Below, one piece after another: positions 1-64,000 of a DNA stretch of 64,000 bases. The stretch comes from Saccharothrix australiensis (lineage in GTDB: Bacteria; Actinomycetota; Actinomycetes; Mycobacteriales; Pseudonocardiaceae), in NCBI RefSeq assembly GCF_003634935.1, contig NZ_RBXO01000001.1:62001-126000 (forward strand), written 5' to 3'. The notes beneath the pieces were generated by a model. The model made no database searches, was not told the origin of the DNA, and saw nothing but the letters and a program-made list of their open reading frames with translations. The first letter of the stretch is position 1, and the number at the start of each line of letters is the position of its first letter. Made by a program: the position numbers and the translations under genes.

Positions 1-641
1 CCGGTGCCGCTGGCGTGCGCCAGGTGCAGGTCCTCGACCCGCATCGCGCCCACGCACAAAGCGTTGACCAGCGGGTTGCCCGCGTAGGTCGCGTCGAACA
101 CCACCTCACCGCCGATGTTGGGCAGGCCGAGGCAGTTGCCGTAGCCGCCGACGCCGGCCACGATGCCCGGCAGCACGCGGCGGGTGTCCGGCGCGTCGGC
201 GGGACCGAACCGCAGCGGGTCCATCACGGCCAGCGGCCGGGCGCCCATCGCGAGGATGTCGCGCACGATGCCGCCCACGCCGGTCGCCGCGCCCTGGTAG
301 GGCTCGACGTACGACGGGTGGTTGTGGCTCTCCGCCTTGAACGTGATCGCCCAGCCGTCGCCGATGTCCACGACGCCGGCGTTCTCGCCGATGCCCGCGA
401 GCATCTTGGCCCGCATCTCGTCCGTGGTGGTCTCGCTGAAGTACTTCAGGTGCACCTTGGACGACTTGTAGGAGCAGTGCTCGCTCCACATCACCGAGTA
501 CATGGCGAGTTCGGCGTCCGTGGGGCGGCGGCCGAGGATCTCCCGGATGCGGGCGTACTCGTCGTCCTTCAGGCCCAGCTCCTTGTAGGGCTGCTCCTGG
601 TCGGGCGTGTTCTCGGCGTTCTTGACGGTGTCCGTGGTCAT
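1..641 (-). CDS. purL: Phosphoribosylformylglycinamidine synthase subunit PurL, N-terminal part (cut by window edge)
   Basis: Large subunit of the FGAM synthase complex, which converts FGAR, ATP and glutamine-derived ammonia to FGAM in cytoplasmic de novo purine synthesis. The visible 213 residues start [11 protein letters not shown] and contain [15 protein letters not shown], the ESHNHPS nucleotide-binding motif and the [13 protein letters not shown] glycine-rich segment, all typical of the PurL N-terminus. The ATG at 641-639 overlaps the purQ stop by 4 bp (ATGA), so the two are translationally coupled. The start fits the compact PurSQL-type PurL rather than the fused enzyme. The C-terminal part lies left of the window. 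Confidence 0.97.
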
Positions 642-1309
642 GCGCTTACCACCGCGTCGAGCAGGGACAGGAACAGGCCGAGCCCGTCGTCGGTCGGGCC
701 GGTGAGCGCGTCGATCGCGTGCTCGGGGTGCGGCATCAGGCCGACGACCCGGCCGTTGGCGCTGGTGATGCCGGCGATGTCGTTGCGCGAGCCGTTGGGG
801 TTGCCGCCGACGTAGCGGAACACCACCCGGCCCTCGCCCTCCAGCTCCGCGAGGGTGTCCGCGTCCGCCTGGTAGCCGCCCTCGCCGGACTTGAGGGGCA
901 CGAGGATCTCGGCGCCCCGCTCGTAGCGGCTCGTCCAGGCGGTCTCGGTGTTCTCGACGCGCAGCCACTGGTCGCGGCACACGAAGTGCAGCTTGTCGTT
1001 GCGCGTCAACGCGCCCGGCAGCAGGTGCGCCTCGCAGAGGACCTGGAAGCCGTTGCAGATGCCCAGGACCGGCATGCCCTTGGCGGCGGCGTCGACCACC
1101 TCGCGCATGACCGGCGCGAACCGGGCGATCGCGCCGGCGCGCAGGTAGTCGCCGTAGGAGAACCCGCCCGGAACGATCACGGCGTCGACGCCCTTGAGGT
1201 CGTGGTCCGCGTGCCAGAGCGGGACGGCCTCGCCGTCGGCGTACTTCACGGCACGGGCGGCGTCGACGTCGTCCAGCGTGCCGGGGAACGTGATGACCCC
1301 GACCCTCAT
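638..1309 (-). CDS. purQ: FGAM synthase glutaminase subunit PurQ
   Basis: Class I glutamine amidotransferase that supplies ammonia to PurL. It is 223 residues, the usual length. The nucleophile lies in GICNGFQ (about Cys85) and the catalytic His/Glu pair in PHPEH (about His194/Glu196); [14 protein letters not shown] is also diagnostic. It overlaps purS upstream and purL downstream by 4 bp each (ATGA junctions), so purS-purQ-purL form a tightly coupled operon read leftwards. Confidence 0.97.
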
Positions 1310-1545
1310 GCGTCGATCCGCCTGACGACCCAGTCCTCGATCACCGGGTTGGCGAGGAAGGACTCGGCGATCTTGGCGAGTGCTGCGTCGTCGACGTCGT
1401 CGGCGACCTCCAACTCGAAGTGCTTGCCCTGGCGGACACTGGCGATTCCGTCGAAACCAAGGCGGGGCAGCGCGTTGGCCACCGCCTGTCCTTGCGGGTC
1501 GAGGATTTCGGGCTTCGGCATGACGTCGACGACGACTCGGGCCAC
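1306..1545 (-). CDS. purS: FGAM synthase small subunit PurS
   Basis: The 79-residue subunit that bridges PurQ and PurL. The protein runs from [20 protein letters not shown] to WVVRRIDA and matches the PurS fold length. The frame stays open upstream to 1830, but that part looks non-coding. The GTG at 1545 is preferred because an AGGGAG ribosome site sits about 9 nt upstream and the family starts here. It is the first gene of the purSQL operon. The copy A direct repeat begins about 90 bp upstream. Confidence 0.95.
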
Positions 1546-1631
1546 GACAGGCTGCTCCCTGGTAGGAGGGCTGGCGGTACCGGCAGAGCCTACCTGAGCT
1601 GGGTGTTCATCAACTTCGCAGGTGGCGGGCG

Positions 1632-1780
1632 GCACAGGCGCACCGGGATTCACCTGATCGGAACGGGCGCGCGGCCACGCCGGGCTGTTAACCTGGTCGC
1701 AGCTTCGGCCCGTAAGCCGGAGAAGTGAGCGCGGTCCCCCTCCGGACGGTCGGCGGCCGCGCTTCGCGCTGTTCAGGGCC
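1632..1780. repeat. Direct repeat copy A (flanks the DUF3800-like gene)
   Basis: The first 45 bp (1632-1676, starting GCACAGGCGCACCGGGATTC) are identical to 2423-2467. Similarity then continues in a patchy way, through GCCGGAGAAGTG and TCCGGACGG blocks to CGCGCTGTTC-GGGCC, for about 150 bp in both copies. Copy A lies upstream of purS and its distal end runs into the 3' end of the DUF3800-like gene. Both copies have the same orientation. Confidence 0.85.
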
Positions 1781-2312
1781 AATCCAACCGGATCACCGAG
1801 CCGATCACCGGCGCCGCGCGACGAGCCCATTCACCACCTGCGCCGTGGCACCACACCGCGATGTCCGCCAACCACAACAACGGCTCGGCCGCGCTGTCCA
1901 GGTGCTCGTACACCACACCGGTCTCGCTGGCACATTTCCCCAGCGCGTGCCGAATGGTGAGGTCGTCGTGCGCGTTCCGCCCCTGCCGGCTGTCGAGGAC
2001 GAGCCGTCGACCGTCGACATCCAGCAGGTCGTCGACCAGCCGCGCCAAGCACGCCTGCCGCGCCTTCTCCTCGCCGCTTCGACAGCCGGCCCGGTAGATG
2101 TCGACCCGGACCTGCCACGCCGACACCCGCGAGATGATCAAACGTCGCCGGGCCGGTTTCTCCTTGTAGAAGTGCAACTCCCGCTGACCGGGGAACAGCA
2201 GGGCACGCAATTGGGCCCGCAGCGGGTTCAGCCTGTCCGGTCGGACGACGGCGGCCGCGAGGTAGTACGTGTCGTTGCGGCGGGACTCGTCGACGAACGC
2301 GTGCACTGTCAC
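1773..2312 (-). CDS. DUF3800-like protein of unknown function
   Basis: 179 residues beginning (V)TVHAFVDESRRNDTYYLAAA. The early FVDES motif, a later ELHFYKEKPARRR, RLVLDSRQGRN and LLWLADIAVW resemble DUF3800 proteins, which have conserved acidic residues and an inferred nuclease-like fold; this is a pattern match only. The GTG start at 2312 has a GGAGGG about 15 nt upstream, longer than usual. The gene is isolated and lies exactly between two direct repeats (1632-1780 and 2423-2569), which suggests it arrived as a unit between purS and the epimerase gene. Confidence 0.6.
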   Translation of the reverse strand: MTVHAFVDESRRNDTYYLAAAVVRPDRLNPLRAQLRALLFPGQRELHFYKEKPARRRLIISRVSAWQVRVDIYRAGCRSGEEKARQACLARLVDDLLDVDGRRLVLDSRQGRNAHDDLTIRHALGKCASETGVVYEHLDSAAEPLLWLADIAVWCHGAGGEWARRAAPVIGSVIRLDWP

Positions 2313-2422
2313 GGCCGTGCATCGGCACCCTCCAGTGCCGACTGGAACGACTCCGCCCGAACGTGTGTTCGCGCACCGATGCCGCTCGGGGAGCCCGATG
2401 GCGCGGCGGCGGCGCTGTCAGC

Positions 2423-2569
2423 GCACAGGCGCACCGGGATTCACCTGATCGGAACGGGCGCGCGGCCGTGACTCGCTGTTGCCGTGCGGTCAGCTCCCGC
2501 CCGCGAGCCGGAGAAGTGGGCACGGTCCACGTCCGGACGGACGTCGGTCGGGCTCGCGCTGTTCGGGCC
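2423..2569. repeat. Direct repeat copy B; main content of the 2313-2688 gap
   Basis: Second copy of the repeat at 1632-1780, with a 45-bp identical core at 2423-2467 followed by a diverged but alignable tail. It occupies most of the gene-free stretch 2313-2688, upstream of the epimerase gene. I see no other gene or clear terminator there. Copy A lies upstream of purS, so an ancestral divergent purS/epimerase promoter region may have been duplicated around the inserted gene. Confidence 0.85.
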
Positions 2570-2688
2570 CGCGTGCCGGGCTCGCAACGGGCCGTGGGCG
2601 TCCACCGCGAAACGGGCGCGGCGGGATGGCGTGTTCGCTGTGGGCAAACGGGCTGGCGGGAGCGCCGCCCGGTCTCCAGGGTGGGACC

Positions 2689-3660
2689 ATGCGGATGTTG
2701 GTGCTGGGCGGGACGGTCTTCCTCGGCAAGGCGGTCGCCGCCGAGGCGGTGCGGCGGGGGCACGAGGTCCTGTGCGCGGCGCGCGGCGAGTCCGGGCGGG
2801 TGCCCGACGGGGCCGCGCACGTCGCCGTCGACCGCGACCGCGGGTTGGGCGCGCTGGCCGACGAGTCGTTCGACGCCGTGGTCGACCTGGCCACCATGTC
2901 CGTGACCTGGGTCCGCGAGGCCGTCCGCACGCTGCGCGCGGGCCACTGGACGTTCGTCTCCACCTGCTCCGTCTACGCCGACCACTCGACGCCGGGCGCC
3001 CGCCAGACGCTGCCGCCGCTGGAGGACGAGCCCGGCGCGCCGAACACGCCCGAGCGGTACGGGTCGGTGAAGGTCGCCAGCGAGAACGCCGTCCACGAGG
3101 TCCGCGGCGACGACGCGTTCATCGTCCGCGCCGGGCTGATCACCGGTCCGGGGGACAAGAGTGACCGGTTCGGGTACTGGGCGAACCGGCTCTCCCGCGG
3201 CGGGCGGGTGGCGGTGCCGGACACGCCGGACCAGCCCGCCCAGCACGTCGACGTCCGGGACCTGGCCGCGTGGATCGTCGACTCCGCCGAGAACCGGAAC
3301 ACCGGCACGTTCGACGCGATCGGCCCGGCCAACCCGCTCAGCCTGGTGCTCGGCGAGATCGCGGGCGCGGTCGCGCCGCAGGGCACGGAACTGGTGCGCA
3401 TCCCGGAGCCCGTCCTGCACGAGCACGGCGTCGCGCCGTGGTCCGGTCCGCGCAGCCTGCCGCTGTGGCTGCCCGACTCGCACCGCTGCCTGATGTTCCG
3501 GGACGCGGGCCCCGCGCTGTCCGCCGGCCTGCGCCCCCGGCCGACGGCCGAGACCGCGCTCGACTCCCTGGAGTACGAGCGCGCCCTCGGCCTCGACCGC
3601 CCGCGCCGCGCCGGCCTGCCCGCGGCCGACGAGGCCGCCCTGCTCACAGCAGCGGGTTGA
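2689..3660 (+). CDS. NAD(P)-dependent epimerase/dehydratase-like reductase (extended SDR)
   Basis: 323 residues from MRMLVLGGTVFLGKAVAAEA. GGTVFLGK is the N-terminal Rossmann dinucleotide motif. STCSVYAD followed by a YGSVK motif gives the Ser-Tyr-Lys catalytic set of extended SDRs. QPAQHVDVRDLAAWIVDS matches the downstream SDR_e signature. The substrate cannot be named. The ATG at 2689 is chosen over longer in-frame openings because AGGGTGGG lies 5 nt upstream and Rossmann proteins begin here. The 3' end overlaps the convergent protease gene by 17 bp. Confidence 0.8.
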   Translation: MRMLVLGGTVFLGKAVAAEAVRRGHEVLCAARGESGRVPDGAAHVAVDRDRGLGALADESFDAVVDLATMSVTWVREAVRTLRAGHWTFVSTCSVYADHSTPGARQTLPPLEDEPGAPNTPERYGSVKVASENAVHEVRGDDAFIVRAGLITGPGDKSDRFGYWANRLSRGGRVAVPDTPDQPAQHVDVRDLAAWIVDSAENRNTGTFDAIGPANPLSLVLGEIAGAVAPQGTELVRIPEPVLHEHGVAPWSGPRSLPLWLPDSHRCLMFRDAGPALSAGLRPRPTAETALDSLEYERALGLDRPRRAGLPAADEAALLTAAG

Positions 3661-4801
3661 CCTCCGCCGCGACCAGGTCGATCCGCACGCCCTGGTTGGG
3701 GCAGCCGCCCCAGTGGTGCAGGCCGACCACCCGGTGCGTCCGCCGCGACAGCACCGGCGAGCCGGACGAGCCGCCCTCGGTGTCGCAGCGGTAGGCGATG
3801 TCGGACTGCGGCGAGTCGCCGTCGACGCGCACGCCCGACACCGTGCAGTAGCCGCCGGCGTTCTGGTCGTCGTGCAGGGACACCTTCTTCGGCTTCCCGG
3901 ACGGGTGGCCGACGACGTACATCTCCTCGCCGACGTCGGGCACCCGCTCGTCGAGCGCCAGGTGGCCGAACGGGGCGAGCTTGTCGAAGTCCGTGACGCT
4001 GAACAGCGTGTAGTCCAGCGCGGTGCTGGTCTTGAGCACCGACGACACCAGCACCTTGGTGACGGTCCCGGTCGTGGTGCCACCGCAGGTGTCGCACTGG
4101 TAGTCGAACCACACCTCGATGCCCGCGCCGCTGGTGAAGCAGTGGTTGTTGGTGAGCATCCGGTTGTTCGGGCCGACCCGCCACGCCGTGCACAGCGAGC
4201 GGCCGTTGCGCAGGAGCCTGGCGACCGCCCCGGTGCGGCCGAACTCCCCGGGGTTGCTCGTCCGGTAGCAGACGGCGTCGCGGTAGTCGTTCGCGCCGCA
4301 GATGCTCCTCGGTGCGCGCTCGGCCGCCGCGGCCGACTCCGCCGGGGTGTGGCCGCGGGTGATCCGGTCGACCCGCACGCGGGACCCGGGGTGCGGCCGG
4401 CCGCCGTCCCGACCGGTCAGCGCCACCGCGGCGCGGTCGCCCGTGACGGACATCGCCCAGAACCCGGTCCCGTCGACGGACGCCGTGCCGGAGGCGCGCA
4501 CGTCCGCCTCGTAGCGGTAGGTCTCCGCACCGGTGGGGTCGGCGACGGTGAGGACGTCGCCACCCACCAGCCGCAGGTCCGTGAAGTGGATCTTGACGTA
4601 CCAGGAGCCGGGTCGCTCGACCGCGCCGGCCGGGGCCGACCCGTCGAGGGCGACCGACACGACCTCCTCCTCGCCGACCTGCCGGGGCTGCCCGGCGTGG
4701 CCGGTCGGCGGGGTCGGCGCGGGGTCCGCGGCGCTTGCGGTTCCCGTCAACACGGGTACAACGAGCAGGGCGGCGGCGAGGAGGCGCAGGGTGCTCCGCA
4801 C
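3644..4801 (-). CDS. Secreted trypsin-like serine protease
   Basis: 385 residues with a Sec signal peptide (MRSTLRLLAAALLVVPVLTG, cleavage near TASA-A). A beta-rich propeptide or prepeptidase-like region spans about 40-150 and an S1-type protease domain about 165-385. Triad candidates are His220 in MLTNNHCF, Asp263 in ALDYTLF and Ser346 in GGSSGSPV. Several Cys (SICGAND, DAVCYR, CDTCGG) suggest disulfides, as in lysyl-endopeptidase-like actinobacterial enzymes. GTG start with GAGGTGAACCC upstream. Likely exported to digest extracellular protein; specificity unknown. Confidence 0.85.
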   Translation of the reverse strand: MRSTLRLLAAALLVVPVLTGTASAADPAPTPPTGHAGQPRQVGEEEVVSVALDGSAPAGAVERPGSWYVKIHFTDLRLVGGDVLTVADPTGAETYRYEADVRASGTASVDGTGFWAMSVTGDRAAVALTGRDGGRPHPGSRVRVDRITRGHTPAESAAAAERAPRSICGANDYRDAVCYRTSNPGEFGRTGAVARLLRNGRSLCTAWRVGPNNRMLTNNHCFTSGAGIEVWFDYQCDTCGGTTTGTVTKVLVSSVLKTSTALDYTLFSVTDFDKLAPFGHLALDERVPDVGEEMYVVGHPSGKPKKVSLHDDQNAGGYCTVSGVRVDGDSPQSDIAYRCDTEGGSSGSPVLSRRTHRVVGLHHWGGCPNQGVRIDLVAAEVNPLL

Positions 4802-4910
4802 GGGTTCACCTCACGGTGTGCGCAGGTATGGTGACACCTGGTGAGCCTGTCGGAGCCGCCCCGTCGTGTCTGCCGCCGAACGTCGGCACATCGCAACGGA
4901 AGGACCAGGG

Positions 4911-5522
4911 ATGCGGATCGTCCACTTCGGACACTCGTGCGTGCTCGTGGACACCGGGACGGCCCGGCTGCTGTTCGACCCCGGCGCGTGGTCGACCGGG
5001 TTCGAGGGGGTGACGGGGCTGGACGCGGTCCTGGTGACCCACCTGCACCCCGACCACCTGGACGTGGACCGCCTGCCCGACCTGCTCGCCGCCAACCCGG
5101 GAGCCGCGTTCTACTCCGCCGAGGAGCGGCACGGCGCGACGCCCGCCCGGCCGGGCGACGTGCTGGACGTCGCCGGCGCCCGCGTGCACGTGGTCGACGC
5201 GCCGCACGGGCAGATCCACCGCGCGGTCGAGGTGCCGGTCAACGTCGGCTACCTGGTCGACCACGGCGCGTTCTACCACCCCGGCGACTCGCTGACCGTG
5301 CCGGAGCAGCGCGTCGACGTGCTGGGCCTGCCCACGGCCGCGCCGTGGATGAAGCTCTCCGAGACGGCCGACTTCCTGGCGGCCGTCCACCCGCGGGTCG
5401 CCGTCCCGATCCACGAGGCGGTGCTGGCCCGCACCGACCTGTACTACCGCCTCCTGGCGGCCACCGCGCCGGAGGGCGTGGAGCTGAGGGTGCTGCCGCG
5501 CGGCGAGTCGGCCGAGCTGTAG
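4911..5522 (+). CDS. MBL-fold metal-dependent hydrolase (UlaG-like)
   Basis: 203 residues starting MRIVHFGHSCVLVDT. VTHLHPDHLDVD carries the metal-binding HxHxDH motif (about His44, His46, Asp48, His49). Further ligand candidates are FYHPGDSL and the C-terminal PIHEA. The single-domain layout fits UlaG-like hydrolases of the metallo-beta-lactamase superfamily; the substrate is unknown. The ATG at 4911 follows GGAAGGACCAGGG. An upstream in-frame start at 4866 is less likely. The last 79 bp overlap the convergent DUF2334 gene. Confidence 0.85.
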   Translation: MRIVHFGHSCVLVDTGTARLLFDPGAWSTGFEGVTGLDAVLVTHLHPDHLDVDRLPDLLAANPGAAFYSAEERHGATPARPGDVLDVAGARVHVVDAPHGQIHRAVEVPVNVGYLVDHGAFYHPGDSLTVPEQRVDVLGLPTAAPWMKLSETADFLAAVHPRVAVPIHEAVLARTDLYYRLLAATAPEGVELRVLPRGESAEL

Positions 5523-6163
5523 GTGGCGGGCTCGGCGGCGTGGTGCAGCGCGAGGTCGACGGACTCCAGCAGCACGTCCCGCACGCCGATCCGCGCCAGG
5601 TCGGCGGCGTCCACGCCGATCCGCACGAACCCGCCGCGCCGCGCCGCCCGGCCCACGCCGAGCAGGTAGTTCCAGTGCTCGGTGACCATCCGCACGCGGC
5701 CCGCGCGCACGTCGCCGGTGCGCAGGTCGCGCACGCCCGCCATGTCCGCGCACACCCCGAACCGGTGCTTGCGCAGCGCGACCAGCGTGCCGGGTGACGC
5801 CAGCCAGCCCGGCGGCGCGAACACGTCGGTGGCGAGGTCCAGCCGGTGCAGCGCGCCCCGCGCCGCGACCAGCCGCAGCCCGGCCTCGTGCGCGGGCAGC
5901 GCCGAGAACTCCGCGCGCCTGCGCAGCGGCACCGCGCGGCGGCACGGGTCGGCGCTGTGGTCGAACCCGTGCAGCACCAGCACGTCACGGCCGCGCACGC
6001 GCGAGCGGACCCAGTCCAGGGCCTCGCCCGCGACGGCCTTGCGCGGCGCGAGGAGCAGCGACAGCGGCACGCGCCGGCGGTCCAGCTCGGCGGCCAGGTC
6101 GGCGCACCGGGCGAGGGTGCCTGGCCCGATGCCGGACAGCGAGACCACGAGGGTGGCGACCAT
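5444..6163 (-). CDS. DUF2334-type polysaccharide deacetylase family protein
   Basis: 239 residues from MVATLVVSLSGIGPGTLARC. VLHGFDHSAD has the typical DUF2334 HG(F/Y)xH look. PAHEAGLRLVAARGAL and VFAPPGWLASPGTLVALRK fit the family, which has a polysaccharide-deacetylase-like barrel. The ATG at 6163 is preferred although the frame is open far upstream, because family similarity begins there. The last 25 or so residues are antisense to the metallo-hydrolase gene and look unconserved, so the real functional end may be earlier. Substrate unknown. Confidence 0.75.
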   Translation of the reverse strand: MVATLVVSLSGIGPGTLARCADLAAELDRRRVPLSLLLAPRKAVAGEALDWVRSRVRGRDVLVLHGFDHSADPCRRAVPLRRRAEFSALPAHEAGLRLVAARGALHRLDLATDVFAPPGWLASPGTLVALRKHRFGVCADMAGVRDLRTGDVRAGRVRMVTEHWNYLLGVGRAARRGGFVRIGVDAADLARIGVRDVLLESVDLALHHAAEPATYSSADSPRGSTLSSTPSGAVAARRR

Positions 6164-6339
6164 GTGACCCAGTGCGCCGCACGGGCGTGTCATCGGCCTG
6201 ACCGCCAGGTGACGGGCCGTGACCGATCGCGCGAACTGTTGCGCCCAGGGGCCACCGAGCCGCGACCCGCACCCGCCGAGCCACCGGCCGCCCGACGGCC
6301 CCGGCCCCGGCCGCCCCGACCGCCCCGACCGCGGGCGCG

Positions 6340-7224
6340 CTACCGGATCCAGTCCGCGAACGACAGCCCCGTGATCCGCTCGTAAGCCTCGACGTACCGC
6401 GCACGGGTCGCGGCCACCACGTCCGCGGGCAGCGGCGGTGGCGGCGCGTCGGACGTCCGGTCCCACCCCGACGCCTCGGACGTCAGCCAGTCGCGCACGA
6501 ACTGCTTGTCGAACGACGGCTGCACCCGCCCCGGCGCGTACCCCTCGGCCGGCCAGTAGCGCGACGAGTCCGGCGTCAGCACCTCGTCGCCCAGCACCAG
6601 CGCGCCGCTCCCGTCGACGCCGAACTCGAACTTGGTGTCCGCCAGGAGCAGGCCCCGCGACCGCGCGAAGTCCCGCGCCATCCCGTAGACGGCCAGCGTC
6701 GCGTCCCGCAGCCGGCCGGCGAGTTCCGGACCGACCTGCGCCGCGACCTGGTCGAACGAGACGTTCTCGTCGTGCTCGCCCAGCGCGGCCTTGGTCGCGG
6801 GCGTGAAGATCGGCTCCGGCAGCTCCGACGCCTCGACCAGGCCCGCCGGCAGCGGCACGCCGCACACCGCGCCCGACGCCCGGTACTCGACCATGCCCGA
6901 GCCGGTCAGGTAGCCGCGCGCGACGCACTCCACCGGCGCCATCGCCAGCCGGCGCACCAGCAGCGCCCGGCCGCGCACCTCCGCCGGGATGCGCGGGTCG
7001 TCCCAGGCCACGAGGTGGTTCGGCACCACGCCCGCCGTCTTCTCGAACCAGAACACGCTCATCGCGGTGAGCACGCGGCCCTTGTCCGGGATCCCGGTGG
7101 ACAGCACGTGGTCGAACGCGGAGATCCGGTCCGAAGCGACGAGCAGCAGCAACTCGTCGTCCACCGCGTAGAGGCGGCGGACCTTGCCTGCGGCGACCTG
7201 CGGGTAGTCAGCGAGCTTGGGCAC
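6340..7224 (-). CDS. purC: Phosphoribosylaminoimidazole-succinocarboxamide synthase
   Basis: SAICAR synthase: joins CAIR and aspartate using ATP in de novo purine synthesis. 294 residues. Diagnostic segments are [44 protein letters not shown] and LADTKFEFG. The GTG start ([14 protein letters not shown]) is chosen because the family begins here; its ribosome site is weak. It is a single gene separated from purSQL by five unrelated genes and followed divergently by the ABC importer. Confidence 0.96.
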
Positions 7225-7288
7225 GGGCGGAAGCCTACTTCGTCCCGGACCGTGGGCAGCCCTTCCCACCTGCGGCAAGATTCCTCAC

Positions 7289-8140
7289 ATGCGCGTACCT
7301 GCCCTGCTACTCACCGTGACCGCGTTCGCCGCGGTCGCCTGCGCCCCCGCCGACCAGGCGCCGTCCGGGCCGACGGCGGTCGACGGCGTCGCCTGCTCGA
7401 AGGACAAGCTGCCCACCCTGACGCCGGGCAAGATCACCTTCGGCACGGACCAGCCGGCCTACTCGCCGTGGTTCGTGGACGACGACCCGACCAACGGCAA
7501 GGGGTTCGAGTCCGCCGTCGCCTACGCGGTCGCCGGTGAACTCGGCTACGCCAAGGCCGACGTGGTGTGGACGCGGGTGCCGTTCAACGCGGCCGTCCAG
7601 CCCGGCAAGAAGACCTACGACGCCGACATCAACGAGTTCTCCATCACCGAGGAGCGCAAGCAGGCCGTCGACTTCTCCGCGCCGTACTACGACGTGGACC
7701 AGGCGGTGATCACGCTGAAGACGGCCAAGGCCGCGGCGGCGAAGTCGCTGGCCGACCTGCGGTCGGTGAAGATCGGCGCGCAGGTCGGCACCACGTCGTT
7801 CCAGGCCGCCGAGCGCCTGTCCACCGAGCAGGACGTGGCCGTCTACAACACCAACGACGACGCCAAGGCCGCCCTGCGGGCCGGGCAGATCGACGCGCTG
7901 GTGGTCGACCTGCCGACGGCGTTCCAGATCACGTCGGCCGAGTTCGCGGACGGCCACATCGTCGGCCAGATCCCCGGCGGCGACGGCCGTCCCGAGCAGT
8001 TCGGGATCGTGCTGGACAAGGGCAGCGCCCTGACCGGGTGCGTGTCCAACGCCGTCGAGGCGCTGCGCTCGAAGGGCACGCTCGGGAAGCTGGAGCAGGA
8101 GTGGCTGTCGTCGGCGGGCACCGCACCCGAACTCAGGTGA
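7289..8140 (+). CDS. Amino-acid-type ABC transporter substrate-binding lipoprotein
   Basis: 283 residues. The N-terminus MRVPALLLTVTAFAAVAC ends in a lipobox with acylated Cys18. The mature part is a SBP_bac_3 domain: KITFGTDQPAYSPWFVDDD, GFESAVAYAVAGELGY, INEFSITEERKQAVDFSAPYY and IGAQVGTTSFQAAE are typical of polar amino-acid binders. It is the first gene of a three-gene importer operon and overlaps the permease by 4 bp (GTGA). The ligand is not evident. Confidence 0.93.
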   Translation: MRVPALLLTVTAFAAVACAPADQAPSGPTAVDGVACSKDKLPTLTPGKITFGTDQPAYSPWFVDDDPTNGKGFESAVAYAVAGELGYAKADVVWTRVPFNAAVQPGKKTYDADINEFSITEERKQAVDFSAPYYDVDQAVITLKTAKAAAAKSLADLRSVKIGAQVGTTSFQAAERLSTEQDVAVYNTNDDAKAALRAGQIDALVVDLPTAFQITSAEFADGHIVGQIPGGDGRPEQFGIVLDKGSALTGCVSNAVEALRSKGTLGKLEQEWLSSAGTAPELR

Positions 8141-8970
8141 GGATCAGCGAGCTACAGCGGGAACGCCTGGCCTACCAGCGTTCCCGCTCGCGGCGGTCCA
8201 CCCTGGTCGCGCTGCTGTCGACCGCGGTGTTCGCCGTCGTCGGCTACCTCACCGTCACCAGCGCGCCGGGCTGGCCCCGCGTGCGCGAGGCGTTCTTCGA
8301 CGTCGACACGGCGTGGCGCGCGCTGCCCGCCGTGCTGGAGGGGCTCTGGCTGAACCTGCGGGTGCTGGTCGTGTGCGGCGTCCTGATCCTGGTGCTGGCG
8401 CTCGGCGTGGCGGCGGTGCGCACGCTGCGCGGCCCGGTCTGGTTCCCGCTGCGCGTGCTGGCCACGGCGTACGTCGACGTGTTCCGCGGCCTGCCGCTGA
8501 TCATCCTGCTGTACCTGGTGGGTTTCGGCCTGCCCGCGCTGCGGCTGTCCGGCGTGCCCAACGACTACGTCGTCCTGGGCGGCGCCGCCCTGGTGCTGGG
8601 TTACACGGCGTACGTGGCCGAGGTGTTCCGGGCCGGCATCGAGTCGGTGCACCCGTCCCAGGTGGCGGCGGCCAGGTCGCTCGGCCTGGACCCGCGCCGG
8701 ACGATGCGGCTGGTCGTGCTGCCGCAGGCGGTGCGGCGGGTGCTGCCCGCCCTGCTCAACGACTTCGTGTCGCTCCAGAAGGACTGCGGCCTGATCTCCG
8801 TGCTGGGCGCGGTGGACGCGGTGCGGGCCGCGCAGATCGAGCAGGCGAAGTCGTTCAACTTCACCCCGTACGTGGTGGCGGGGCTGCTGTTCGTGCTGCT
8901 CGCGGTGCCGTCGGCGCGGTTCGCCGACGCCGCGGCCAGGCGCGCCGAGCGCAGGCAGGGCGCCCGGTGA
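8137..8970 (+). CDS. Amino-acid-type ABC transporter permease
   Basis: 277 residues with about five to six membrane segments. The HisM/GlnP-type N-terminal block is ALPAVLEGLWLNLRVLVVCG, and the EAA loop is EVFRAGIESVHPSQVAAARS followed by LGLDPRRTMRLVVLPQAVRR. A single permease gene implies a homodimeric channel. The GTG at 8137 overlaps the binding-protein stop; the ATPase GTG overlaps this stop in turn. Confidence 0.94.
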   Translation: MRISELQRERLAYQRSRSRRSTLVALLSTAVFAVVGYLTVTSAPGWPRVREAFFDVDTAWRALPAVLEGLWLNLRVLVVCGVLILVLALGVAAVRTLRGPVWFPLRVLATAYVDVFRGLPLIILLYLVGFGLPALRLSGVPNDYVVLGGAALVLGYTAYVAEVFRAGIESVHPSQVAAARSLGLDPRRTMRLVVLPQAVRRVLPALLNDFVSLQKDCGLISVLGAVDAVRAAQIEQAKSFNFTPYVVAGLLFVLLAVPSARFADAAARRAERRQGAR

Positions 8971-9716
8971 CCGCGCCGGTGCTGCGCGTGCGCGGCCTGG
9001 TCAAGCGGTACGGCGGCAACACCGTGCTGGCCGGGGTCGACCTCGACGTGCGCGAGCACGAGGTGGTGGCGCTGATCGGCTCGTCGGGCTCGGGCAAGTC
9101 GACCCTGCTGCGCTGCGTGAACCTGCTGGAGGAGCTGGACGACGGGCAGGTCCTGCTGGACGGCGAGGACGTGTCCGACCCGCGCGTGGACGCCGACGTG
9201 GCGCGCCGCGGCATGGGCATCGTCTTCCAGTCGTTCAACCTGTTCCCGCACATGAACGTGCTGGACAACATCACCCTCGCGCCGCGCGTGGTGCACGGCG
9301 TCCCGCGCGCCGAGGCCGAGCGGCGGGCGGTGGAGCTGCTGGACCGCGTCGGGTTGGCCGACCGCGCCGACAGCTACCCGGACCGCCTGTCCGGCGGCCA
9401 GCAGCAGCGGGTGGCGATCGCGCGGGCCCTCGCGTACTCGCCGCGGCTGCTGCTGCTGGACGAGATCACCAGCGCGCTGGACCCGGAGCTGGTCGGCGAG
9501 GTGCTGTCGCTGGTGCGGGAGCTGGCCGACGCCGGGCGCACCATCCTGATGGCCACCCACGAGATGGGGTTCGCCCGCCAGGTGGCCGACCGGGTGTGCT
9601 TCCTGGACGGGGGTCGCCTGATCGAGTCGGGACCACCCGATCGGGTGTTCGGCGCGCCGGAGCACGAGCGGACCAGGCAGTTCCTGCGGCGGATCGTCGA
9701 GGCGGGCCGCCTCTGA
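8967..9716 (+). CDS. Amino-acid-type ABC transporter ATP-binding protein
   Basis: 249 residues. Walker A GSSGSGKST, Q-loop VFQSFNLFPHM, signature LSGGQQQRVAIARAL, Walker B LLLLDEITSALDPE and switch ATHEMGFAR are all intact. It is most like GlnQ/HisP-type ATPases and drives the importer made with the two preceding genes. The GTG start overlaps the permease stop by 4 bp. Confidence 0.95.
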   Translation: MTAPVLRVRGLVKRYGGNTVLAGVDLDVREHEVVALIGSSGSGKSTLLRCVNLLEELDDGQVLLDGEDVSDPRVDADVARRGMGIVFQSFNLFPHMNVLDNITLAPRVVHGVPRAEAERRAVELLDRVGLADRADSYPDRLSGGQQQRVAIARALAYSPRLLLLDEITSALDPELVGEVLSLVRELADAGRTILMATHEMGFARQVADRVCFLDGGRLIESGPPDRVFGAPEHERTRQFLRRIVEAGRL

Positions 9717-9766
9717 CCCCTCCGGCGCTTGGGCATCCGCGGCGGGGGCCCTTACCCTGGCTCCCC

Positions 9767-10219
9767 GTGACGCCTCGGAAGGCAATCCGGGCACCCGCCG
9801 CGCTGGCCGCGGCGGGCGTCGGGCTCGGGCTGCTGCTGGGCGCGTGCGGCGAGCAGCGGGCGGCGCCCACCCCGGCTCCCACGACCGGCGGCCCGACGAC
9901 GTCCACGTCCCGGTCGGTGCCCGCCGTGGCGTCGATCTCGGTGCGCCCGCTGCCCACCACGGAGACGACGACGACCGTCGAGCCGACGACCGGGGAACCG
10001 CCGCCGCCACCGCCACCGGAGCCGCCGCCCGCCACCGGGCAGCCGACCACGGCGGAGCCGACGACGACGTGGGTGGAGCCCACCCCGCCGGCCGACGACG
10101 AGGTGGCGTTGCGCGGCTTCCCGTGCGAGGAGGAGGGCGCGACCGCCGTCGACCCCGCCGGGCGTCCCCTGGTGTGCGCGAAGACGCGGCGGGGCCTGCT
10201 CCTCTGGCGGCGGGCCTGA
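9767..10219 (+). CDS. Small Thr/Pro-rich lipoprotein of unknown function
   Basis: 150 residues. The signal sequence runs from MTPRKAIRAPAALAAAGVG to a lipobox LLGAC. A long low-complexity tract rich in Pro, Thr and Glu spans about residues 35-105. A short C-terminal part has two Cys (RGFPCEEEGAT, GRPLVCAKTRRGLLLW) that could form a disulfide. It looks like a cell-surface lipoprotein with a wall-spanning linker. It follows the importer by 50 bp but has its own terminator, so any link to transport is unproven. Confidence 0.65.
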   Translation: MTPRKAIRAPAALAAAGVGLGLLLGACGEQRAAPTPAPTTGGPTTSTSRSVPAVASISVRPLPTTETTTTVEPTTGEPPPPPPPEPPPATGQPTTAEPTTTWVEPTPPADDEVALRGFPCEEEGATAVDPAGRPLVCAKTRRGLLLWRRA

Positions 10220-10228
10220 GCCGACCGG

Positions 10229-10259
10229 GCGCGTCCGGTCGCGCCGACCCGGACCGCGC
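10229..10259 (+). terminator. Hairpin terminator after the lipoprotein gene
   Basis: GCGCGTCCGG pairs with CCGGACCGCGC (one bulge) around a loop of about 10 nt, beginning 10 bp after the stop codon. There is no U-tract, as is common in high-GC actinomycetes. Confidence 0.5.
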
Positions 10260-10291
10260 GGCCCCGGGGGCGCACGGCCGGGATCACACCG

Positions 10292-10324
10292 ACGGGGCCG
10301 CGCCGACGGTACCGCGCGGCCCGT
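10292..10324 (-). terminator. Hairpin terminator after purB
   Basis: ACGGGGCCGCGC pairs with GCGCGGCCCGT (one bulge), beginning about 10 bp beyond the purB stop. It separates purB from the convergent lipoprotein gene. Confidence 0.5.
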
Positions 10325-10334
10325 CCCGCGTCGG

Positions 10335-11765
10335 TTAGAGGATCGGCTCCGGCGCGTACCCCGCCGCGGCCGGGTACTTCGCCAGCACGTCCTCGACCCG
10401 CGCGACGACCGCGGCGACCTGCTCGCCGGCCACGCCGGTGAACGACAGCCGGTCGTCCAGCAACGCGGTCAACCCGGCCCGGTTGAGCGGGATCCGCTCG
10501 TCGGCGGCCAGGCGGTCCAGCAGGTCGTTGTCCGCGCCCCGCTCCCGCATGGCCAGCGCGACGGCGACCGCGTTCTCCTTGATCGCCTCGTGCGCCGCCT
10601 CCCGGCCGACGCCCTGGCGCACCGCCGCCATCAGCACCTTCGTCGTGGCCAGGAACGGCAGGTAGCGGTCCAGCTCGCGCGCGACGACCGCCGGGTACGC
10701 GCCGAACTCGTCCAGCACGGTCAGGAACGTCTCCAGCAGCCCGTCGAGCGCGAAGAACGCGTCCGGCAGCGCCACCCGCCGCACCACCGAGCAGGAGACG
10801 TCGCCCTCGTTCCACTGGTCGCCCGCCAGCTCGCCGACCATCGACAGGTAGCCGCGCAGGATGACGGCGAACCCGTTCACCCGCTCGCACGACCGGGTGT
10901 TCATCTTGTGCGGCATGGCGCTGGACCCGACCTGGCCGGGCTGGAAGCCCTCGGTCACCAGCTCGTGGCCCGCCATCAGCCGGATCGTCTTGGCCAGGCT
11001 CGACGGCCCGGCGGCGACCTGCACCAGGCACGACAGCACGTCGAAGTCCAGCGAGCGCGGGTACACCTGCCCGACGCTGGTCAGCACCTGCTCGAACCCG
11101 AGGTGGCCGGCGACGGAGCGCTCCAGCTCGGCCAGCTTCGCGTGGTCGCCGCCGAGCAGGTCCAGCATGTCCTGGGCCGTGCCGACCGGGCCCTTGATCC
11201 CGCGCAGCGGGTACCGGGCGACCAGCTCGTCCAGCCGCCGGAACGCGACCAGCACCTCGTCGGCCGCCGACGCGAACCGCTTGCCCAGCGTGGTCGCCTG
11301 CGCGGCGACGTTGTGCGAGCGCCCGGCCATCACCAGGTCGGTGTGCTCGGCGGCGAGCCGGGCCAGCCGGGCCAGCACCGCCGCCACCTTGCCCCGCACG
11401 TGCTCCAGCGACCGCAGCACCTGGAGCTGCTCGACGTTCTCGGTCAGGTCGCGCGACGTCATGCCCTTGTGGACGTGCTCGTGGCCGGCGAGCGCGTTGA
11501 ACTCCTCGATCCGCGCCTTCACGTCGTGCCGGGTGACGCGTTCCCGCTCGGCGATGGAGGCCAGGTCGACCCGGTCCACCACCCGCTCGTAGTCGTCGAC
11601 GGCCCCGGCCGGCACGGCGACGCCCAGCTCCGACTGGGCCCGCAGGACCGCGAGCCACAGCTGCCGCTCCAGCACGATCTTGTGCTCGGCGGACCACAGC
11701 GTGGCCAGCTCGGTGGAGGCGTAGCGACCTGCGAGGACGTTGGCGATGCGCGGCTTGCTCGTCAC
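10335..11765 (-). CDS. purB: Adenylosuccinate lyase
   Basis: Cleaves SAICAR to AICAR and adenylosuccinate to AMP, removing fumarate. 476 residues. The fumarase/aspartase signature is VGSSAMPHKMNTRSCERV. KGMTSRDLTENVEQLQ and SHNVAAQATTLGKR carry the catalytic His regions. The start is GTG (MTSKPRIANVLAGRYAS). The frame stays open far upstream but that part is not protein-like. It stands alone between the lipoprotein and the sigma module. Confidence 0.96.
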   Translation of the reverse strand: MTSKPRIANVLAGRYASTELATLWSAEHKIVLERQLWLAVLRAQSELGVAVPAGAVDDYERVVDRVDLASIAERERVTRHDVKARIEEFNALAGHEHVHKGMTSRDLTENVEQLQVLRSLEHVRGKVAAVLARLARLAAEHTDLVMAGRSHNVAAQATTLGKRFASAADEVLVAFRRLDELVARYPLRGIKGPVGTAQDMLDLLGGDHAKLAELERSVAGHLGFEQVLTSVGQVYPRSLDFDVLSCLVQVAAGPSSLAKTIRLMAGHELVTEGFQPGQVGSSAMPHKMNTRSCERVNGFAVILRGYLSMVGELAGDQWNEGDVSCSVVRRVALPDAFFALDGLLETFLTVLDEFGAYPAVVARELDRYLPFLATTKVLMAAVRQGVGREAAHEAIKENAVAVALAMRERGADNDLLDRLAADERIPLNRAGLTALLDDRLSFTGVAGEQVAAVVARVEDVLAKYPAAAGYAPEPIL

Positions 11766-11878
11766 CGGGCCAGGATAGTCGGCCCGGACGCGGCCCCCGC
11801 CGCGCGGCGACGGCGGCCGGGCGGGGGGTGGGCGGCGGGCGCGGCTGCCGTGCCGCGCCCGCCGACCTGGAGGGGGGA

Positions 11879-12634
11879 TCAGGACGCGGCGAGGTTCGGG
11901 TCGGTGGCCAACGTCGCCAGCTGCTCGGCGGTCACGGGCAGCGAGTCGCGCACCTGCCCGCCGCCGATCGGGTCGTAGTTGTAGCCGCTGACCTGGACCA
12001 CCACCCCGTTCGCCCGGAAGTGGGCCACCGAGAAGGTGACCAAATCGTGGTCGGGGCTGCTGGACGTGGCGAACTCCAGGTAGGTGCCGTCGGGCTGCCG
12101 CCGGGGCGCGTCGCACCGCACGCCCGCGCAGAAGTTGTCGCGGGTGATCAGCAGGGGCGGGCCGCTCAGCTGGACCCACACGCCGCTGCTGCCCTGCTCG
12201 TCGACGAAGTGCACGAACCCGGTGACGTGGCCGGGCTGGCCCTTCAGGGAGTCGGTGAAGTCCGCTTCCACCTTCATCGCACCCGGCACGACCTGCGGGA
12301 ACCGGTCCATGAGGTAGGCGCCCAGGTACTTGGCGCGCTCCAGGGTCGTGACCGGTGGGGGCGTCACGACGGGTGCGGCCGACGGCGCGGCCGACGTCGT
12401 CGTCAGCACCTGGCCCAGCGCGTCGACGTCGTGGCCGCGGTGCGGCGCGAGGGCGTTGGGCAGCGACAGCACCGTGGCGGTCAGCACGGCGGTCACCACG
12501 CCCACCGCCACCAGCGCGCGCCGCCGCTTCCGGGCCAGCCTGGCCCGCTGGATGAGGGCGTCCGCGTCGAACCGGAGGGGCGGTTCGTCGGCGACCACCG
12601 CGCGCAGGCCCTTCCGCAGGTCCTCCTCGCTCAT
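11879..12634 (-). CDS. Membrane-anchored sigma-factor partner of unknown function
   Basis: 251 residues. There is a short cytoplasmic part (MSEEDLRKGLRAVVADEPP), one membrane helix (about 42-62, ALVAVGVVTAVLTATVL), a Pro/Thr/Ala linker and a C-terminal extracytoplasmic domain (about 100-251) with one Cys pair (NFCAGVRCDAP). The layout and the 4-bp overlap with the upstream SigE-type sigma gene suggest a regulator or effector of that sigma factor, but no recognised zinc anti-sigma motif is present. Confidence 0.6.
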   Translation of the reverse strand: MSEEDLRKGLRAVVADEPPLRFDADALIQRARLARKRRRALVAVGVVTAVLTATVLSLPNALAPHRGHDVDALGQVLTTTSAAPSAAPVVTPPPVTTLERAKYLGAYLMDRFPQVVPGAMKVEADFTDSLKGQPGHVTGFVHFVDEQGSSGVWVQLSGPPLLITRDNFCAGVRCDAPRRQPDGTYLEFATSSSPDHDLVTFSVAHFRANGVVVQVSGYNYDPIGGGQVRDSLPVTAEQLATLATDPNLAAS

Positions 12635-13161
12635 GACGCCACCACCGCCCCCTTGTCCAACTCCTCCACCGCCGCCCGCAGCGCCACCAGGCCACGCGCG
12701 GTCTGGCTCTTGACCGTCCCCTCGGTGCACCCCATCGCCACGGCGACCTCGCTGACCGGCAGGTCCTCGAAGTAGCGCAGCACGAGCACCGCGCGCTGGC
12801 GGGGCGGCACCCGCAGCAGCGCCGCCTGCACCAGGTCGCGGGCCCACAGCCGGTCGCCCGCCGACGCGGGGTCGGCCGACGAGTCCGCCACGTCGGGCAC
12901 CTCGCCGTCGCGCTGCTCCACCCGCCGCCACGGCCGGCGCTTCTCGTCCAGCCACGTCCGCAACAGCACCTTGCGCGCGTACGCCGAGGGGTGCTCGCGC
13001 CACTCCACCCGGTGCCACGCCTGGTAGAGCTTGAGCAGGCTGGCCTGCATCAGGTCCTCGGCGGTGTGCCAGTCGCCGCAGAACAGATAGGCCGTGCGCC
13101 GCAACGTCGCGGCGTGACCCACCGCGAAGTCGCGGAACGCCTGCTCGTCGGCCCCGCGCAT
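12631..13161 (-). CDS. SigE-family ECF RNA polymerase sigma factor
   Basis: 176 residues. Region 2 includes ATLRRTAYLFCGDWHTAEDL (the Cys-Gly-Asp-Trp-His block is typical of actinobacterial SigE-family ECFs). Region 4 includes PPRQRAVLVLRYFEDLPVSE and MGCTEGTVKSQTARGL. The ATG at 13161 has GGAGGGGG 6 nt upstream. It is translationally coupled to the membrane partner. It is paralogous to the sigma gene at 15143-15661, which has the same downstream arrangement. Confidence 0.92.
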   Translation of the reverse strand: MRGADEQAFRDFAVGHAATLRRTAYLFCGDWHTAEDLMQASLLKLYQAWHRVEWREHPSAYARKVLLRTWLDEKRRPWRRVEQRDGEVPDVADSSADPASAGDRLWARDLVQAALLRVPPRQRAVLVLRYFEDLPVSEVAVAMGCTEGTVKSQTARGLVALRAAVEELDKGAVVAS

Positions 13162-13205
13162 ACCAACCCCCTCCGGCACCCTCCACCCACTACACGCGGG
13201 CGGGG

Positions 13206-13793
13206 TCAGCGGGGTTGCATCGCCTTGGCGAGCATCCGGCGGGCCGCCGCGCGGGGGTCGGGGCTGATCTCCAGGAGGGCGTTGACCACGGAGCCGTCGA
13301 CGAGGGCGATCAGCTCCTGCACCCGCTCCCGGTCGACCGGCCGGCCGGCGCGCCCGAAGATGTCGACCAGCAGGCCGTGCAGCTGGCCGCTGAGCCGGCG
13401 CATCACCGGCCGCAGGTAGGGCCGCCGGCCGGTCGCGACGAGCCGTTCGTAGCGCAGCAGCACGGCCTCCGCGTCGCGGTCGCCCGCGGGCGGACCGAGC
13501 AGGAGGTCCAGGACGAGGTCGATGAACGCGTCGCCGCCGCACTCGCCGGGGTCCAGCTCGGCCAGGCGGGCCTTGCCGTACGCCAGCTCGGTGTCCCCGT
13601 GGAACTCCAGCGCGGCGGTGATCAGCTCGTCGAGCGAGTCGAAGTAGTAGGTGGTGGAGGCCAGCGGCAGCCCCGCGCGCTCGGCGACCGCGCGGTGCCG
13701 CACCGCGTCGAAACCGCCGTCGACCAGCAGGCCCGCGGCGGCTTCGACGAGCGCCTGCCTGCGGCGCTCGCCCTTCGGCGTTGCGGCTGTCAT
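13206..13793 (-). CDS. TetR-family transcriptional regulator
   Basis: 195 residues. The N-terminal helix-turn-helix (about 10-55) contains QALVEAAAGLLVDGGFDAV and LASTTYYFDSLDELITAALE, the classic TetR_N ending. The C-terminal ligand domain is divergent. It is encoded in the same direction as, and 127 bp downstream of, an SMR exporter whose upstream region carries an 18-bp palindrome (14274-14291). It is the obvious candidate repressor of that exporter. No comparable palindrome precedes the TetR gene itself. Confidence 0.9.
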   Translation of the reverse strand: MTAATPKGERRRQALVEAAAGLLVDGGFDAVRHRAVAERAGLPLASTTYYFDSLDELITAALEFHGDTELAYGKARLAELDPGECGGDAFIDLVLDLLLGPPAGDRDAEAVLLRYERLVATGRRPYLRPVMRRLSGQLHGLLVDIFGRAGRPVDRERVQELIALVDGSVVNALLEISPDPRAAARRMLAKAMQPR

Positions 13794-13920
13794 TGGGGGG
13801 AAGGTACTAGGCGGGCGGCCCGGCGCGGACCCGATCGGGCGCCTCGGCGCCGCGACGGCGCCGGGCGCACGCCGCACCGGGGCCGGTGGTACCGGGGGAC
13901 CGTCGCGCGCGGCACGGGCA

Positions 13921-14244
13921 CTAGTGGCCGCCACCGGCCAGGTTGAGGCCGATCACGCCGCTGACGATCAGCCCGAGTGACACGAGCTTCAGCGTCGACA
14001 CGCCGTCGCCGAGCCACACCATGCCGATCACGGCGGTGAGCGCCGCCCCGATGCCGGTCCACACGGCGTACGCCGGACCGGCGGGCAACTGCTTCATCGC
14101 CCAGGCCAGACCCGCGAAGCTGATCAGCGCGAACACGGCGAACGCGACCGTCCACCACAACCTGCTGAAGCCGTCGGACAGCTTCAGCGCGACCGCCCAA
14201 CCGGCCTCGAAGAAGCCGGACACGATGAGCACGGCCCACGCCAC
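13921..14244 (-). CDS. SMR-family exporter (SugE/Gdx-like)
   Basis: 107 residues in four membrane helices. The essential membrane Glu is about residue 13 in GFFEAGWAVALKLSDGFSRL, which resembles the SugE/Gdx subgroup of guanidinium and quaternary ammonium exporters more than EmrE. The C-terminal GVSTLKLVSLGLIVSGVIGL is the usual helix 4. The GTG at 14244 follows GGAGGTGGTTGTC. A single gene implies a homodimer. Probably repressed by the downstream TetR protein through the palindrome about 30 bp upstream. I see no riboswitch-like leader. Confidence 0.9.
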   Translation of the reverse strand: MAWAVLIVSGFFEAGWAVALKLSDGFSRLWWTVAFAVFALISFAGLAWAMKQLPAGPAYAVWTGIGAALTAVIGMVWLGDGVSTLKLVSLGLIVSGVIGLNLAGGGH

Positions 14245-14273
14245 GACAACCACCTCCAGAATCTGGCACGAGC

Positions 14274-14291
14274 GTACCAATTTACTGGTAC
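14274..14291. promoter_or_regulatory. Palindromic operator upstream of the SMR exporter
   Basis: GTACCA-ATTTAC-TGGTAC is a perfect 6-bp inverted repeat with a 6-bp AT-rich centre, 30 bp from the exporter GTG. Size and placement fit a TetR dimer site overlapping the promoter; the neighbouring TetR gene is the likely partner. Confidence 0.65.
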
Positions 14292-14319
14292 ACCCGTTCC
14301 AGAATGAGGCGGGGATCTC

Positions 14320-14336
14320 CACCGCGCAGCGCGGTG
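14320..14336 (-). terminator. Short hairpin downstream of the 14367-15125 gene
   Basis: CACCGCG-CAG-CGCGGTG, a 7-bp perfect stem about 30 bp after the stop codon. Plausible terminator isolating the sigma module from the SMR promoter. Confidence 0.35.
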
Positions 14337-14366
14337 ACCCGCCCGGACGGGGGGTGGGGCAAGCGC

Positions 14367-15125
14367 TCAGAGGCGGGACGCGACCCGCTCGGCCAGGCCC
14401 GGCAGCTCCGCCTCGAACGGCCCGGAGGTCGCGCCCTGCGCGGGCTCGCTCAGCAGGTGCACCGTGCCCGCGCCGCTGCGCGCCGGGCCGCGGGACTCGG
14501 CCACCGCGGTGGACGCCGGGGCGCCCTCGCCGGGCGGCACCAGCACCACCGACACCAGCCCCGTCACCCCGCGGTCGTCGCGCACCAGGTAGGCCGCGCC
14601 GCGCGCGCCGGACGGGCAGTTCGCCACCGCGTGGGAGGGCTGGAGCCCTTCGGCGGCCGGGAGCTCGTCGGCGAGGGCGACGGCGAGCTCCCGGTCCACC
14701 TCCTGGCACCCGGAGGCGCCACCGGTCGTCGGACGACCGGTTGTCCCCGAGGTTCCGTCCCCCTGCGTAGACGGGTCCTCGGGGATGCTCTCGGGCGGCT
14801 GCCCGCCGCTGGGCACGACCTCGGCGCGCTGCTCGCCCTCCCGCGGCTCGGGAACCGCGAACGGGGTGAGGTTAGGGGACTCGGGCGGCTGAGCGGAACC
14901 CGCAGAGGTCGTGTTCCCGTGGTCCGGCCGTCCCAACAGGTCGGCGGACACCAGCGCGCCGCCGAACACCAGCACCGCGGCGAGGGTGGACCCGAGCGCG
15001 ACGCGCGACCGCCGCCGCGCGGTCGCCCGCGCCGACGCCGACCGGACGTTGCCCACGTCGAAGGACGCGGGCGGCGCGTCACCGGCCGCGGCGCGGAACA
15101 GCTCCGCGATCCTGCGCTCGTCCAC
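14367..15125 (-). CDS. Membrane-anchored sigma-factor partner, second copy of the arrangement
   Basis: 252 residues: a cytoplasmic N-terminus (MDERRIAELFRAAAGDAPP), one membrane helix at about 42-62 (ALGSTLAAVLVFGGALVSA), a long Ser/Pro/Thr/Gly linker and a C-terminal extracytoplasmic domain with two Cys (SGCQEVDREL, ANCPSGARG). It lies 17 bp downstream of a SigE-type sigma gene, mirroring the pair at 11879-13161. The extracytoplasmic domains are not obviously alike. Role as sigma regulator is inferred from layout only. Confidence 0.6.
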   Translation of the reverse strand: MDERRIAELFRAAAGDAPPASFDVGNVRSASARATARRRSRVALGSTLAAVLVFGGALVSADLLGRPDHGNTTSAGSAQPPESPNLTPFAVPEPREGEQRAEVVPSGGQPPESIPEDPSTQGDGTSGTTGRPTTGGASGCQEVDRELAVALADELPAAEGLQPSHAVANCPSGARGAAYLVRDDRGVTGLVSVVLVPPGEGAPASTAVAESRGPARSGAGTVHLLSEPAQGATSGPFEAELPGLAERVASRL

Positions 15126-15142
15126 CTACCCCCACCTACCCT

Positions 15143-15661
15143 TCACGACGCGGGCCGCAGGTCGTCCAGCGCGTCGCCCAACGCCTCGCGCAGCGCCTCC
15201 AGCCCGCGCGACGTCTGGCTCTTCACCGTGCCCTCGGAACACCCGAGCGCCTCGGCCGCGGCCGACACGTCCAAGCCCTCCAGGAACCGCAGCACGAGCA
15301 CCGCCCGCTGCCGGGGCGGCACCCGCTTCAAACCCGCGACCAGGGCCTCGCGCGTCGCCACCGAGTCGGCGACCTCCCCGTCGTGCGCCGGCGTCTCCGG
15401 GACCTCGTCCACGAAGCGCTCCCGCCGCCAGGGCCGCCGCGACTCGTCGATCACCGCGCGCACCAGGGTCCGGCGGACGTAGGCGTCCAGGGCCTGCTTG
15501 TCCCGGACCTTCCGCCACCGGCGGTGCAACGCGACGAACGCGGTCTGCGCGAGGTCGTCCGCCCGGTGCCAGTCGCCACAGAGCAGGAACGCCGTTCGGC
15601 GCACGGCCTCCCGGCGAGCTGCGAAGTACTCCGCGAACTCCTGCTCGTCGCGCTGATCCAC
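15143..15661 (-). CDS. SigE-family ECF RNA polymerase sigma factor
   Basis: 172 residues. Region 2 has VRRTAFLLCGDWHRADDLAQ; region 4 has PPRQRAVLVLRFLEGLDVSA and LGCSEGTVKSQTSRGLEAL. A GTG at 15691 would add ten residues. The GTG at 15661 (MDQRDEQEFAEYF) is preferred because GGAGAG lies 7 nt upstream and the family usually starts with such a DEQEF segment. First gene of a two-gene unit with the membrane partner. Clear paralogue of the sigma factor at 12631-13161. Confidence 0.9.
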   Translation of the reverse strand: MDQRDEQEFAEYFAARREAVRRTAFLLCGDWHRADDLAQTAFVALHRRWRKVRDKQALDAYVRRTLVRAVIDESRRPWRRERFVDEVPETPAHDGEVADSVATREALVAGLKRVPPRQRAVLVLRFLEGLDVSAAAEALGCSEGTVKSQTSRGLEALREALGDALDDLRPAS

Positions 15662-15815
15662 GCGGACTCTCTCCGCTCGTCGTGCTTGCACCTACCGGAC
15701 GTAAGCGGGCCGCCCCGCGGTTGCACGACCGCGGTCCGAGACTTGCGTCACCCTCCCATCGTGGTACGCCCGGCACGGCCGGGTCAGGGCTTGCCGCGTG
15801 TGATGTGATCCATTC

Positions 15816-16835
15816 GTGACCCTGCACGCGCCCCTGGACTTCCGATCCGACACCGTCACGCGCCCGGACCAGGACATGCGCCTGGCCATGTCGGGCGCCG
15901 AAGTGGCCGATGACGTGCTCGAACACGACCCGACGATGCGCGCGCTGGAGGAGCGCGTCGCCGACCTGCTCGGCGTGGAGGCCGCGCTGTGGGTGCCGTC
16001 CGGCTCGATGGGCAACCTCATCGCGCTCACCGTGCACCTGCGCCCCGGCGACCGGTTCCTGGCCGCGCGCGGCGCGCACGTCCTGGACAACGAACTCGGC
16101 ACGGCCGCGTGGATCGCGGGCGGGATGCCGCACGCCCTGGAGTGGGACGCGCCCGGCCGGTTCTCCGCGGAGGCCGTGCGCGCGGAGGCAGGCGCGGACG
16201 GGCCCTACTACACGCTGCGCACGACGCTGTTGTGCCTGGAGAACACCCACAACTCCGCCGGCGGGACCGTGACGCCGCCCGACGAGCACGCGCTGCTGGT
16301 GTCCGCCGCCAGGGAGACCGGCCTGCGCGTCCACCTCGACGGCGCGCGGCTGTGGAACGCGGCCGTGGCGCTGGGCCTGCCGCCCGCGGCGCTCACCGTC
16401 GGCGTCGACACCGTGCAGGTGTGCCTGAGCAAGGGCCTGGGCGCGCCCGTCGGGTCCGTCGTGGCCGGTTCGGCGGCGTTCGTGGCCGAGGCGCGGCGGG
16501 TGCGGAAGATGCTCGGCGGCGGCGTGCGGCAGGGCGGGGTGCTGGCGGCGGCCGGGCTGGTCGGCCTGGACCGGATCGACGACCTCGCCGCCGACCACGC
16601 GAACGCGAAGGCGCTGGCCAAGGGCCTCGGCGAGCTGGGCTGGCAGGTGACCGAGCCGGAGACGAACATCGTGCTGGCGGGCGTGCCCGACCTGGAGGTC
16701 ACGCTCACCGGCCTGCGGCACCTCGGCGTCTACGCCGGGCCGATGGGCGGTCGGGTGCGGTTCGTGCTGCACCGGGACGTGAACGCGGCGGACGTGGCCG
16801 AGGCGCTGCGGCGCATCCAGTCGGTCAGCTCGTGA
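15816..16835 (+). CDS. ltaE: Low-specificity L-threonine aldolase
   Basis: PLP enzyme cleaving threonine or allo-threonine to glycine and acetaldehyde. 339 residues. DFRSDTVTRPDQDMRLAM is the family N-terminus, ENTHNSAGG and HLDGARLWNAA are the cofactor-site blocks, and the PLP lysine is in CLSKGLGAPVGS. GTG start at 15816. Single gene facing a stretch with no clear gene. Confidence 0.92.
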   Translation: MTLHAPLDFRSDTVTRPDQDMRLAMSGAEVADDVLEHDPTMRALEERVADLLGVEAALWVPSGSMGNLIALTVHLRPGDRFLAARGAHVLDNELGTAAWIAGGMPHALEWDAPGRFSAEAVRAEAGADGPYYTLRTTLLCLENTHNSAGGTVTPPDEHALLVSAARETGLRVHLDGARLWNAAVALGLPPAALTVGVDTVQVCLSKGLGAPVGSVVAGSAAFVAEARRVRKMLGGGVRQGGVLAAAGLVGLDRIDDLAADHANAKALAKGLGELGWQVTEPETNIVLAGVPDLEVTLTGLRHLGVYAGPMGGRVRFVLHRDVNAADVAEALRRIQSVSS

Positions 16836-16863
16836 CCCGCCGGGTGGTGTTCGACCACGCCGG

Positions 16864-17040
16864 GTGAGCAGCGAGCCGGTGTCGACGCCGGGCGACCTCG
16901 CGGCGCGGCCGGGCGTGCCGGGGACCGGTTCACGGCCGCCCACCGGGGCGCGGGCCGACTACGGCCGCGGGCTGCCCGACCTGGCGTTCCGGCGGTCGGT
17001 GGCCCGCGCGGTGGGCGTGCCGCGCCCGAGGTCGCCGGGC
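16864..17040 (+). pseudogene. Possible relic of a MocR/PdxR-type regulator (weak)
   Basis: In the gene-free stretch 16836-17045, the plus-strand frame reads PVSTPGDLAARPGVPGTG and then ARADYGRGLPDLAFRRSVAR. This resembles the linker and start of the aminotransferase domain of MocR-type regulators, where a GLPDLxxFPRxxW motif is usual, but the FPRxxW part is missing and nothing recognisable follows. It could be decay or chance. Nothing else is visible in this stretch. Confidence 0.2.
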
Positions 17041-17045
17041 CGCGG

Positions 17046-17219
17046 TCAGCGGGAGCGGTCGACGCCCTTGCGGCCGCTGCTCTTGATCGCGCCGTACGCC
17101 GCGGTGGCGAGGAACAGCACGCCGCCGACGACCGCGAGCCAGAACAGGCCCTTGACCACCGCGCCCACCAGGGACAGCACCAGCCAGGCGGCGAGCAACC
17201 ACAGGATTATCTTGACCAT
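17046..17219 (-). CDS. Small two-helix membrane protein
   Basis: 57 residues, mostly two hydrophobic helices (VKIILWLLAAWLVLSLVG and LFWLAVVGGVLFLATAAYG) followed by a basic tail KSSGRKGVDRSR. The start at 17219 is set by a strong GGAGGGAC site 3-9 nt upstream; an in-frame start 15 bp further up lacks one. Function unknown. It lies 37 bp downstream of the aminotransferase gene in the same direction. Confidence 0.7.
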   Translation of the reverse strand: MVKIILWLLAAWLVLSLVGAVVKGLFWLAVVGGVLFLATAAYGAIKSSGRKGVDRSR

Positions 17220-17256
17220 GTCCCTCCAACGCACGGCGTGACGTGCGGGTTCCGGC

Positions 17257-18402
17257 TCAGAGCCACGCCTTCAGCCGGCGCAGCGCCTCGCCCAGGTCGT
17301 CCGCCGACCCGGCGAAGGACAGGCGGACGAACTCGTGCCCCCGCACGGGGTCGAAGTCGACGCCCGGCACGATCGCCACGCCCGTCTCGTCGAGGAGCCG
17401 GCGGCAGAACGCCATCGAGTCGCCGGTGAGGTGCGACACGTCGGCGTAGGCGTAGAACGCGCCCTCGGCCGGCGCCACCCGGTCGACGCCGAGGTCCCGG
17501 AGGCCGGCCAGCAGGAGGTCCCGGTTGCGGCGGTAGCCGTCGACGAGCCGCGCCGCGTGGGCGTACGAAGCCGGCTCGAACGCCGCGACCGCCGCGTGCT
17601 GCGCGAGCGCGGGCGGGCAGAGCGTGAAGTTGCCGGTCAGGCGGTCGACCGCGCGGCGGAGCGCGGGCGGCAGGAGCATCCAGCCGAGCCGCCAACCGGT
17701 CATCGCGAACGCCTTGGAGAACGAGTTGACCACGACGGCGTCCCGCGAGGTCTCCCAGGCGCCGGCGAGCGGCGTGCCGTAGCCGGTGCCGTGGTAGATC
17801 TCGTCGCTGACCAGGCGTGCGCCGCGCTCGGCGCACCACTCGGCGAGGCCGGCCAGCTCGTGCGGGCGGAGCACCGTGCCGGTCGGGTTCGCCGGGCTGG
17901 CCACCACCAGGCCGGCGAGCGGGCCCGCCTCGTCCAGCATGTCGACGGTGGGCTGGAACCGGGTGTCCGGGCCGCACGGCAGCTCGACCACCTCGCAGCC
18001 CAGGGCGCGCAGGATGTTCCGGTAGGCGGGGTAGCCGGGCCGCGCGAGGGCCACCCGGTCGCCCGCGTCGAAGGCCGCCAGGAACGCCAACAGGAACGCG
18101 CCGGACGAGCCGGTCGTGACCACCACGTCGTCCGGCGTGACGGCCAACCCGTACTGCCGCTCGTAGTGGCCGGCCAGCGCCGCGCGCAGCTCCGCGGTGC
18201 CCAGCTGCTCGGTGTAGCCCAGCGGCTGCTCCCGCAGCGCCCGCTCGGCGGCGCGCAGCACCGGCTCCGGCGCCGGACCGGCCGGCTGGCCGGCGGCGAG
18301 CGACACCACGTCGCCGTGCGTCCGCTGCCGGCGCGCGGCGGCGGACACGATCTCCATGACGTGGAACGGCGGCACGTCGGCCCGCGCGGCGACACCCGGC
18401 AT
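17257..18402 (-). CDS. Class I/II pyridoxal-phosphate aminotransferase
   Basis: 381 residues. SLAAGQPAGPAPEPVLRAA, LGYTEQLGTAELRAALAGHY, ASPANPTGTVL (aspartate aminotransferase-type core), DEIYHGTGYG and the PLP lysine in NSFSKAFAMTGWRLGW give the full fold-type I set; the terminal Arg is in FVRLSFA. Substrate not determinable. Both GTG 18408 and ATG 18402 are possible; neither has a clear ribosome site and the ATG is preferred. It begins 9 bp after the stop of the ESX-type lytic protein gene. Confidence 0.9.
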   Translation of the reverse strand: MPGVAARADVPPFHVMEIVSAAARRQRTHGDVVSLAAGQPAGPAPEPVLRAAERALREQPLGYTEQLGTAELRAALAGHYERQYGLAVTPDDVVVTTGSSGAFLLAFLAAFDAGDRVALARPGYPAYRNILRALGCEVVELPCGPDTRFQPTVDMLDEAGPLAGLVVASPANPTGTVLRPHELAGLAEWCAERGARLVSDEIYHGTGYGTPLAGAWETSRDAVVVNSFSKAFAMTGWRLGWMLLPPALRRAVDRLTGNFTLCPPALAQHAAVAAFEPASYAHAARLVDGYRRNRDLLLAGLRDLGVDRVAPAEGAFYAYADVSHLTGDSMAFCRRLLDETGVAIVPGVDFDPVRGHEFVRLSFAGSADDLGEALRRLKAWL

Positions 18403-18411
18403 GGGCACAGG

Positions 18412-19593
18412 CTAGTAGCCCTGGTAGCCGCCACCGCCCGCCATCGACTTCAGGCCGGGGTGCCCCTCGAACCCGCCGTACCGGGAGAACGTGTAGCGGA
18501 CGCCCGCGATGATGTTGTCGACCGGGTTCCAGATGTCGTCGTGGCCGGGCAGCTTGTGCGCCTGGAACGTGGGGTCGATGCACTGCATCAGGCCCTTGGA
18601 CGGGGTGCCCTTGGCGGCGTTGGAGTCCCAGTCGTTGAGCGCGTGCGGGTTGCCGCCGGACTCCTTCTCGATGATCGTCCAGATCTCGTCGATGTTCTCC
18701 TCGGTCACCGGGATGCCGTTGGCCTGGAGGATCCTGATCGCCTCGCGGATCCACTGCTCGACGTTGCCGGGCGGCGGGCCGCTGCTCGGCGGGCCGCCGC
18801 TGGGCCCGAGGCCGCCCATGCCGCCACCACCGCCCCCGCCGACGCCACCGCCACCCGAGCCGCCACCGGAGCCGCCTGAGCCTCCTGAGCCGCCGCCGGG
18901 ACCACCGCCCTGGGAGCCGCCCGCGGCGGGCGGCTGCGTCGGCTGCGGCTCCGCCGACGACGGCTTGGTCTCCGGCTCGGGCGTCGGGTTCCAGCTGATC
19001 GGCCGGCCGGGCGCGGGCACGAACGCCTGCGTGCCGGGGTCGGGCATGGTCGAGAACGCGGGCGTGATCGAGCCCGCGCGGCCCTTCAGCGCGCCCAGCG
19101 CCGTGCCCAGCGCCTGGTCGGCCTGCTCGATCACCGGCTGGGCGTCACCCGCGGCCTCCCCGCACAGGAGGCGGATCCCGTTGTCCACGTCCGCCTGCGA
19201 CGTGCCCTGGCTCTGCTCGCGCAGCCGGCGCACGCGGGAGAGCAGCGTCTCGCAGATGCGCGTCACCGAGGACTTCGCCGATTCCAGCGCCGCCGCCGCC
19301 GAGTCGAGGTCGCCCGCCGCCCCGTCCAGCGCGTCGTGGAGGGCGTTGCCGCCCTTGGTGAACTCGGCCATGTAGGCGACGAACCCGTCGGCGGACCCGC
19401 CCTCCCACGCGCCGTCCAACCGCCCCACGGACTGCTGGACCGCGTTGCCCGACTCGGCGCACTTGGCGGCGGCCTGCCGCCACCGGTTCGCGATCTCCCG
19501 CACCGCCTCCGGCCGGGCCTTCTCCACCTTGCCCGCGAGCTCCGCCAACGCCTGCCCGCCGGGCAGGCCCGCGACCTCGTCCACCGCGCTCAT
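18412..19593 (-). CDS. WXG100-like protein with C-terminal transglycosylase (SLT) domain
   Basis: 393 residues in three parts. About 1-150 is an alpha-helical WXG100-type region with LDGAWEGGSADGFVAYMAEF. About 190-280 is a Pro/Gly-rich linker with a long run of Gly and Ser. About 285-393 is a lytic transglycosylase-like domain with IIEKESGGNPHALNDWD, KGLMQCIDPTF and NPVDNIIAGVRYTFSRYGG. Probably an ESX-exported wall hydrolase. ATG at 19593, 4 bp after the preceding gene, so co-translated with the small WXG-like partner. Confidence 0.85.
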   Translation of the reverse strand: MSAVDEVAGLPGGQALAELAGKVEKARPEAVREIANRWRQAAAKCAESGNAVQQSVGRLDGAWEGGSADGFVAYMAEFTKGGNALHDALDGAAGDLDSAAAALESAKSSVTRICETLLSRVRRLREQSQGTSQADVDNGIRLLCGEAAGDAQPVIEQADQALGTALGALKGRAGSITPAFSTMPDPGTQAFVPAPGRPISWNPTPEPETKPSSAEPQPTQPPAAGGSQGGGPGGGSGGSGGSGGGSGGGGVGGGGGGGMGGLGPSGGPPSSGPPPGNVEQWIREAIRILQANGIPVTEENIDEIWTIIEKESGGNPHALNDWDSNAAKGTPSKGLMQCIDPTFQAHKLPGHDDIWNPVDNIIAGVRYTFSRYGGFEGHPGLKSMAGGGGYQGY

Positions 19594-19597
19594 CCGC

Positions 19598-19903
19598 TCA
19601 CACCGCCCGGAACGAGGCCGCGTTCGCGCCCTCGGTGTCGACGACCGCGCCCTGGACCGCGTCCAGCGCCCGCTCCACCTTGCCCAGCAGCGATTCGGCC
19701 GCCGCGAACTCCGTGCCCGCCTTGCCGTCGAGTTCGCCGGCGGCCGAGGAAAGCCCGCCCGAATTCGCCAGCGTGCCGAATATGCCCGGATCGGTGTAAA
19801 GCCCGGAGAACCCGTCACCCACCGCGCCGAATTGCCCCGCCTGAGCGCTCACCGCGCTCCGGCACTGCTCCATCGCCTCGGCGTTGAACTTCGCGACCGC
19901 CAT
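19598..19903 (-). CDS. ESX-type small helical protein (EsxA/ESAT-6-like)
   Basis: 101 residues starting MAVAKFNAEAMEQCRSAVSA. The size, helical content, FSGLYTDPGIFG turn and Ala-rich second half fit actinobacterial ESX small secreted proteins, although there is no strict WxG. It is encoded 4 bp upstream of the WXG-SLT protein, the usual position for a heterodimer partner. ATG at 19903 with CCGGGGA just upstream. Confidence 0.6.
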   Translation of the reverse strand: MAVAKFNAEAMEQCRSAVSAQAGQFGAVGDGFSGLYTDPGIFGTLANSGGLSSAAGELDGKAGTEFAAAESLLGKVERALDAVQGAVVDTEGANAASFRAV

Positions 19904-19971
19904 TCCCCGGATACTAGGGTTTCCGGCCGCCGCGCACCCCCGTAACGGGCGGATCGCGACCGCGCCCACCG

Positions 19972-20745
19972 CTAGATCTCCTGGACCAGTTCCCACACGC
20001 ACGAGGCGAGCCGGGCGTTGTCGATCGGGGTGATGGTGCTCCAGCTCCGGCCGTCCGAGCTGGGCCGCACCTGGTGCAGGTAGCGGCCGGACGGCGTGTC
20101 GTGCCACGCCACCACGCGGTCGGCCCGCGCCGGGGAACCGCCGGGCCGGGCGCGCTCCGCGCCGAACTGGCCGCGGGTGCCCATGCCGTCGCACATGCCG
20201 GCCAGCTCCTGCGCGTCGCTCAGCGGCAACCCGCGCCGCTCCAGCGCCAGCACCAGCTTCTCGGCGTCCCGGCCCGCCTCGTCCGAGGCGGCGCGCAGCA
20301 CGTCGTTGGGCAGGCTGATCGACCGGCCGTAGCCGGCGGGCATCTCGCCCGTGACGGACACCGCCGCCTCGGCCAGCGCGCTCGCCCGCGACTCGATCAG
20401 CCACACCTCGTCGCCGTCGACGACGGCCAGCACCGCCGCCTCGCCGACCGCCGCCGCCAACCCCTTGATCTTGCGCCGGTCGACCCAGATCCAGAGGTCG
20501 ACGGCGACGTGCGGGTTGGCCAGCAGGGCGAAGGAGTCCGCCAGCTCCGGCGCCAGTCGCCGCCCGGACGCGAGGCCGCGCTGCTCCAGCGAACCCCACG
20601 CCCGGTCGACGAACACCGCCCGTTCCGCGTGCGTGACACCGGGGCTGGGCACGTCCAGCGCGACGTTGCGCCTGCTGAGCCGTTCGGCCTCCCACGCGAC
20701 GTCGAACTCGAGCGTGGACAGGACTACGGTGCCCGCCGCGGTCAC
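19972..20745 (-). CDS. ESX secretion-associated protein EspG
   Basis: 257 residues. VLSTLEFDVAWEAERLSRRN at the N-terminus is the EspG signature; DLWIWVDRRKIKGLAAAVGE and GRYLHQVRPSSDGRSWSTIT are further family-like blocks. EspG proteins are cytosolic chaperones that bind PE-PPE-type substrates before ESX export. The GTG overlaps the stop of the large PPE-like gene by 4 bp, matching a chaperone and client pair. No ESX core genes (eccB-eccE, mycP) are in the window. Confidence 0.85.
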   Translation of the reverse strand: MTAAGTVVLSTLEFDVAWEAERLSRRNVALDVPSPGVTHAERAVFVDRAWGSLEQRGLASGRRLAPELADSFALLANPHVAVDLWIWVDRRKIKGLAAAVGEAAVLAVVDGDEVWLIESRASALAEAAVSVTGEMPAGYGRSISLPNDVLRAASDEAGRDAEKLVLALERRGLPLSDAQELAGMCDGMGTRGQFGAERARPGGSPARADRVVAWHDTPSGRYLHQVRPSSDGRSWSTITPIDNARLASCVWELVQEI

Positions 20746-22064
20746 TTGCGCTCTGGCTCGTCGCCGATGACGGACTGCACGACCATCCGCTCGTCGCCGA
20801 AGACGTCGTCGGAGTCCACCCCGTACTTGCGGATGTGCTCGCCGTCCTCCTCGCCCTCGCCGTTCTTGGCGGTGGCGGCGGGGTGCAGCATCGAGCCGGC
20901 GGCGCCCGCCTTGCCGGTCGCCGCCGCGCCGGACGCGCCGGGCCGCGCGGGCACCCGCTCGTCCGGGTCGATGGCGCCGATGGTGGCGGAGACGCCCGCC
21001 TTGCCGGACAGCGGCGCCGCGCCGGGCAGGGCCACGCCCTTCACCGGCGCGCCCGGTGCCTTGCCGCCGCCGCCCGCGGCGCGCGGCGCGTCACCGGCCG
21101 GCTTGCCGCCGGGCCCGGTGGGCGTGTTCCGGACGACCTTCCCGCCGCGCGCGGCGCCCGCCGCGAGCCCCAGCGACGTCCCGGCCGCCAACCCGAGCCC
21201 GAGCCCGAGGCCCAGGTTCGAGGGACCCGCCTTGGCGGGCAGCACCGGACCGACGCCCGGCGCGGTGACGGGGTTCGGCACACCCGGCCCGATGCCGGTC
21301 GTGCCGCCACCCGGCAGCTGCGGCGCCGGGCCGACCGGGCCGCCGGGCAGGTGCCCCGGCACGCCGCCGCCGAGCGGGCTGCCCGCCACGCCTGCGGGCA
21401 GGCCGCCGGGCACGCTGCCCGGCACACCGCCGCCGACCGTCGGCACGCCGCCGCCGAACTGCTGCACGTGGGCGACCGGCGTGCTGACCGCGCCGGAGGT
21501 CGTGGTGACGTCGAAGCTCGACGGCTTCGTCATGCCCTGGTACTGGCCCAGCGAGTCGCGGCTGGCCTCGACGTACTGGTCGAACCCGCGGATCACCTGC
21601 TCGCGGGCGGCCTGCGTGGCCTTGACCTCCTTGGCGTGGTCCGTCTCGTACCCGAAGAACCCGCCCGCGTCGTCCCAGAAGCTGGTCTCGGTGTCGCCGC
21701 GCAACTTCTGCGACTCGGGCATCCCGTTCCGGGAGTGGCTGTAGGTCGCGCCCTGGACGGCGGTCGTCTGCGAGTTCTGCTGCCCGGCCTCGGTGCCCGA
21801 GGTGGCGACGTCGGCCGAGACCGTGACGGCCTTGCCGGAGTTCTCACCCGCCGCGCCCTGCCAGTCGATGCCGAGCTTCTTGAGCTGCTCGCGCAGGGTG
21901 CTGTCCACGGTGTCGAGGCTGGCCGCCAGCGAGCGCAGCGCGTGCGAGGCGTCGCTGAAGCGCTGGGCGGCGTCGCTGCTGGTGAACCGGTCCAGCAACT
22001 GCGCGAGCGCGCCGTTGTCGTATCCCTCGAACCGGTGATCCTTGAGCTGCTTGAAGTCGGTCAC
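20742..22064 (-). CDS. PPE-like ESX substrate with Gly/Pro-rich C-terminus
   Basis: 440 residues. The N-terminal ~190 are helical and WXG-superfamily-like: DFKQLKDHRFEGYDNGALAQ, LKKLGIDWQGAAGENSGK. About 200-400 is low complexity rich in Gly, Pro, Val and Ala with GGGVPG-type repeats. The acidic tail has DVFGDERMVVQSVIGDEPERK. The coupled EspG gene downstream suggests this is its client. GTG start at 22064. Surface or secreted role inferred. Confidence 0.7.
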   Translation of the reverse strand: MTDFKQLKDHRFEGYDNGALAQLLDRFTSSDAAQRFSDASHALRSLAASLDTVDSTLREQLKKLGIDWQGAAGENSGKAVTVSADVATSGTEAGQQNSQTTAVQGATYSHSRNGMPESQKLRGDTETSFWDDAGGFFGYETDHAKEVKATQAAREQVIRGFDQYVEASRDSLGQYQGMTKPSSFDVTTTSGAVSTPVAHVQQFGGGVPTVGGGVPGSVPGGLPAGVAGSPLGGGVPGHLPGGPVGPAPQLPGGGTTGIGPGVPNPVTAPGVGPVLPAKAGPSNLGLGLGLGLAAGTSLGLAAGAARGGKVVRNTPTGPGGKPAGDAPRAAGGGGKAPGAPVKGVALPGAAPLSGKAGVSATIGAIDPDERVPARPGASGAAATGKAGAAGSMLHPAATAKNGEGEEDGEHIRKYGVDSDDVFGDERMVVQSVIGDEPERK

Positions 22065-22074
22065 GACTTCCCCC

Positions 22075-22671
22075 TCACTTCAAGGTCTGCAAGGTCGCGA
22101 GCGCCACCTCGGTGGCCTGCTCGGCTTTCTGGCACATCTGGGCCTGGTCGAAGTCCCGGTTGTTCGGGAGGAACTGCACGTAGAGCTGCTCGCCGTCCGC
22201 CACGTCGACCGCGTAGAAGCAGTCGGTGCGCGTCGTGCCGGCGAAGTTGACCTGCACCGCCGGGAAGCCCGAGACCTTCGCCGGGTTCACGTCGAGGTTG
22301 CCCGACTCGTCCCAGTACCCGTACCCCTCCGGCACCAGCGAGACGTTGTACTCGAACGAGGGCAGCACGCCGGGCCCCGTCCGGAAGCTGCACGAAGGCG
22401 CGGGCTTGCCCTTGACCACCTCGGTCGGGCGGTTATCGGTCCTCGAAGTGCCCCACTCCTTGCGCTTCGCCTCCGGCAACAACGCACACGGGTCCACGCC
22501 GGAGAGCTTCAGCTCCTTCGGCCGGGCTTCCCTGGGCGCGCTCGACTTGGTAGTCGTGGTTCCGGTGGTGCCGGTCGGCGGCTCGGGGGTCGGAGTACCC
22601 GGCTCGTTCCCGCAACCGGCCAGGAGGACGGCGGCGAGGACGGCGAGCGCCGCGGGCTTAGCGAGCCGCAC
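22075..22671 (-). CDS. DUF3558 family lipoprotein
   Basis: 198 residues. Lipobox in AVLAAVLLAGCGNEP. Thr/Pro-rich linker, then a DUF3558 domain with LSGVDPCALLPEAKRKEWGT, PSCSFRTGPG, RTDCFYAVDVADGEQL and AQMCQKAEQATEVALATL; four Cys are in family positions. DUF3558 lipoproteins commonly accompany ESX-type genes in Pseudonocardiales. It starts inside the 3' end of the preceding gene (14-bp overlap) and ends 10 bp before the PPE-like gene. Exact role unknown. Confidence 0.85.
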   Translation of the reverse strand: MRLAKPAALAVLAAVLLAGCGNEPGTPTPEPPTGTTGTTTTKSSAPREARPKELKLSGVDPCALLPEAKRKEWGTSRTDNRPTEVVKGKPAPSCSFRTGPGVLPSFEYNVSLVPEGYGYWDESGNLDVNPAKVSGFPAVQVNFAGTTRTDCFYAVDVADGEQLYVQFLPNNRDFDQAQMCQKAEQATEVALATLQTLK

Positions 22672-23119
22672 CGGCTGCCCCGAACGCCGCTTCGATCTCG
22701 CTCTCGGTGAACCCGTACTGCTCGGCCGCGGCGCGCAACTGGGAGACCAGCCCGTTCAAGCTGTTGACGTACGCGTTGACGCGCTCGGCGTACGACTCGG
22801 GGCTGTCCACCAACCGGTCGTTCCACGCGATGGCGATGTCCCGGTTGACCTCGTCCAAACCGTCGACCTTGATGCGCAGGCCGATCAGCGCATCCCCGTA
22901 CGCGCGCTTCAGCTCCCAGATCTGTTCCTCGACGACCTTGGCGGCCTGGAGGACCGTGTCCCTGGACACGCTGAACTTCTGACCCGCGCCCGGCGAGTTG
23001 GTCACGGTGTCCGTGAGGTGCTTCTCCGCCGCGAACATGTCGCCGACCGCGCGCCCGATGGCACCACCCACGCCGGCGACGGCTCCCAGTAGGCCGTTCT
23101 CCTCTGCCACGACGCCCAT
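22658..23119 (-). CDS. Helical ESX-cluster protein, PE/WXG-like
   Basis: 153 residues. A hydrophobic Gly/Ala-rich start (GLLGAVAGVGGAIGRAVGDM) is followed by long amphipathic helices (VLQAAKVVEEQIWELKRAYG, SLNGLVSQLRAAAEQYGFTE). It is the first gene of the cluster and overlaps the DUF3558 gene by 14 bp. Context and helical content suggest an ESX substrate or partner; no named family recognised with certainty. Confidence 0.6.
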   Translation of the reverse strand: MGVVAEENGLLGAVAGVGGAIGRAVGDMFAAEKHLTDTVTNSPGAGQKFSVSRDTVLQAAKVVEEQIWELKRAYGDALIGLRIKVDGLDEVNRDIAIAWNDRLVDSPESYAERVNAYVNSLNGLVSQLRAAAEQYGFTESEIEAAFGAAGAAR

Positions 23120-23275
23120 CCCCCGTACGGTCGGTAACGGATTGGTCCCGGTTCGCAGGCTACCAACGCCCGCGTGAACCGCGTCCGAGGTTGGACGAAC
23201 TCAGGGGCGGGCCGGTTCCGCCCTCGCCCGGATGTCGCAAGCACGGGTGGTGTGGATCACCCGATGTCGGGACGT

Positions 23276-23309
23276 CCGGACGGGTGCCCGGCGCCGGGCG
23301 CCCGTCCGG
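23276..23309 (-). terminator. Terminator hairpin of purD
   Basis: CCGGACGGGTGCCCGG-CG-CCGGGCGCCCGTCCGG, a 16-bp near-perfect stem beginning 5 bp after the purD stop. Very stable; no U-tract. Confidence 0.7.
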
Positions 23310-23314
23310 GCGGC

Positions 23315-24568
23315 TCACACCTCGATCTCGCCGTTCGCCGCGCGCAGCGCGATGTCCGTCCGGTGGTGTGAGCCGGTCAGGTGGACGCCCGCCACCCGCC
23401 GGTACGCGTCGTCCCGCGCCTCGCCCAGGGACGCGCCGGTGCCCACGACGGACAGGACGCGGCCACCGGTCGACACCACCGCGCCGTCCTCCCGCCGCCG
23501 GGTGCCCGCGTGCAGCACGCCCTCCGCGTCACCGCCGGTGATGACGTCACCGGTCCGGGGCCGGCCGGGGTAACCCTCGGCGGCCACCACCACGGTCACC
23601 GCGTACCCGTCCGACCACTCCAGCGGCTCGGCGGACGCCAGCGCCCCGTTCGCCGCCGCCAGGAACAGGCCCGCCAACGGCGTCCGCAGCAGGGCCACGA
23701 CCGCCTGCGTCTCCGGGTCGCCGAACCGGCAGTTGAACTCGATGACCTGCGGCCCCGACGACGTCAGGGCGAGGCCCGCGTACAGCAGGCCGGTGAACGG
23801 CGTACCGCGCGCGGCCAGCTCGTCCACCACCGGCTGCACGCACGTCGACACGATCGTGTCCACCAGGTCGGGCGGCGCCCACGGCAGCGGCGCGTACGCG
23901 CCCATGCCGCCCGTGTTCGGCCCGGAGTCGTTGTCACCCACCCGCTTGAAGTCCTGCGCGGGCAGCAGCGGCACCACCGCGGCACCGTCCACCAGGCAGA
24001 ACAGCGACACCTCCGGACCGTCCAGGAAGGACTCCAGCAGCACGGGGTGGCCGTTGTCGAGCAGCGTCATCGCGTGGGCGCGGGCCACCGCGCGGTCGGA
24101 CGTGACCACCACGCCCTTGCCCGCCGCCAGCCCGTCGTCCTTCACGACCCACCGGGGGCCGAAGTGGGTCAGGGCCGCGTCCAGCCGGGCCGGGTTGTCC
24201 ACCACCTCGGACGTGGCCGTCGGCACGCCCGCGGCGGCCATGACGTCCTTCGCGAACGCCTTGGAGCCCTCGATGCGGGCCGCCGCGGCGGACGGGCCGA
24301 AGCAGGGGATGCCCGCGTCGCGCACGGCGTCCGCCGCGCCCGCCACCAGGGGCTGCTCCGGCCCGACCACGACGAGGTCGGCGTTCCACTCCTTGGCCAG
24401 CGCGGCGACCGACTCGCGGTCGCCGACGTCGACCCCGCGGATCTCCGCCAGTCCCGCGATCCCGGCGTTGCCGGGCGCGCAGGCCAGCGCGGTCACCGCG
24501 GGGTCGCGCGACAGCGCGAGGACAAGGGCATGTTCACGGGCGCCAGACCCGATGACCAGGACACGCAC
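23315..24568 (-). CDS. purD: Phosphoribosylamine-glycine ligase
   Basis: GAR synthetase: ATP-dependent joining of phosphoribosylamine and glycine. 417 residues. N-domain [23 protein letters not shown]-grasp region with [40 protein letters not shown] and [30 protein letters not shown] is the PurD signature. GTG start at 24568, poor ribosome site. It ends just before a strong terminator; upstream neighbour is the TRAP transporter gene pair. Confidence 0.96.
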
Positions 24569-24594
24569 GGGGGGAGCCTAGATGACCGAGCCGG

Positions 24595-25575
24595 TCATCC
24601 GCCGAACGCGTCCAGCGAACCGGCGTGCAGCGGCACCGGGTCGGTCAGCGCGGCCTTCTCCTTCAGGATGTCCTTCACCGCCGGGTGGATCTTCTCCAGC
24701 TCGGCCTTCTTGTCGAACAGCAGCCTGGTGATGGCGCACGCGTCACCGGCCGGGAAGTCGGACCGCACCAGCAGGACGTTCGGCACGACGACGGTCGGCA
24801 CGTCGGCGGGTTGGCCGTAGGTGGCGGCCGGGATCGTGCCCCGGTCGTAGACCGGGTTCAGCTCCTTCAGCTCCGGCAGCAGCGGCGTGACGTCGATGAA
24901 CTTGACCTGGTCGCGCAGCGACGTCGTGAGGTCGGTGAGCTGCGCGGTCGGCAGGCCGCCGGACCACACGAGCCCGTCGAGGCTGCCGTCCTTCATGCCG
25001 TCGGCGGTCTTCGCGAGGTCGAGCCGCTGCGCCGAGACGTCCTTCTCCGGGTCCAGGCCGGCGGCGGTGAGCAGCCGGTTGGCGATGACCTCGGTGCCGG
25101 ACTTGGGCGACCCGGTCGAGATCCGCTTGCCCCTCATGTCGGCGATCGAGTCGATCCCGCTGGACGTCCGCACCAGGACCTGCGTGTAATTCGGGTACAG
25201 GCGGGTCAGCGCGCGCACCTGCTGCGGCGCGCCCTCGAACGCGCCCTTGCCGTTCACCGCGTCGGCGGCGGTGTCGGCCAGCGAGAACGCCACGTCGTAG
25301 TCGTCGGCGACCAGCTGCTGGATGTTCTGCACGGACGCGCCGGTCTCGGCGGCGGTCGCCTTCAGCTTCGTGTTGTCGCTGATCAGCTTGGCCAGCCCGC
25401 CGCCGACGACGTAGTACACGCCGCCCGAGTTGCCGGTCGCGATGGTGATCCGCCCGTCGGCGGCCTCACAGCCCGCGCCGGACCCGGTGTCGGTCGCGGC
25501 CCGCTTCCCGCCACAGCCCGCCGCGACCAGCGCGACCGCGAGCACGGCGACCGGGACCACCTTCCAGCTACGCAT
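24595..25575 (-). CDS. TAXI-family TRAP transporter solute-binding lipoprotein
   Basis: 326 residues. Lipobox at VALVAAGCGGK. The TAXI domain is marked by ITIATGNSGGVYYVVGGGLA, VQNIQQLVADDYDVAFSLAD, YTQVLVRTSSGIDSIADMRG and KRISTGSPKSGTEV. It captures an organic acid-like ligand outside the cell for the fused permease encoded just upstream (8-bp overlap). Ligand unknown; TAXI proteins often bind glutamate or similar acids. Confidence 0.92.
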   Translation of the reverse strand: MRSWKVVPVAVLAVALVAAGCGGKRAATDTGSGAGCEAADGRITIATGNSGGVYYVVGGGLAKLISDNTKLKATAAETGASVQNIQQLVADDYDVAFSLADTAADAVNGKGAFEGAPQQVRALTRLYPNYTQVLVRTSSGIDSIADMRGKRISTGSPKSGTEVIANRLLTAAGLDPEKDVSAQRLDLAKTADGMKDGSLDGLVWSGGLPTAQLTDLTTSLRDQVKFIDVTPLLPELKELNPVYDRGTIPAATYGQPADVPTVVVPNVLLVRSDFPAGDACAITRLLFDKKAELEKIHPAVKDILKEKAALTDPVPLHAGSLDAFGG

Positions 25576-27547
25576 CTTGTTCCCTTCCCCGCGAGAAGAC
25601 CTTCGGCAAGAGCACGTGCACGGCGACCGCCACCGCCAGCAGCCCCAGGCCGACGGCGACGGCGACCGGTTGCAGGTGGAGCAGGGCGACGGCGGCGAGC
25701 AGGCACAGCACCCGCTCCGGCCACCGCGCCGGACCGAACAGCCACCCGCCGGTGAGCGCGGCGAGCGCCGCCACCCCCACCGCCGACGCGGCGAACACCC
25801 ACAGCGAGTCGACGAGCGACGACCGCAGCAGCAGGGCCGAACCGTGGTCGGTGAGCACGAACGCGAGCGGCACGAGGAACGCGGGCAGCGTGTACTTCCA
25901 GGTGCGCCACATCGTCTTCAGCACGTCGCCGCCGGTGATGGCCGCCGCGGCGACAGCGGCGAGCGCGGTCGGCGGCGTCACCTCGGACAGCACGGCGTAG
26001 TAGAAGATGAACATCGCCGTCTCCTCCCGCGCCACGCCGAGTTCGACCAGCGCGGGCCCGATCACGACCCACGAGATGATGAACGACGCGGTGACCGGCA
26101 CGGCGAGCCCGAGCACGCTCACGGCGACCGCCGCCAGCACCACCGTCACGAACAGGACGACGGCGGGGTCCGACGACACGAACCCGGCGACGTCGACCAG
26201 CGCGGAGGCCAACTCCTGCCCCAGGCCGGTCTTGGTGATGGTGGAGGTGATCACGCCGGCCGCCGCGCACACGGCGACGACCGGCAACGCGCTCCGCGCG
26301 CCGGAGGACAGCGACTCCGCCATCGCCCGCGCCCAGCCGCGCACGTCACCGCGCCGCGCCACGAGCGCGAACACCGCCGCGACCCCCGTCGCGTACACCA
26401 CGGCCGAGTACACCGGGATGTCCAGCGCCAGGAACACGACGATCACGCCGAGCGACAGGAAGTGGTACCCGCCGCGCTTGAGCAGCGCCCAGGGGCTCGG
26501 CGCGTCGATCTCGACGGGCGCGGCCCCGAACCGACGGGCGTCGACCTCGACCGCCAGCGCGATGCCCAGGTAGTAGAGCAGGGTGGGCAGGATCGCCCAG
26601 ATCAGCACCTGGAGGTAGGAGGTCTCCAGGTACTCGGCGATGATGAACGCCGCCGCGCCCAGCGTCGGCGGCGACAGGATCGCGCCGATCCCCGACGCGG
26701 CCAGCAACCCGCCCGCGCTCTCCTTGGGGTAGCCGGCCTTCTTCAGCATGGGCCAGGTGACGGCGCCCAACGACACCGTCGTGGCCGTGCCCGACCCGGA
26801 CACCGTGCCCAGCAGGAACCCGGCCGTGGCGGCCGTGCGACCGGGCGCGGTGCGGGACTTCCGGAACGCCGAGAAACTGATGTCCACGAAGAACGCCCCG
26901 GCCCCGGACGCGTTCAACACGGAACCGTAGATCGTGAACAGCACGATGTAGGTGGCGGCCACGTCCAACGGCGTGCCGTAAAAACCGGTGGCGTCGTTGT
27001 AGAAACCGTTGATGATCTGCCCGAAGTCCACCCCCGCGTGCGAAATGGACCACGACGGCGGCAGGTAACCGCCGTAATAGGCGAACGCGACGAACACCAG
27101 GCACACCACCGGCAACACCCACCCGGTGGTCCGCCGGCAAGCCTCCAGCACGACCAGCAGCAACACCGTCCCCGCCACCACGTCGAGCGCGGTCAACTGC
27201 CCCTGGCGGTCCAGGAACGCGTCGAACCCGCCGAACAGGGGATAGGCGCCCACCAGGAAAGCCACCCCGGCCAGCGCCCAGTCGACCGGCCCCGGGTCCT
27301 CCCGCCCGCCCCGCCGCCCGCGGTAGCAGAGGAACACCAGCGGCAGCGTCACGGCGAGGAAGATCACCAGGTAGTACTGACCACCCTCGCGGAACGGCCA
27401 GAAAACCTGCTTGAGCACCAGCAGCGCGATCCCGAGCCCGGCCACCCGGACGCCGTGCTCCCAACGCCGCGACAGGGCACGGGACGGCCGTTCCTCGTCA
27501 TACTCGGCAATCAACCCGTCGACATCGGCCTGCGACTTGATCGACAC
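25568..27547 (-). CDS. TRAP transporter fused permease (4TM plus 12TM)
   Basis: 659 residues. The N-terminal small-subunit part (about 40-160) is fused to a DctM-like large subunit with GVDFGQIINGFYNDATGFYG, VSGSGTATTVSLGAVTWPML and LGLAVPVTASFIISWVVIG. The frame is open to 27604, but GTG 27547 (MSIKSQADVDGLIAEYDEE) is chosen because AAGGGG lies 7 nt upstream. First gene of the permease-TAXI operon. Uses an ion gradient for uptake. Confidence 0.92.
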   Translation of the reverse strand: MSIKSQADVDGLIAEYDEERPSRALSRRWEHGVRVAGLGIALLVLKQVFWPFREGGQYYLVIFLAVTLPLVFLCYRGRRGGREDPGPVDWALAGVAFLVGAYPLFGGFDAFLDRQGQLTALDVVAGTVLLLVVLEACRRTTGWVLPVVCLVFVAFAYYGGYLPPSWSISHAGVDFGQIINGFYNDATGFYGTPLDVAATYIVLFTIYGSVLNASGAGAFFVDISFSAFRKSRTAPGRTAATAGFLLGTVSGSGTATTVSLGAVTWPMLKKAGYPKESAGGLLAASGIGAILSPPTLGAAAFIIAEYLETSYLQVLIWAILPTLLYYLGIALAVEVDARRFGAAPVEIDAPSPWALLKRGGYHFLSLGVIVVFLALDIPVYSAVVYATGVAAVFALVARRGDVRGWARAMAESLSSGARSALPVVAVCAAAGVITSTITKTGLGQELASALVDVAGFVSSDPAVVLFVTVVLAAVAVSVLGLAVPVTASFIISWVVIGPALVELGVAREETAMFIFYYAVLSEVTPPTALAAVAAAAITGGDVLKTMWRTWKYTLPAFLVPLAFVLTDHGSALLLRSSLVDSLWVFAASAVGVAALAALTGGWLFGPARWPERVLCLLAAVALLHLQPVAVAVGLGLLAVAVAVHVLLPKVFSRGREQDA

Positions 27548-27670
27548 GCGCACCCCTTCGTGTCGCGCCCGGAAAACCTGCGCCACCGAAGCTACTTGTG
27601 TCACCGGTCACAGCAATAGCCCGACCATCTAAAGGGACTGTAAAGACCCGTCACTCACACGCCCGGCCAC

Positions 27671-27931
27671 TCACACCACCCGCCCATCCGGGTAACACCA
27701 CCTCCACGACTCCCCCGGCTCGAACGAGCGCATCACCGGGTGCCCCGCCGAGTGGAAGTGCGCGGTGGCGTGCCGGCGCGGGCTGGAGTCGCAGCAGGCC
27801 ACGTGCCCGCAGCTCAGGCACATCCGCAGGTGCGCCCAGTTGCGCTCGCCGGCGGCGAGGCAGTCCGCGCACCCGTCGACGGCGTCCGGGGTGACCGAGG
27901 CGGGCAGTTCGGCGAGGTGAGGACAGGTCAT
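27671..27931 (-). CDS. UBP-type zinc finger protein
   Basis: 86 residues. Cys/His ligands in MTCPHLAE, GCADCLAAGE, RMCLSCGHVACCDSS and HATAHFHSAGHPVMRSFEPG form the UBP (ubiquitin hydrolase-type) zinc finger seen in many small actinobacterial proteins. ATG at 27931 with GGCGGGT close upstream; an ATG three codons earlier is also possible. It is divergent from the antiporter gene 28 bp away, so the two probably share a promoter region. Bacterial function unknown. Confidence 0.85.
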   Translation of the reverse strand: MTCPHLAELPASVTPDAVDGCADCLAAGERNWAHLRMCLSCGHVACCDSSPRRHATAHFHSAGHPVMRSFEPGESWRWCYPDGRVV

Positions 27932-27959
27932 ACCCGCCATCATCACGCAAGATGGCGCC

Positions 27960-29513
27960 ATGCACGGACCGGAACTGCTGCTCCTCCTCGTCGGCGCCCT
28001 GCTGGTCACCGCCGTCGCCAAACGGCTGTCCGCCCCGGCGCCCCTCGTGCTCGTCGCGACGGGCCTGGCGGTCAGCTTCATTCCGGGCCTGCCCGAGTTC
28101 GCGCTGGAGCCGGAGCTGATCCTGGTGCTGGTCCTGCCGCCGCTGCTCTACTCGGCGGCCCTCGACAGCTCGTACCACAACATCCGGGCCAACCTTCGCC
28201 CGATCGGGTTGTTGGCGGTGGGCCTGGTGATCGCGACGACGGTCGGCGTCGGGTGGGTGGCGCATTTGGTGCTGCCGGAGCTGCCGCTCCCGGCGGCGCT
28301 CGTGCTGGGCGCGGTGGTCGCGCCGCCCGACGCCGTCGCCGCCGTGGCGATCGGGCGGCGGCTGAACCTCCCGCGCCGCACGATGACCCTGCTCACCGGC
28401 GAGAGCCTGATCAACGACGCCACCGCGCTCACCGTCTACAAGGTCGCCATCGCCGCCACCGTCGGCGCCACGGCCACCTGGGTCGACGGCGCGCGGACGT
28501 TCGCGCTCGGCGCGGGCGGCGGCGTGGTCGTCGGCCTGGCCCTCGGCGTCGCCGTGCGGTGGGTCCGGTCCCGGCTCGACGACGGCGTGATGGAGAGCGC
28601 CCTGGGGATGCTGGTGCCGTTCGGGGCGTACCTGTTCGCCGAGGAGCTGGGCTCGTCCGGCGTCCTGGCGGTGGTGGTGGCCGGCCTCTACATCGGGCAC
28701 CACGCGCCGGAGGCGTCCTACTACACCCGCCTCCAGGACACCGCGGTGTGGCGGTCGGTGGACGTGCTGCTGGAGTCCCTGGTGTTCGCCCTGATCGGCC
28801 TCCAGCTGAAGAACATCGTGCTGGGCGTGGACGTCTCGACCGGCCTGGCCGCCGCGGCGGCCGTCGTGCTCGCGGCGACGATCGCGGTCCGGTTCCTGTG
28901 GATGTACCCGGCGGCCTACCTGCCGCGGCTGCTGTCGAGGCGCATCCGCGAGCGGGAGCCGGCACCCGGCTGGCGCGGCGTCACCGTGCTGTCGTGGGCC
29001 GGGATGCGCGGCGTGGTGTCGCTGGCCGCCGCCAGCGCGCTGCCGCTGGACCTGCCCGGCCGCGACGTGATCGTGTTCTGCGCGTTCGTGGTGACCGTCG
29101 GCACCCTCCTCGTCCAGGGGCTGACCCTGCCGTGGGTGATCCGGAAGCTCGGCGTCGAGGGCGACGAGGAGCGGGCGGACGCCCTGGCCGAGGCCCGGGT
29201 CCAGCACGCCGCCGCCCAAGCCGCGGTCGACCGCCTCGACGCGCTGGTCGACGAGGGCGACCGGACACCGGAGCACGTCGTGGAACGCCTGCGGGTCATG
29301 GCGCAGCACCGGGGCAACGCGGCGTGGGAGCGGCTGGGCCGCCAGGACGACGAGAGCCCCGCCGCGGCCTACCGCCGCCTGCGCCGCACCATGCTGGACG
29401 CCGAGCGGCAGGTCTTCGTGGCGGCGCGCGACGAGGGCCGGATCGACGACGAGGTGCTGTTCCGGGTGCTGCGCGAGCTGGACCTGGAGGAAGCGGCCAT
29501 CTCCAGGGAATGA
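27960..29513 (+). CDS. CPA1-family Na+/H+ antiporter
   Basis: 517 residues. About 12 membrane helices occupy the first ~410 residues, with ILVLVLPPLLYSAALDSSY, VVAPPDAVAAVAIGRRLNLP and the ion-site motif TGESLINDATALTVYK characteristic of NhaP/NHE-type exchangers. The C-terminal ~110 residues are a charged, helical cytoplasmic tail (ADALAEARVQHAAAQAAVDR). Probably handles pH and sodium homeostasis at the plasma membrane. Confidence 0.93.
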   Translation: MHGPELLLLLVGALLVTAVAKRLSAPAPLVLVATGLAVSFIPGLPEFALEPELILVLVLPPLLYSAALDSSYHNIRANLRPIGLLAVGLVIATTVGVGWVAHLVLPELPLPAALVLGAVVAPPDAVAAVAIGRRLNLPRRTMTLLTGESLINDATALTVYKVAIAATVGATATWVDGARTFALGAGGGVVVGLALGVAVRWVRSRLDDGVMESALGMLVPFGAYLFAEELGSSGVLAVVVAGLYIGHHAPEASYYTRLQDTAVWRSVDVLLESLVFALIGLQLKNIVLGVDVSTGLAAAAAVVLAATIAVRFLWMYPAAYLPRLLSRRIREREPAPGWRGVTVLSWAGMRGVVSLAAASALPLDLPGRDVIVFCAFVVTVGTLLVQGLTLPWVIRKLGVEGDEERADALAEARVQHAAAQAAVDRLDALVDEGDRTPEHVVERLRVMAQHRGNAAWERLGRQDDESPAAAYRRLRRTMLDAERQVFVAARDEGRIDDEVLFRVLRELDLEEAAISRE

Positions 29514-29642
29514 CCCGCAGAACCGTCTGACCCACCACCCGTTCACCACGACGTGGCCCTCCCTTCACCCGGCGGAGACGAGCACGTCGTGGTGCGCAAC
29601 AAGGCTGCGGCCCGACCGGTTCGCGGAACAGGGAGGTCGGCG

Positions 29643-30764
29643 ATGGTGCGGACGAGGATCACCGGGGCGGCGCTCGCGGCGCTCGCAGTGCTCGCGGTCG
29701 GCGGGGCGGCGGTGACCGTGCCGTCGGCGGCGGCGCGCGACGACGCGCCGACGGCGGCCCACAAGCCGAGGGGCCCGGTCGTCATCGGCCACCGGGGCGC
29801 GTCGGGCTACCGGCCCGAGCACACGCTCGCGGCGTACGAGCTGGCGGCGCGGATGGGCGCGGACTACATCGAGCCGGACCTGGTGCCCACGAAGGACGGT
29901 CAGCTGGTCGCGCGGCACGAGAACGAAATCGGCGGCACGACCGACGTCGCGGCGAAGCCGGAGTTCGCGGCGCGCAAGACCACCAAGGTCGTCGACGGCG
30001 CGGCCGTCACCGGCTGGTTCACCGAGGACTTCACGCTCGCCGAGCTGAAGACGCTGCGCGCGAAGGAGCGCATCCCGGACACCCGGCCGCGCAACACCCT
30101 CTACGACGGCCGCTACGGGATCCCGACGCTCCAGGAGGTCATCGACCTCTCCCGCCGGCTGTCCCGCGAACTCGGCCGGGAGATCGGCGTCTACCCGGAG
30201 ACCAAGCACCCCACCTACTTCCAGGACGCCGGGCTCGCCCTGGAGCCCCGGCTGGTGGACGTGCTCAACCGCAACGGCCTCAACCGGCGCGGCGCGAAGG
30301 TGTACGTGCAGTCGTTCGAGGTGGCCAACCTCAAGGCGCTCAAGAAGCAGCTGCGCGTGCCGCTGGTGCAGCTGGTCAACTCCTCGGGCGCGCCCTACGA
30401 CTTCGTCAAGGCGGGCGACAAGCGCACCTACGACGACCTCGTCACGCCGGACGGCCTGCGGGAGATCCGCACCTACGCCGCCGGTGTCGGCGCGGCCAAG
30501 GACCGCGTCATCCCGCGCGACGCGCAGGGCTTCCTCCAGGCGCCGACCTCCCTCGTGCGGGACGCGCACGTGCGCGGCCTGATCGTGCACGCCTGGACCT
30601 TCCGCAACGAGAACGCGTTCCAGCCCGCCGACTTCCGCACGTCGACCGACCCGGCCGCGTACGGCCGGGCCTTCGACGAGTACGCGCGCTTCTACGCGAC
30701 CGGCCTCGACGGCGTGTTCGCCGACCACCCGGACACCGCAGCCGAAGCCCGCGCTGCGCGCTGA
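29643..30764 (+). CDS. Secreted glycerophosphodiester phosphodiesterase
   Basis: 373 residues. Signal peptide MVRTRITGAALAALAVLAVG with cleavage near AAA. GDPD core: VVIGHRGASGYRPEHTLAAY supplies the catalytic His and metal Glu region, then DYIEPDLVPTKDGQLVARHE with the acidic ligands, and VYPETKHPTYF. Releases glycerol-3-phosphate from extracellular glycerophosphodiesters or teichoic acids. The ATG at 29643 has AGGGAGGTCGGCG upstream; an in-frame ATG 90 bp earlier lacks one. Only repeat elements lie downstream. Confidence 0.93.
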   Translation: MVRTRITGAALAALAVLAVGGAAVTVPSAAARDDAPTAAHKPRGPVVIGHRGASGYRPEHTLAAYELAARMGADYIEPDLVPTKDGQLVARHENEIGGTTDVAAKPEFAARKTTKVVDGAAVTGWFTEDFTLAELKTLRAKERIPDTRPRNTLYDGRYGIPTLQEVIDLSRRLSRELGREIGVYPETKHPTYFQDAGLALEPRLVDVLNRNGLNRRGAKVYVQSFEVANLKALKKQLRVPLVQLVNSSGAPYDFVKAGDKRTYDDLVTPDGLREIRTYAAGVGAAKDRVIPRDAQGFLQAPTSLVRDAHVRGLIVHAWTFRNENAFQPADFRTSTDPAAYGRAFDEYARFYATGLDGVFADHPDTAAEARAAR

Positions 30765-30765
30765 A

Positions 30766-30936
30766 GCGAGGTCGCCGCCGCGACGAACTCACGACAATCC
30801 AACACAGCGAGGTCGCGTCGGTAGGTCGAGGCTCATTTCCCGGCGATCACGCCCTTCGATCGCCGGGAAATCAGACTCGAACTACCGACTCCCCGGCGAC
30901 CTCGCCGTCGCGACGGAGTCGCGACAATCCAACACA
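30766..30936 (+). repeat. Structured repeat family, copy A plus an upstream half copy
   Basis: Fills the gap between two convergent genes. The full unit is 30807-30936. Hairpin I (30817-30889) has 32-nt arms (three mismatches) and the 9-nt loop ACGCCCTTC between two GATC ends. Hairpin II (30907-30925) is GTCGCGAC-GGA-GTCGCGAC. The tail CAATCCAACACA is at 30925-30936. A degenerate half copy (hairpin II part and tail) precedes it at 30766-30806, so GACAATCCAACACA occurs on both sides (30793-30806 and 30923-30936). It may act as a bidirectional terminator. Three more copies are at 53.6-54.1 kb. Confidence 0.85.
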
Positions 30937-30947
30937 ATCCAACGCAC

Positions 30948-32090
30948 TCAGCTCGCCGACGTGAGCACCCTGGCGCTCGGCGTGGGTTGCCCGACATCCA
31001 GCAATCCCCGCCGGGCCAGCTCGGGCCGCACACCCTCACCGAACCAGTACGCCTCCTCCAGGTGCGGGTAACCGGACAGCACGAACTCCGATACCCCGAC
31101 CGAGTGGTACTCCTCGATCAGGTCCGCCACCTCCGAGTGGCTGCCCACCAGCGCGGTGCCCGCGCCACCGCGCACGAGCCCGATACCCGCCCACAGGCCG
31201 GGGTGGACCTCCAGCCCCCGCACGCCCTTCGACAGGTCACCGCCGTGCAGCGCGACCATCCGCTGCTGCCCCACGGACTGGCTGGCCCGCAACTGCGCCT
31301 GCGCCCGCTCCACCTGCGCGGGGTCCAGCGCCGCCAGCAGCTTCTCCGCCTCGCGCCACGCCTCGGCCGACGTGTCCCGGCTGATGGTGTGCAGCCGCAC
31401 GCCGAACCGGATCGGCCGGTCACCGGCCAGCGCGCGCACCCGCCCGATCTTCTCCGCCACCTGCGCAGGCGGCTCGCCCCAGGTCAGGTACACGTCCGCC
31501 CGCCGGGCCGCCACCGGCAGCGCGGCGTCCGACGACCCGCCGAAGTAGATCGGCGGCACCGGCGACGGCGGCGTCGACAGGGTCGCGCCCTCCACCCGGT
31601 AGTGCGCGCCGGCGAAGTCCACCGGCCGCCCCGACCACACCGCCCGCACGACGTGCAGGAACTCGTCCGTCCGCGCGTACCGCTGGTCGTGGTCGAGCCA
31701 GTCGCCGAACCGCCGCTGCTCGACCGCGTCCCCACCGGTCACCACGTTCAGCAGCAGCCGGCCGCGCGAGATCCGCTGGTAGGTGGCGGCCATCTGGGCC
31801 GCCAGCGTCGGCGAGATCGCGCCCGGTCGGAACGCCACCAGGAACTTCAGCCGCTCGGTCCGCGCGATCAGCGCGGCGGTGGTGAGCCACGCGTCCTCGC
31901 ACCACGTGCCGGTCGGCGTCAGCACGCCCTCGAACCCGTTGCGCTCGGCGGCGGCCGCGACCTGGGCCAGGTAGTCGATGTCCGGGTCGCGCTGGGCGGC
32001 GGGACCGGCCGACCGGTTCGCGTGGAAGCGCTCCACGACCGTCCGACCGTCGCCCGAGGTGGGCAGGAACCAGTGCAGCACCACGCTCAT
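30948..32090 (-). CDS. ssuD: FMNH2-dependent alkanesulfonate monooxygenase
   Basis: 380 residues, the SsuD length. Luciferase-like TIM barrel with WFLPTSGDGR, NGFEGVLTPTGTWCEDAW, FRPGAISPTLAAQMAATYQR, LLLNVVTGGD and PPIYFGGSSDAALPVAARRA. Oxidises alkanesulfonates to aldehyde and sulfite for sulfur assimilation. ATG at 32090 overlaps the ssuA stop by 4 bp. Last gene of the ssuCBAD operon; no ssuE-type flavin reductase is nearby, so FMNH2 must come from elsewhere. Confidence 0.93.
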   Translation of the reverse strand: MSVVLHWFLPTSGDGRTVVERFHANRSAGPAAQRDPDIDYLAQVAAAAERNGFEGVLTPTGTWCEDAWLTTAALIARTERLKFLVAFRPGAISPTLAAQMAATYQRISRGRLLLNVVTGGDAVEQRRFGDWLDHDQRYARTDEFLHVVRAVWSGRPVDFAGAHYRVEGATLSTPPSPVPPIYFGGSSDAALPVAARRADVYLTWGEPPAQVAEKIGRVRALAGDRPIRFGVRLHTISRDTSAEAWREAEKLLAALDPAQVERAQAQLRASQSVGQQRMVALHGGDLSKGVRGLEVHPGLWAGIGLVRGGAGTALVGSHSEVADLIEEYHSVGVSEFVLSGYPHLEEAYWFGEGVRPELARRGLLDVGQPTPSARVLTSAS

Positions 32091-33037
32091 GACAGCTCTC
32101 CCTGGAACCGGGTGTCCACGAACTTCCTGAAATCGACCCCGCCGGGCAGCGTGCCGTCCGCCGTGAACGCGTCCGCCAGCTCCTGCTCGGACGCGATCAC
32201 CGCGTCGTCCAGCGCCACCGGCAGGTCCGCGCCGCGGTCCACGGCCGCCCGCGCCACCTCGGGCTTCAGCCCGGTCTCCGCCGCCCACGCCCGTGCCCAC
32301 TCGTCGCGGTGCGCGTCGGCCCACCGCTGCGCCTTGCCGATCCGGATCAGGTACTCCTTGATGGCGGCGCTCTTCCCTGGGTCGTCCAGCGCCGCGCGGC
32401 CCGCCACCTGGAACGCGTACCCGTTGGCCTTGCCCCGGCCGTCCGTCAGCACCCGCGCGTCGGTCTCCTGCAACGCCTGCGACGTGTACGGGTCCCACAC
32501 CGCCCAGGCGTCGACCCGCTTCTGCCGGAACGCCGCGTAGGCGTCGGACGGCTGGAGGAAGTTCAGCCGGACGTCCTTGGTGGTCAAGCCGGCCGCGCCC
32601 AGCGTGAGCAGCACCTGCCCGTGCGCCGAGCTGCCCTTGGCCACCGCGATGCTCCTGCCCCGCAGGTCCGACGCGCTCCGCAGCGCGGAGTCACCCGGCA
32701 CCAGGATCACGTCGCTCTCCACGTTCCCCTTGGCGGAGTACACGACGGCGATCCTGGCGTCGGCCGCCGCGGCGAAGATCGGCGGTGTGTTGCCCACCGC
32801 GCCGATGTCGATCGCGCCCGCCGACGCGGCCTCCAGCAGCGGAGGGCCGGACGTGAACGTGGACCACTCGATCCGGTGGGGGAAGTCGTCCAGCAGCCCG
32901 GCGGCCGTCAGCAGCGTCTTCGAGTTCCCCTTCTGGTCGCCGATCTTCAGCACGACCCCGCCGGACGACGACGGGGCCGCGCCGCACCCGCTCGCCACCA
33001 GCACCGCCGCGGTCAACGCGCTAAGCAGCTTCCACAT
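32087..33037 (-). CDS. ssuA: Aliphatic sulfonate ABC transporter substrate-binding lipoprotein
   Basis: 316 residues. MWKLLSALTAAVLVASGC ends in a lipobox. SsuA/NrtA-type fold: LKIGDQKGNSKTLLTAAGLL, IDIGAVGNTPPIFAAAADAR, FLQPSDAYAAFRQKRVDAWA and VWDPYTSQALQ. Captures alkanesulfonates outside the cell for SsuBC. It overlaps ssuB by 17 bp and ssuD by 4 bp, so all four genes are translationally linked. Confidence 0.93.
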   Translation of the reverse strand: MWKLLSALTAAVLVASGCGAAPSSSGGVVLKIGDQKGNSKTLLTAAGLLDDFPHRIEWSTFTSGPPLLEAASAGAIDIGAVGNTPPIFAAAADARIAVVYSAKGNVESDVILVPGDSALRSASDLRGRSIAVAKGSSAHGQVLLTLGAAGLTTKDVRLNFLQPSDAYAAFRQKRVDAWAVWDPYTSQALQETDARVLTDGRGKANGYAFQVAGRAALDDPGKSAAIKEYLIRIGKAQRWADAHRDEWARAWAAETGLKPEVARAAVDRGADLPVALDDAVIASEQELADAFTADGTLPGGVDFRKFVDTRFQGELS

Positions 33038-33737
33038 CGTCCACCCCCAGGTCGGCGAGCACGTCCGCCCGCAGGTCGGCAAAGGACGCCCGGCGACGCG
33101 GGCGCGGCAGGTCGACCCGGTGCTCGGCGACGAGCCGGCCCGCGGCCAGCACGACGACGCGGTCCGCCAGCAGCAGCGCCTCGTCCACGTCGTGGGTCAC
33201 GAACAGCACGGCCGGCCGGTGCTCGCGCCACAACTGCGCCACCAGGCGGTGCATCGCCGCCCGCGTCAACGCGTCCAGCGCGCCGAACGGCTCGTCCAGC
33301 AGCAGCAGCTCCGGTTCGCGGACCAGCGCCCGCGCCAGGGACACGCGCTGCGCCTCGCCGCCGGACAGCGTCAGCGGCCACGCGTCGGCGTGGTCGCCCA
33401 GCCGCACCTCCGCCAACGCCTCCTCGGCGACGCGCCGCGCCCAGTCCTTCGGCCGCCCCGCGCCGCGCAGCCCCAGCGTGACGTTGCGCCACACCCGCCG
33501 CCACGGCAGCAGCCGGGGCTGCTGGAACGCCACCGACACCCGGTCCGGCACCGAGACCGAGCCACCGATCTCCGGGTCCAGCCCGGCCAGGACGCGCAGC
33601 AGGGTCGACTTGCCGCACCCGCTGCGCCCGAGCAGCGCCACGAACTCGCCGCGCGCCAAGTCGAGGTCCAGCCCGTCGAGCACGCGGCGCGGGCCGAACT
33701 CCTTCACCAGTCCCCGGACCCTCACCGCGTCCGCCAC
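33021..33737 (-). CDS. ssuB: Aliphatic sulfonate ABC transporter ATP-binding protein
   Basis: 238 residues. Walker A LLGRSGCGKST, Q-loop AFQQPRLLPWRRV, signature LSGGEAQRVSLARAL, Walker B LLLLDEPFGALDAL and switch VTHDVDEALLLADRV are intact and typical of the nitrate/sulfonate/taurine group. The GTG at 33737 has GGAGGG 7 nt upstream and overlaps the ssuC end by 16 bp. Acts with SsuA and SsuC. Confidence 0.94.
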   Translation of the reverse strand: MADAVRVRGLVKEFGPRRVLDGLDLDLARGEFVALLGRSGCGKSTLLRVLAGLDPEIGGSVSVPDRVSVAFQQPRLLPWRRVWRNVTLGLRGAGRPKDWARRVAEEALAEVRLGDHADAWPLTLSGGEAQRVSLARALVREPELLLLDEPFGALDALTRAAMHRLVAQLWREHRPAVLFVTHDVDEALLLADRVVVLAAGRLVAEHRVDLPRPRRRASFADLRADVLADLGVDDVEAA

Positions 33738-34546
33738 CGCAGCACCCTCCGCTCCAGGCCGCGCACCAGGGCGTCGGTGGACAGCCCGAGCAGCGCGTAC
33801 ACCACCAGCCCCACCACGACGACGTCCGTGCGCAGGAACTCCCGCGCGTTGTTGATCAGGAAGCCGATACCCGCGTCGGCGTTGACCTGCTCGCCGACGA
33901 TCAGCGACAGCCACGCCGCGCCGAGCGCGATCCGCAGCCCCACCAGGGTCTGCGGCACCGCCGACGGCAGCACGACGTGCGCGACCCGCTCGAACCGCGT
34001 GAAGCCCAGCGCCCGCGCGGCCTCCAGCAGCGCCGGGTCGGCCTGCCGGATGCCCGAGTGCAGGTTCAGGTACAGCGGGAACGCCGCGCCCGCCGCCACG
34101 AGGGCGATCTTGGGCTCCTCGCCGATGCCGAACCAGAGGATGAACAGCGGGATGAGCCCCAGGTGCGGCAGCGTGCGCAGCATCTGCACGGGCGGGTCGA
34201 GCAGCCGCTCGCCCCAGCGGGACAGGCCGGAGACGAGCCCGAGCGCGCCGCCGACCACCGCGCCGAGGGCGAACCCGACCGCGACCCGGCCGGTCGACAC
34301 GAGGAGCGCGTCGACCAGCGAGCCGTCCAGCGCGAGGTCGCGCGCGGAGCGCAGCACGGTCACCGGCGAGGCGAGCTTGTCCGGCGGCAGCACGCCGGCG
34401 GCGCTCGCCGCCTGCCACAGCAGGACCAGGCCGATCGGGCTGAGCCAGCGGCGGAGGTCGGGCCGTCGGCGGTGCTTCTTGGCGGGTGCGCGCGGTATCG
34501 GTGCGGTTTCCGGGCGCGCGACAAAACCCGCGGTGGAAATCGACAA
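33722..34546 (-). CDS. ssuC: Aliphatic sulfonate ABC transporter permease
   Basis: 274 residues, about six membrane helices. MLRTLPHLGLIPLFILWFGI and LNLHSGIRQADPALLEAARA are the SsuC/TauC coupling-loop motifs, with SAVPQTLVGLRIALGAAWLS further on. The start is an uncommon TTG at 34546, fixed by GGGAGAAATC directly upstream and by the family N-terminus. First structural gene of ssuCBAD, 42 bp downstream of a Cys-containing leader peptide. Confidence 0.93.
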   Translation of the reverse strand: MSISTAGFVARPETAPIPRAPAKKHRRRPDLRRWLSPIGLVLLWQAASAAGVLPPDKLASPVTVLRSARDLALDGSLVDALLVSTGRVAVGFALGAVVGGALGLVSGLSRWGERLLDPPVQMLRTLPHLGLIPLFILWFGIGEEPKIALVAAGAAFPLYLNLHSGIRQADPALLEAARALGFTRFERVAHVVLPSAVPQTLVGLRIALGAAWLSLIVGEQVNADAGIGFLINNAREFLRTDVVVVGLVVYALLGLSTDALVRGLERRVLRWRTR

Positions 34547-34588
34547 GATTTCTCCCGAGGACGCGGAAAATGAATCGGACGAGCTTCG

Positions 34589-34669
34589 TCAGCGCGCAGA
34601 ACAGATAGCGCTCGCCTGCCGCCGCAGATCGACGTGCAGACGGGCGACCAGGATTCCGCGCCTACTCAT
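34589..34669 (-). CDS. Putative leader peptide of the ssu operon
   Basis: 26 residues: MSRRGILVARLHVDLRRQ then ASAICSAR. An R-x-H-V-D-L-x-R segment followed by S-A-x-C is the pattern of short putative leader peptides found upstream of sulfur-assimilation genes in actinomycetes. The ATG at 34669 has no ribosome site, but a TTGACT/AAAACT promoter ends 7 nt before it, so translation is probably leaderless. The single Cys three residues before the end suits sensing of charged tRNA-Cys by attenuation. Function inferred. Confidence 0.6.
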   Translation of the reverse strand: MSRRGILVARLHVDLRRQASAICSAR

Positions 34670-34676
34670 GGAGCCG

Positions 34677-34705
34677 AGTTTTCGGTGCGCGTCGGGAGAA
34701 GTCAA
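34677..34705 (-). promoter_or_regulatory. Promoter of the leader peptide and ssuCBAD operon
   Basis: Reading leftwards: TTGACT (34705-34700), a 17-bp spacer, AAAACT (34682-34677), then 7 nt to the ATG at 34669. The geometry puts the start of transcription on or next to the A of the ATG, the arrangement of a leaderless mRNA. Confidence 0.55.
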
Positions 34706-34733
34706 CGGTCCGCGGTCCGGTCCCGCGATGTGA

Positions 34734-34774
34734 AAGTGCCTCCGGTGCCGACAACATCGGCTCCGGAGGCACTT
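34734..34774 (-). terminator. Terminator hairpin of purA
   Basis: AAGTGCCTCCGGTGCCGA and TCGGCTCCGGAGGCACTT pair over 18 bp with one mismatch around a CAACA loop, about 50 bp after the purA stop. It lies just upstream of the ssu promoter and insulates that operon from purA read-through. Confidence 0.75.
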
Positions 34775-34821
34775 CCCCGCGGCGGTGGCGCGCGGCGGGC
34801 CCGGCCCACCGCCGCGCCGGA

Positions 34822-36165
<1,344 letters not shown>

Positions 36166-36203
36166 TCACTTGCCGGTGCTCGAGGGTAGACCAGGAGATG
36201 ATT

Positions 36204-36875
36204 GTGCGCGGAATCGTGTTGGCCTGCGGGAACTCGCTGTCGCCGTCGATCACTGACGGTGATCGGTTCGAGGTGCGCCGGCTGCCGACCCGACCGGGAA
36301 AGGCCGAGGTGGACCCGGTGCTGGCGGAGCTGGGTGAGCGGCGTCTCGTCGTGCACGGGACCGACGCCGACCTGAACGCGGTGGTGCTGAGGTTGCTTCG
36401 GACCGAACGCCTGGCCGAAGTGGCGGTCGGGTACGTGCCGGTGGACGAGCGGTCGGACGCGGCCCGCGTCTGGGGCCTGCCGACCGATCCGGGCCGCGCC
36501 CTCGACCTGGCGCTGTCCGGCGAGCCCGACCGCGTGTCGCTCGTCCGCGACGACGTGGGCGGCGTCCTGGTCGGCCTCGGCTCGCTCGGCCCGGTGCGCG
36601 GCGTCGGGTACGCCGACGACACGGTGGTGCTGCGGGGCCAGGCGAGCCGGCTGGAGGTGACGCCGGACCCGGACGGCGGCCTCGGCCTGCTGGTGACCGT
36701 GATCCACAAGAGGCTGTTCACCCGCAAGGCGCAGACGACCGAGGGCCGGGCGTTCCAGCTCGGGTGCCTGCCGGTCCAGGTCGACGTCGACGGTGTCGCG
36801 CACCCGCGCCCGATGGGCAAGTGGACCTGGTACCGCCACACGGAGGACCTCCGGCTGGTGCGCGGAGTGTCGTGA
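36204..36875 (+). CDS. Diacylglycerol-kinase-like C-terminal domain protein (tentative)
   Basis: 223 residues. The middle (LAEVAVGYVPVDERSDAARV) and the later VGYADDTVVLRGQASRLEVT, AFQLGCLPVQVDVDGVAHPR resemble the C-terminal beta domain of YegS/DagK-type lipid kinases, but the usual N-terminal GGDGT motif is absent, so activity is doubtful. AGGAG sits 6 nt before GTG 36204, which is chosen over the ATG at 36198 that touches it. Divergent from purA. Ends in an inverted repeat. Confidence 0.5.
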   Translation: MRGIVLACGNSLSPSITDGDRFEVRRLPTRPGKAEVDPVLAELGERRLVVHGTDADLNAVVLRLLRTERLAEVAVGYVPVDERSDAARVWGLPTDPGRALDLALSGEPDRVSLVRDDVGGVLVGLGSLGPVRGVGYADDTVVLRGQASRLEVTPDPDGGLGLLVTVIHKRLFTRKAQTTEGRAFQLGCLPVQVDVDGVAHPRPMGKWTWYRHTEDLRLVRGVS

Positions 36876-36909
36876 CGCACAGTTCGTTCATCGTCCATTG
36901 GTGCGTCAC
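36872..36909 (+). terminator. Inverted repeat at the end of the DagK-like gene
   Basis: GTGACGCAC and GTGCGTCAC form a perfect 9-bp stem with a 20-nt loop; the left arm includes the stop codon. Plausible terminator, less likely an operator for the HNH nuclease gene that follows. Confidence 0.4.
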
Positions 36910-36983
36910 TCGACAGCATTGAGCAGGCAGGAGAATCGACCCAAGGTGATTCCGACAGCTTCCCCCTCCGGAAGGTCGGAACC

Positions 36984-37613
36984 TTGTTACGGATCAGCAC
37001 AGCCCCGCTCACCCTGTTCCTGACCGGCGCGCTCGTCCTCGGCGTCGCCGCGCCCGCGGCGGCCACGCCGCCCGACATCCCCGGCACGGCCACCGCCCAG
37101 GCCGAGCTGGCCGGGCTCACCGTCGCCGCCGAGGGCTCGACGGCGGGCTACTCGCGCGACCTGTTCCCGCACTGGACCACCGTCTCCGGCACGTGCAACA
37201 CGCGGGAGACGGTGCTCAAGCGCGACGGCACGTCCGTGGTCACCGACGCCTCCTGCGCCGCGACGTCCGGCCGCTGGTACAGCCCGTACGACGGGGCCAC
37301 CTGGAGCGCGGCGTCCGACGTGGACATCGACCACGTCGTGCCGCTGGCCGAGGCGTGGCGGTCCGGCGCGTCCTCGTGGACCACCGCGCGGCGGCAGTCG
37401 TTCGCCAACGACCTCGCCGGACCGCAGCTGATCGCCGTGACGGACGACGTGAACCAGGCCAAGGGCGACCAGGACCCGGCGCGGTGGCAGCCGCCGCTGA
37501 CCTCCTACCGGTGCACCTACGCCAAGATGTGGGTGCACACCAAGCACCGGTGGGGCCTGAAGGTCGACTCCGCCGAGAAGTCCGCGTTGCAGTCGATGCT
37601 CGGGAGGTGCTGA
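36984..37613 (+). CDS. Secreted HNH-family endonuclease (DUF1524-like)
   Basis: 209 residues. Signal peptide MLRISTAPLTLFLTGALVLG with cleavage near AAA. Nuclease core: SAASDVDIDHVVPLAEAWRS carries the DHxxPL motif, followed by RQSFANDLAGPQLIAVTDDV, NQAKGDQDPARWQPP and CTYAKMWVHTKHRWGL. Likely an exported nonspecific nuclease. Start is TTG at 36984 with GGAAGG 8 nt upstream; no better in-frame start is visible. It overlaps the next small gene by one base. Confidence 0.88.
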   Translation: MLRISTAPLTLFLTGALVLGVAAPAAATPPDIPGTATAQAELAGLTVAAEGSTAGYSRDLFPHWTTVSGTCNTRETVLKRDGTSVVTDASCAATSGRWYSPYDGATWSAASDVDIDHVVPLAEAWRSGASSWTTARRQSFANDLAGPQLIAVTDDVNQAKGDQDPARWQPPLTSYRCTYAKMWVHTKHRWGLKVDSAEKSALQSMLGRC

Positions 37614-37861
37614 TGGCCGACCGCTCGTCCCGCCTCGTGGCCGGGCCCGGCGGCGTGATGACCGACGAGGTCGGCGTCGTCACGGGCGACCTCGAACTGC
37701 GCACCACGCTGGTGGACGGCGTGCTGCGGGCACAGGTGCGCTACGAGGGCGCGGACGAGTGGTACGCCGTCACGGGCGCCGAGTGCCGCATCGCGGACCC
37801 GCGCGACCACGACGCCGTGCACCGGGTGCTGGTGGGCGTGCTCCACCGGCCTCAGGGCTGA
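37613..37861 (+). CDS. Small conserved-looking protein of unknown function
   Basis: 82 residues: MADRSSRLVAGPGGVMTDEV, then GDLELRTTLVDGVLRAQVRY and ECRIADPRDHDAVHRVLVGV. Predicted mostly beta then helix; no known domain recognised. The ATG overlaps the nuclease stop (TGATG) and GGGAGGTG lies 3-10 nt upstream, so it is translationally coupled to the secreted nuclease. It could be a cytoplasmic accessory or immunity factor for it, but that is only position-based. Confidence 0.65.
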   Translation: MADRSSRLVAGPGGVMTDEVGVVTGDLELRTTLVDGVLRAQVRYEGADEWYAVTGAECRIADPRDHDAVHRVLVGVLHRPQG

Positions 37862-38955
37862 CGGTCGTTGCCGCCCCGGCGCGTCAGGGGCGGCAACGCC
37901 TCCGCCGCCTCCGACCGCGACAACCCGGTGGCCTGGAGCAGGTCCACCGCCACGGACCGCACCTGGGCCAGCACCACCTTGGTGGACAGCCCCTCGCCGC
38001 CGAGCCGGTGGGCGGTGGCCGCGCGGGCCGCGTCCCGGACCGCCGCGCGGGCGCCCGCGGGCTCGTCGCCGCGGGCCAGCTCGACGCGCAGCAGGTCCAC
38101 CGCGTCCGAGTACTGCCGCAGCACCTCCGGCAGGACCTCGGGCAGCTGCTCCCCGTCCCGCAGCGCCGCCAGCGCCCGCCGCGCGAGCACCCGCATGTTG
38201 CGCAACGCGTAGTCGACCGGCGCGGCGGTCGCCTGGTAGCGGCCCAGCTCGTCGCGCCGCCGCCAGCGGATCGGCGCGATGGTGGCGATCTCGCCGCCGG
38301 TGCGCAGCGCGGTCGTGAACTCGTCCAGCGCCTCCTGGCTGGTGCGCAGCCGCGCCAGCACGCCCGCCGCCTGCACCGCGTCGCGCTCCTCGACGGCCTT
38401 CGCCACCCCGCGCAGCGCGGTGGTCAGCTCGCCGAACACGACCTTGCCCTGCCGGTGCGCCACGGTCAGCGGGTTCGCGGGCAGCAGCGCCGTCACCGCC
38501 AGCCCGACCAGCCCGCCGACCAGCGCGTCCACCATCCGGTCCAGCCCGCCGCCCGCGCTCGGCGGCAGCAGGGTCGCGACCAGCACGGCGGACGAGCCGG
38601 ACTGCAACGCGATCACCGCGCCACCGTCGAGCAGCACGGCCGTGGACATGGCCAGCGCCACGACCAGGCCGATCTGCCACGGGCCTGAGCCGATGAGCGA
38701 GATCAGCACGTCGCCGACACCGACGCCGACGGCCACGCCGACGACCAGCTCGACCACGCGCCGCAGCCGCTGCCCGAGCGACACGCCCAGGCACACCACG
38801 GCGGCGATCGGGGCGAAGAACGGGCGCGTGTGGCCCACGACGGAGGTCGCCACCAGCCACGACAGCCCCGCGGCGAGCCCGGCTTGGCCGATCGGCAAGG
38901 CCGTGCTCTGCCACCGCCGGAGCCTGCGCGCCACCTCGTCGCGCACGGCTCCCAC
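37852..38955 (-). CDS. FUSC-like membrane protein (aromatic acid exporter family)
   Basis: 367 residues. Five to six membrane helices lie in the first ~180 residues (TRPFFAPIAAVVCLGVSLGQ with the FUSC-type RLRRVVELVVG, then VALAMSTAVLLDGGAVIALQ and GLVGLAVTALLPANPL). A cytoplasmic helical region rich in Arg, Ala and Glu follows. Probably an efflux-type protein; substrate unknown. GTG starts at 38955 and 38946 are both possible. It starts 3 bp after the DUF3151 gene and is part of that operon. Confidence 0.75.
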   Translation of the reverse strand: MGAVRDEVARRLRRWQSTALPIGQAGLAAGLSWLVATSVVGHTRPFFAPIAAVVCLGVSLGQRLRRVVELVVGVAVGVGVGDVLISLIGSGPWQIGLVVALAMSTAVLLDGGAVIALQSGSSAVLVATLLPPSAGGGLDRMVDALVGGLVGLAVTALLPANPLTVAHRQGKVVFGELTTALRGVAKAVEERDAVQAAGVLARLRTSQEALDEFTTALRTGGEIATIAPIRWRRRDELGRYQATAAPVDYALRNMRVLARRALAALRDGEQLPEVLPEVLRQYSDAVDLLRVELARGDEPAGARAAVRDAARAATAHRLGGEGLSTKVVLAQVRSVAVDLLQATGLSRSEAAEALPPLTRRGGNDRQP

Positions 38956-38957
38956 GG

Positions 38958-39365
38958 TCAGCCCAGGCCGAGCGCGGCGGGTGCGGCGGGGTCGCTGTCG
39001 GCGAGGAACGTGGTGCAGCGCTCGTGCTCGTCGGCCTCGCCGATCCCGTCGGCCGCGCGGGCCAGCGCGGCGAGCGCCCGGAGGAAGCCCTGGTTGGGGC
39101 GGTGCGACCAGGGGATCGGGCCGAAGCCCTTCCAGCCGGCCCGGCGCAGCTGGTCGAGCCCGCGGTGGTAGCCGGTGCGGGCGTACGCGTAGGCGGCCAC
39201 CGGGTCGCCCGCCTGGAGCGCGCGTTCGGCGAGCAGCGCCCACGCCTCGCTGAAGTCGGGGTAGGCGCGGACGATCTTCGCCGGGTCGGTGCCCGCCTCG
39301 GCGGCGGCCTGCGCCTCCGGCCGGTCGGGCAGCAGCGTCGGGTCGGGGCCGAGCAGGTTGTCCAT
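38958..39365 (-). CDS. DUF3151 family protein
   Basis: 135 residues. MDNLLGPDPTLLPDRPEAQA, YPDFSEAWALLAERALQAGD, AYAYARTGYHRGLDQLRRAG and PWSHRPNQGFLRALAALARA are the hallmarks of DUF3151, an actinobacterial TPR-like helical protein of unknown function that is often near fba and purA, as here. ATG at 39365, 4 bp after a tiny membrane ORF; FUSC gene follows 3 bp downstream. Confidence 0.9.
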   Translation of the reverse strand: MDNLLGPDPTLLPDRPEAQAAAEAGTDPAKIVRAYPDFSEAWALLAERALQAGDPVAAYAYARTGYHRGLDQLRRAGWKGFGPIPWSHRPNQGFLRALAALARAADGIGEADEHERCTTFLADSDPAAPAALGLG

Positions 39366-39369
39366 GTGC

Positions 39370-39456
39370 TCAGGATAGGAAGGCGCGGGCCGCCGCAGCG
39401 ACCAGTGCCAGCGCCAGGGCCGCCACGACGATCCCGGCGACGACTTTCCGTACCAT
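39370..39456 (-). CDS. Tiny 28-residue membrane peptide (small ORF)
   Basis: MVRKVVAGIVVAALALAL followed by VAAAARAFLS: one basic N-terminus and one membrane helix. GGAG lies about 9 nt upstream of the ATG at 39456, and the TGA is 4 bp before the DUF3151 ATG, so it could be the first gene of that operon. The sound ribosome site and the clean hydrophobic helix argue for it; its size argues for caution. Confidence 0.45.
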   Translation of the reverse strand: MVRKVVAGIVVAALALALVAAAARAFLS

Positions 39457-39650
39457 GCTCGCCACTCCGTTCTCAGCAAACTCTCAGGCCGCACCTTGCC
39501 CGGCTCGGCTGAAAGGAGCAACGTTCGTCACCCTTTCGCGCCGACCCGCCGGGAAACGCGCAGGTCGGCCACGTCCCCTAGGGGTCGGTCCGGGAAAGAC
39601 CAGGGGCGGGCGCGCTTCCCGACCGTCCACCCGCGACGCATCATGGGCGG

Positions 39651-40787
39651 GTGAAAACGGGGGTTACCGCACGCGTCGCGCAGTTCCGCGACCGGTACTG
39701 GGAGCGGGGCGAGCCGGGGCGCGAGTCCCCGCCCGCGCTCGTCGCGGGGCTGTACCGGCTGTGGCTGGTCGGCCTGCTGCTCAAGCTCCTCGGGTCGTCC
39801 TGGGACGTCGCGTGGCACTTCAAGTGGCTGCGCGACGAGCTGGCGCCGCCGCACGTGATCAACACGCTCGGCACGGTCATCGTCGTCGGGCTGACCCTGT
39901 TCCACACCTACACCGGCTACGGCGTCGACCGCCGCTCGCTGCGGCTGATGCAGTGGGGCACCGGGATCTTCCTGGTCGCGCTGCCGATCGACCTGATCAA
40001 CCACCGGGTCAACGGCCTGGACATCACGTCGTGGAGCGGGTCGCACGCCCTGCTGTACCTGGGCACGGCGATCATGCTGGCGGGCGCGCTGCGCGGCTGG
40101 GTGCGCCTGTTCCCGGCGACGGCGTGGCGCGTGCCGGGCCTGGCGGCGCTGTGGTTCTTCTTCCTGGAGAACACGTGGTTCCCCAACCAGCACCAGGAGT
40201 ACGGCGTGCTGGAGATCGCGTCCTGGGACCGGGGCGACCCGTACGCGGAACCGATCCTGCTCCGGTTCGCGGCCGACCAGATCGGCCGCCCGGTCGACCG
40301 GGAGTCGATCGTGCAGTTCTCGCTCCCGATCCCGGACTGGGTCTACCCGGTGTGGGGGCTGGTCACGGCGGCGCTGGTGCTCGTGGTGGCCCGGCGGACC
40401 ATCGGCGGGCGCTGGGCGGCGACGGCGGTGGCCGCCGGGTACGTGGCCTACCGGTGCCTGATCTGGCCGCTGCTCGCGGGCATGGACTTCCCGCTGTCGG
40501 CCGTGCCGCTGTTCCTGGTGCTCGTCGGCCTCGCCGTGGACGCGGCCCACCTGGGCCGGGTGCCCGCGCCGCTCGCGGCGGTGCTCGGCGCGGCGGCGGT
40601 GACGGGCCTGGGCTACGGCGGCATCCGGGCGCAGCAGGCGCTCGACGCCGCGCCGCCGATCGACTTCACGTCGGCGGCCGTGACGTTCGTCGCGCTGGCC
40701 GCGCTGTGGACGGTCGGCGACCTCCTGGCGCGGCGCCGGGAACTCGCGGCGGGCGGCGCGGCGCGGGTGGGGGCAGCCCCGCTGTGA
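39651..40787 (+). CDS. Multi-pass membrane protein of unknown function
   Basis: 378 residues with roughly nine to ten membrane helices, e.g. ALVAGLYRLWLVGLLLKLLG, VINTLGTVIVVGLTLFHTYT and AVPLFLVLVGLAVDAAHLGR. Several conserved-looking His, Trp and Asp occur near membrane borders (SSWDVAWHFKWLRDE, LINHRVNGLDITSWSGSHAL), which recalls membrane proteins that bind metal or haem, but no family is recognised. GTG start at 39651. Single gene. Confidence 0.75.
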   Translation: MKTGVTARVAQFRDRYWERGEPGRESPPALVAGLYRLWLVGLLLKLLGSSWDVAWHFKWLRDELAPPHVINTLGTVIVVGLTLFHTYTGYGVDRRSLRLMQWGTGIFLVALPIDLINHRVNGLDITSWSGSHALLYLGTAIMLAGALRGWVRLFPATAWRVPGLAALWFFFLENTWFPNQHQEYGVLEIASWDRGDPYAEPILLRFAADQIGRPVDRESIVQFSLPIPDWVYPVWGLVTAALVLVVARRTIGGRWAATAVAAGYVAYRCLIWPLLAGMDFPLSAVPLFLVLVGLAVDAAHLGRVPAPLAAVLGAAAVTGLGYGGIRAQQALDAAPPIDFTSAAVTFVALAALWTVGDLLARRRELAAGGAARVGAAPL

Positions 40788-40870
40788 GCACGGGCGCCCG
40801 CCCGGTGTTCCGGGCGGGCACGGGTCCCGAGGATTGATCGCGCACCTGTCGATCACCCCCAGGGCCTTCG

Positions 40871-41059
40871 ATGACGCGACTCCGAGCGCGCGTGCCCGCC
40901 GTCGTCCTGGTGGCCTGCCTGGCGCTGACCGCCGCCGGCCGCCGCACCGTGACCATGCCGGCCACCGCCACCTACGGCCTGCGCGCGCCGGGGGCAGCCG
41001 CCGCGCAGGACGAGCCGGTCGAGGCCGCCGTCTGCCGCATGTGCGGCCGGACCGGCTGA
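40871..41059 (+). CDS. Possible small secreted or membrane peptide
   Basis: 62 residues: a signal-like start MTRLRARVPAVVLVACLALT, an Ala/Pro-rich middle and a C-terminal CRMCGRTG Cys pair. AGGG lies about 8 nt upstream of the ATG. It ends 14 bp before a strong terminator hairpin, which supports expression of something here. No homologue recognised; could be spurious. Confidence 0.35.
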   Translation: MTRLRARVPAVVLVACLALTAAGRRTVTMPATATYGLRAPGAAAAQDEPVEAAVCRMCGRTG

Positions 41060-41073
41060 CCCCGGACGCGGAA

Positions 41074-41101
41074 CGGCCCCCGCCGGGTGTGGCGGGGGCC
41101 G
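41074..41101. terminator. Bidirectional terminator hairpin
   Basis: CGGCCCCCGCC-GGGTGT-GGCGGGGGCCG, a perfect 11-bp stem between the small plus-strand ORF and the convergent aldolase gene (stop at 41121). Confidence 0.75.
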
Positions 41102-41120
41102 TCGCGCGGGTCGACCGGGG

Positions 41121-42155
41121 TCAGCCGGCGATCATCCGACCGGAGGACTTCAGGTGCTCGCACGCCTGCGCGACGCGGGCCGCCATGCCCTGCTCCGCCG
41201 CCTTGAGGTAGCTGCGCGGGTCGTACGCCTTCTTGTTGCCGACCTCGCCGTCCACCTTCAGCACGCCGTCGTAGTTGGTGAAGAAGTGGCCCGCGATCGG
41301 GCGGGTGAACGCGTACTGCGTGTCCGTGTCGATGTTCATCTTGATCACGCCGTACGAGACCGCCTCGTGGATCTCCTCCAGCAGCGAGCCCGAGCCGCCG
41401 TGGAAGACCAGGTCGAACGGCTTGGCGCCGGCCGCGAGGCCCAGCTTCTCGGCCACCACGTCCTGGCCCTGCTTGAGGATCTCCGGGCGCAGCTTCACGT
41501 TGCCCGGCTTGTACACGCCGTGCACGTTGCCGAACGTCGCGGCCACCAGGTAGCGGCCCTTCTCACCGGTGCCGAGGGCCTCCACCGTCTTCAGGTAGTC
41601 CTCGGGCGTGGTGTAGAGCTTGTCGTTGATCTCGTTGGCGACGCCGTCCTCCTCGCCGCCGACGACGCCCACCTCGATCTCAAGGATGATCTTCGCCTTG
41701 GCGGTGGCCTCCAGCAGCTCCGCCGCGATCCGCAGGTTCTCGTCCAGCGGCACGGCCGAGCCGTCCCACATGTGCGACTGGAACAGCGGGTCGAGGCCGC
41801 GGTCGACCCGCTCCTGGCTGATCGCGACCAGCGGGCGGACGTAGCCGTCCAGCTTGTCCTTGGGGCAGTGGTCGGTGTGCAGCGCGATGTTCACCGGGTA
41901 CTTCGCGGCGACGACGTGCGCGAACTCCGCCAGCGCGACCGCGCCGGTGACCATGTCCTTGACCTTGGTGCCGGACGCGAACTCGGCGCCACCGGTCGAG
42001 ACCTGGATGATCCCGTCGCTCTCGGCCTCCGCGAAGCCGCGCAGCGCCGCGTTGAGAGTCTCGGACGAGGTGACGTTGATCGCGGGGTAGGCGAACTCGT
42101 TCGCCTTGGCGCGGTCGAGCATCTCGGCGTAGACCTCGGGGGTTGCGATGGGCAT
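41121..42155 (-). CDS. fba: Class II fructose-bisphosphate aldolase
   Basis: 344 residues. MPIATPEVYAEMLDRAKANE, NIALHTDHCPKDKLDGYVRP (zinc His and catalytic Asp), EIEVGVVGGEEDGVANEIND, ATFGNVHGVYKPGNVKLRPE and LVFHGGSGSLLEEIHEAVSY match the zinc-dependent class IIA enzyme. It cleaves fructose 1,6-bisphosphate in glycolysis and reverses this in gluconeogenesis. GAGGAGGACC precedes the ATG at 42155. Confidence 0.97.
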   Translation of the reverse strand: MPIATPEVYAEMLDRAKANEFAYPAINVTSSETLNAALRGFAEAESDGIIQVSTGGAEFASGTKVKDMVTGAVALAEFAHVVAAKYPVNIALHTDHCPKDKLDGYVRPLVAISQERVDRGLDPLFQSHMWDGSAVPLDENLRIAAELLEATAKAKIILEIEVGVVGGEEDGVANEINDKLYTTPEDYLKTVEALGTGEKGRYLVAATFGNVHGVYKPGNVKLRPEILKQGQDVVAEKLGLAAGAKPFDLVFHGGSGSLLEEIHEAVSYGVIKMNIDTDTQYAFTRPIAGHFFTNYDGVLKVDGEVGNKKAYDPRSYLKAAEQGMAARVAQACEHLKSSGRMIAG

Positions 42156-42248
42156 CGGTGGTCCTCCTCGGGTGCCCGGAACGCGGTGTCGGGGGCATCC
42201 TACGGGCACCGCCCGGTGGGAGAAGTCGATCACCGGCATAGTGGGGTC

Positions 42249-42533
42249 ATGGCGATCGCACGGTGGAACGGCGAGATCATCGCCGAGAGCGAGCGGACCG
42301 AGATGGTGGAGGGGAACCACTACTTCCCCGCGGAGTCGGTGCACGCCCAGTACCTGAGGCCATCCGACACCACGACCGTGTGCCCGTGGAAGGGCACCGC
42401 GAACTACTACACGCTGCACGTGAACGGCGAGGAGAACGCCGACGCCGCTTGGTACTACGCCGAGCCGAAGGAGGCCGCGGCGAACATCAAGGGCCACGTC
42501 GCGTTCTGGCGCGGCGTCGAGGTCTCGGACTGA
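42249..42533 (+). CDS. DUF427 family protein
   Basis: 94 residues, a single DUF427 domain: ARWNGEIIAESERTEMVEGN, HYFPAESVHAQYLRPSD, TTTVCPWKGTANYYTLHVNG and AAWYYAEPKEAAANIKGHVA. Small beta-rich fold; cellular role not established. ATG at 42249, divergent from the aldolase gene; ends in a strong terminator. Confidence 0.93.
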   Translation: MAIARWNGEIIAESERTEMVEGNHYFPAESVHAQYLRPSDTTTVCPWKGTANYYTLHVNGEENADAAWYYAEPKEAAANIKGHVAFWRGVEVSD

Positions 42534-42539
42534 CGGGTC

Positions 42540-42565
42540 GCGGGGGCGGTCCGCACCGCCCCCGC
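42540..42565. terminator. Bidirectional terminator hairpin
   Basis: GCGGGGGCGG-TCCGCA-CCGCCCCCGC, a perfect 10-bp stem between the DUF427 gene and the convergent LLM oxidoreductase gene. Confidence 0.75.
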
Positions 42566-42596
42566 GGTCCCGCCGGCTCCGTCCCCCGCGGTCCCG

Positions 42597-43424
42597 CTAC
42601 TCCGCGAGCGCGGCGGCGAGTTCGCGGAACTCCGGCGACGTGTCCTGCCGCTCGCCGAGCAGCTGCACGGACACGTGGTCCGCGCCCGCCTCGTGGTGCT
42701 CGCGCAGCCGCCGCGCGACCCGGTCCACCGGGCCCCACGCGACCAGCGCGTCCACCAGCCGGTCGCTGCCGCCGCCGCTCAGGTCCTCCTCGGTGAAGCC
42801 GCTGCGCAGCCAGTTCCGGGCGTAGTTCGACAGCCCCAGGTAGCGGCTGAGGTTCGCGCGGCCGATCTCGCGGGCCCTGGCCGGGTCCTCCTCCAGCACC
42901 ACGTGCTGCTCGGGCGCGAGGACCGCGCCGGAGCCGATCGTCTCGCGCGCCCGCGCGGTGTACTCGGGCGTCACCAGGTAGGGGTGGGCGACGCTGGTGC
43001 GCGCGGCGGCCAGCCGCAGCACGCGCGGCCCGAGCGCGGCCAGGGCGAGCCGGTCGCGGGGCACGTCCAGCTCGTCCAGGTAGTGCACCAGCTTCTGGTA
43101 CGGGCCGTGGTACTCCTCACCGACCCGCTCGCGGTGGCCCGCGCCGACGCCGACCAGGAACCGGTCGGTCCACGCGAGGTCGCGGTAGCCGGCGTTCACC
43201 TCGGCGGCCGGGGTCGTCCAGACGTTGAGGATGCCGGTCGCGACGACCAGCCGGTCGGTGGCGTCGAGCAGGTCGGACACCAGCCGCAGCACACCGCCGT
43301 CGGGCGCGCCGCCCAGCCACAGCGTGCCGAACCCGAGCCGTTCCAGCTCGGCCGCGGCCTCCGCCCGGCCCTCCCAGCGCTCGGCCAGTGCCCACACGCC
43401 GAACCTGCCCAGCTCCACGGTCAT
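42597..43424 (-). CDS. LLM-class (probably F420-dependent) oxidoreductase
   Basis: 275 residues. Luciferase-like fold with LGRFGVWALAERWEGRAEAA, GTLWLGGAPDGGVLRLVSDL, TGILNVWTTPAAEVNAGYRD and DRFLVGVGAGHRERVGEEYH, resembling the TIGR03620-type F420 proteins of actinomycetes. ATG at 43424 with GAGAGGAATCGAC upstream; a start 48 bp earlier is unlikely. Substrate unknown. Confidence 0.85.
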   Translation of the reverse strand: MTVELGRFGVWALAERWEGRAEAAAELERLGFGTLWLGGAPDGGVLRLVSDLLDATDRLVVATGILNVWTTPAAEVNAGYRDLAWTDRFLVGVGAGHRERVGEEYHGPYQKLVHYLDELDVPRDRLALAALGPRVLRLAAARTSVAHPYLVTPEYTARARETIGSGAVLAPEQHVVLEEDPARAREIGRANLSRYLGLSNYARNWLRSGFTEEDLSGGGSDRLVDALVAWGPVDRVARRLREHHEAGADHVSVQLLGERQDTSPEFRELAAALAE

Positions 43425-43536
43425 GTCGATTCCTCTCGAAAAACCCGGCGTCGACCACCGCAACCCGAACATCCGACCATTTAGTCCTGGCTGTGACGTT
43501 CAGCGCGCCCCCGCCCGGTGCGGTCGGGTTCCCAGC

Positions 43537-43827
43537 ATGACGAAACCCTCCGTCTCCCGGCGCGAGGGGTTCGCCGCGCACGTGGCGCTCCAGCCGCACG
43601 ACAACCTGCTGGAGCGGCCCTACGAGGGCGAGCCGCCAGCGGCGGTGGCGGACGCCGGGCCGTACTGGTCGCTCGCGCGCGACTCCCTCACCGGCGAGTA
43701 CCGGCCGGGCGCGGACGTGGGCAGCGCGCGGGCCGCCGCCGCGTCGGGGCACCTGGACGAGCGGGGCCCGCGCGTCCTCGCCGTGCTGGACGAGGTGGCC
43801 CGGTCGACGGCCGCGAGCGACGCCTGA
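43537..43827 (+). CDS. Hypothetical protein, 96 residues
   Basis: Starts MTKPSVSRREGFAAHVALQP, then DNLLERPYEGEPPAAVADAG and LARDSLTGEYRPGADVGSAR. Soluble, Ala-rich, no recognised domain. The ATG lacks a strong ribosome site, but the reading-frame composition looks coding. It lies 15 bp before the operator-like palindromes of the SDR gene. Confidence 0.5.
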   Translation: MTKPSVSRREGFAAHVALQPHDNLLERPYEGEPPAAVADAGPYWSLARDSLTGEYRPGADVGSARAAAASGHLDERGPRVLAVLDEVARSTAASDA

Positions 43828-43842
43828 ATTTCTTTAACTCGC

Positions 43843-43863
43843 CAGTAGCTTACTGTCGGTAAG
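43843..43863. promoter_or_regulatory. Overlapping palindromes upstream of the SDR gene
   Basis: CAGTA-GCT-TACTG (43843-43855) overlaps CTTAC-TGTCG-GTAAG (43849-43863). They sit in the only AT-rich stretch of the area, 46 bp before the SDR start. Likely binding site(s) of a TetR-type repressor that is not encoded in this window. Confidence 0.5.
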
Positions 43864-43908
43864 TTGCGTTACGGTGACCTCCAGGCGAACCCGTTCGAGG
43901 AGGTCACC

Positions 43909-44838
43909 GTGGACGTTGCGGGCAAGGTTGTCCTGATCACCGGCGCGGCCAGGGGCATCGGCGCGGAGGTGGCCCGCCGGCTGGCGGCCGGGGGCGCGCG
44001 GGTGGCGCTCGTCGGGCTGGAGGGCGACGAGCTGCGCCGGGTCGCCGAGCGGTGCGGCGGCCGGGCGTGGGAGGCCGACGTCACGGACTGGCAGGCGCTG
44101 GAGGCCGCCGTCGAGGGCGTGGTCGGGCACTTCGGCGGCATCGACGTGGTGGTGGCCAACGCCGGCGTCGCCGCGACCGGGTTCGTGCGCTCCATCGACC
44201 CGGCCGCGTTCGAGCGGGTCGTCGACGTCAACCTGCTGGGCGTGTGGCGGACCGTGCGGACCTGCCTGCCGCACCTGATCGCCAGTCAGGGCTACTGCCT
44301 GGTCGTGTCGTCGCTCGCCGCGATCGTGCACATCCCCGGCAACGCGGCGTACTCGGCGGCGAAGGCGGGCTGCGAGGCGTTCGCGGACAGCCTGCGCGCG
44401 GAGGTGCGGCACCTGGGTGTCGGCGTCGGCGTGGCGTACTTCTCGTGGATCTCCACGGACATGGTCGAGAGCGCGGACCGGCACCCCGTCTTCGGGCCGC
44501 TGCGGCGCGGGATGCGCGGGCCGGCGGGCCGGAAGTACCCGGTGTCGGCCGCGGCCAAGGCCGTCGTGCGGGCCGTCGAGCGCCGCGCCCGGACCGCGCA
44601 CGCGCCCGGTTGGGTCGCCGGCCTGAAGCTCTTCCGCGCCCTCGCGCCGAGGGTGGTGGACCAGCAGGCGGCGAGCCGGGTGCCCGCCGCCGACCGGGCG
44701 ATGGCGGACGGCGTCCGGTCCGACCTGTCGGGCCTGGTCGGACCGGGCGGCCGGGCGGCGGGCCTGGCGAAGCCCGCCCAGGGGAAGGGCGCCCAAGGGA
44801 AGGACGCCCAAGGGAAGGGCGCCGACGCCGGCGGCTGA
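43909..44838 (+). CDS. SDR-family oxidoreductase
   Basis: 309 residues. Cofactor motif VVLITGAARGIGAEVARRLA, VVVANAGVAATG, catalytic Ser in LVVSSLAAIVH and YSAAKAG as the Tyr-Lys pair. The C-terminal tail after about residue 270 has three tandem QGKG/QGKD-type repeats (AQGKGAQGKDAQGKG), rich in Lys and Gly and probably disordered. GTG 43909 is chosen because GAGGAGGTCACC precedes it; an earlier TTG lacks a site. Substrate unknown. Confidence 0.88.
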   Translation: MDVAGKVVLITGAARGIGAEVARRLAAGGARVALVGLEGDELRRVAERCGGRAWEADVTDWQALEAAVEGVVGHFGGIDVVVANAGVAATGFVRSIDPAAFERVVDVNLLGVWRTVRTCLPHLIASQGYCLVVSSLAAIVHIPGNAAYSAAKAGCEAFADSLRAEVRHLGVGVGVAYFSWISTDMVESADRHPVFGPLRRGMRGPAGRKYPVSAAAKAVVRAVERRARTAHAPGWVAGLKLFRALAPRVVDQQAASRVPAADRAMADGVRSDLSGLVGPGGRAAGLAKPAQGKGAQGKDAQGKGADAGG

Positions 44839-44845
44839 CCCGAGG

Positions 44846-45124
44846 TCAGAGCCACATCCCCGTCACCGGCTGCCACTCGTGCACGCGCGTCTCGGCCACC
44901 ACGCCGGCGGGCGTGTACGGGTCGGCGGCCAGGACCTCCCGCAGCTCGGCCTCGTCCTCGACGTCGTAGACCAGCACCGCGCCCGACTGGTCGGTGTACG
45001 GCCCGGACACCAGCAGCTTGCCCCGCTCGACCAGCGTCGCCAGGTACTCGCGGTGCGCGGGGCGCACGGCGAGCCGCTCGTCCCGGTTGTCCCCGAACAC
45101 CAACTCGACCACGTACCGGGCCAC
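44846..45124 (-). CDS. YciI-family protein
   Basis: 92 residues: MARYVVELVFGDNRDERLAV, HREYLATLVERGKLLVSGPY and VYDVEDEAELREVLAADPYT fit the dimeric alpha-beta barrel YciI family, with the conserved His/Asp region. Enzymatic role unproven. GTG at 45124 follows CCGGAGGTGGACG. It is convergent with the SDR gene, 7 bp away. Confidence 0.88.
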   Translation of the reverse strand: MARYVVELVFGDNRDERLAVRPAHREYLATLVERGKLLVSGPYTDQSGAVLVYDVEDEAELREVLAADPYTPAGVVAETRVHEWQPVTGMWL

Positions 45125-45208
45125 CGTCCACCTCCGGAAGAGACCAATGTCCAGCCCGAAGTTACCGGCCGGCCCGAGCCCGACCACCCACCAGGTAACG
45201 TCTTTTCC

Positions 45209-45787
45209 GTGGTCGGTTCGGAACACAACAGCGGCGGCATCGCGCGTGTGCAGAACACGCTGACGAACCTGCGCATCCAGGACGGCGTGGCTCCGCCCCC
45301 GACCGGTCCCCTGACGCTGGAAGACCTCTACCGCCAGCACCGGATGAGGCTCGTCCGCCTGGCCCTGCTCCTCGTGGACGAACCGGCGACCGCCGAGGAC
45401 GTGGTCCAGGAGGCGTTCACCGGCCTCCACCGGAACTGGTCCAACCTGCGGGACGCCCAGGCGGCCGTCGGCTACCTGCGCACGGCCGTCGTCAACGGCT
45501 CACGCAGCGTCCTACGCCGCCGCAAAACGGCCCGCGACTACACACCGCCCCACGTGGCGAACGCCCGCTCGGCCGAGAGCCTGGCCATGCTGACGGCGGA
45601 ACACCAGGCGGTGGTCGCGGCCCTGTCCCAATTGCCGCCACGACAGCGCGAAGTGCTCGTGCTGCGCTATTACGGCGACCTCTCGGAAGCCGAGATCGCC
45701 GAGGCGACGGGCATTTCCAAGGGCACCGTGAAGAGCACGGCGAGCAGGGCCCTCGACGCACTTCAGAAGATCATGGCCGCCCGCTGA
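45209..45787 (+). CDS. SigE-type ECF sigma factor
   Basis: 192 residues. A distinctive N-terminal extension (VGSEHNSGGIARVQNTLTNL) precedes region 2 (LEDLYRQHRMRLVRLALLLV, TAEDVVQEAFTGLHRNW). Region 4 has LPPRQREVLVLRYYGDLSEA and GISKGTVKSTASRALDAL. The GTG at 45209 has AGGTAACG about 9 nt upstream. No linked anti-sigma gene: a large non-coding palindromic block follows directly. Confidence 0.88.
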   Translation: MVGSEHNSGGIARVQNTLTNLRIQDGVAPPPTGPLTLEDLYRQHRMRLVRLALLLVDEPATAEDVVQEAFTGLHRNWSNLRDAQAAVGYLRTAVVNGSRSVLRRRKTARDYTPPHVANARSAESLAMLTAEHQAVVAALSQLPPRQREVLVLRYYGDLSEAEIAEATGISKGTVKSTASRALDALQKIMAAR

Positions 45788-45809
45788 CCGCCAGGACACA
45801 CCTCTGCCG

Positions 45810-45943
45810 GCTGCGTGTCATCCCCGTACGGCCTGCCCGCAGGGCAACCACGCTTGGCAGGCCAGGTCAAGCACGCTTCACCGCTTGACCTGGCCTGACA
45901 AGCGTGGTGGTCTTTGACAGGCCGTACGGGGATGACACGCAGC
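45810..45943 (+). repeat. Palindromic module 1 of an unknown structured element
   Basis: The outer arms at 45810-45835 and 45918-45943 are a perfect 26-bp inverted repeat. Inside, 45848-45872 and 45883-45907 pair over 25 bp with one mismatch around the loop ACGCTTCACC. A small TGCCC-GCA-GGGCA hairpin and the single strand TGGTCTTTGA lie between the two stems. Module 2 (46155-46280, opposite strand) shares these blocks and the loop but has different, still-paired stem sequences. It begins 22 bp after the sigma-factor stop. Confidence 0.9.
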
Positions 45944-46154
45944 CACAAAGCTTTTCACGCTTCGAAGAAGCTTGAAAAGCTCGCAAAGCTTCGAAGAAGC
46001 TTTGCCCTCATCCTTGGTGGCCTGCCCAGCGGCGAGCGCCCTTCTTTAAGCTTTGACCCGCTCAAACCGAAGAACTTCTGTGCTGATCTCAGCCGAAAGA
46101 AAAGAAACGCTCGCCGCTGGGCAGACCTCCGGGGAGGAAAAGCTTTAAAGGCGT
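45944..46154. repeat. AT-richer centre of the palindromic block
   Basis: Lies between the two inverted modules and is clearly richer in A and T than its surroundings. It holds AAAGCTTC-GAA-GAAGCTTT (45985-46003), AGCTTTTC/GAAAAGCT pairs, and a multibranch-like fold closed by CTGCCCAGCGGCGAGCG (46022-46038) and its perfect 17-bp complement at 46108-46124, with a TTTGA-CCCGC-TCAAA hairpin inside. Short open frames on both strands are Lys- or Arg-rich and do not look coding. Confidence 0.75.
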
Positions 46155-46280
46155 CGTGTTCTCCCCGCATGACCTGTCAAAGACCACCACAGTCGGTCAG
46201 GGGGCGCAAGCGGTGAAGCGTGCTTGCGCCCCCTGACCGACTGTGGTTGCCCTGCGGGCAGGCCATACGGGGAGAACACG
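46155..46280 (-). repeat. Palindromic module 2, inverted relative to module 1
   Basis: Outer arms 46155-46176 and 46259-46280 pair over 22 bp; the two plus-strand mismatches become G-U pairs if the minus strand is the RNA. Inner arms 46187-46211 and 46222-46246 are a perfect 25-bp inverted repeat. The minus-strand loop ACGCTTCACC, the block TGCCCGCAGGGCAACCAC and the block GTGGTGGTCTTTGACAGG are shared with module 1, but the variable stem is different. Confidence 0.9.
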
Positions 46281-46475
46281 AGACCAGGAGTCTGTGCTGC
46301 GCGGTGCGGTGTGCCCGGATCTGTGCTGCGCGTGCAGGGGTCCGGGTCGGTGTCGGGGGGCGGAGGCAAGGGGCTTGGTGCCGGGAGTGGGGCTGGGGTC
46401 CCGGAGGGCTTGACGGGGGCTTGCGTTCGGGGGTGCGCAAGGCGGCCGGAGGTGTACCGGGTGGGGGAATCGGGC
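46281..46475 (+). other. G-rich leader region upstream of the nagK-like gene
   Basis: No gene seen. The plus strand carries many GGG or longer runs (e.g. GTCGGGGGGCGGAGGCAAGG, GGAGTGGGGCTGGGGTCCCG) and a direct repeat TCTGTGCTGCGCG (near 46290 and 46320). It could form G-quadruplexes or simply be compositional skew. Confidence 0.4.
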
Positions 46476-46476
46476 A

Positions 46477-46492
46477 CTTGGTATAGACCAAT
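46477..46492. promoter_or_regulatory. DasR-type operator (dre) before the nagK-nagA pair
   Basis: CTTGGTATAGACCAAT contains TGGTATAGACCA, 11 of 12 positions of the dre core TGGTCTAGACCA known from Streptomyces DasR, the GlcN-6-P-responsive GntR repressor. It ends 29 bp before the kinase start. The downstream genes are GlcNAc catabolic, which is what DasR controls. Confidence 0.75.
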
Positions 46493-46521
46493 GGTGGGCC
46501 GATGCCGCACTATCGGTCCTC

Positions 46522-47430
46522 GTGGCGCGCACTAGACACGTGATAGCCGTCGATGTCGGCGGTACCGAGACCAAGGCTGCCCTCGTGGCCGGCACCGCCG
46601 GCGGCGTGCGGGCGGTGAAGCAGCGGCGTCGGGCTACGACTCGGGACGCCGAGGCCGTGGTCGGCCAGGTGGCCTCGTTGGTCGACGAGTTGCGCGCGGA
46701 CACCGAGGTGGAGGCGGTCGGGCTCGTCGTGCCGGGTGTCGTGGACGAGGACAACGGCGTCGGCGTGTACTCGGCCAACCTCGGCTGGCACGACTTCCCG
46801 TTCGTCAAGCAGGTCGAGGCCCGGACGGGGACGAGGACCGCGTTCGGCCACGACGTGCGGGCGGGCGGGTTGGCCGAGCTGCGCGTCGGCAACGCCCGTG
46901 GGCTCCGGAACGCGGTGATCATGCCCATCGGCACGGGCATCGCCGGCGCCCTCGTGCTCGACGGCAGGATCTACCGGGGTGACGGCAGCGTCGGCGAGAT
47001 CGGCCACGTCGACGTCGGGCACGGCGACCCGTGCGGCTGCGGCCAAACGGGTTGTGTCGAGGCGCGGGCCTCGTCGGCGGCCATCGCGCGCCGGTACGCC
47101 GAGCGGACCGGTGATCCGGTCAGCGGTGCCGCCGACGTCGCGAGGTTGGTCCGCGAGGGCCGGCCGGACGCGGTGGTGGTGTGGCAGGAAGCGGTGGACG
47201 CCCTCGCGAAGGGCATTCTGCTGGTAGCGGCTCTACTGGGGCCGGAGGCGGTGGTCCTGGGCGGAGGTCTCGCGCTCGCCGGGCCGCTGCTCACGGACCC
47301 GTTGCGGGACCGGCTGGACGGGTTGATCACGTTCCAGCGGCGTCCGGAACTGCGGCTCGCGGCGTTGGGCGACGAGGCCGGGTGCCTCGGGGCCGCGCTG
47401 CTGGCCATCGACATGCTGGAGGAGACATGA
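46522..47430 (+). CDS. nagK: ROK-family sugar kinase, probably N-acetylglucosamine kinase
   Basis: 302 residues. ATP motif HVIAVDVGGTETKAALVAGT. The ROK zinc motif is in GEIGHVDVGHGDPCGCGQTG with C-G-C-G-x-x-G-C. Second phosphate motif in IMPIGTGIAGALVLDG. The ROK fold alone does not fix the sugar; GlcNAc is inferred from the 4-bp overlap with nagA and the dre site upstream. GTG at 46522 with a poor ribosome site. First gene of the pair. Confidence 0.8.
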   Translation: MARTRHVIAVDVGGTETKAALVAGTAGGVRAVKQRRRATTRDAEAVVGQVASLVDELRADTEVEAVGLVVPGVVDEDNGVGVYSANLGWHDFPFVKQVEARTGTRTAFGHDVRAGGLAELRVGNARGLRNAVIMPIGTGIAGALVLDGRIYRGDGSVGEIGHVDVGHGDPCGCGQTGCVEARASSAAIARRYAERTGDPVSGAADVARLVREGRPDAVVVWQEAVDALAKGILLVAALLGPEAVVLGGGLALAGPLLTDPLRDRLDGLITFQRRPELRLAALGDEAGCLGAALLAIDMLEET

Positions 47431-48584
47431 GCACGTGGGGTGGACCGGTGGACGTGACCCTGACCGGTGGTCGGGTCGTCACGCCCGACGGGGTGCTCGA
47501 CCAGGGCTGGGTAGCCGTGCGCGACGGCTTGATCGTCGCCGTCGGCGAGGGTGCCGCCCCTGACGGGCCGACCACGGACGTGGGCGGCGACTGGCTGGTG
47601 CCGGGCTTCGTGGACATCCACTGCCACGGTGGCGGTGGGGAGGCGTTCACCAGCGCCGATCCGGAACGGGTGCGCAAGGCCGCCGCCGCGCACCGCCGGC
47701 ACGGCACGACGACGATGCTGGCGAGCCTGGTGTCGCGACCGATCCCGGAACTCGCCGACCAGGTGGCGGCGCTGGCCGAACTCGTGCAGGACGGGGTCGT
47801 CTCGGGCATCCACCTGGAGGGCCCGTTCCTGTCGGCGGCCCGCTGCGGCGCACACGATCCCGCCATCCTGTGCCCGCCGGACCGCGCGTCGGTGAACCAG
47901 CTGCTGATCGCCGGTCGCGGCACCGTCCGCATGGTCACCGTCGCGCCGGAGCTGGAGCACGGCGTGGAGGCGGTCCGCCAGTTGGTCGACAACGATGTCC
48001 TGGCCGCGATCGGCCACACGGACGCGACCGAAGCCCAGATCCGGCCCGCCGTGGAGGCCGGAGCGACGGTGGCGACGCACCTGTTCAACGGGATGCGCCC
48101 GCTGCACCACCGGGAGCCCGGTCCGATCGGCGCGCTGCTGGACGACGAGCGCGTCACCGTGGAGCTGATCTGCGACCTGGTGCACCTGCACCCGACGGCG
48201 GTGCGGTTGGCCGCCCGGCACGCGGGGCGCGGCCGGACCGTCCTGGTCACCGACGCGATCGCGGCGGCGGGCGTGGGCGACGGCGTGTACGACGTGGGCG
48301 GGCTGGAGGTGCGCGTGGTGGACGGCGTGCCGACGCTCGCGGGCGGCGCTTCCCTGGCGGGCAGCACGCTCACGATGGACGTGGCGTTCCGGAACGCCGT
48401 GCAGTCGTGCGGGTTGTCGGTCGAGGACGCGGTGGTCGCCACCTCGACCCGGCCGGCGCGGCTGCTCGGGCTGGCGGACCGGACCGGCGAGATCAGGGAG
48501 GGCCTGGCGGCCGACCTGGTGGTGCTGGACGCCGACTTCCGGCCGCGCGACGTGATGAGCCGCGGCGAGTGGGTGAAAGACTGA
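47427..48584 (+). CDS. nagA: N-acetylglucosamine-6-phosphate deacetylase
   Basis: 385 residues. Amidohydrolase fold with VPGFVDIHCHGGGGEAFTSA (HxH), SGIHLEGPFLSAARCGAHDP (metal Glu), AAIGHTDATEAQI, ATHLFNGMRPLHHREPGPIG and VLVTDAIAAAG (catalytic Asp). It makes GlcN-6-P, the effector that relieves DasR repression. ATG overlaps the kinase stop (ATGA) with GGAGGAGAC upstream. Confidence 0.95.
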   Translation: MSTWGGPVDVTLTGGRVVTPDGVLDQGWVAVRDGLIVAVGEGAAPDGPTTDVGGDWLVPGFVDIHCHGGGGEAFTSADPERVRKAAAAHRRHGTTTMLASLVSRPIPELADQVAALAELVQDGVVSGIHLEGPFLSAARCGAHDPAILCPPDRASVNQLLIAGRGTVRMVTVAPELEHGVEAVRQLVDNDVLAAIGHTDATEAQIRPAVEAGATVATHLFNGMRPLHHREPGPIGALLDDERVTVELICDLVHLHPTAVRLAARHAGRGRTVLVTDAIAAAGVGDGVYDVGGLEVRVVDGVPTLAGGASLAGSTLTMDVAFRNAVQSCGLSVEDAVVATSTRPARLLGLADRTGEIREGLAADLVVLDADFRPRDVMSRGEWVKD

Positions 48585-48588
48585 CGGG

Positions 48589-48774
48589 GTGCCCGACGAC
48601 CACGAGCGGCTGGTGGCCGACGCCCTGCGCGCGCAGGCCACCAGCACCGGCGGTGGACCCGCCCCGACGTTCCGCCCGGCGCGCCCCGCGCCGGGCGCGG
48701 GGTGGGTGCTGCTGGTCGCCGCGCTGCTCGGCCTGGTCGCCGGAGCGGTCGTGGCGGTGATCACGCTCGGTTGA
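48589..48774 (+). CDS. Small single-helix membrane protein
   Basis: 61 residues: a soluble start MPDDHERLVADALRAQATST, a Pro-rich spacer and one membrane helix GWVLLVAALLGLVAGAVVAV. It starts 4 bp after nagA and may be co-transcribed. Function unknown. GTG start at 48589. Confidence 0.6.
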   Translation: MPDDHERLVADALRAQATSTGGGPAPTFRPARPAPGAGWVLLVAALLGLVAGAVVAVITLG

Positions 48775-48783
48775 CGCTGTACC

Positions 48784-49497
48784 GTGGTCCGGGTGACGGT
48801 CGCGATCGCCTCCTCCTCGCTCGCCCTCGGCCCGGAGTGGCTGGACCCGCAGAAGCTGCTCGAAGGTCTCGGGCCGTACATGCTGGTCGGCCTGTGCTTC
48901 ATCATCTTCGCCGAGTGCGGTCTGCTGGTCGGCTTCTTCCTGCCCGGCGACTCGCTGCTGTTCACGGCGGGTCTGTTCGTGGCGAACGACCTCCTGGACT
49001 ACCCGCTGTGGCTGGTGTGCCTGCTGCTCACGGTGTGCGCCCTGGCGGGCAACGTGGTGGGCTACTGGATCGGCTGGCGCGCCGGTCCCGCGCTGTTCAA
49101 CAAGCCGGAGTCGAAGATCTTCAAGAAGGAGTACGTCGACAAGACGCACGAGTTCTTCGACAAGTACGGCGCGCGGGCCATCGTGATGGCCCGGTTCGTG
49201 CCGATCGTGCGGACGTTCATCACGGCGATGGCCGGCGTGGGCCGGATGGACGCGCGCAAGTACTTCACGTACTCGCTCATCGGCGGCATCGCGTGGGCGG
49301 CGGGCCTGACGGTCCTGGGCTACTTCCTGGGCCAGATCACGTTCGTGCGCGACAACCTCGAAATGATGCTGATCCTGATCGTGCTGCTCTCCGTGATCCC
49401 GATCATCATCGAGGTCATCAAGGCGCGCCGGGAGAAGAAGGCGCTCCTCGCGCAGGAGGCCGACGACATCACCCAGCAGTTCCGGCGGATCGACTGA
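48784..49497 (+). CDS. DedA-family membrane protein
   Basis: 237 residues. AECGLLVGFFLPGDSLLFTA and the later IVMARFVPIVRTFITAMAGV, GRMDARKYFTYSLIGGIAWA are the two DedA (SNARE-associated/VTT) motifs with the conserved F/Y-x-x-R and G-x-x-x-(V/I/L)-x-x-x-(F/Y) patterns. These proteins act in lipid-carrier flipping and membrane homeostasis. GTG starts at 48784 and 48793 are both possible. A strong terminator follows. Confidence 0.92.
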   Translation: MVRVTVAIASSSLALGPEWLDPQKLLEGLGPYMLVGLCFIIFAECGLLVGFFLPGDSLLFTAGLFVANDLLDYPLWLVCLLLTVCALAGNVVGYWIGWRAGPALFNKPESKIFKKEYVDKTHEFFDKYGARAIVMARFVPIVRTFITAMAGVGRMDARKYFTYSLIGGIAWAAGLTVLGYFLGQITFVRDNLEMMLILIVLLSVIPIIIEVIKARREKKALLAQEADDITQQFRRID

Positions 49498-49508
49498 CCC
49501 CGCGCCGC

Positions 49509-49532
49509 CGCCGGGGACCCCGGTCCCCGGCG
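49509..49532 (+). terminator. Terminator hairpin after dedA
   Basis: CGCCGGGGACC-CC-GGTCCCCGGCG, a perfect 11-bp stem 11 bp after the stop codon. It insulates the chitinase promoter from upstream transcription. Confidence 0.7.
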
Positions 49533-49566
49533 CGGCTGCCCTGATCAGCGGTTGACCGCGCCCCGC

Positions 49567-49582
49567 AGTGGTCTGTACCAGT
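49567..49582. promoter_or_regulatory. DasR-type operator (dre) at the chitinase start
   Basis: AGTGGTCTGTACCAGT matches the 16-bp dre consensus (A-C/G-TGGTCTAGACCA-C/G-T) except for the two central bases. It ends 6 bp before the GTG and abuts the ribosome site (GAGGGG), so binding would block initiation directly. Confidence 0.75.
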
Positions 49583-49588
49583 TGAGGG

Positions 49589-50749
49589 GTGCTTCGGAAC
49601 GCCCTCGCCGCGTGCGCGGCCCTCCTGCTCGTGGTGACCGGCGCCTCGGTGCCGGCGGCAGCCGCGCCGCGCGCCGTCGTCGGCGCGTACTACGGCAACT
49701 GGTTCAGCGCGTCCGAACCGATCTCCGGCATCCCGTCGGACACCCCGATCACGCACCTGTTCTACGCGTTCTCGACCATCGAGGACGGCCGGTGCGTCGT
49801 CACCGCGCCCACCGCCGCCGAGGACTTCGCCGACATCCTGGACCTCAAGCGCCGCAAGCCGTCGCTGAAGGCCCTGATCTCCATCGGCGGCTGGGGCGCG
49901 GGCGGCTTCTCCGACGCGGCGCTGACCCCGGAGTCGCGGCGGGCGTTCGTGGCGTCCTGCGCGGAGCTGTTCTTCGAGCGGCACGAGGGCGTCTTCGACG
50001 GGGTGGACGTCGACTGGGAGTTCCCCGTCTACGGCGGGCCGACGGAGATCACCGACCGCCCGGCGGACCGGCGCAACATGACCCACCTGGTCCGCGAGTT
50101 CCGCCGCCAACTGCCCCGCGGCAGCCTCGTCACCGCGGCCCTGCCCACCGGCCGGTTGCAGACCGACGGCCCCTACGACCCCGCCCGCAGCTTCGAGCTG
50201 GGCGCGCTGGGCCGGGAGCTGGACCTCGTCGCCCTCATGACCTACGACATGGGCACCGGCTTCTCGCCCGTGTCGACGTTCAACGCGCCACTGCGCGAGG
50301 TCCGCGAAGACCCGATGCCCCGGGCCGACCGCCGCTGGAACAACGTGGCGGGCGCGGTCGACTACTACCTGCGCCACGGGGTGCCCGCGCACAAGCTCGT
50401 GCTCGGCACGCCGTTCTACGGCCGGGGCTTCCAGGTGCGGCAGGAGGGGCCGGACCACGGCCTGTACCAGCCCTACGAGAGCACGTTCTGGGTCGACGGG
50501 GTGGAGGCGGTCGAGCGGCTGAAGGCGTCACCGGGCTGGCGCGAGTACTGGCACCCCGTGGCGCGGTCGCCGTGGCTCTACAACGCGGCCGAGCGCAAGT
50601 TCGTGAGCTTCGAGGACGCACGTTCCATCGGGCTCCGCGCCCGGTACGCCAAGCAGCGCGGCCTGCGCGGCGCGTTCATGTGGGAACTCGGCCAGGACGA
50701 CGCGCGGCACAGCCTGCTGACCGCGATGGCCCGCCCGTTCACGGGCTGA
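49589..50749 (+). CDS. Secreted GH18 chitinase
   Basis: 386 residues. Signal peptide MLRNALAACAALLLVVTGAS with cleavage near AAA. GH18 barrel with LKALISIGGWGAGGFSDA, catalytic DxxDxDxE in FDGVDVDWEF (acid about Glu144), DLVALMTYDMGTG and GAFMWELGQDD. No chitin-binding domain. Cleaves chitin or peptidoglycan-type glycans outside the cell, feeding GlcNAc to the nearby nagK-nagA genes; the dre site supports this. Confidence 0.93.
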   Translation: MLRNALAACAALLLVVTGASVPAAAAPRAVVGAYYGNWFSASEPISGIPSDTPITHLFYAFSTIEDGRCVVTAPTAAEDFADILDLKRRKPSLKALISIGGWGAGGFSDAALTPESRRAFVASCAELFFERHEGVFDGVDVDWEFPVYGGPTEITDRPADRRNMTHLVREFRRQLPRGSLVTAALPTGRLQTDGPYDPARSFELGALGRELDLVALMTYDMGTGFSPVSTFNAPLREVREDPMPRADRRWNNVAGAVDYYLRHGVPAHKLVLGTPFYGRGFQVRQEGPDHGLYQPYESTFWVDGVEAVERLKASPGWREYWHPVARSPWLYNAAERKFVSFEDARSIGLRARYAKQRGLRGAFMWELGQDDARHSLLTAMARPFTG

Positions 50750-50822
50750 GCACCGGTACCGCGCACGACCCGGCCCACCGGGCGAACCGGGCACCGGACA
50801 CCGGGCACCGGACGCCCCGGCG

Positions 50823-52196
50823 TCACGGGCTGAACATCGAACCGGGGTTGAACAGGTTCCCCGGGTCCAGCGCCTGCTTGATCCCGCGGTGCACCCGCAG
50901 GCCGACCGGCCCGATCTCGGTGGCCAGCCACTCCCGCTTGATCTTGCCGACGCCGTGCTCGCCGGTGATCGTGCCGCCCAGCTCCAGCCCCAGCCCCAGA
51001 ATCCGGTCGAACGCCGCGCGCGCCCGCGCGAACTCGTCCGCCGAGGACGGGTCGTACACGATCGTCGGGTGCATGTTGCCGTCGCCGGCGTGCCCGGTGA
51101 CCGCGATCCGCAGCCCCGCCTCCGCGCTGATCAGCTCGCACCCCGCGATCAGGTCGGCGATCCGGTTCCGGGGCACGCACACGTCGTCGGTCAGCCACGC
51201 GCCGTACAGCTCCAGCGCCATCAGCACCGACCGGCGCGCGGTCAGCAGGTCGCGCCCCTCGGCCAGGTCGTCCGTCACGTAGGTCAGCACCGCGCCCGAG
51301 TCGGCGCACACCTGCTCGATGGCGGCCAGCTCCCGCCGGGCGGCCTCGCCGCCGGAGTCGGACTGGCAGAGCAGCAGCGCCGCGTCGGCGTTCAGGTCGG
51401 TCTTCAGGTACTGCTCGACGGCCTTGATGGACGTGCGGTCCATGATCTCCATCAGCGACGGCACGACGCCCTCGCGCACCACCCGCGCCACCGCGGCGCC
51501 CGCCGCCACCGTGGTGTCGAACGTCGCCACCAGCGTCGACGGCGCCTGCGGCAACGGCCGCAGCGCGAGGGTGGCCCGCGTGATGACGCCCAGGGTGCCC
51601 TCGCTGCCGACGAACAGCTTGGTCAGGTCGTACCCGGCGACGCCCTTGACGGTGCGCCGCCCCGTCTTCAGCAGCGAGCCGTCGGCCAGCACCACCTCGA
51701 CGCCCAGCACCGAGTCGGTCGTGACGCCGTACTTGACGCAGCACAGGCCGCCCGCGTTGGTGGAGAGGTTCCCGCCGATCGTGCACCAGTCGTAGCTGGA
51801 CGGGTCGGGCGGGTAGAACAGGCCGTGCTTCTCGACGGCGGCGCGCAGGTCGAGGTTCACCACACCCGGCTCCACGACGGCCAGCCGGTTGTCCGGGTCG
51901 ACCTCGACGATGGCGTTCATCTTCGTGGTGACCAGCACCACACACCCGTCGATCGCGTTCGCCGCGCCCGACAGCCCGCTGCCCGCGCCGCGCGGCACGA
52001 TGGGCGTCCGGTGCGCCGCGCACGCCCGCACCACGGCCTGCACCTGCTCGGTGGACGACGGCAGCACCACCGCCAAGGGCTGCCCGTACGGCGCGAGCGG
52101 CATCATGTCGCGCTGGTACGCGACCGTCACGTCGGCGTCCGTCAGCACCGCGTCCGAGCCCACGGCCGCGCGCAGTTCGGTGAGCAGGGCCTCCAT
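50823..52196 (-). CDS. FAD-linked oxidase (glycolate/D-lactate oxidase GlcD-like)
   Basis: 457 residues. PCMH-type FAD domain with TPIVPRGAGSGLSGAANAID, PPDPSSYDWCTIGGNLSTNA and GVAGYDLTKLFVGSEGTLGV. C-terminal FAD-oxidase domain with TGHAGDGNMHPTIVYD, ITGEHGVGKIKREWL and ALDPGNLFNPGSMFSP. Oxidises a 2-hydroxy acid such as glycolate or D-lactate; choice not determinable. ATG at 52196 with a poor ribosome site. No glcE/glcF partners nearby. Confidence 0.9.
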   Translation of the reverse strand: MEALLTELRAAVGSDAVLTDADVTVAYQRDMMPLAPYGQPLAVVLPSSTEQVQAVVRACAAHRTPIVPRGAGSGLSGAANAIDGCVVLVTTKMNAIVEVDPDNRLAVVEPGVVNLDLRAAVEKHGLFYPPDPSSYDWCTIGGNLSTNAGGLCCVKYGVTTDSVLGVEVVLADGSLLKTGRRTVKGVAGYDLTKLFVGSEGTLGVITRATLALRPLPQAPSTLVATFDTTVAAGAAVARVVREGVVPSLMEIMDRTSIKAVEQYLKTDLNADAALLLCQSDSGGEAARRELAAIEQVCADSGAVLTYVTDDLAEGRDLLTARRSVLMALELYGAWLTDDVCVPRNRIADLIAGCELISAEAGLRIAVTGHAGDGNMHPTIVYDPSSADEFARARAAFDRILGLGLELGGTITGEHGVGKIKREWLATEIGPVGLRVHRGIKQALDPGNLFNPGSMFSP

Positions 52197-52324
52197 ACCG
52201 CCACGGTAACCCGCTGGGACGCTCCGTGTCCGGACGACTTCGGAGCGAACCCGAAGCCGAGCTTTCGACGAGCGTTCGCCCGGAGTCGCCCTGAACGCGG
52301 TGGGCGGCCACGTAGGGTGGGGCC

Positions 52325-52993
52325 GTGGTGTTGTCCGCATCGTCCGAAGTCGTCGCGTTCGCTCCCCTGGAGACCGCCGGCCCGCTGGCCGTGTGGCTCA
52401 TCACGCTGAGCTTCGTGTTCTTCGAGTGCGCGTTCATCTTCGGCCTGTTCCTGCCCGGCGACTCGCTGCTGTTCGCCGCAGGCGTCGTGCTCGCGCAGCA
52501 CGACGGCGAGCTGAGCGCGTGGCTGCTCTCGGTCGCCGCCATGGTCGTCGCCGTGGTCGGGAACCAGATCGGCTACTACGTCGGTCGGCACACCGGGACC
52601 AGGCTCCTCGCCAGGCGCGGCGGCAAGGTGCTCAGCCGGGAGAAGCTCGACAAGGCGCGCGACTTCCTGGACCGGCGCGGCTTCCTGGCCATCGTGCTGG
52701 CCCGCTGGATCCCCTGGGTGCGGACGCTCGCCCCGATGATCGCCGGCGCGGCGGGCATGGACCCGCGCAGGTTCATGCTGGCCACCACCGTCGGCGCGCT
52801 GGCGTGGGTGCCGACCCTGGTCCTGGCGGGCTACTACGGCGCGGGCCTGCTCAACTCCGTGCCGTGGTTGCAGACGGCGGCCGTGGTCCTGAGCGTGGCG
52901 TTCTTCGTCGTCGGCACCGCCTACGGCCTCTACCGGTACCGCCAGGAGATGCGCAAGCCGGTCGAGGAAGAGGTCGGTTCGACCAACGCCTAG
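52325..52993 (+). CDS. DedA-family membrane protein, second in the window
   Basis: 222 residues. FECAFIFGLFLPGDSLLFAA and AIVLARWIPWVRTLAPMIAG, AGMDPRRFMLATTVGALAWV are the DedA motifs; C-terminal basic tail LYRYRQEMRKPVEEE. Related to the protein at 48784-49497 but diverged. GTG start at 52325, divergent from the FAD oxidase gene. Its stop directly abuts the convergent kinase gene. Confidence 0.92.
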   Translation: MVLSASSEVVAFAPLETAGPLAVWLITLSFVFFECAFIFGLFLPGDSLLFAAGVVLAQHDGELSAWLLSVAAMVVAVVGNQIGYYVGRHTGTRLLARRGGKVLSREKLDKARDFLDRRGFLAIVLARWIPWVRTLAPMIAGAAGMDPRRFMLATTVGALAWVPTLVLAGYYGAGLLNSVPWLQTAAVVLSVAFFVVGTAYGLYRYRQEMRKPVEEEVGSTNA

Positions 52994-53614
52994 CTAGCGC
53001 AGGTCGGTGATCAGCAGGTCGGCGGTCGACTTCGAGGCGTTGACCAGCAGCGCGTTGACGTGGTCCGGGCCGTTGAGCACGCGTTCGCGGGCCTCGTCCA
53101 CCGAGCGCCCGTACCGCACGTGCCGGTCGATCAGCCGGGCCACCCGCACGTCCTCGTCGACCAGCAGGAACCACGCCTCGTCCAGCACGGTGCGCACGCC
53201 CTGCCACTTGTCGTACTGGAGGAGGAGGTAGTTGCCCTCGGTCACCACCAGCGGCACGTCCGGCGGCACCGGCACGGCGCACGCCACCGGCTCCTCGATC
53301 TCGCGGCGGAACTCCGGCGCGTAGACCACGTCGGGCCCGCACGCCTTCAGCCGGCCGAGCAGGTCCACGTACCCGGAGATGTCGAACGTGTCCGGCGCGC
53401 CCTTGCGATCGGCGATGCCGAGCCGCTCCAACTCCTTCTGCGCCAAGTGGAACCCGTCCATCTCCACGAGGACGGCCAGGCCACCCAACGCACCGACCAA
53501 CCGCCGGGCCAACGTCGACTTCCCCGAACCGGGCGCACCCCCGATCCCCAACAACCGCCGCTCCCCGGAGCCCGCCAGCCCCCGAGCCCGATCGACCAAC
53601 TCGCTGAACAGCAC
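52994..53614 (-). CDS. P-loop nucleoside/nucleotide kinase family protein (uridine kinase-like)
   Basis: 206 residues. Walker A in LLGIGGAPGSGKSTLARRLV, then AVLVEMDGFHLAQKELERLG, GAPDTFDISGYVDLLGRLKA and VTEGNYLLLQYDKWQGVRTV, as in the phosphoribulokinase/uridine kinase/PanK-like group. Substrate unknown. GTG 53614 is the best family start but has no normal ribosome site. It follows the tail of structured repeat copy B1 directly, so its 5' leader is made of that repeat. Confidence 0.85.
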   Translation of the reverse strand: MLFSELVDRARGLAGSGERRLLGIGGAPGSGKSTLARRLVGALGGLAVLVEMDGFHLAQKELERLGIADRKGAPDTFDISGYVDLLGRLKACGPDVVYAPEFRREIEEPVACAVPVPPDVPLVVTEGNYLLLQYDKWQGVRTVLDEAWFLLVDEDVRVARLIDRHVRYGRSVDEARERVLNGPDHVNALLVNASKSTADLLITDLR

Positions 53615-53750
53615 TGTGTTATTTTGCCGCTGCTCCGCAGACGGCGGGCTCGGCCGCCTGAAAGTCGGCCTGTCGGGTCTGATTTCCCGCCGATCGAAAA
53701 GCATGATCGTCGGGAAATGAGACCCGACAGGCCGACGCGGCCTCGCGGCG
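53615..53750 (-). repeat. Structured repeat family, copy B1 (minus orientation)
   Basis: Hairpin I at 53664-53736 has 32-nt arms (two mismatches) and a 9-nt loop, read on the minus strand as ATGCTTTTC between GATC ends. Hairpin II at 53626-53645 has the GGA loop (GCAGCGGC arm). A degenerate tail (CAAAATAACACA) touches the kinase GTG. Orientation is opposite to B2 and B3, judged by loop and tail. Confidence 0.85.
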
Positions 53751-53848
53751 CGGGAGCAAGGCCGGTCCTGTCCCCGACTCGGCCCAAGACCGCACCCGGA
53801 CGCTCCCCGCGACAACCACATCCGAACTGTCCTCACCTGTCCCCGCAC

Positions 53849-53980
53849 CGCGAGGCCGCGTCGGTCTGTCGCGGCTCATTCGCCGACGATCGCGCTTTAT
53901 GATCGGCGGCGAATCAGCCGCGATGGACCGACCACCAAGCGGCCTCGCCGCCGCCTGCGGAGCAGCGGCCACCAGGCACA
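53849..53980 (+). repeat. Structured repeat family, copy B2
   Basis: Starts GCGAGGCCGCGTCGG like copy A. Hairpin I at 53860-53932 has 32-nt arms (four mismatches) and loop GCGCTTTAT between GATC ends. Hairpin II follows with the GGA loop (GCGGAGCAGC) at about 53949-53969, then a degenerate tail CACCAGGCACAG that runs into copy B3. Confidence 0.85.
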
Positions 53981-54123
53981 GCCGCGTCGGCCTGTCACGG
54001 CTCATTTTCTGTCGATCGCGCTTTATGATCGACAGAAAATCAGGCGTGATGGGCCGACTCCCAGGCGGCCTCGCCCGCCGTCTGCGGAGCAGCGGCAATC
54101 CAACACAGCGGCAATCCAACACA
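53981..54123 (+). repeat. Structured repeat family, copy B3
   Basis: Hairpin I at 53986-54058 has 32-nt arms and loop GCGCTTTAT. Near the loop its stem (TTCTGTCGATC with GATCGACAGAA) differs completely from copies A, B1 and B2 yet pairs perfectly. Hairpin II is at 54077-54096. The tail GGCAATCCAACACA is present twice in tandem (54094-54107 and 54110-54123). The second tail joins the LacI ribosome site, so this copy forms that gene's leader. The rest of the 53615-54132 gap holds nothing else I can identify. Confidence 0.85.
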
Positions 54124-54132
54124 GGGGTCTCG

Positions 54133-55089
54133 ATGGTCACCATGAAGGAGGTCGCCGCGTTGGCGGGCGTCTCCATCACCACGGTCTCGCACGTCGTCAA
54201 CGAGACCCGGTCGGTGGCGTCGAGCACCAGGGAGCGGGTGCTCCGGGCCATCGCCGAGACCGGCTACACGGGTGACGCCATCGCCCGCTCGCTGGTCACC
54301 GGCGGCACGAAGTCGCTCGGCCTCGCCGTGTCGCTGGTGTCGCACCCGTACTTCGCCGAGCTGATCGCCGCCATCGAGGGCGAGGCCACCGCCGCCGGGT
54401 ACACGCTGGTCCTGATCGACACGCGCGACTCCGCCGAGTCGGAGCGGGCCGCCGTCCGGATGCTGCGGTCCCGCCGGGTCGACGGGGTGCTGCTCACCCC
54501 GACCTCCGGGTCCGCGGCGCTGCCCGAGCTGCGCCGGCTGGGCGTGCCGACGGTGCTGGTGGACCGGCTGACGGTGGCCCGCGACCTGGACCAGGTGGGC
54601 CCGGAGAACGTGCAGGCCACGTCGGCGCTGGTGCGGCACCTCGCCGAGCTGGGGCACCGGCGGATCGGCCTGGTCACCGGCACGCCGGGGCTCGCGACCA
54701 CCGACGAGCGCGTGCTGGGCTACCGGCTCGGGCTGGGCCGCGCCGGCCTGGCGTGGGACGAGGAGCTGGTCGCGGGCGCGCTCGACCCGTTGCTGGGCCG
54801 GGTGTCGGCGGTCGTGGTGGGCGACCACCAGGTGCTGGTGGAGGTGGTGCGCACGGCCCGCGCGCGGGGCGTGCGGATCGGCGCGGACCTGGCCCTGGTG
54901 ACCTACGACGAGGTGGAGTGGGCCGAGCTGGTCGACCCGCCGCTGACCAGCATGGCGCAGCCGGTGGAGGAGATCGGCCGCACCGCCGTCCGGCTGCTGC
55001 TGGCCCGCATCGCGGAACCGGACCGCGCGCCGGAGACGATCCGCCTGCCGCCCGCGTTCCGGCACCGTCAGTCCTGCGGGTGCCGCTAG
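54133..55089 (+). CDS. LacI-family transcriptional regulator
   Basis: 318 residues. Helix-turn-helix MKEVAALAGVSITTVSHVVN with the hinge ARSLVTGGTKSLGLAVSLVS, then a periplasmic-binding-like sensor (HPYFAELIAAIEGEATAAGY, GVLLTPTSGSAALPELRRLG, LVTYDEVEWAELVDPPLTSM). It senses a sugar-like ligand. ATG at 54133 follows AGGGG in the junction with repeat B3; the frame is open further up only because the repeat lacks stops. The convergent neighbour is a GH76 mannanase, a possible target. Confidence 0.93.
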   Translation: MVTMKEVAALAGVSITTVSHVVNETRSVASSTRERVLRAIAETGYTGDAIARSLVTGGTKSLGLAVSLVSHPYFAELIAAIEGEATAAGYTLVLIDTRDSAESERAAVRMLRSRRVDGVLLTPTSGSAALPELRRLGVPTVLVDRLTVARDLDQVGPENVQATSALVRHLAELGHRRIGLVTGTPGLATTDERVLGYRLGLGRAGLAWDEELVAGALDPLLGRVSAVVVGDHQVLVEVVRTARARGVRIGADLALVTYDEVEWAELVDPPLTSMAQPVEEIGRTAVRLLLARIAEPDRAPETIRLPPAFRHRQSCGCR

Positions 55090-55100
55090 CGCGGGTACCT

Positions 55101-56189
55101 TCACCACCGCGGCGGCGGGAAGCCGTTGCGCTCCAACAGGGCCGCCGCCTCCAACGCCATCCAGCCGCCGAGCTGGACGGACAGGTCCCGTTCGGCGCCG
55201 CCGTTGACCGGCCGCATCGCCCGTTCCGTCCACTCCGGACCGAACAGCGGTCCGCTGACCACCATCAGGCGGTTCGACCACGCCGCCTCGGCCGAGGAGA
55301 ACACGAGTTCCGCGGCGCGCTCCGCCTCCGGCCGGTCGAGCCGCAGCGCCGCGAGCGCGAGGTAGCGCACCAGGATCCCGCCGAACAGCCCGCCGTCGCC
55401 GCCGCCCTGGCCGCGCACCACGCCGTCGGTGGCGAGCACCTTGTCCACGGCCGTGATGATCCGCGCGGCCCGGTCGGCGTACCGGTCGCCGCCGAGTTCG
55501 ACGCACGCGCCGAGCATCACGCCCTGGCAGTAGGTGTAGAGGTTCCGCTCGACCTCGCGGACCGAGCCGTCCGGGTGGACGTGCAGGCCGTCCCAGTACA
55601 GCCCGGTCTCGTCGTCCAGCAGGTTGTCCTCGACCCAGTCCGCGATGGACCGGGCGCGGCCGAGGTCGGTGCGCTCGCCGCCGCGGCGGGCGAGCCGGGC
55701 GAAGAAGATCGCCGCCGGCCCGTTGGCGGGCACGTTCTTGAAGTCGTCGTGGCGCTTCCACCAGATGCCGCCGCCGGCGTGGTCGGTCCACCCTGAGCGC
55801 AGCCTGCGCGCGATGGCGTCGACCGCCTTGGGCTTCGCGACGCCCGCGTCGGCGGCCCGCTGGAGCGCCAGCCCGAGCCACGCGACGTCGTCGTAGAAGT
55901 CGTTCGTCCAGCCGACGACGTTGCGCACCCGGATACCGCGCACCAGCCGCCGGACGACGCGCAGGCGGGCGGCGGAGGGCGCGCGGAGCTGGGCGTCGAG
56001 GAGGCAGTCGAGCAGGTGCGCCTGCCACCAGTAGCCGAACCGGACGTGCGCGCGGGACGCCCAGTCGACCGGCCAGCCGGCGGAGCCGAGGCGCGTGCCG
56101 GGCAGCCCCCACACGCGTCGGAGGTGACGGGATTCGACGGCACGTTCGGCGACGCCCGCACGGGCGGCGAGGAGCTTGGGCGGCGTCAC
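55101..56189 (-). CDS. Glycoside hydrolase family 76 (alpha-1,6-mannanase-like)
   Basis: 362 residues. (alpha/alpha)6-barrel pattern with VGWTNDFYDDVAWLGLALQR (the usual Asp-Asp pair), AGGGIWWKRHDDFKNVPANG, PAAIFFARLARRGGERTDLG and NLYTYCQGVMLGACVELGGD. No signal peptide is evident, so it may be cytoplasmic or exported atypically. GTG 56189 is preferred; a TTG at 56219 would overlap the methyltransferase stop by 4 bp (TTGA) and is also credible. Confidence 0.82.
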   Translation of the reverse strand: MTPPKLLAARAGVAERAVESRHLRRVWGLPGTRLGSAGWPVDWASRAHVRFGYWWQAHLLDCLLDAQLRAPSAARLRVVRRLVRGIRVRNVVGWTNDFYDDVAWLGLALQRAADAGVAKPKAVDAIARRLRSGWTDHAGGGIWWKRHDDFKNVPANGPAAIFFARLARRGGERTDLGRARSIADWVEDNLLDDETGLYWDGLHVHPDGSVREVERNLYTYCQGVMLGACVELGGDRYADRAARIITAVDKVLATDGVVRGQGGGDGGLFGGILVRYLALAALRLDRPEAERAAELVFSSAEAAWSNRLMVVSGPLFGPEWTERAMRPVNGGAERDLSVQLGGWMALEAAALLERNGFPPPRW

Positions 56190-56215
56190 GAAACCCAGCT
56201 TCCGCGCTTGACCGA

Positions 56216-56908
56216 TCAAGACGCTCGTCGGAACAGTTCCCAGTGGTAGAGGGCCATGCCCACGCTCGTCGTCAGGTTGTAGCTGGACACCTTCGGCCGC
56301 ATCGGCAGCGACACGACCCGGTCGGCCCGCGCCCGCACCGCGGCGGACAGCCCGTGCCGCTCCGAGCCGAACGCCAGCACCGCGTCGTCCGGCAGCCGGG
56401 CGTCGCGCAGGGCCTCCCCGCCGGCGTCGAACGCGATCACCTCGCCCGCCACGTCGGCCACCGAGTCGAGCCGGTCCACCGGCAGCGCGAAGTGCAGCCC
56501 CGCGCTGCCCCGCAGCACGGCCGGGTGCCACGGGTCGACGTCGCCGAGCGAGACGACCCCGCTCGCGCCCAGCCCGGCGGCCACGCGGACCACCGCCCCG
56601 AGGTTGCCGGGGTTGCGGGGGTTGTCCAGCAGCACCAGCGGCGCGGTGCGCCCGGCGGCGTCGACCCGCCGCGCGGGCCGCTCGGCGAGCCCGCCCACCC
56701 CGGTCGGGTGCGACCGGCCGATCACCCGGACGAACCCGGCCGCGTCGACCTCGGTGGCGCGCTCGGCGAAGACGTCCACCAGGTCGGGCGCGTGGGACCG
56801 GGCGAGGGCCACCGCCCCGGCGCGGTCGAGCACCACCACGGGCGCCACGACGGCCCCGAACCGCAGGGCGTGCTTGACCGCGTGGAAACCCTCCAACGTC
56901 ACCTTCAC
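56216..56908 (-). CDS. TrmH/SpoU-family RNA methyltransferase
   Basis: 230 residues. SPOUT knot motifs: LVLLDNPRNPGNLGAVVRVA (motif 1), VLAFGSERHGLSAAVRARAD (motif 2) and LPMRPKVSSYNLTTSVGMAL (motif 3). Likely 2'-O-methylates tRNA or rRNA. The N-terminal ~90 residues look like a substrate-binding extension. GTG start at 56908. Transcribed into the GH76 gene. Confidence 0.9.
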   Translation of the reverse strand: MKVTLEGFHAVKHALRFGAVVAPVVVLDRAGAVALARSHAPDLVDVFAERATEVDAAGFVRVIGRSHPTGVGGLAERPARRVDAAGRTAPLVLLDNPRNPGNLGAVVRVAAGLGASGVVSLGDVDPWHPAVLRGSAGLHFALPVDRLDSVADVAGEVIAFDAGGEALRDARLPDDAVLAFGSERHGLSAAVRARADRVVSLPMRPKVSSYNLTTSVGMALYHWELFRRAS

Positions 56909-56956
56909 CGGACCATCATGCTCGGCCGGGCGGCGCGCACCGCCGGGGCTCGGCCG

Positions 56957-57343
56957 TCAGCGGCACGCCTCGGTGCGGTGCGGCGCCGCGTGCGCGGCCC
57001 GCCGCCGCAGGCAGAACCCGGCCCACGAGGCGGCGACCGCGAGGCCGACCACCAGCTGCACGGTGCCGGCGGCCGACTCCGGGTACAGCACGCCGTCGAG
57101 GTAGGTGTCGATGAAACCGCTGGTCAGCTCGGGTCGACCGGCGGCGACCCGGAAGGTGTTCTCCAGCCACGTCAACGGGCAGGCCACCGGGAACAGCACG
57201 ACCAGCAGGCCCCACGCGGCCATCGCGACGTGGGGGTAGATCAGCCAGGGCGTCCGCCAGGCCAGGAAGCCGCCCACCACCAGGAACAGGAGCACCCCGA
57301 AGTGGACCACCATGACCAGATCGGCCAGCGCCCACGCGACCAT
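56957..57343 (-). CDS. DUF2784 family membrane protein
   Basis: 128 residues with four membrane helices: ADLVMVVHFGVLLFLVVGGF, PWLIYPHVAMAAWGLLVVLF, CPLTWLENTFRVAAGRPE and VQLVVGLAVAASWAGFCLRR. The H-F, W-L-E-N and C-P-L-T motifs fit DUF2784. Function unknown. ATG at 57343 with GGGAGGTCGC upstream. Confidence 0.88.
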   Translation of the reverse strand: MVAWALADLVMVVHFGVLLFLVVGGFLAWRTPWLIYPHVAMAAWGLLVVLFPVACPLTWLENTFRVAAGRPELTSGFIDTYLDGVLYPESAAGTVQLVVGLAVAASWAGFCLRRRAAHAAPHRTEACR

Positions 57344-57406
57344 AGCGACCTCCCTGCACCCCAGAGTAGGCCGCGGTGTGGTGCCGTGCGCGGCATATAA
57401 CGCGCG

Positions 57407-58096
57407 TCACCCGCGCGGCAGCGCCTGCCACGGCACGCCCGCCGCGACGTCCAGCAGCAGGTCGGCGAGGTGCCCGAGCGGCGCCTGGAGCACCGGTCCG
57501 GGCACGGCCGCCGCGAGGTTGTGCTCGTCGAACGCGATCGCGGTGCCGTTCGCCCGCGGGTCCTGGAGCAGCGCGGCGGTCAGGCCGGAGCCCAGCAGCG
57601 CCGAGGCGAACGCCGGGTTCTTGCGGCGCACCTCGTAGCGCGCGTCGAACGCCGGGTCGCCGGTCGCCACGGGCTGCTCGAACAGGCCCCACGCGCGGTC
57701 CTCGCGCGGGCTGATCAGCACCCACGGGCCAGGCATCGGGCGCGGCACGACGACCACCGAGTACGTCCGGTACGCCGCGGTCACCGCGTTGTCCGCGCGC
57801 AGCACCACCTCGACCGCCAGCACGGGCACGCCGCGCCAGTGGCCGACGAGCTGGGACTTCACCCGGCTGCGGTCGGCCTCCAGCAGCCGGCCGAGCTGCG
57901 GCACGCGTTCCGGGAAGCCCTGGTCCTCGGCGACGAACCGCCAGCCGAGGGCCGCTTCCAGGGCCCGCATCCGCTGCTCCCACTCGGTCGCGAACCCCTG
58001 GTTCGCGACCGGGTGGCGCCTGCGCCGCGACAGCCCCACGGCGATCCCCACCGCGAGGACCGCCACGAGCAGCACCAGCAGGAGGACGCCGACCAT
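57407..58096 (-). CDS. Membrane-anchored protein of unknown function
   Basis: 229 residues: one N-terminal membrane helix (GVLLLVLLVAVLAVGIAVGL), a basic stop-transfer RRRRH, then a soluble domain with RALEAALGWRFVAEDQGFPE and VPVLAVEVVLRADNAVTAAY. Its helix-then-GW-F layout recalls the protein at 61844-62602. ATG at 58096 shares one base with the pyrE stop (TGATG), so the two are coupled. Confidence 0.7.
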   Translation of the reverse strand: MVGVLLLVLLVAVLAVGIAVGLSRRRRHPVANQGFATEWEQRMRALEAALGWRFVAEDQGFPERVPQLGRLLEADRSRVKSQLVGHWRGVPVLAVEVVLRADNAVTAAYRTYSVVVVPRPMPGPWVLISPREDRAWGLFEQPVATGDPAFDARYEVRRKNPAFASALLGSGLTAALLQDPRANGTAIAFDEHNLAAAVPGPVLQAPLGHLADLLLDVAAGVPWQALPRG

Positions 58097-58680
58097 CAGG
58101 CCAAGCCGAGGTCGGCGAGGTCCAGCAGGTAGCGGTACGGCAGGCCCTCGGCCTCGATCACCTCACGCGCGCCGGTGGCGCGGTCGACGACGGTCGCGAC
58201 GCCCACCACGTGCGCGCCCGCCTCGCGCAGGGCCTCGACGGCCGTGAGCACGCTGCTCCCCGTCGTCGAGGTGTCCTCCACCGCGAGCACGCGCTGGCCG
58301 GCGACCTCGATGCCCTCGATCCGGCGCTGCATGCCGTGCTGCTTGGTCGCCTTGCGCACCACGAACGCGTCCAGCACGTCGCCGGCCGCCGCCGCCGCGT
58401 GCATCATCGCGCAGGCCACGGGGTCCGCGCCCAGCGTGAGGCCGCCCGCCGCGACGAAGTCCCAGTCGGCGGTGAGCTGGCGGAGGAGCCTGCCGATCAG
58501 CGGGGCCGCGGCGTGGTGCAGCGTCGCGCGGCGCAGGTCGATGTAGTAGTCGGCCTCGGCGCCCGAGGACAACGTCACCTTGCCGTGCACGACGGCCAAC
58601 TCGCTCACCAACCGCGCCAGTTCGGCCTTGGCGCCGGAGTCCAGAACCACTTCAGTTCGCACGGGGTCCAAGACTGTCAT
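58096..58680 (-). CDS. pyrE: Orotate phosphoribosyltransferase
   Basis: Pyrimidine synthesis: orotate plus PRPP to OMP. 194 residues. GKVTLSSGAEADYYIDLRRA is the PyrE loop, VRKATKQHGMQRRIEG the flexible region, and VLAVEDTSTTGSSVLTAVEA the PRPP-binding motif (with Ser/Thr in place of some usual residues). ATG at 58680. Divergent from a LURP-one-like gene. Confidence 0.94.
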   Translation of the reverse strand: MTVLDPVRTEVVLDSGAKAELARLVSELAVVHGKVTLSSGAEADYYIDLRRATLHHAAAPLIGRLLRQLTADWDFVAAGGLTLGADPVACAMMHAAAAAGDVLDAFVVRKATKQHGMQRRIEGIEVAGQRVLAVEDTSTTGSSVLTAVEALREAGAHVVGVATVVDRATGAREVIEAEGLPYRYLLDLADLGLA

Positions 58681-58701
58681 ACGCCCGTACGCTGGCACAC
58701 C

Positions 58702-59262
58702 GTGACGCTTCCCGACACCCTGATCATCGAGCAGCCGTGGGGCGCCGCCCGGCACCTGTTCGGCACCCGCTACGAGACCCGCGCCTACACCGAGCACGGC
58801 GCGCCGGTGGCGGTGGCGGCGGACCGCAAGGGGCTCGGGCCGCTGCGCAAGCTCCTCCGCACCACGGGTTTCTCCGGTCGCACGACGTTCGACCTGGTGG
58901 TGTCGCACCTCGGGCAGCCGCTGCTGCTGGTCCGGAAAGGACCGGGCAAGCCGCCCACGCGGGTGTCCCGACCGGACGGCGCGCCGCTGGGCTCGGTGCG
59001 CCGGGAGAGCCGCAGCCACTACGCGCTGCTCGACCCGTCCGGGCAGCGGATCTGCTACTTCGGCGACGTCGCCGGCTTCACGCAGGGCGCGATCGCCAAG
59101 CGGGACGGCCGGCGGGTGCGCCGGGACGTGCTGCACGTGCGCCCCGGCACGCCCGAGCCGGCGCGGACGCTGGCGCTCGCGGTGGGGCTGGCGTTCGACG
59201 TGGTGCGCGGCGTCGGCACCAGCCACACCGGTGGCGGCGGGTTCGACTTCCCCGCCGCCTGA
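58702..59262 (+). CDS. LURP-one/scramblase-like beta-barrel protein (tentative)
   Basis: 186 residues: TLIIEQPWGAARHLFGTRYE, VVSHLGQPLLLVRKGPGKPP, SHYALLDPSGQRICYFGDVA. Successive beta strands and a C-terminal helix (LALAVGLAFDVVRGVGTSHT) resemble LURP-one/phospholipid scramblase-type proteins. No catalytic residues evident. GTG start at 58702, 21 bp from the divergent pyrE start. Confidence 0.55.
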   Translation: MTLPDTLIIEQPWGAARHLFGTRYETRAYTEHGAPVAVAADRKGLGPLRKLLRTTGFSGRTTFDLVVSHLGQPLLLVRKGPGKPPTRVSRPDGAPLGSVRRESRSHYALLDPSGQRICYFGDVAGFTQGAIAKRDGRRVRRDVLHVRPGTPEPARTLALAVGLAFDVVRGVGTSHTGGGGFDFPAA

Positions 59263-59268
59263 CCGGCG

Positions 59269-59694
59269 CTACCAGGCGTCCTCGGTGAACTGCCCCGGTT
59301 CGTCGTCGTCGTCGCGACCGCGGCGCGGGTTGCCCGCGGCGGCGACGTCCTCGGGGTCGTGGCCCTCCTGGAGCGCCCGGTAGGCCCGTTGCAGCTCGGG
59401 CACGCCCGCCTGCAACGCGCGCTGCACGCCCTCGTCGCCCGCCCGCTCGCCGGACGCGACGTCCTGCCAGGTCAGCTCGCCCGCCTCGACCCGGCGGGCG
59501 AGGTCGCGCAGCTCCCTCGGCGCGCCGGGGCCGGAGGCGTACCGGGAGATCTCGGCGTAGTCCGCCTCGGACAGCCCCTTGGTCCTCAGCTGCACCCCGG
59601 CGGCCTCGCGCGAGACCCGCTCCGCGTCCGACATGCGCTTGTCGACCTCGGCGACCAGCGCCTCCAGCCGAGCCCGGTCGTAGGGGAAGGTCAC
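59269..59694 (-). CDS. Helical accessory protein of the second ESX-like cluster
   Basis: 141 residues, entirely soluble and helical: ARLEALVAEVDKRMSDAERV, GVQLRTKGLSEADYAEISRY, LRDLARRVEAGELTWQDVAS and an acidic tail RRGRDDDDEPGQFTEDAW. No named domain. GTG overlaps the stop of the preceding WXG-type gene (GTGA), so it is probably a dedicated chaperone or regulator of that product. Confidence 0.6.
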   Translation of the reverse strand: MTFPYDRARLEALVAEVDKRMSDAERVSREAAGVQLRTKGLSEADYAEISRYASGPGAPRELRDLARRVEAGELTWQDVASGERAGDEGVQRALQAGVPELQRAYRALQEGHDPEDVAAAGNPRRGRDDDDEPGQFTEDAW

Positions 59695-60626
59695 TGCCCA
59701 CCACCGCCACCGGCGCCGCTCGGGGCGGGCGCGGGAGCGCCGCCGCCACCGGTGCCACCACCGCCGGTGCCGCCGCCACCGCCACCGGACCCGCCCGCGC
59801 TGTACCGGCCCGTGCCGCCGACGGCACCCTTCAGCCCGTAGCCGTCCAGCGCGAGGCTGAACGCGCCGGACTTCACGGCCGACTTGCCGTTGTCGAACTT
59901 CTGCTTGCCGTCCTGCACGCCGTCGACCACGTCGAGCAGGTCGTTGACGTCGCGCACGTCCTTGAGCTTGGCCAACGCGGTGCCCATCGCGACGATGCCG
60001 TCCACCATGCCCTGGACGCCCTCGATGATGGTCTGGATGGAGAGGATGATCTTGCGGATGGCGTCCACGATCTGGATGGCGTCGTAGACCATCCACACCG
60101 CCTTGCCCCAGCCGACCACCGGGATGGGCGCCATCAGCACGGCTTCCATCAGCTTGGTGACCAGCTTGTCCAGCAGGGTCAGCGCGAGGCTGGTGGCCGT
60201 GCGGCAGGTCGACGCCAGCGACTGGAACTTGTTGCCGATGATGCGCGCGACCTGCGAGTCCGCCTCGATGGCGAGCACCCACATGGTGCTCATGCGCTGC
60301 TCGAACGCCTGCGCCGCGTCGCCCTCCCAGTGCGGGGACAGCTGCTCGACGCCCGCGCCCACGTTGTGCCGCACGGAGTCCAGGGCCTTCGACACCTGGT
60401 CCCACGCGTTGGCGTTGGCGTCGATCTTCTCGAAGTCGCCCAGCAGCGGGTTGATCAGCGACTCGACCAGGTTCTCCCCGGTGACCTTCTCGTAGATCCA
60501 GTTGACGCCCTGGATCTTCCAGCCGGCCTTCTCGATCAGCTCCTTGGTGGTCTGCCTGCCCGGCCGGTCCTCGGCGGCGGCCCGGAGCGCGGCGGAGGGG
60601 TCCTCGACGTCGGCGTACGCGGTCAC
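59691..60626 (-). CDS. Large WXG100-type ESX-like protein with Gly-rich tail
   Basis: 311 residues. WXG-like turn HWEGDAAQAFEQRMSTMWVL at about 98-117 within long helices, a more hydrophobic middle (LLDKLVTKLMEAVLMAPIPV, RKIILSIQTIIEGVQGMVDG) that could insert in membranes, and a C-terminal Gly/Ala/Pro-rich tail. GTG start overlaps the preceding gene by 4 bp. Likely ESX substrate; role unknown. Confidence 0.7.
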   Translation of the reverse strand: MTAYADVEDPSAALRAAAEDRPGRQTTKELIEKAGWKIQGVNWIYEKVTGENLVESLINPLLGDFEKIDANANAWDQVSKALDSVRHNVGAGVEQLSPHWEGDAAQAFEQRMSTMWVLAIEADSQVARIIGNKFQSLASTCRTATSLALTLLDKLVTKLMEAVLMAPIPVVGWGKAVWMVYDAIQIVDAIRKIILSIQTIIEGVQGMVDGIVAMGTALAKLKDVRDVNDLLDVVDGVQDGKQKFDNGKSAVKSGAFSLALDGYGLKGAVGGTGRYSAGGSGGGGGGTGGGGTGGGGAPAPAPSGAGGGGGQ

Positions 60627-60976
60627 CGGCCACCCCCGAGCACCGGCGCGTCCGCGGCCTCGGCCAGCTTGGCCAGGACCTGGTCGAGGACGCCCAGCGC
60701 GGCCTCCTCGCCCTTGGCGTACAGGTCGGCGGCCTTGGTCAGCCCCTCGGCCTCCCTGGTCATCATCCGGTTCGCGAAGTCCAGCGTCTCGCCGTAGAGG
60801 TTCGCGACGCCGGTCACGACCGGGTGCAGCAGCGAGAGCAGGCCGGTGAAGCCCGCCGTGTCACCGCCCTTGGTGACCGCGTGGTCCTTGATGGTCAGGA
60901 AGTGCTGTGCGTTGCGGGTCAGCAGCTCGCCGTACCCGTGCAACTCCGCAGGCTCGACCTTGAAACCGTCGCCCAT
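60623..60976 (-). CDS. ESX-1-associated-like small protein (type VII target)
   Basis: 117 residues: MGDGFKVEPAELHGYGELLT, TIKDHAVTKGGDTAGFTGLL, VVTGVANLYGETLDFANRMM, GLTKAADLYAKGEEAALGVL. The pattern matches actinobacterial type VII secretion target proteins similar to EspC. ATG at 60976 with GGAGGGAGC upstream. First gene of a three-gene coupled cluster with no ESX core genes nearby. Confidence 0.75.
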   Translation of the reverse strand: MGDGFKVEPAELHGYGELLTRNAQHFLTIKDHAVTKGGDTAGFTGLLSLLHPVVTGVANLYGETLDFANRMMTREAEGLTKAADLYAKGEEAALGVLDQVLAKLAEAADAPVLGGGR

Positions 60977-61067
60977 AGACCGCTCCCTCCTCCTCCGATG
61001 CGCCGGAGTGGGACGGTCCGAACGGCCGCCGGGTTCCCACCGTTCGCGGGGAATCGGCGCGCGGCGG

Positions 61068-61847
61068 TCAGGTGCGACCGCGCGCGCCCGCCGCGCGGGA
61101 CGCCAGGGCGCGCAGCAGCGGGCGCGGGACGAGCCTGCTCAGCGTGGTGATGGCCTTGTACTGGAGCCCCGGTATGGACAGCTGCCGCCCGGCGCGCAGG
61201 TCGGCGAGGCAGTCGTGCACGACGCGGTCGGCGTCCAGCCAGAGGAACTCCGGCGTCCCGGACATGTCGATGCGCGCCCGCTCGTGGAACTCGGTGTGCA
61301 CGAAACCGGGGCACAGGGCGAGCACGCGGACGCCGGTGCCCGCCGTCGCCTGCGCCATGCCCTCGGAGAACGCCGTCACCCACGCCTTGTCGGCGCTGTA
61401 GGTCGAGCCGCGGCCGGGCAGGAAGCCCGCGACGCTCGACACGTTGACCACCGCGCCGCGGCGGCGGCGCACCATGCCGGGCAGCGCGGCGCGGGTCAGC
61501 CGCAGCACGCTGGTGACGTTGACGTCGAGCTGGCCCTGGAGCCGGTCCGCGTCGGCGTCGAAGAATTCACCCGAAATAGCGAACCCGGCGTTGTTCACCA
61601 GGAGGTCGAACGGGCGGGTCTCCAGCACGCGCTCGACCCCCGCGCGGTCCTCCGCCGAGGCGAGGTCGGCGGGCAGCACGTCGACGGCGACACCGTGCCG
61701 CTCGCGCAGCCCGGCGGCGGTCTTCTCCAGCCGGTCCGCGGTGCGGGCGACCAGCACCAGGTCGTGGCCCTCGGCGGCGAGCCTGCGCGCGAACGCGGCG
61801 CCGAGGCCCGCCGTCGCGCCGGTGACCAGGGCGAGCGGCGGCGTCAC
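61068..61847 (-). CDS. SDR-family oxidoreductase
   Basis: 259 residues. [54 protein letters not shown] with the YSADKAW Tyr-Lys pair. Similar to the DltE-like group of classical SDRs, with a C-terminal [20 protein letters not shown] that may contact the membrane. GTG overlaps the preceding gene stop by 4 bp. Confidence 0.88.
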
Positions 61848-62602
61848 GACTTGCGCCCGAACTGCGGGCGGTGGACCTCGCCGCCGGCTTCGAGCTCCGG
61901 ATCGGCGTCGAACGGGTCGACCACGTCTGCCAACTCCCCGAGGTCTCGCAGCAGTCTCTCCAGGCGGGCGGGCGTCGAGTTCGGCGGCGCGGCGGCCAGC
62001 ACCCAGTCGTTCTCCAGCCAGACCACGGTGACGTCCGCGCCGATCTCCTCGGCGGCGTCCACCAGGTCCGGGGTGATCAGCCTGCGGGCGGCGGCCAGCT
62101 CGCCGACGAACGCGTACCGCGAGCCGACCGGCCCGAGCAGGTCGGGCATCTGGTCGCGCTGGAACGGCACGCTCGGCAGCCACAGCTCGACCACCACGCC
62201 GAGCGCGCGCCGGCAGCGCACGCCGACCAGCACCGAGTTGACCTTGCCGCCGGTCTCGTGGTCGAGCACGTAGACCTGGCGGCGGCCGTCCGCGGTGAAC
62301 GTCGAGCCCGCCACCACGTCCTTCGCCACGCCCGTGCCGTAGTACGCGATCGCGCCGCTCTCCCAGCGGGTGGGCAGCACGTGGTCGGTCTCCTCGAACT
62401 GCCACCCGCGCAACGCCGCCCACCGCCGCCGCTCGCGGTTGCGCGCGGTGCGCTGCGCTCGGTCGGTGGCGAGCAGAGCGAACCCCGCCACGCCCGCGAC
62501 GGCGGCGACGGTGAACCAGACCCACGCCGGTATGCCCACGGGTGCGAGGGTAGCGGCAGTGGCCGGCAGAACGAAGATCACCGCCGCGAGTGTCGGCACC
62601 AC
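61844..62602 (-). CDS. Membrane-anchored protein of unknown function
   Basis: 252 residues: two N-terminal helices ([40 protein letters not shown]), then a soluble domain with [40 protein letters not shown] and [20 protein letters not shown]. Same design as the 57407-58096 protein, so probably a distant relative. GTG at 62602 is favoured by a G-rich site; a GTG at 62539 would drop one helix. Confidence 0.6.
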
Positions 62603-62663
62603 GCCGCCACCCCCACCCCCCACCCCTATCCCCTACGCCCCTGTCCCCCGTTACCTTTTTCGT

Positions 62664-62879
62664 AGCTCCTGATCAAGGAGTTGTGGTCGCCGGGTCCGGC
62701 ATGACTGACGCCCCCAGCCGAAGGCATGATCCGGGGGGGGGTGGTGTCACCGGACCCGGTGGCATCGCCGGACCGCTGATAGGGACACGGCCGCCCGCCG
62801 GGCAGGTCTCGTCGTAACGTGGGTGCCGGCCTGCGATGCCCACCGCGCGACCACCCGCGACGAACGAACGGCACGACCG
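62664..62879 (+). ncRNA. Non-coding left end of the IS110 element, candidate bridge-RNA region
   Basis: About 200 bp without a gene directly upstream of the transposase. CCGGGTCCGG (62690-62699) and CCGGACCCGG (62750-62759) form a perfect 10-bp stem closing a ~50-nt loop that holds GGCATGA twice and a run of nine G. In the IS110 group the bridge RNA is encoded in this position. The exact left end and loops cannot be set without the right end. Confidence 0.4.
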
Positions 62880-64000
62880 ATGACCAGTACTTTCGGGGTG
62901 TTCCTCGGCCTGGACGTGGGCAAGGGCGAACACCACGCCGTGGGCCTGGACCCCGCCGGGAAGCGGCTGCACGACGCACCGCTGCCCAACAGCGAACCGA
63001 AGCTGCGCGCGTTGTTCGACAAGCTCGCCGTCCACGGGCCGCTGCTGGTGGTGGTCGACCAACCCGCCACGATCGGGGCGCTGCCGGTCGCGGTGGCCCG
63101 CGCGGCCGGTCACCGGGTGGCCTACCTGCCCGGTCTGGCCATGCGCCGCATCGCCGACCTCTACCCCGGCCGGGCCAAGACCGACGCCCGCGACGCGTTC
63201 GTCATCGCCGACGCCGCCCGGAGCCTGCCGCACACCCTGCGCCCGGTCGACGTCGGTGACGACGCCCTGGCGGAGCTGGACGTGCTGGTCGGGTTCGACG
63301 ACGACCTGGCCGGCGAGGCCACCCGGATCGCCAACCGCATCCGCGGCCTGCTCACCGGCGTCCACCCCGCCCTGGAACGCGCCATCGGCCCCCGCATCAC
63401 CCACCCGGCGGTGCTGGAGATCCTGTCCCGCTGCGGCGGCCCGACCGGCATCGCCAAAGCTGGCCGCCGCAAACTCACCGCGATCGCCACCGCACACGCG
63501 CCCCGCATCGGCGAGGAGCTGGTCGCCACGATCCTGGCCGCGCTGGACGAACAGACCGTCACCGTTCCCGGCACAACGGCAGCGGACACCGTGCTGCCGC
63601 GTCTGGCCGACAGCCTGAAGACCGTTCTCCTGCAACGCAAACAGGTCGCCGCCGAAGTCGAAGGGATACTCGATGCGCACCCTCTCGCCGGGGTCCTGAC
63701 CTCCATGCCCGGCATCGGGGTCAGGACCGCAGCCCGCATCCTGCTCGAGATCGGCGACGCCTCGGCCTTCAAGTCCTCCGGGCACCTGGCCGCCTACGCC
63801 GGCATCGCCCCCGTCACCCGCAGCTCCGGCAGCAGCATCAAGGGCGAACACCCGGCCCGCACCGGCAACCGCAAACTCAAACGCGCGTTCTTCCTCGCCG
63901 CGTTCGCCGCCCTCTCCGACCCGACCAGCAGGGCCTACTACCAGCGCAAACGAGACCAGGGAAAGAAACACAACGCCGCCCTGATCTGCCTGGCCCGACG
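62880..64000 (+). mobile_element. IS110-family transposase (DEDD), cut by window end
   Basis: 373 codons visible from MTSTFGVFLGLDVGKGEHHA. The RuvC-like part has LDVGK, LLVVVDQPATIGALPVAVAR and YPGRAKTDARDAFVIADAAR. The C-terminal Tnp_20 part has LTSMPGIGVRTAARILLEIG, FKSSGHLAAYAGIAPVTRSS (catalytic Ser region), GEHPARTGNRKLKRAFFLAA and RKRDQGKKHNAALICLARR. The frame is intact up to the window end, so the element is probably active or recent. Confidence 0.95.

Follow-up and report, generated by a model that had tools for sequence, protein, structure and literature searches.

Double-hairpin elements of mitochondrial genomes are mobile paired hairpins with compensatory changes in their stems, and the attC sites of integrons are folded strands with R and L boxes that are cut by the integron integrase and lie in cassette arrays. 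REP sequences, BIMEs and REPINs are dispersed extragenic palindromes that occur as singlets and inverted doublets, with several subfamilies per genome and persisting populations, as set out in those portions of PMC8049555, PMC6006769 and PMC3733652 that were considered here. The portion of PMC5217627 considered here describes an intergenic palindromic motif with 57 copies in one genome, partly between converging genes, the role of which is not known.

The window analysed here is a stretch of 64 000 nt (positions 62001-126000 of C1 in the 7.86-Mb genome of Saccharothrix australiensis, G000). A preliminary description of two inverted hairpin modules in it had recognised no known family. Rfam release 15 gave 0 matches in the window at gathering score; a permissive Rfam search gave 19 matches, all under gathering scores and mostly to microRNA models. 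No paper on the element was found in the open-access literature (subscription papers and preprints were outside the scope), and the word 'Saccharothrix' is absent from PMC3733652, PMC13155455 and PMC5217627. The element is apparently undescribed so far.

Architecture of the window locus

Module 1 (45809-45944, plus strand; outer arms 45809-45835 and 45918-45944, inner arms 45847-45872 and 45883-45908) and module 2 (46154-46281, minus strand; inner arms 46186-46211 and 46222-46247) are four-way-junction hairpins. Each module folds in the order outer stem, J1 mini-hairpin (CCC-GCA-GGG; 45836-45844 in module 1, 46250-46258 in module 2), inner stem (variable, 26 bp) closed by a fixed terminal loop (ACGCTTCACC at 45873-45882 in module 1; 46212-46221 in module 2) and J2 mini-hairpin (GTC-TTT-GAC; 45910-45918 in module 1, where the last C can alternatively pair within the outer stem; 46176-46184 in module 2). 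On re-reading of the sequence, the preliminary description proved correct in its coordinates, in the blocks shared by the modules, in how their stems differ and in its remark on G-U pairs. The inner stems differ between the modules and are each self-complementary over 26 bp with one mismatch in module 1 and none in module 2, the outer stem of module 1 is perfect over 27 bp, and two plus-strand mismatches in the 23-bp outer stem of module 2 are wobble pairs, U-G and G-U, when the minus strand is read. The joints had been pictured as internal loops; by direct stem parse this picture was refined to a four-way junction with two mini-hairpins, each of three pairs and mostly with three-base loops. 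Folding gave -117.9 kcal/mol for module 1 (z -16.7) and -114.6 kcal/mol for module 2 (z -15.5), and 0/200 shuffles were as low in either case.

The element ends in a left terminus, GGACACACCTCTGCC (45794-45808, plus strand; GGCACACC... in other copies), and a right terminus, GCACAGACTCCTGGTC (46282-46297, minus strand; GCACAGACCTCTGG... in other copies), which are the last sequence common to 21 doublets whose flanks are otherwise unrelated. Between the modules lies the AT-richer core reported previously (GC 0.54 vs 0.73 in the window) with its 17-bp-arm structure, a perfect inverted pair (CTGCCCAGCGGCGAGCG). This pair corresponds to two inverted copies of a conserved tail, one trailing each module and the two facing each other (left unit CTGCC-CAGC-GGCGA-GCGC, 46010-46039, plus strand; right unit 46108-46137, minus strand). 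Immediately after module 1, at 45947-46002, direct repeats rich in AAGCTT were noted together with a 15-bp hairpin, and the equivalent stretch is present, shortened or missing depending on the doublet. Degenerate ~29-bp repeats (TCTGTGCTGCGCGGTGCAG-like) were seen past the right terminus at 46291-46345, with exact 13-mers at 46291 and 46320, and also lie outside right-type modules at several other doublets.

Tails generally start 16-79 nt past the module on the module strand (5th-95th percentile of 62 distinct tails) and are laid out as YCTGCC, a short stem arm, GGCGA and the other stem arm. The arms vary in a compensatory manner (GTCC/GGAC, GCGC/GCGC, CGCC/GGCG, GGCC/GGCC), and the CTGCC could also pair with GGCG. 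In the window's own variant, CAGC, just two bases pair, and the stretch 46000-46070 folds no better than shuffles (138/200 at least as stable). Among 18 loci with a parsed central module (within L075-L093), the tail was found downstream in one orientation in 16 and in both orientations in none; the other two loci were from other genera.

The upstream gene, coding for an ECF-type sigma factor (Sigma70_r2, Sigma70_r4_2; 45209-45787, plus strand), stops 22 nt before module 1, and the next gene encodes a ROK family kinase/regulator (46540-47430, plus strand; start possibly at 46522). A strict scan of 45600-46560 gave no promoter-like or terminator-like site (GC-rich hairpin with T-run). In a loose scan, which had no control, a hairpin with a T-rich stretch was found within 150 nt downstream of 70/138 modules.

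Covariation and the strand that folds

For alignment A2, sequences were collected with CAAGC, ACGC and GCTTG as search anchor and picked to differ in the inner stem within each genome; 2 of 87 sequences (125 nt) were left out, giving 85 modules from five species. With the four-way junction applied, 99.0% of cells were paired (84.0% in shuffles), 545 cells had two-sided changes (139.8 in shuffles), the covariation score was 0.424 (0.137 in shuffles) and 24 pairs showed a two-sided change (20.6 in shuffles, with 4/500 shuffles reaching 24), values which are comparisons and not probabilities because the structure was partly derived from the same sequences and the rows are related. When the partners were slid by 1-3 columns, at most 43.5% of cells were paired and at most 77 were two-sided. 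An RNAalifold pairing across the joints (79.7% paired, no two-sided change) was discarded in favour of the mini-hairpins. In J1, two of three pairs showed two-sided changes, one in 19 and the other in 36 of the 85 modules (variants in module orientation: CCC-GCA-GGG, CCC-GGA-GGG, CGC-GCA-GCG, GGC-GCA-GCC, GGC-GAA-GCC and GGC-GTA-GCC), and in J2 one of two counted pairs was so changed in 19/85 (GTC-TTT-GAC, GTC-TTC-GAC, GCC-TCC-GGC and GCC-TTC-GGC).

The 18-nt arm of the variable stem is different in all 85 modules, partly owing to the selection for differing stems. Its opposite arm is perfectly complementary in 60/85, departs by G-T only in 2 and carries another mismatch in 23, of which 20 share one recurrent non-standard pair. 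This pair (A2 columns 31 and 82, near the base of the inner stem; 20/85 modules) is G against G where read and looks as if it were kept like a feature. At the loop, CAAGC/GCTTG and ACGC do not vary among the 85 modules, the same letters having served as search anchor. Singlets with stems that occur once in the genome are still paired.

In module orientation, 83 G-U cells in 13 pairs were counted among the 85 modules versus 4 A-C cells in 4 pairs, and this excess means that one strand folds. Against the argument it has to be weighed that two pairs account for 61 of the 83 G-U cells. An orientation-neutral parse was also made, in which 84/232 modules ambiguous in orientation were left out and 8 of the 148 retained (those with GTC-type J1) are probably reversed; for the inner stem it gave 16 distinct G-U events versus 2 A-C events (p 0.0013), and for the outer stem 23 versus 12, a weak excess (p 0.09). 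The bias speaks for RNA, or for DNA with an obligatory stage as a single strand, and not for a duplex cruciform. C-GNA-G mini-hairpins are very stable in DNA too, so the mini-hairpin loops cannot decide between RNA and DNA. The large covariation across copies and species, together with the strand-specific fold, bears out the earlier proposal of a selected RNA or single-stranded DNA fold.

Dispersal, gene context and site history

By blastn with module 1 as query, at least 40 distinct places were found in G000, module 1 included (best 40 of 86 candidates scored). A covariance model built from 26 modules, with which at most 150 candidates each were scored in G000, in Saccharothrix tamanrassetensis (G011) and in a further congener (G006), gave at least 59 modules at no fewer than 38 sites in G000 (21 doublets and 17 singlets; 150 candidates scored, plus- and minus-strand matches to one palindrome combined manually, short matches of ~66-79 nt outside the count), 146 matches at ~97 places in G011 (merged by hand) and at least 150 matches in G006, with apparently no place listed twice. 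Modules 1 and 2 are members of this dispersed family. An element pattern scan of a genome collection, in which the window's own genome was possibly not included, gave 10 stretches in S. tamanrassetensis. A pattern match in IMG/VR (L109) was rejected, as no module was seen by eye in 300 nt around the 19-mer, and blastn against phage and plasmid collections gave no match to the element.

At E <= 0.001, 24/60 genomes matched, comprising 22/25 in the genus (own included), 1/11 others in the family and 1/24 others in the order. In a family survey with 11 candidates scored per genome and stricter filters, 45/297 genomes matched at E <= 1e-10, spread over 8/46 genera. Homologues therefore lie far beyond the locus and the similarity is not arm-to-arm within a single locus; neither such confinement to one locus nor a lack of homologues or of covariation, all of which the preliminary description had named as speaking against it, occurred. 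Outside the genus, loci of g39 and g49 (L249, L252, L253) carry the tail, and 11/11 g8 loci from the family survey lack it despite the common ACGC-type loop; by that loop the g8 loci are likely, though putative, kin. These loci (L244, L245, L247, L250, L251, L254-L258, L261) have long hairpins with an ACGC-type loop and different joints, and the hairpins are possible distant relatives. A second module subfamily was seen in G011 (L211, L215, L217, L221, L223, L228; ~152 nt, GATCG-type inner stems, longer loop), which sometimes occupies sites that hold window-type modules in G000.

All of the G000 sites analysed were intergenic (34/34), and all doublets faced inward, tail to tail (75/75), usually with no gene inside. 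Gene calls came from a codon-usage script, and one end of a doublet is not independent of the other. On these calls, 124 sites in three genomes (including the 64 G011 loci minus 3 edge loci and 1 without parsed module, and 30 G006 loci) lay in 56 convergent, 60 tandem and 8 divergent gaps, compared with 34, 166 and 92 for module-free gaps (chi-square p 1e-15). The upstream gene was in sense for 143/199 modules (p 6e-10), at a median of 92 nt from the gene end; the 56/199 modules antisense to the upstream gene count against a reading as 3' UTRs. On the G000 chromosome, 31/38 sites fell in the dnaA-proximal half (dnaA at C1:331,969), and an arc of 2.39 Mb was free of any site (p 6e-5 vs uniform). 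A bias toward conserved regions would explain this skew as well as a chromosome-organising role would.

Both a mobile element and a pair of convergent RNAs had been left open for the locus; copies are indeed scattered, and site occupancy differs among related species, some of which have empty sites. At the sigma-ROK locus, a module is present in 3/25 genomes (G000, G011, G019), and an energy scan read by eye gave none in the other 22. At a second site (L018), a doublet in G000 corresponds to a module with tail in G016 and to short module-free gaps of 114, 123 and 57 nt in G006, G009 and G010, respectively, with other neighbours in G011 and G023. A native palindrome adjoins the insert at L018 and is also found in the empty G006 site, so that the element need not be the terminator there. 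When 64 G011 loci were compared with the G000 sites, 17/38 of the latter had a counterpart element in G011 at the same position, supported by a match of both flanks, and 4 further sites matched by one flank at >=85% (two weaker one-flank matches were left out); 3/30 G006 loci matched G000 sites. At shared sites the stems, and at some also the subfamily, differ between species. AGTCGGTCAGGGGGCGC occurs in the right-type module of 17/21 G000 doublets, and CGC-GCA-GCG is common in G011 left-type modules. As the same sites carry different stems, positions are often older than sequences, and either copies have replaced one another or become uniform inside a genome, or insertion has hit these sites more than once. 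Similar short termini stand at the element ends, and the flanks have diverged too far between filled and empty sites for a target-site duplication to be read.

Y1 transposase (PF01797) was counted 0 times in G000 and in none of G006, G009, G010, G011 and G016; one is present in G023, and 5/25 genomes of the genus have it. Reverse transcriptase (PF00078) was likewise 0 in G000 and absent from G006 and G009; it was found in 10/25 genomes of the genus, among them four module-rich congeners (G010, G011, G016, G023). As engines, both were rejected for lack of a copy in G000; the element being present there, neither is needed for its presence now, and past activity of a Y1 enzyme (including a lost RAYT) or of a reverse transcriptase is conceivable. 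IS630-like transposase genes (DDE_3; winged HTH) were noted at L178:1731-2342 (G006) and L204:515-943 (G011), in the spacer of one doublet and right beside a shortened module of another. As their places differ in the two cases, these genes are taken as insertions into the element, as if this IS family lands in such elements.

Readings of the element and comparison with known systems

About even confidence is placed in a reading in which this dispersed, REPIN-like intergenic element of the Saccharothrix group has a strand-specific fold that is under selection, probably in mRNA 3' UTRs. Its unit begins with the terminal sequence, continues with the giant hairpin and its four-way junction and closes with the short tail, and is placed alone or as two units facing inward. 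It is the module-orientation strand that folds, and this strand is most likely RNA that arises when transcription of the upstream gene reads through, which would put the module within the 3' UTR of that gene. Copies may be kept for an action of the folded RNA on the 3' ends of mRNAs, candidate actions being the blocking of 3' exonucleases, the insulation of converging genes or binding via the fixed loops; the fold would stabilise or delimit the transcript, and the two units of a doublet would serve the two sides. Spread and homogenisation within a genome may proceed by recombination between copies plus a mobilising activity. Against this reading stand the scan of 45600-46560 and the shuffles of the window's tail described above.

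Possible, if on the unlikely side, is a purely selfish non-autonomous element, in which the single-stranded DNA or RNA fold would be the substrate of an enzyme acting in trans and selection would be on mobility and not on host gene ends. Lineage-specific copy sets (the low sharing between G006 and G000), empty sites, inward doublets with shared termini and unrelated flanks, and the strand-specific fold are all consistent with it, and the shunning of divergent gaps can mean avoidance of harm; the zero counts of Y1 transposase in six of the genomes (with 1 in G023) and of reverse transcriptase in G000, G006 and G009, the sites often common to G000 and G011, and the singlets that remain paired although their stems are unique in the genome argue against it. 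A further reading, tentative and rather doubtful, is a new class of mobile structured RNA in bacteria, a ~200-nt molecule with a four-way-junction, fixed-loop head and a conserved tail (in which CUGCC and GGCG could pair), located in mRNA 3' UTRs; some enzyme would need its folded strand to spread it, and the same folded strand would be required for its influence on the host's transcript, making it a bacterial SINE analogue without a reverse transcriptase found in the same genome.

BIMEs have been proposed, with gyrase, to have a chromosome-organising role. A device of similar kind at the DNA level, namely supercoil-driven cruciforms or protein-binding sites between genes, would suit the long near-perfect palindromes, the enrichment between converging genes and the skew of sites along the chromosome; it is nevertheless improbable, as both strands take part in a duplex cruciform and no excess of G-U over A-C would be expected from it, and the chromosome bias may merely follow conserved regions. 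Very improbable is an origin of the covariation as a by-product of palindrome correction, with one arm copied from the other in replication or repair and no selection on the fold: pairwise differences in the inner stem are mostly two-sided, as such copying would have it (25494 vs 3950 one-sided), yet it predicts neither a G-U excess nor covarying 3-bp mini-hairpins, and neither fixed loops, tail variants nor gene-end polarity. The selected, strand-specific fold, probably at mRNA 3' ends, is the reading retained. Few repeat families show so plainly a single-stranded fold, down to 3-bp mini-hairpins, that is kept while the stems turn over, and the modules of related species amount to a mutagenesis experiment done by nature on a single four-way junction. 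Three questions become testable with the element: what copies such repeats in a genome in which neither a RAYT nor a reverse transcriptase was found, by what route an entire family becomes uniform while its sites stay in place, and whether actinomycetes have a layer of regulation in the structured 3' UTRs of genes that converge.

Compared with the known systems, the element shares with the hairpin ends of IS200/IS605 the hairpins near its ends that are folded on one strand, and differs in the lack of a Y1 transposase in G000 and of an internal gene in the usual doublet. Compared with MITEs, which have terminal inverted repeats, a target-site duplication and an autonomous partner with a matching transposase, its termini are short and similar, and no partner was identified; a retroelement-derived (SINE-like) RNA is set apart by the reverse transcriptase count of 0 in G000. 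From integron attC sites it differs in that its copies are scattered and not arrayed. Mitochondrial double-hairpin elements, compared by description, are likewise paired hairpins with compensatory stem changes, and differ from this element of a bacterial chromosome, which has far longer stems, mini-hairpins, a tail and gene-end polarity. The motif of PMC5217627 is, in the portion considered, likewise intergenic, present in many copies and partly between converging genes, but it is a short spaced motif for which that portion describes no junction fold. With REPs and REPINs the element has in common that it is dispersed, extragenic and arranged as singlets and inverted doublets (34/34 intergenic, 75/75 inward), with more than one subfamily per genome and populations that last; it differs in its unit of ~130 bp (20-40 bp for REP), its four-way junction and conserved tail, the absence by eye of a GTAG/CGTC tag standing at the same place next to the two module types (CGTC is seen next to the right type alone) and the absence of a RAYT (Y1 transposase, TnpA_REP) in G000. 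REPINs are closest in lifestyle, yet the size, tag and RAYT tests fail, and the element is best placed among the dispersed palindromic repeats, as a variant of them; that it represents a new class of mobile structured RNA is a real chance.
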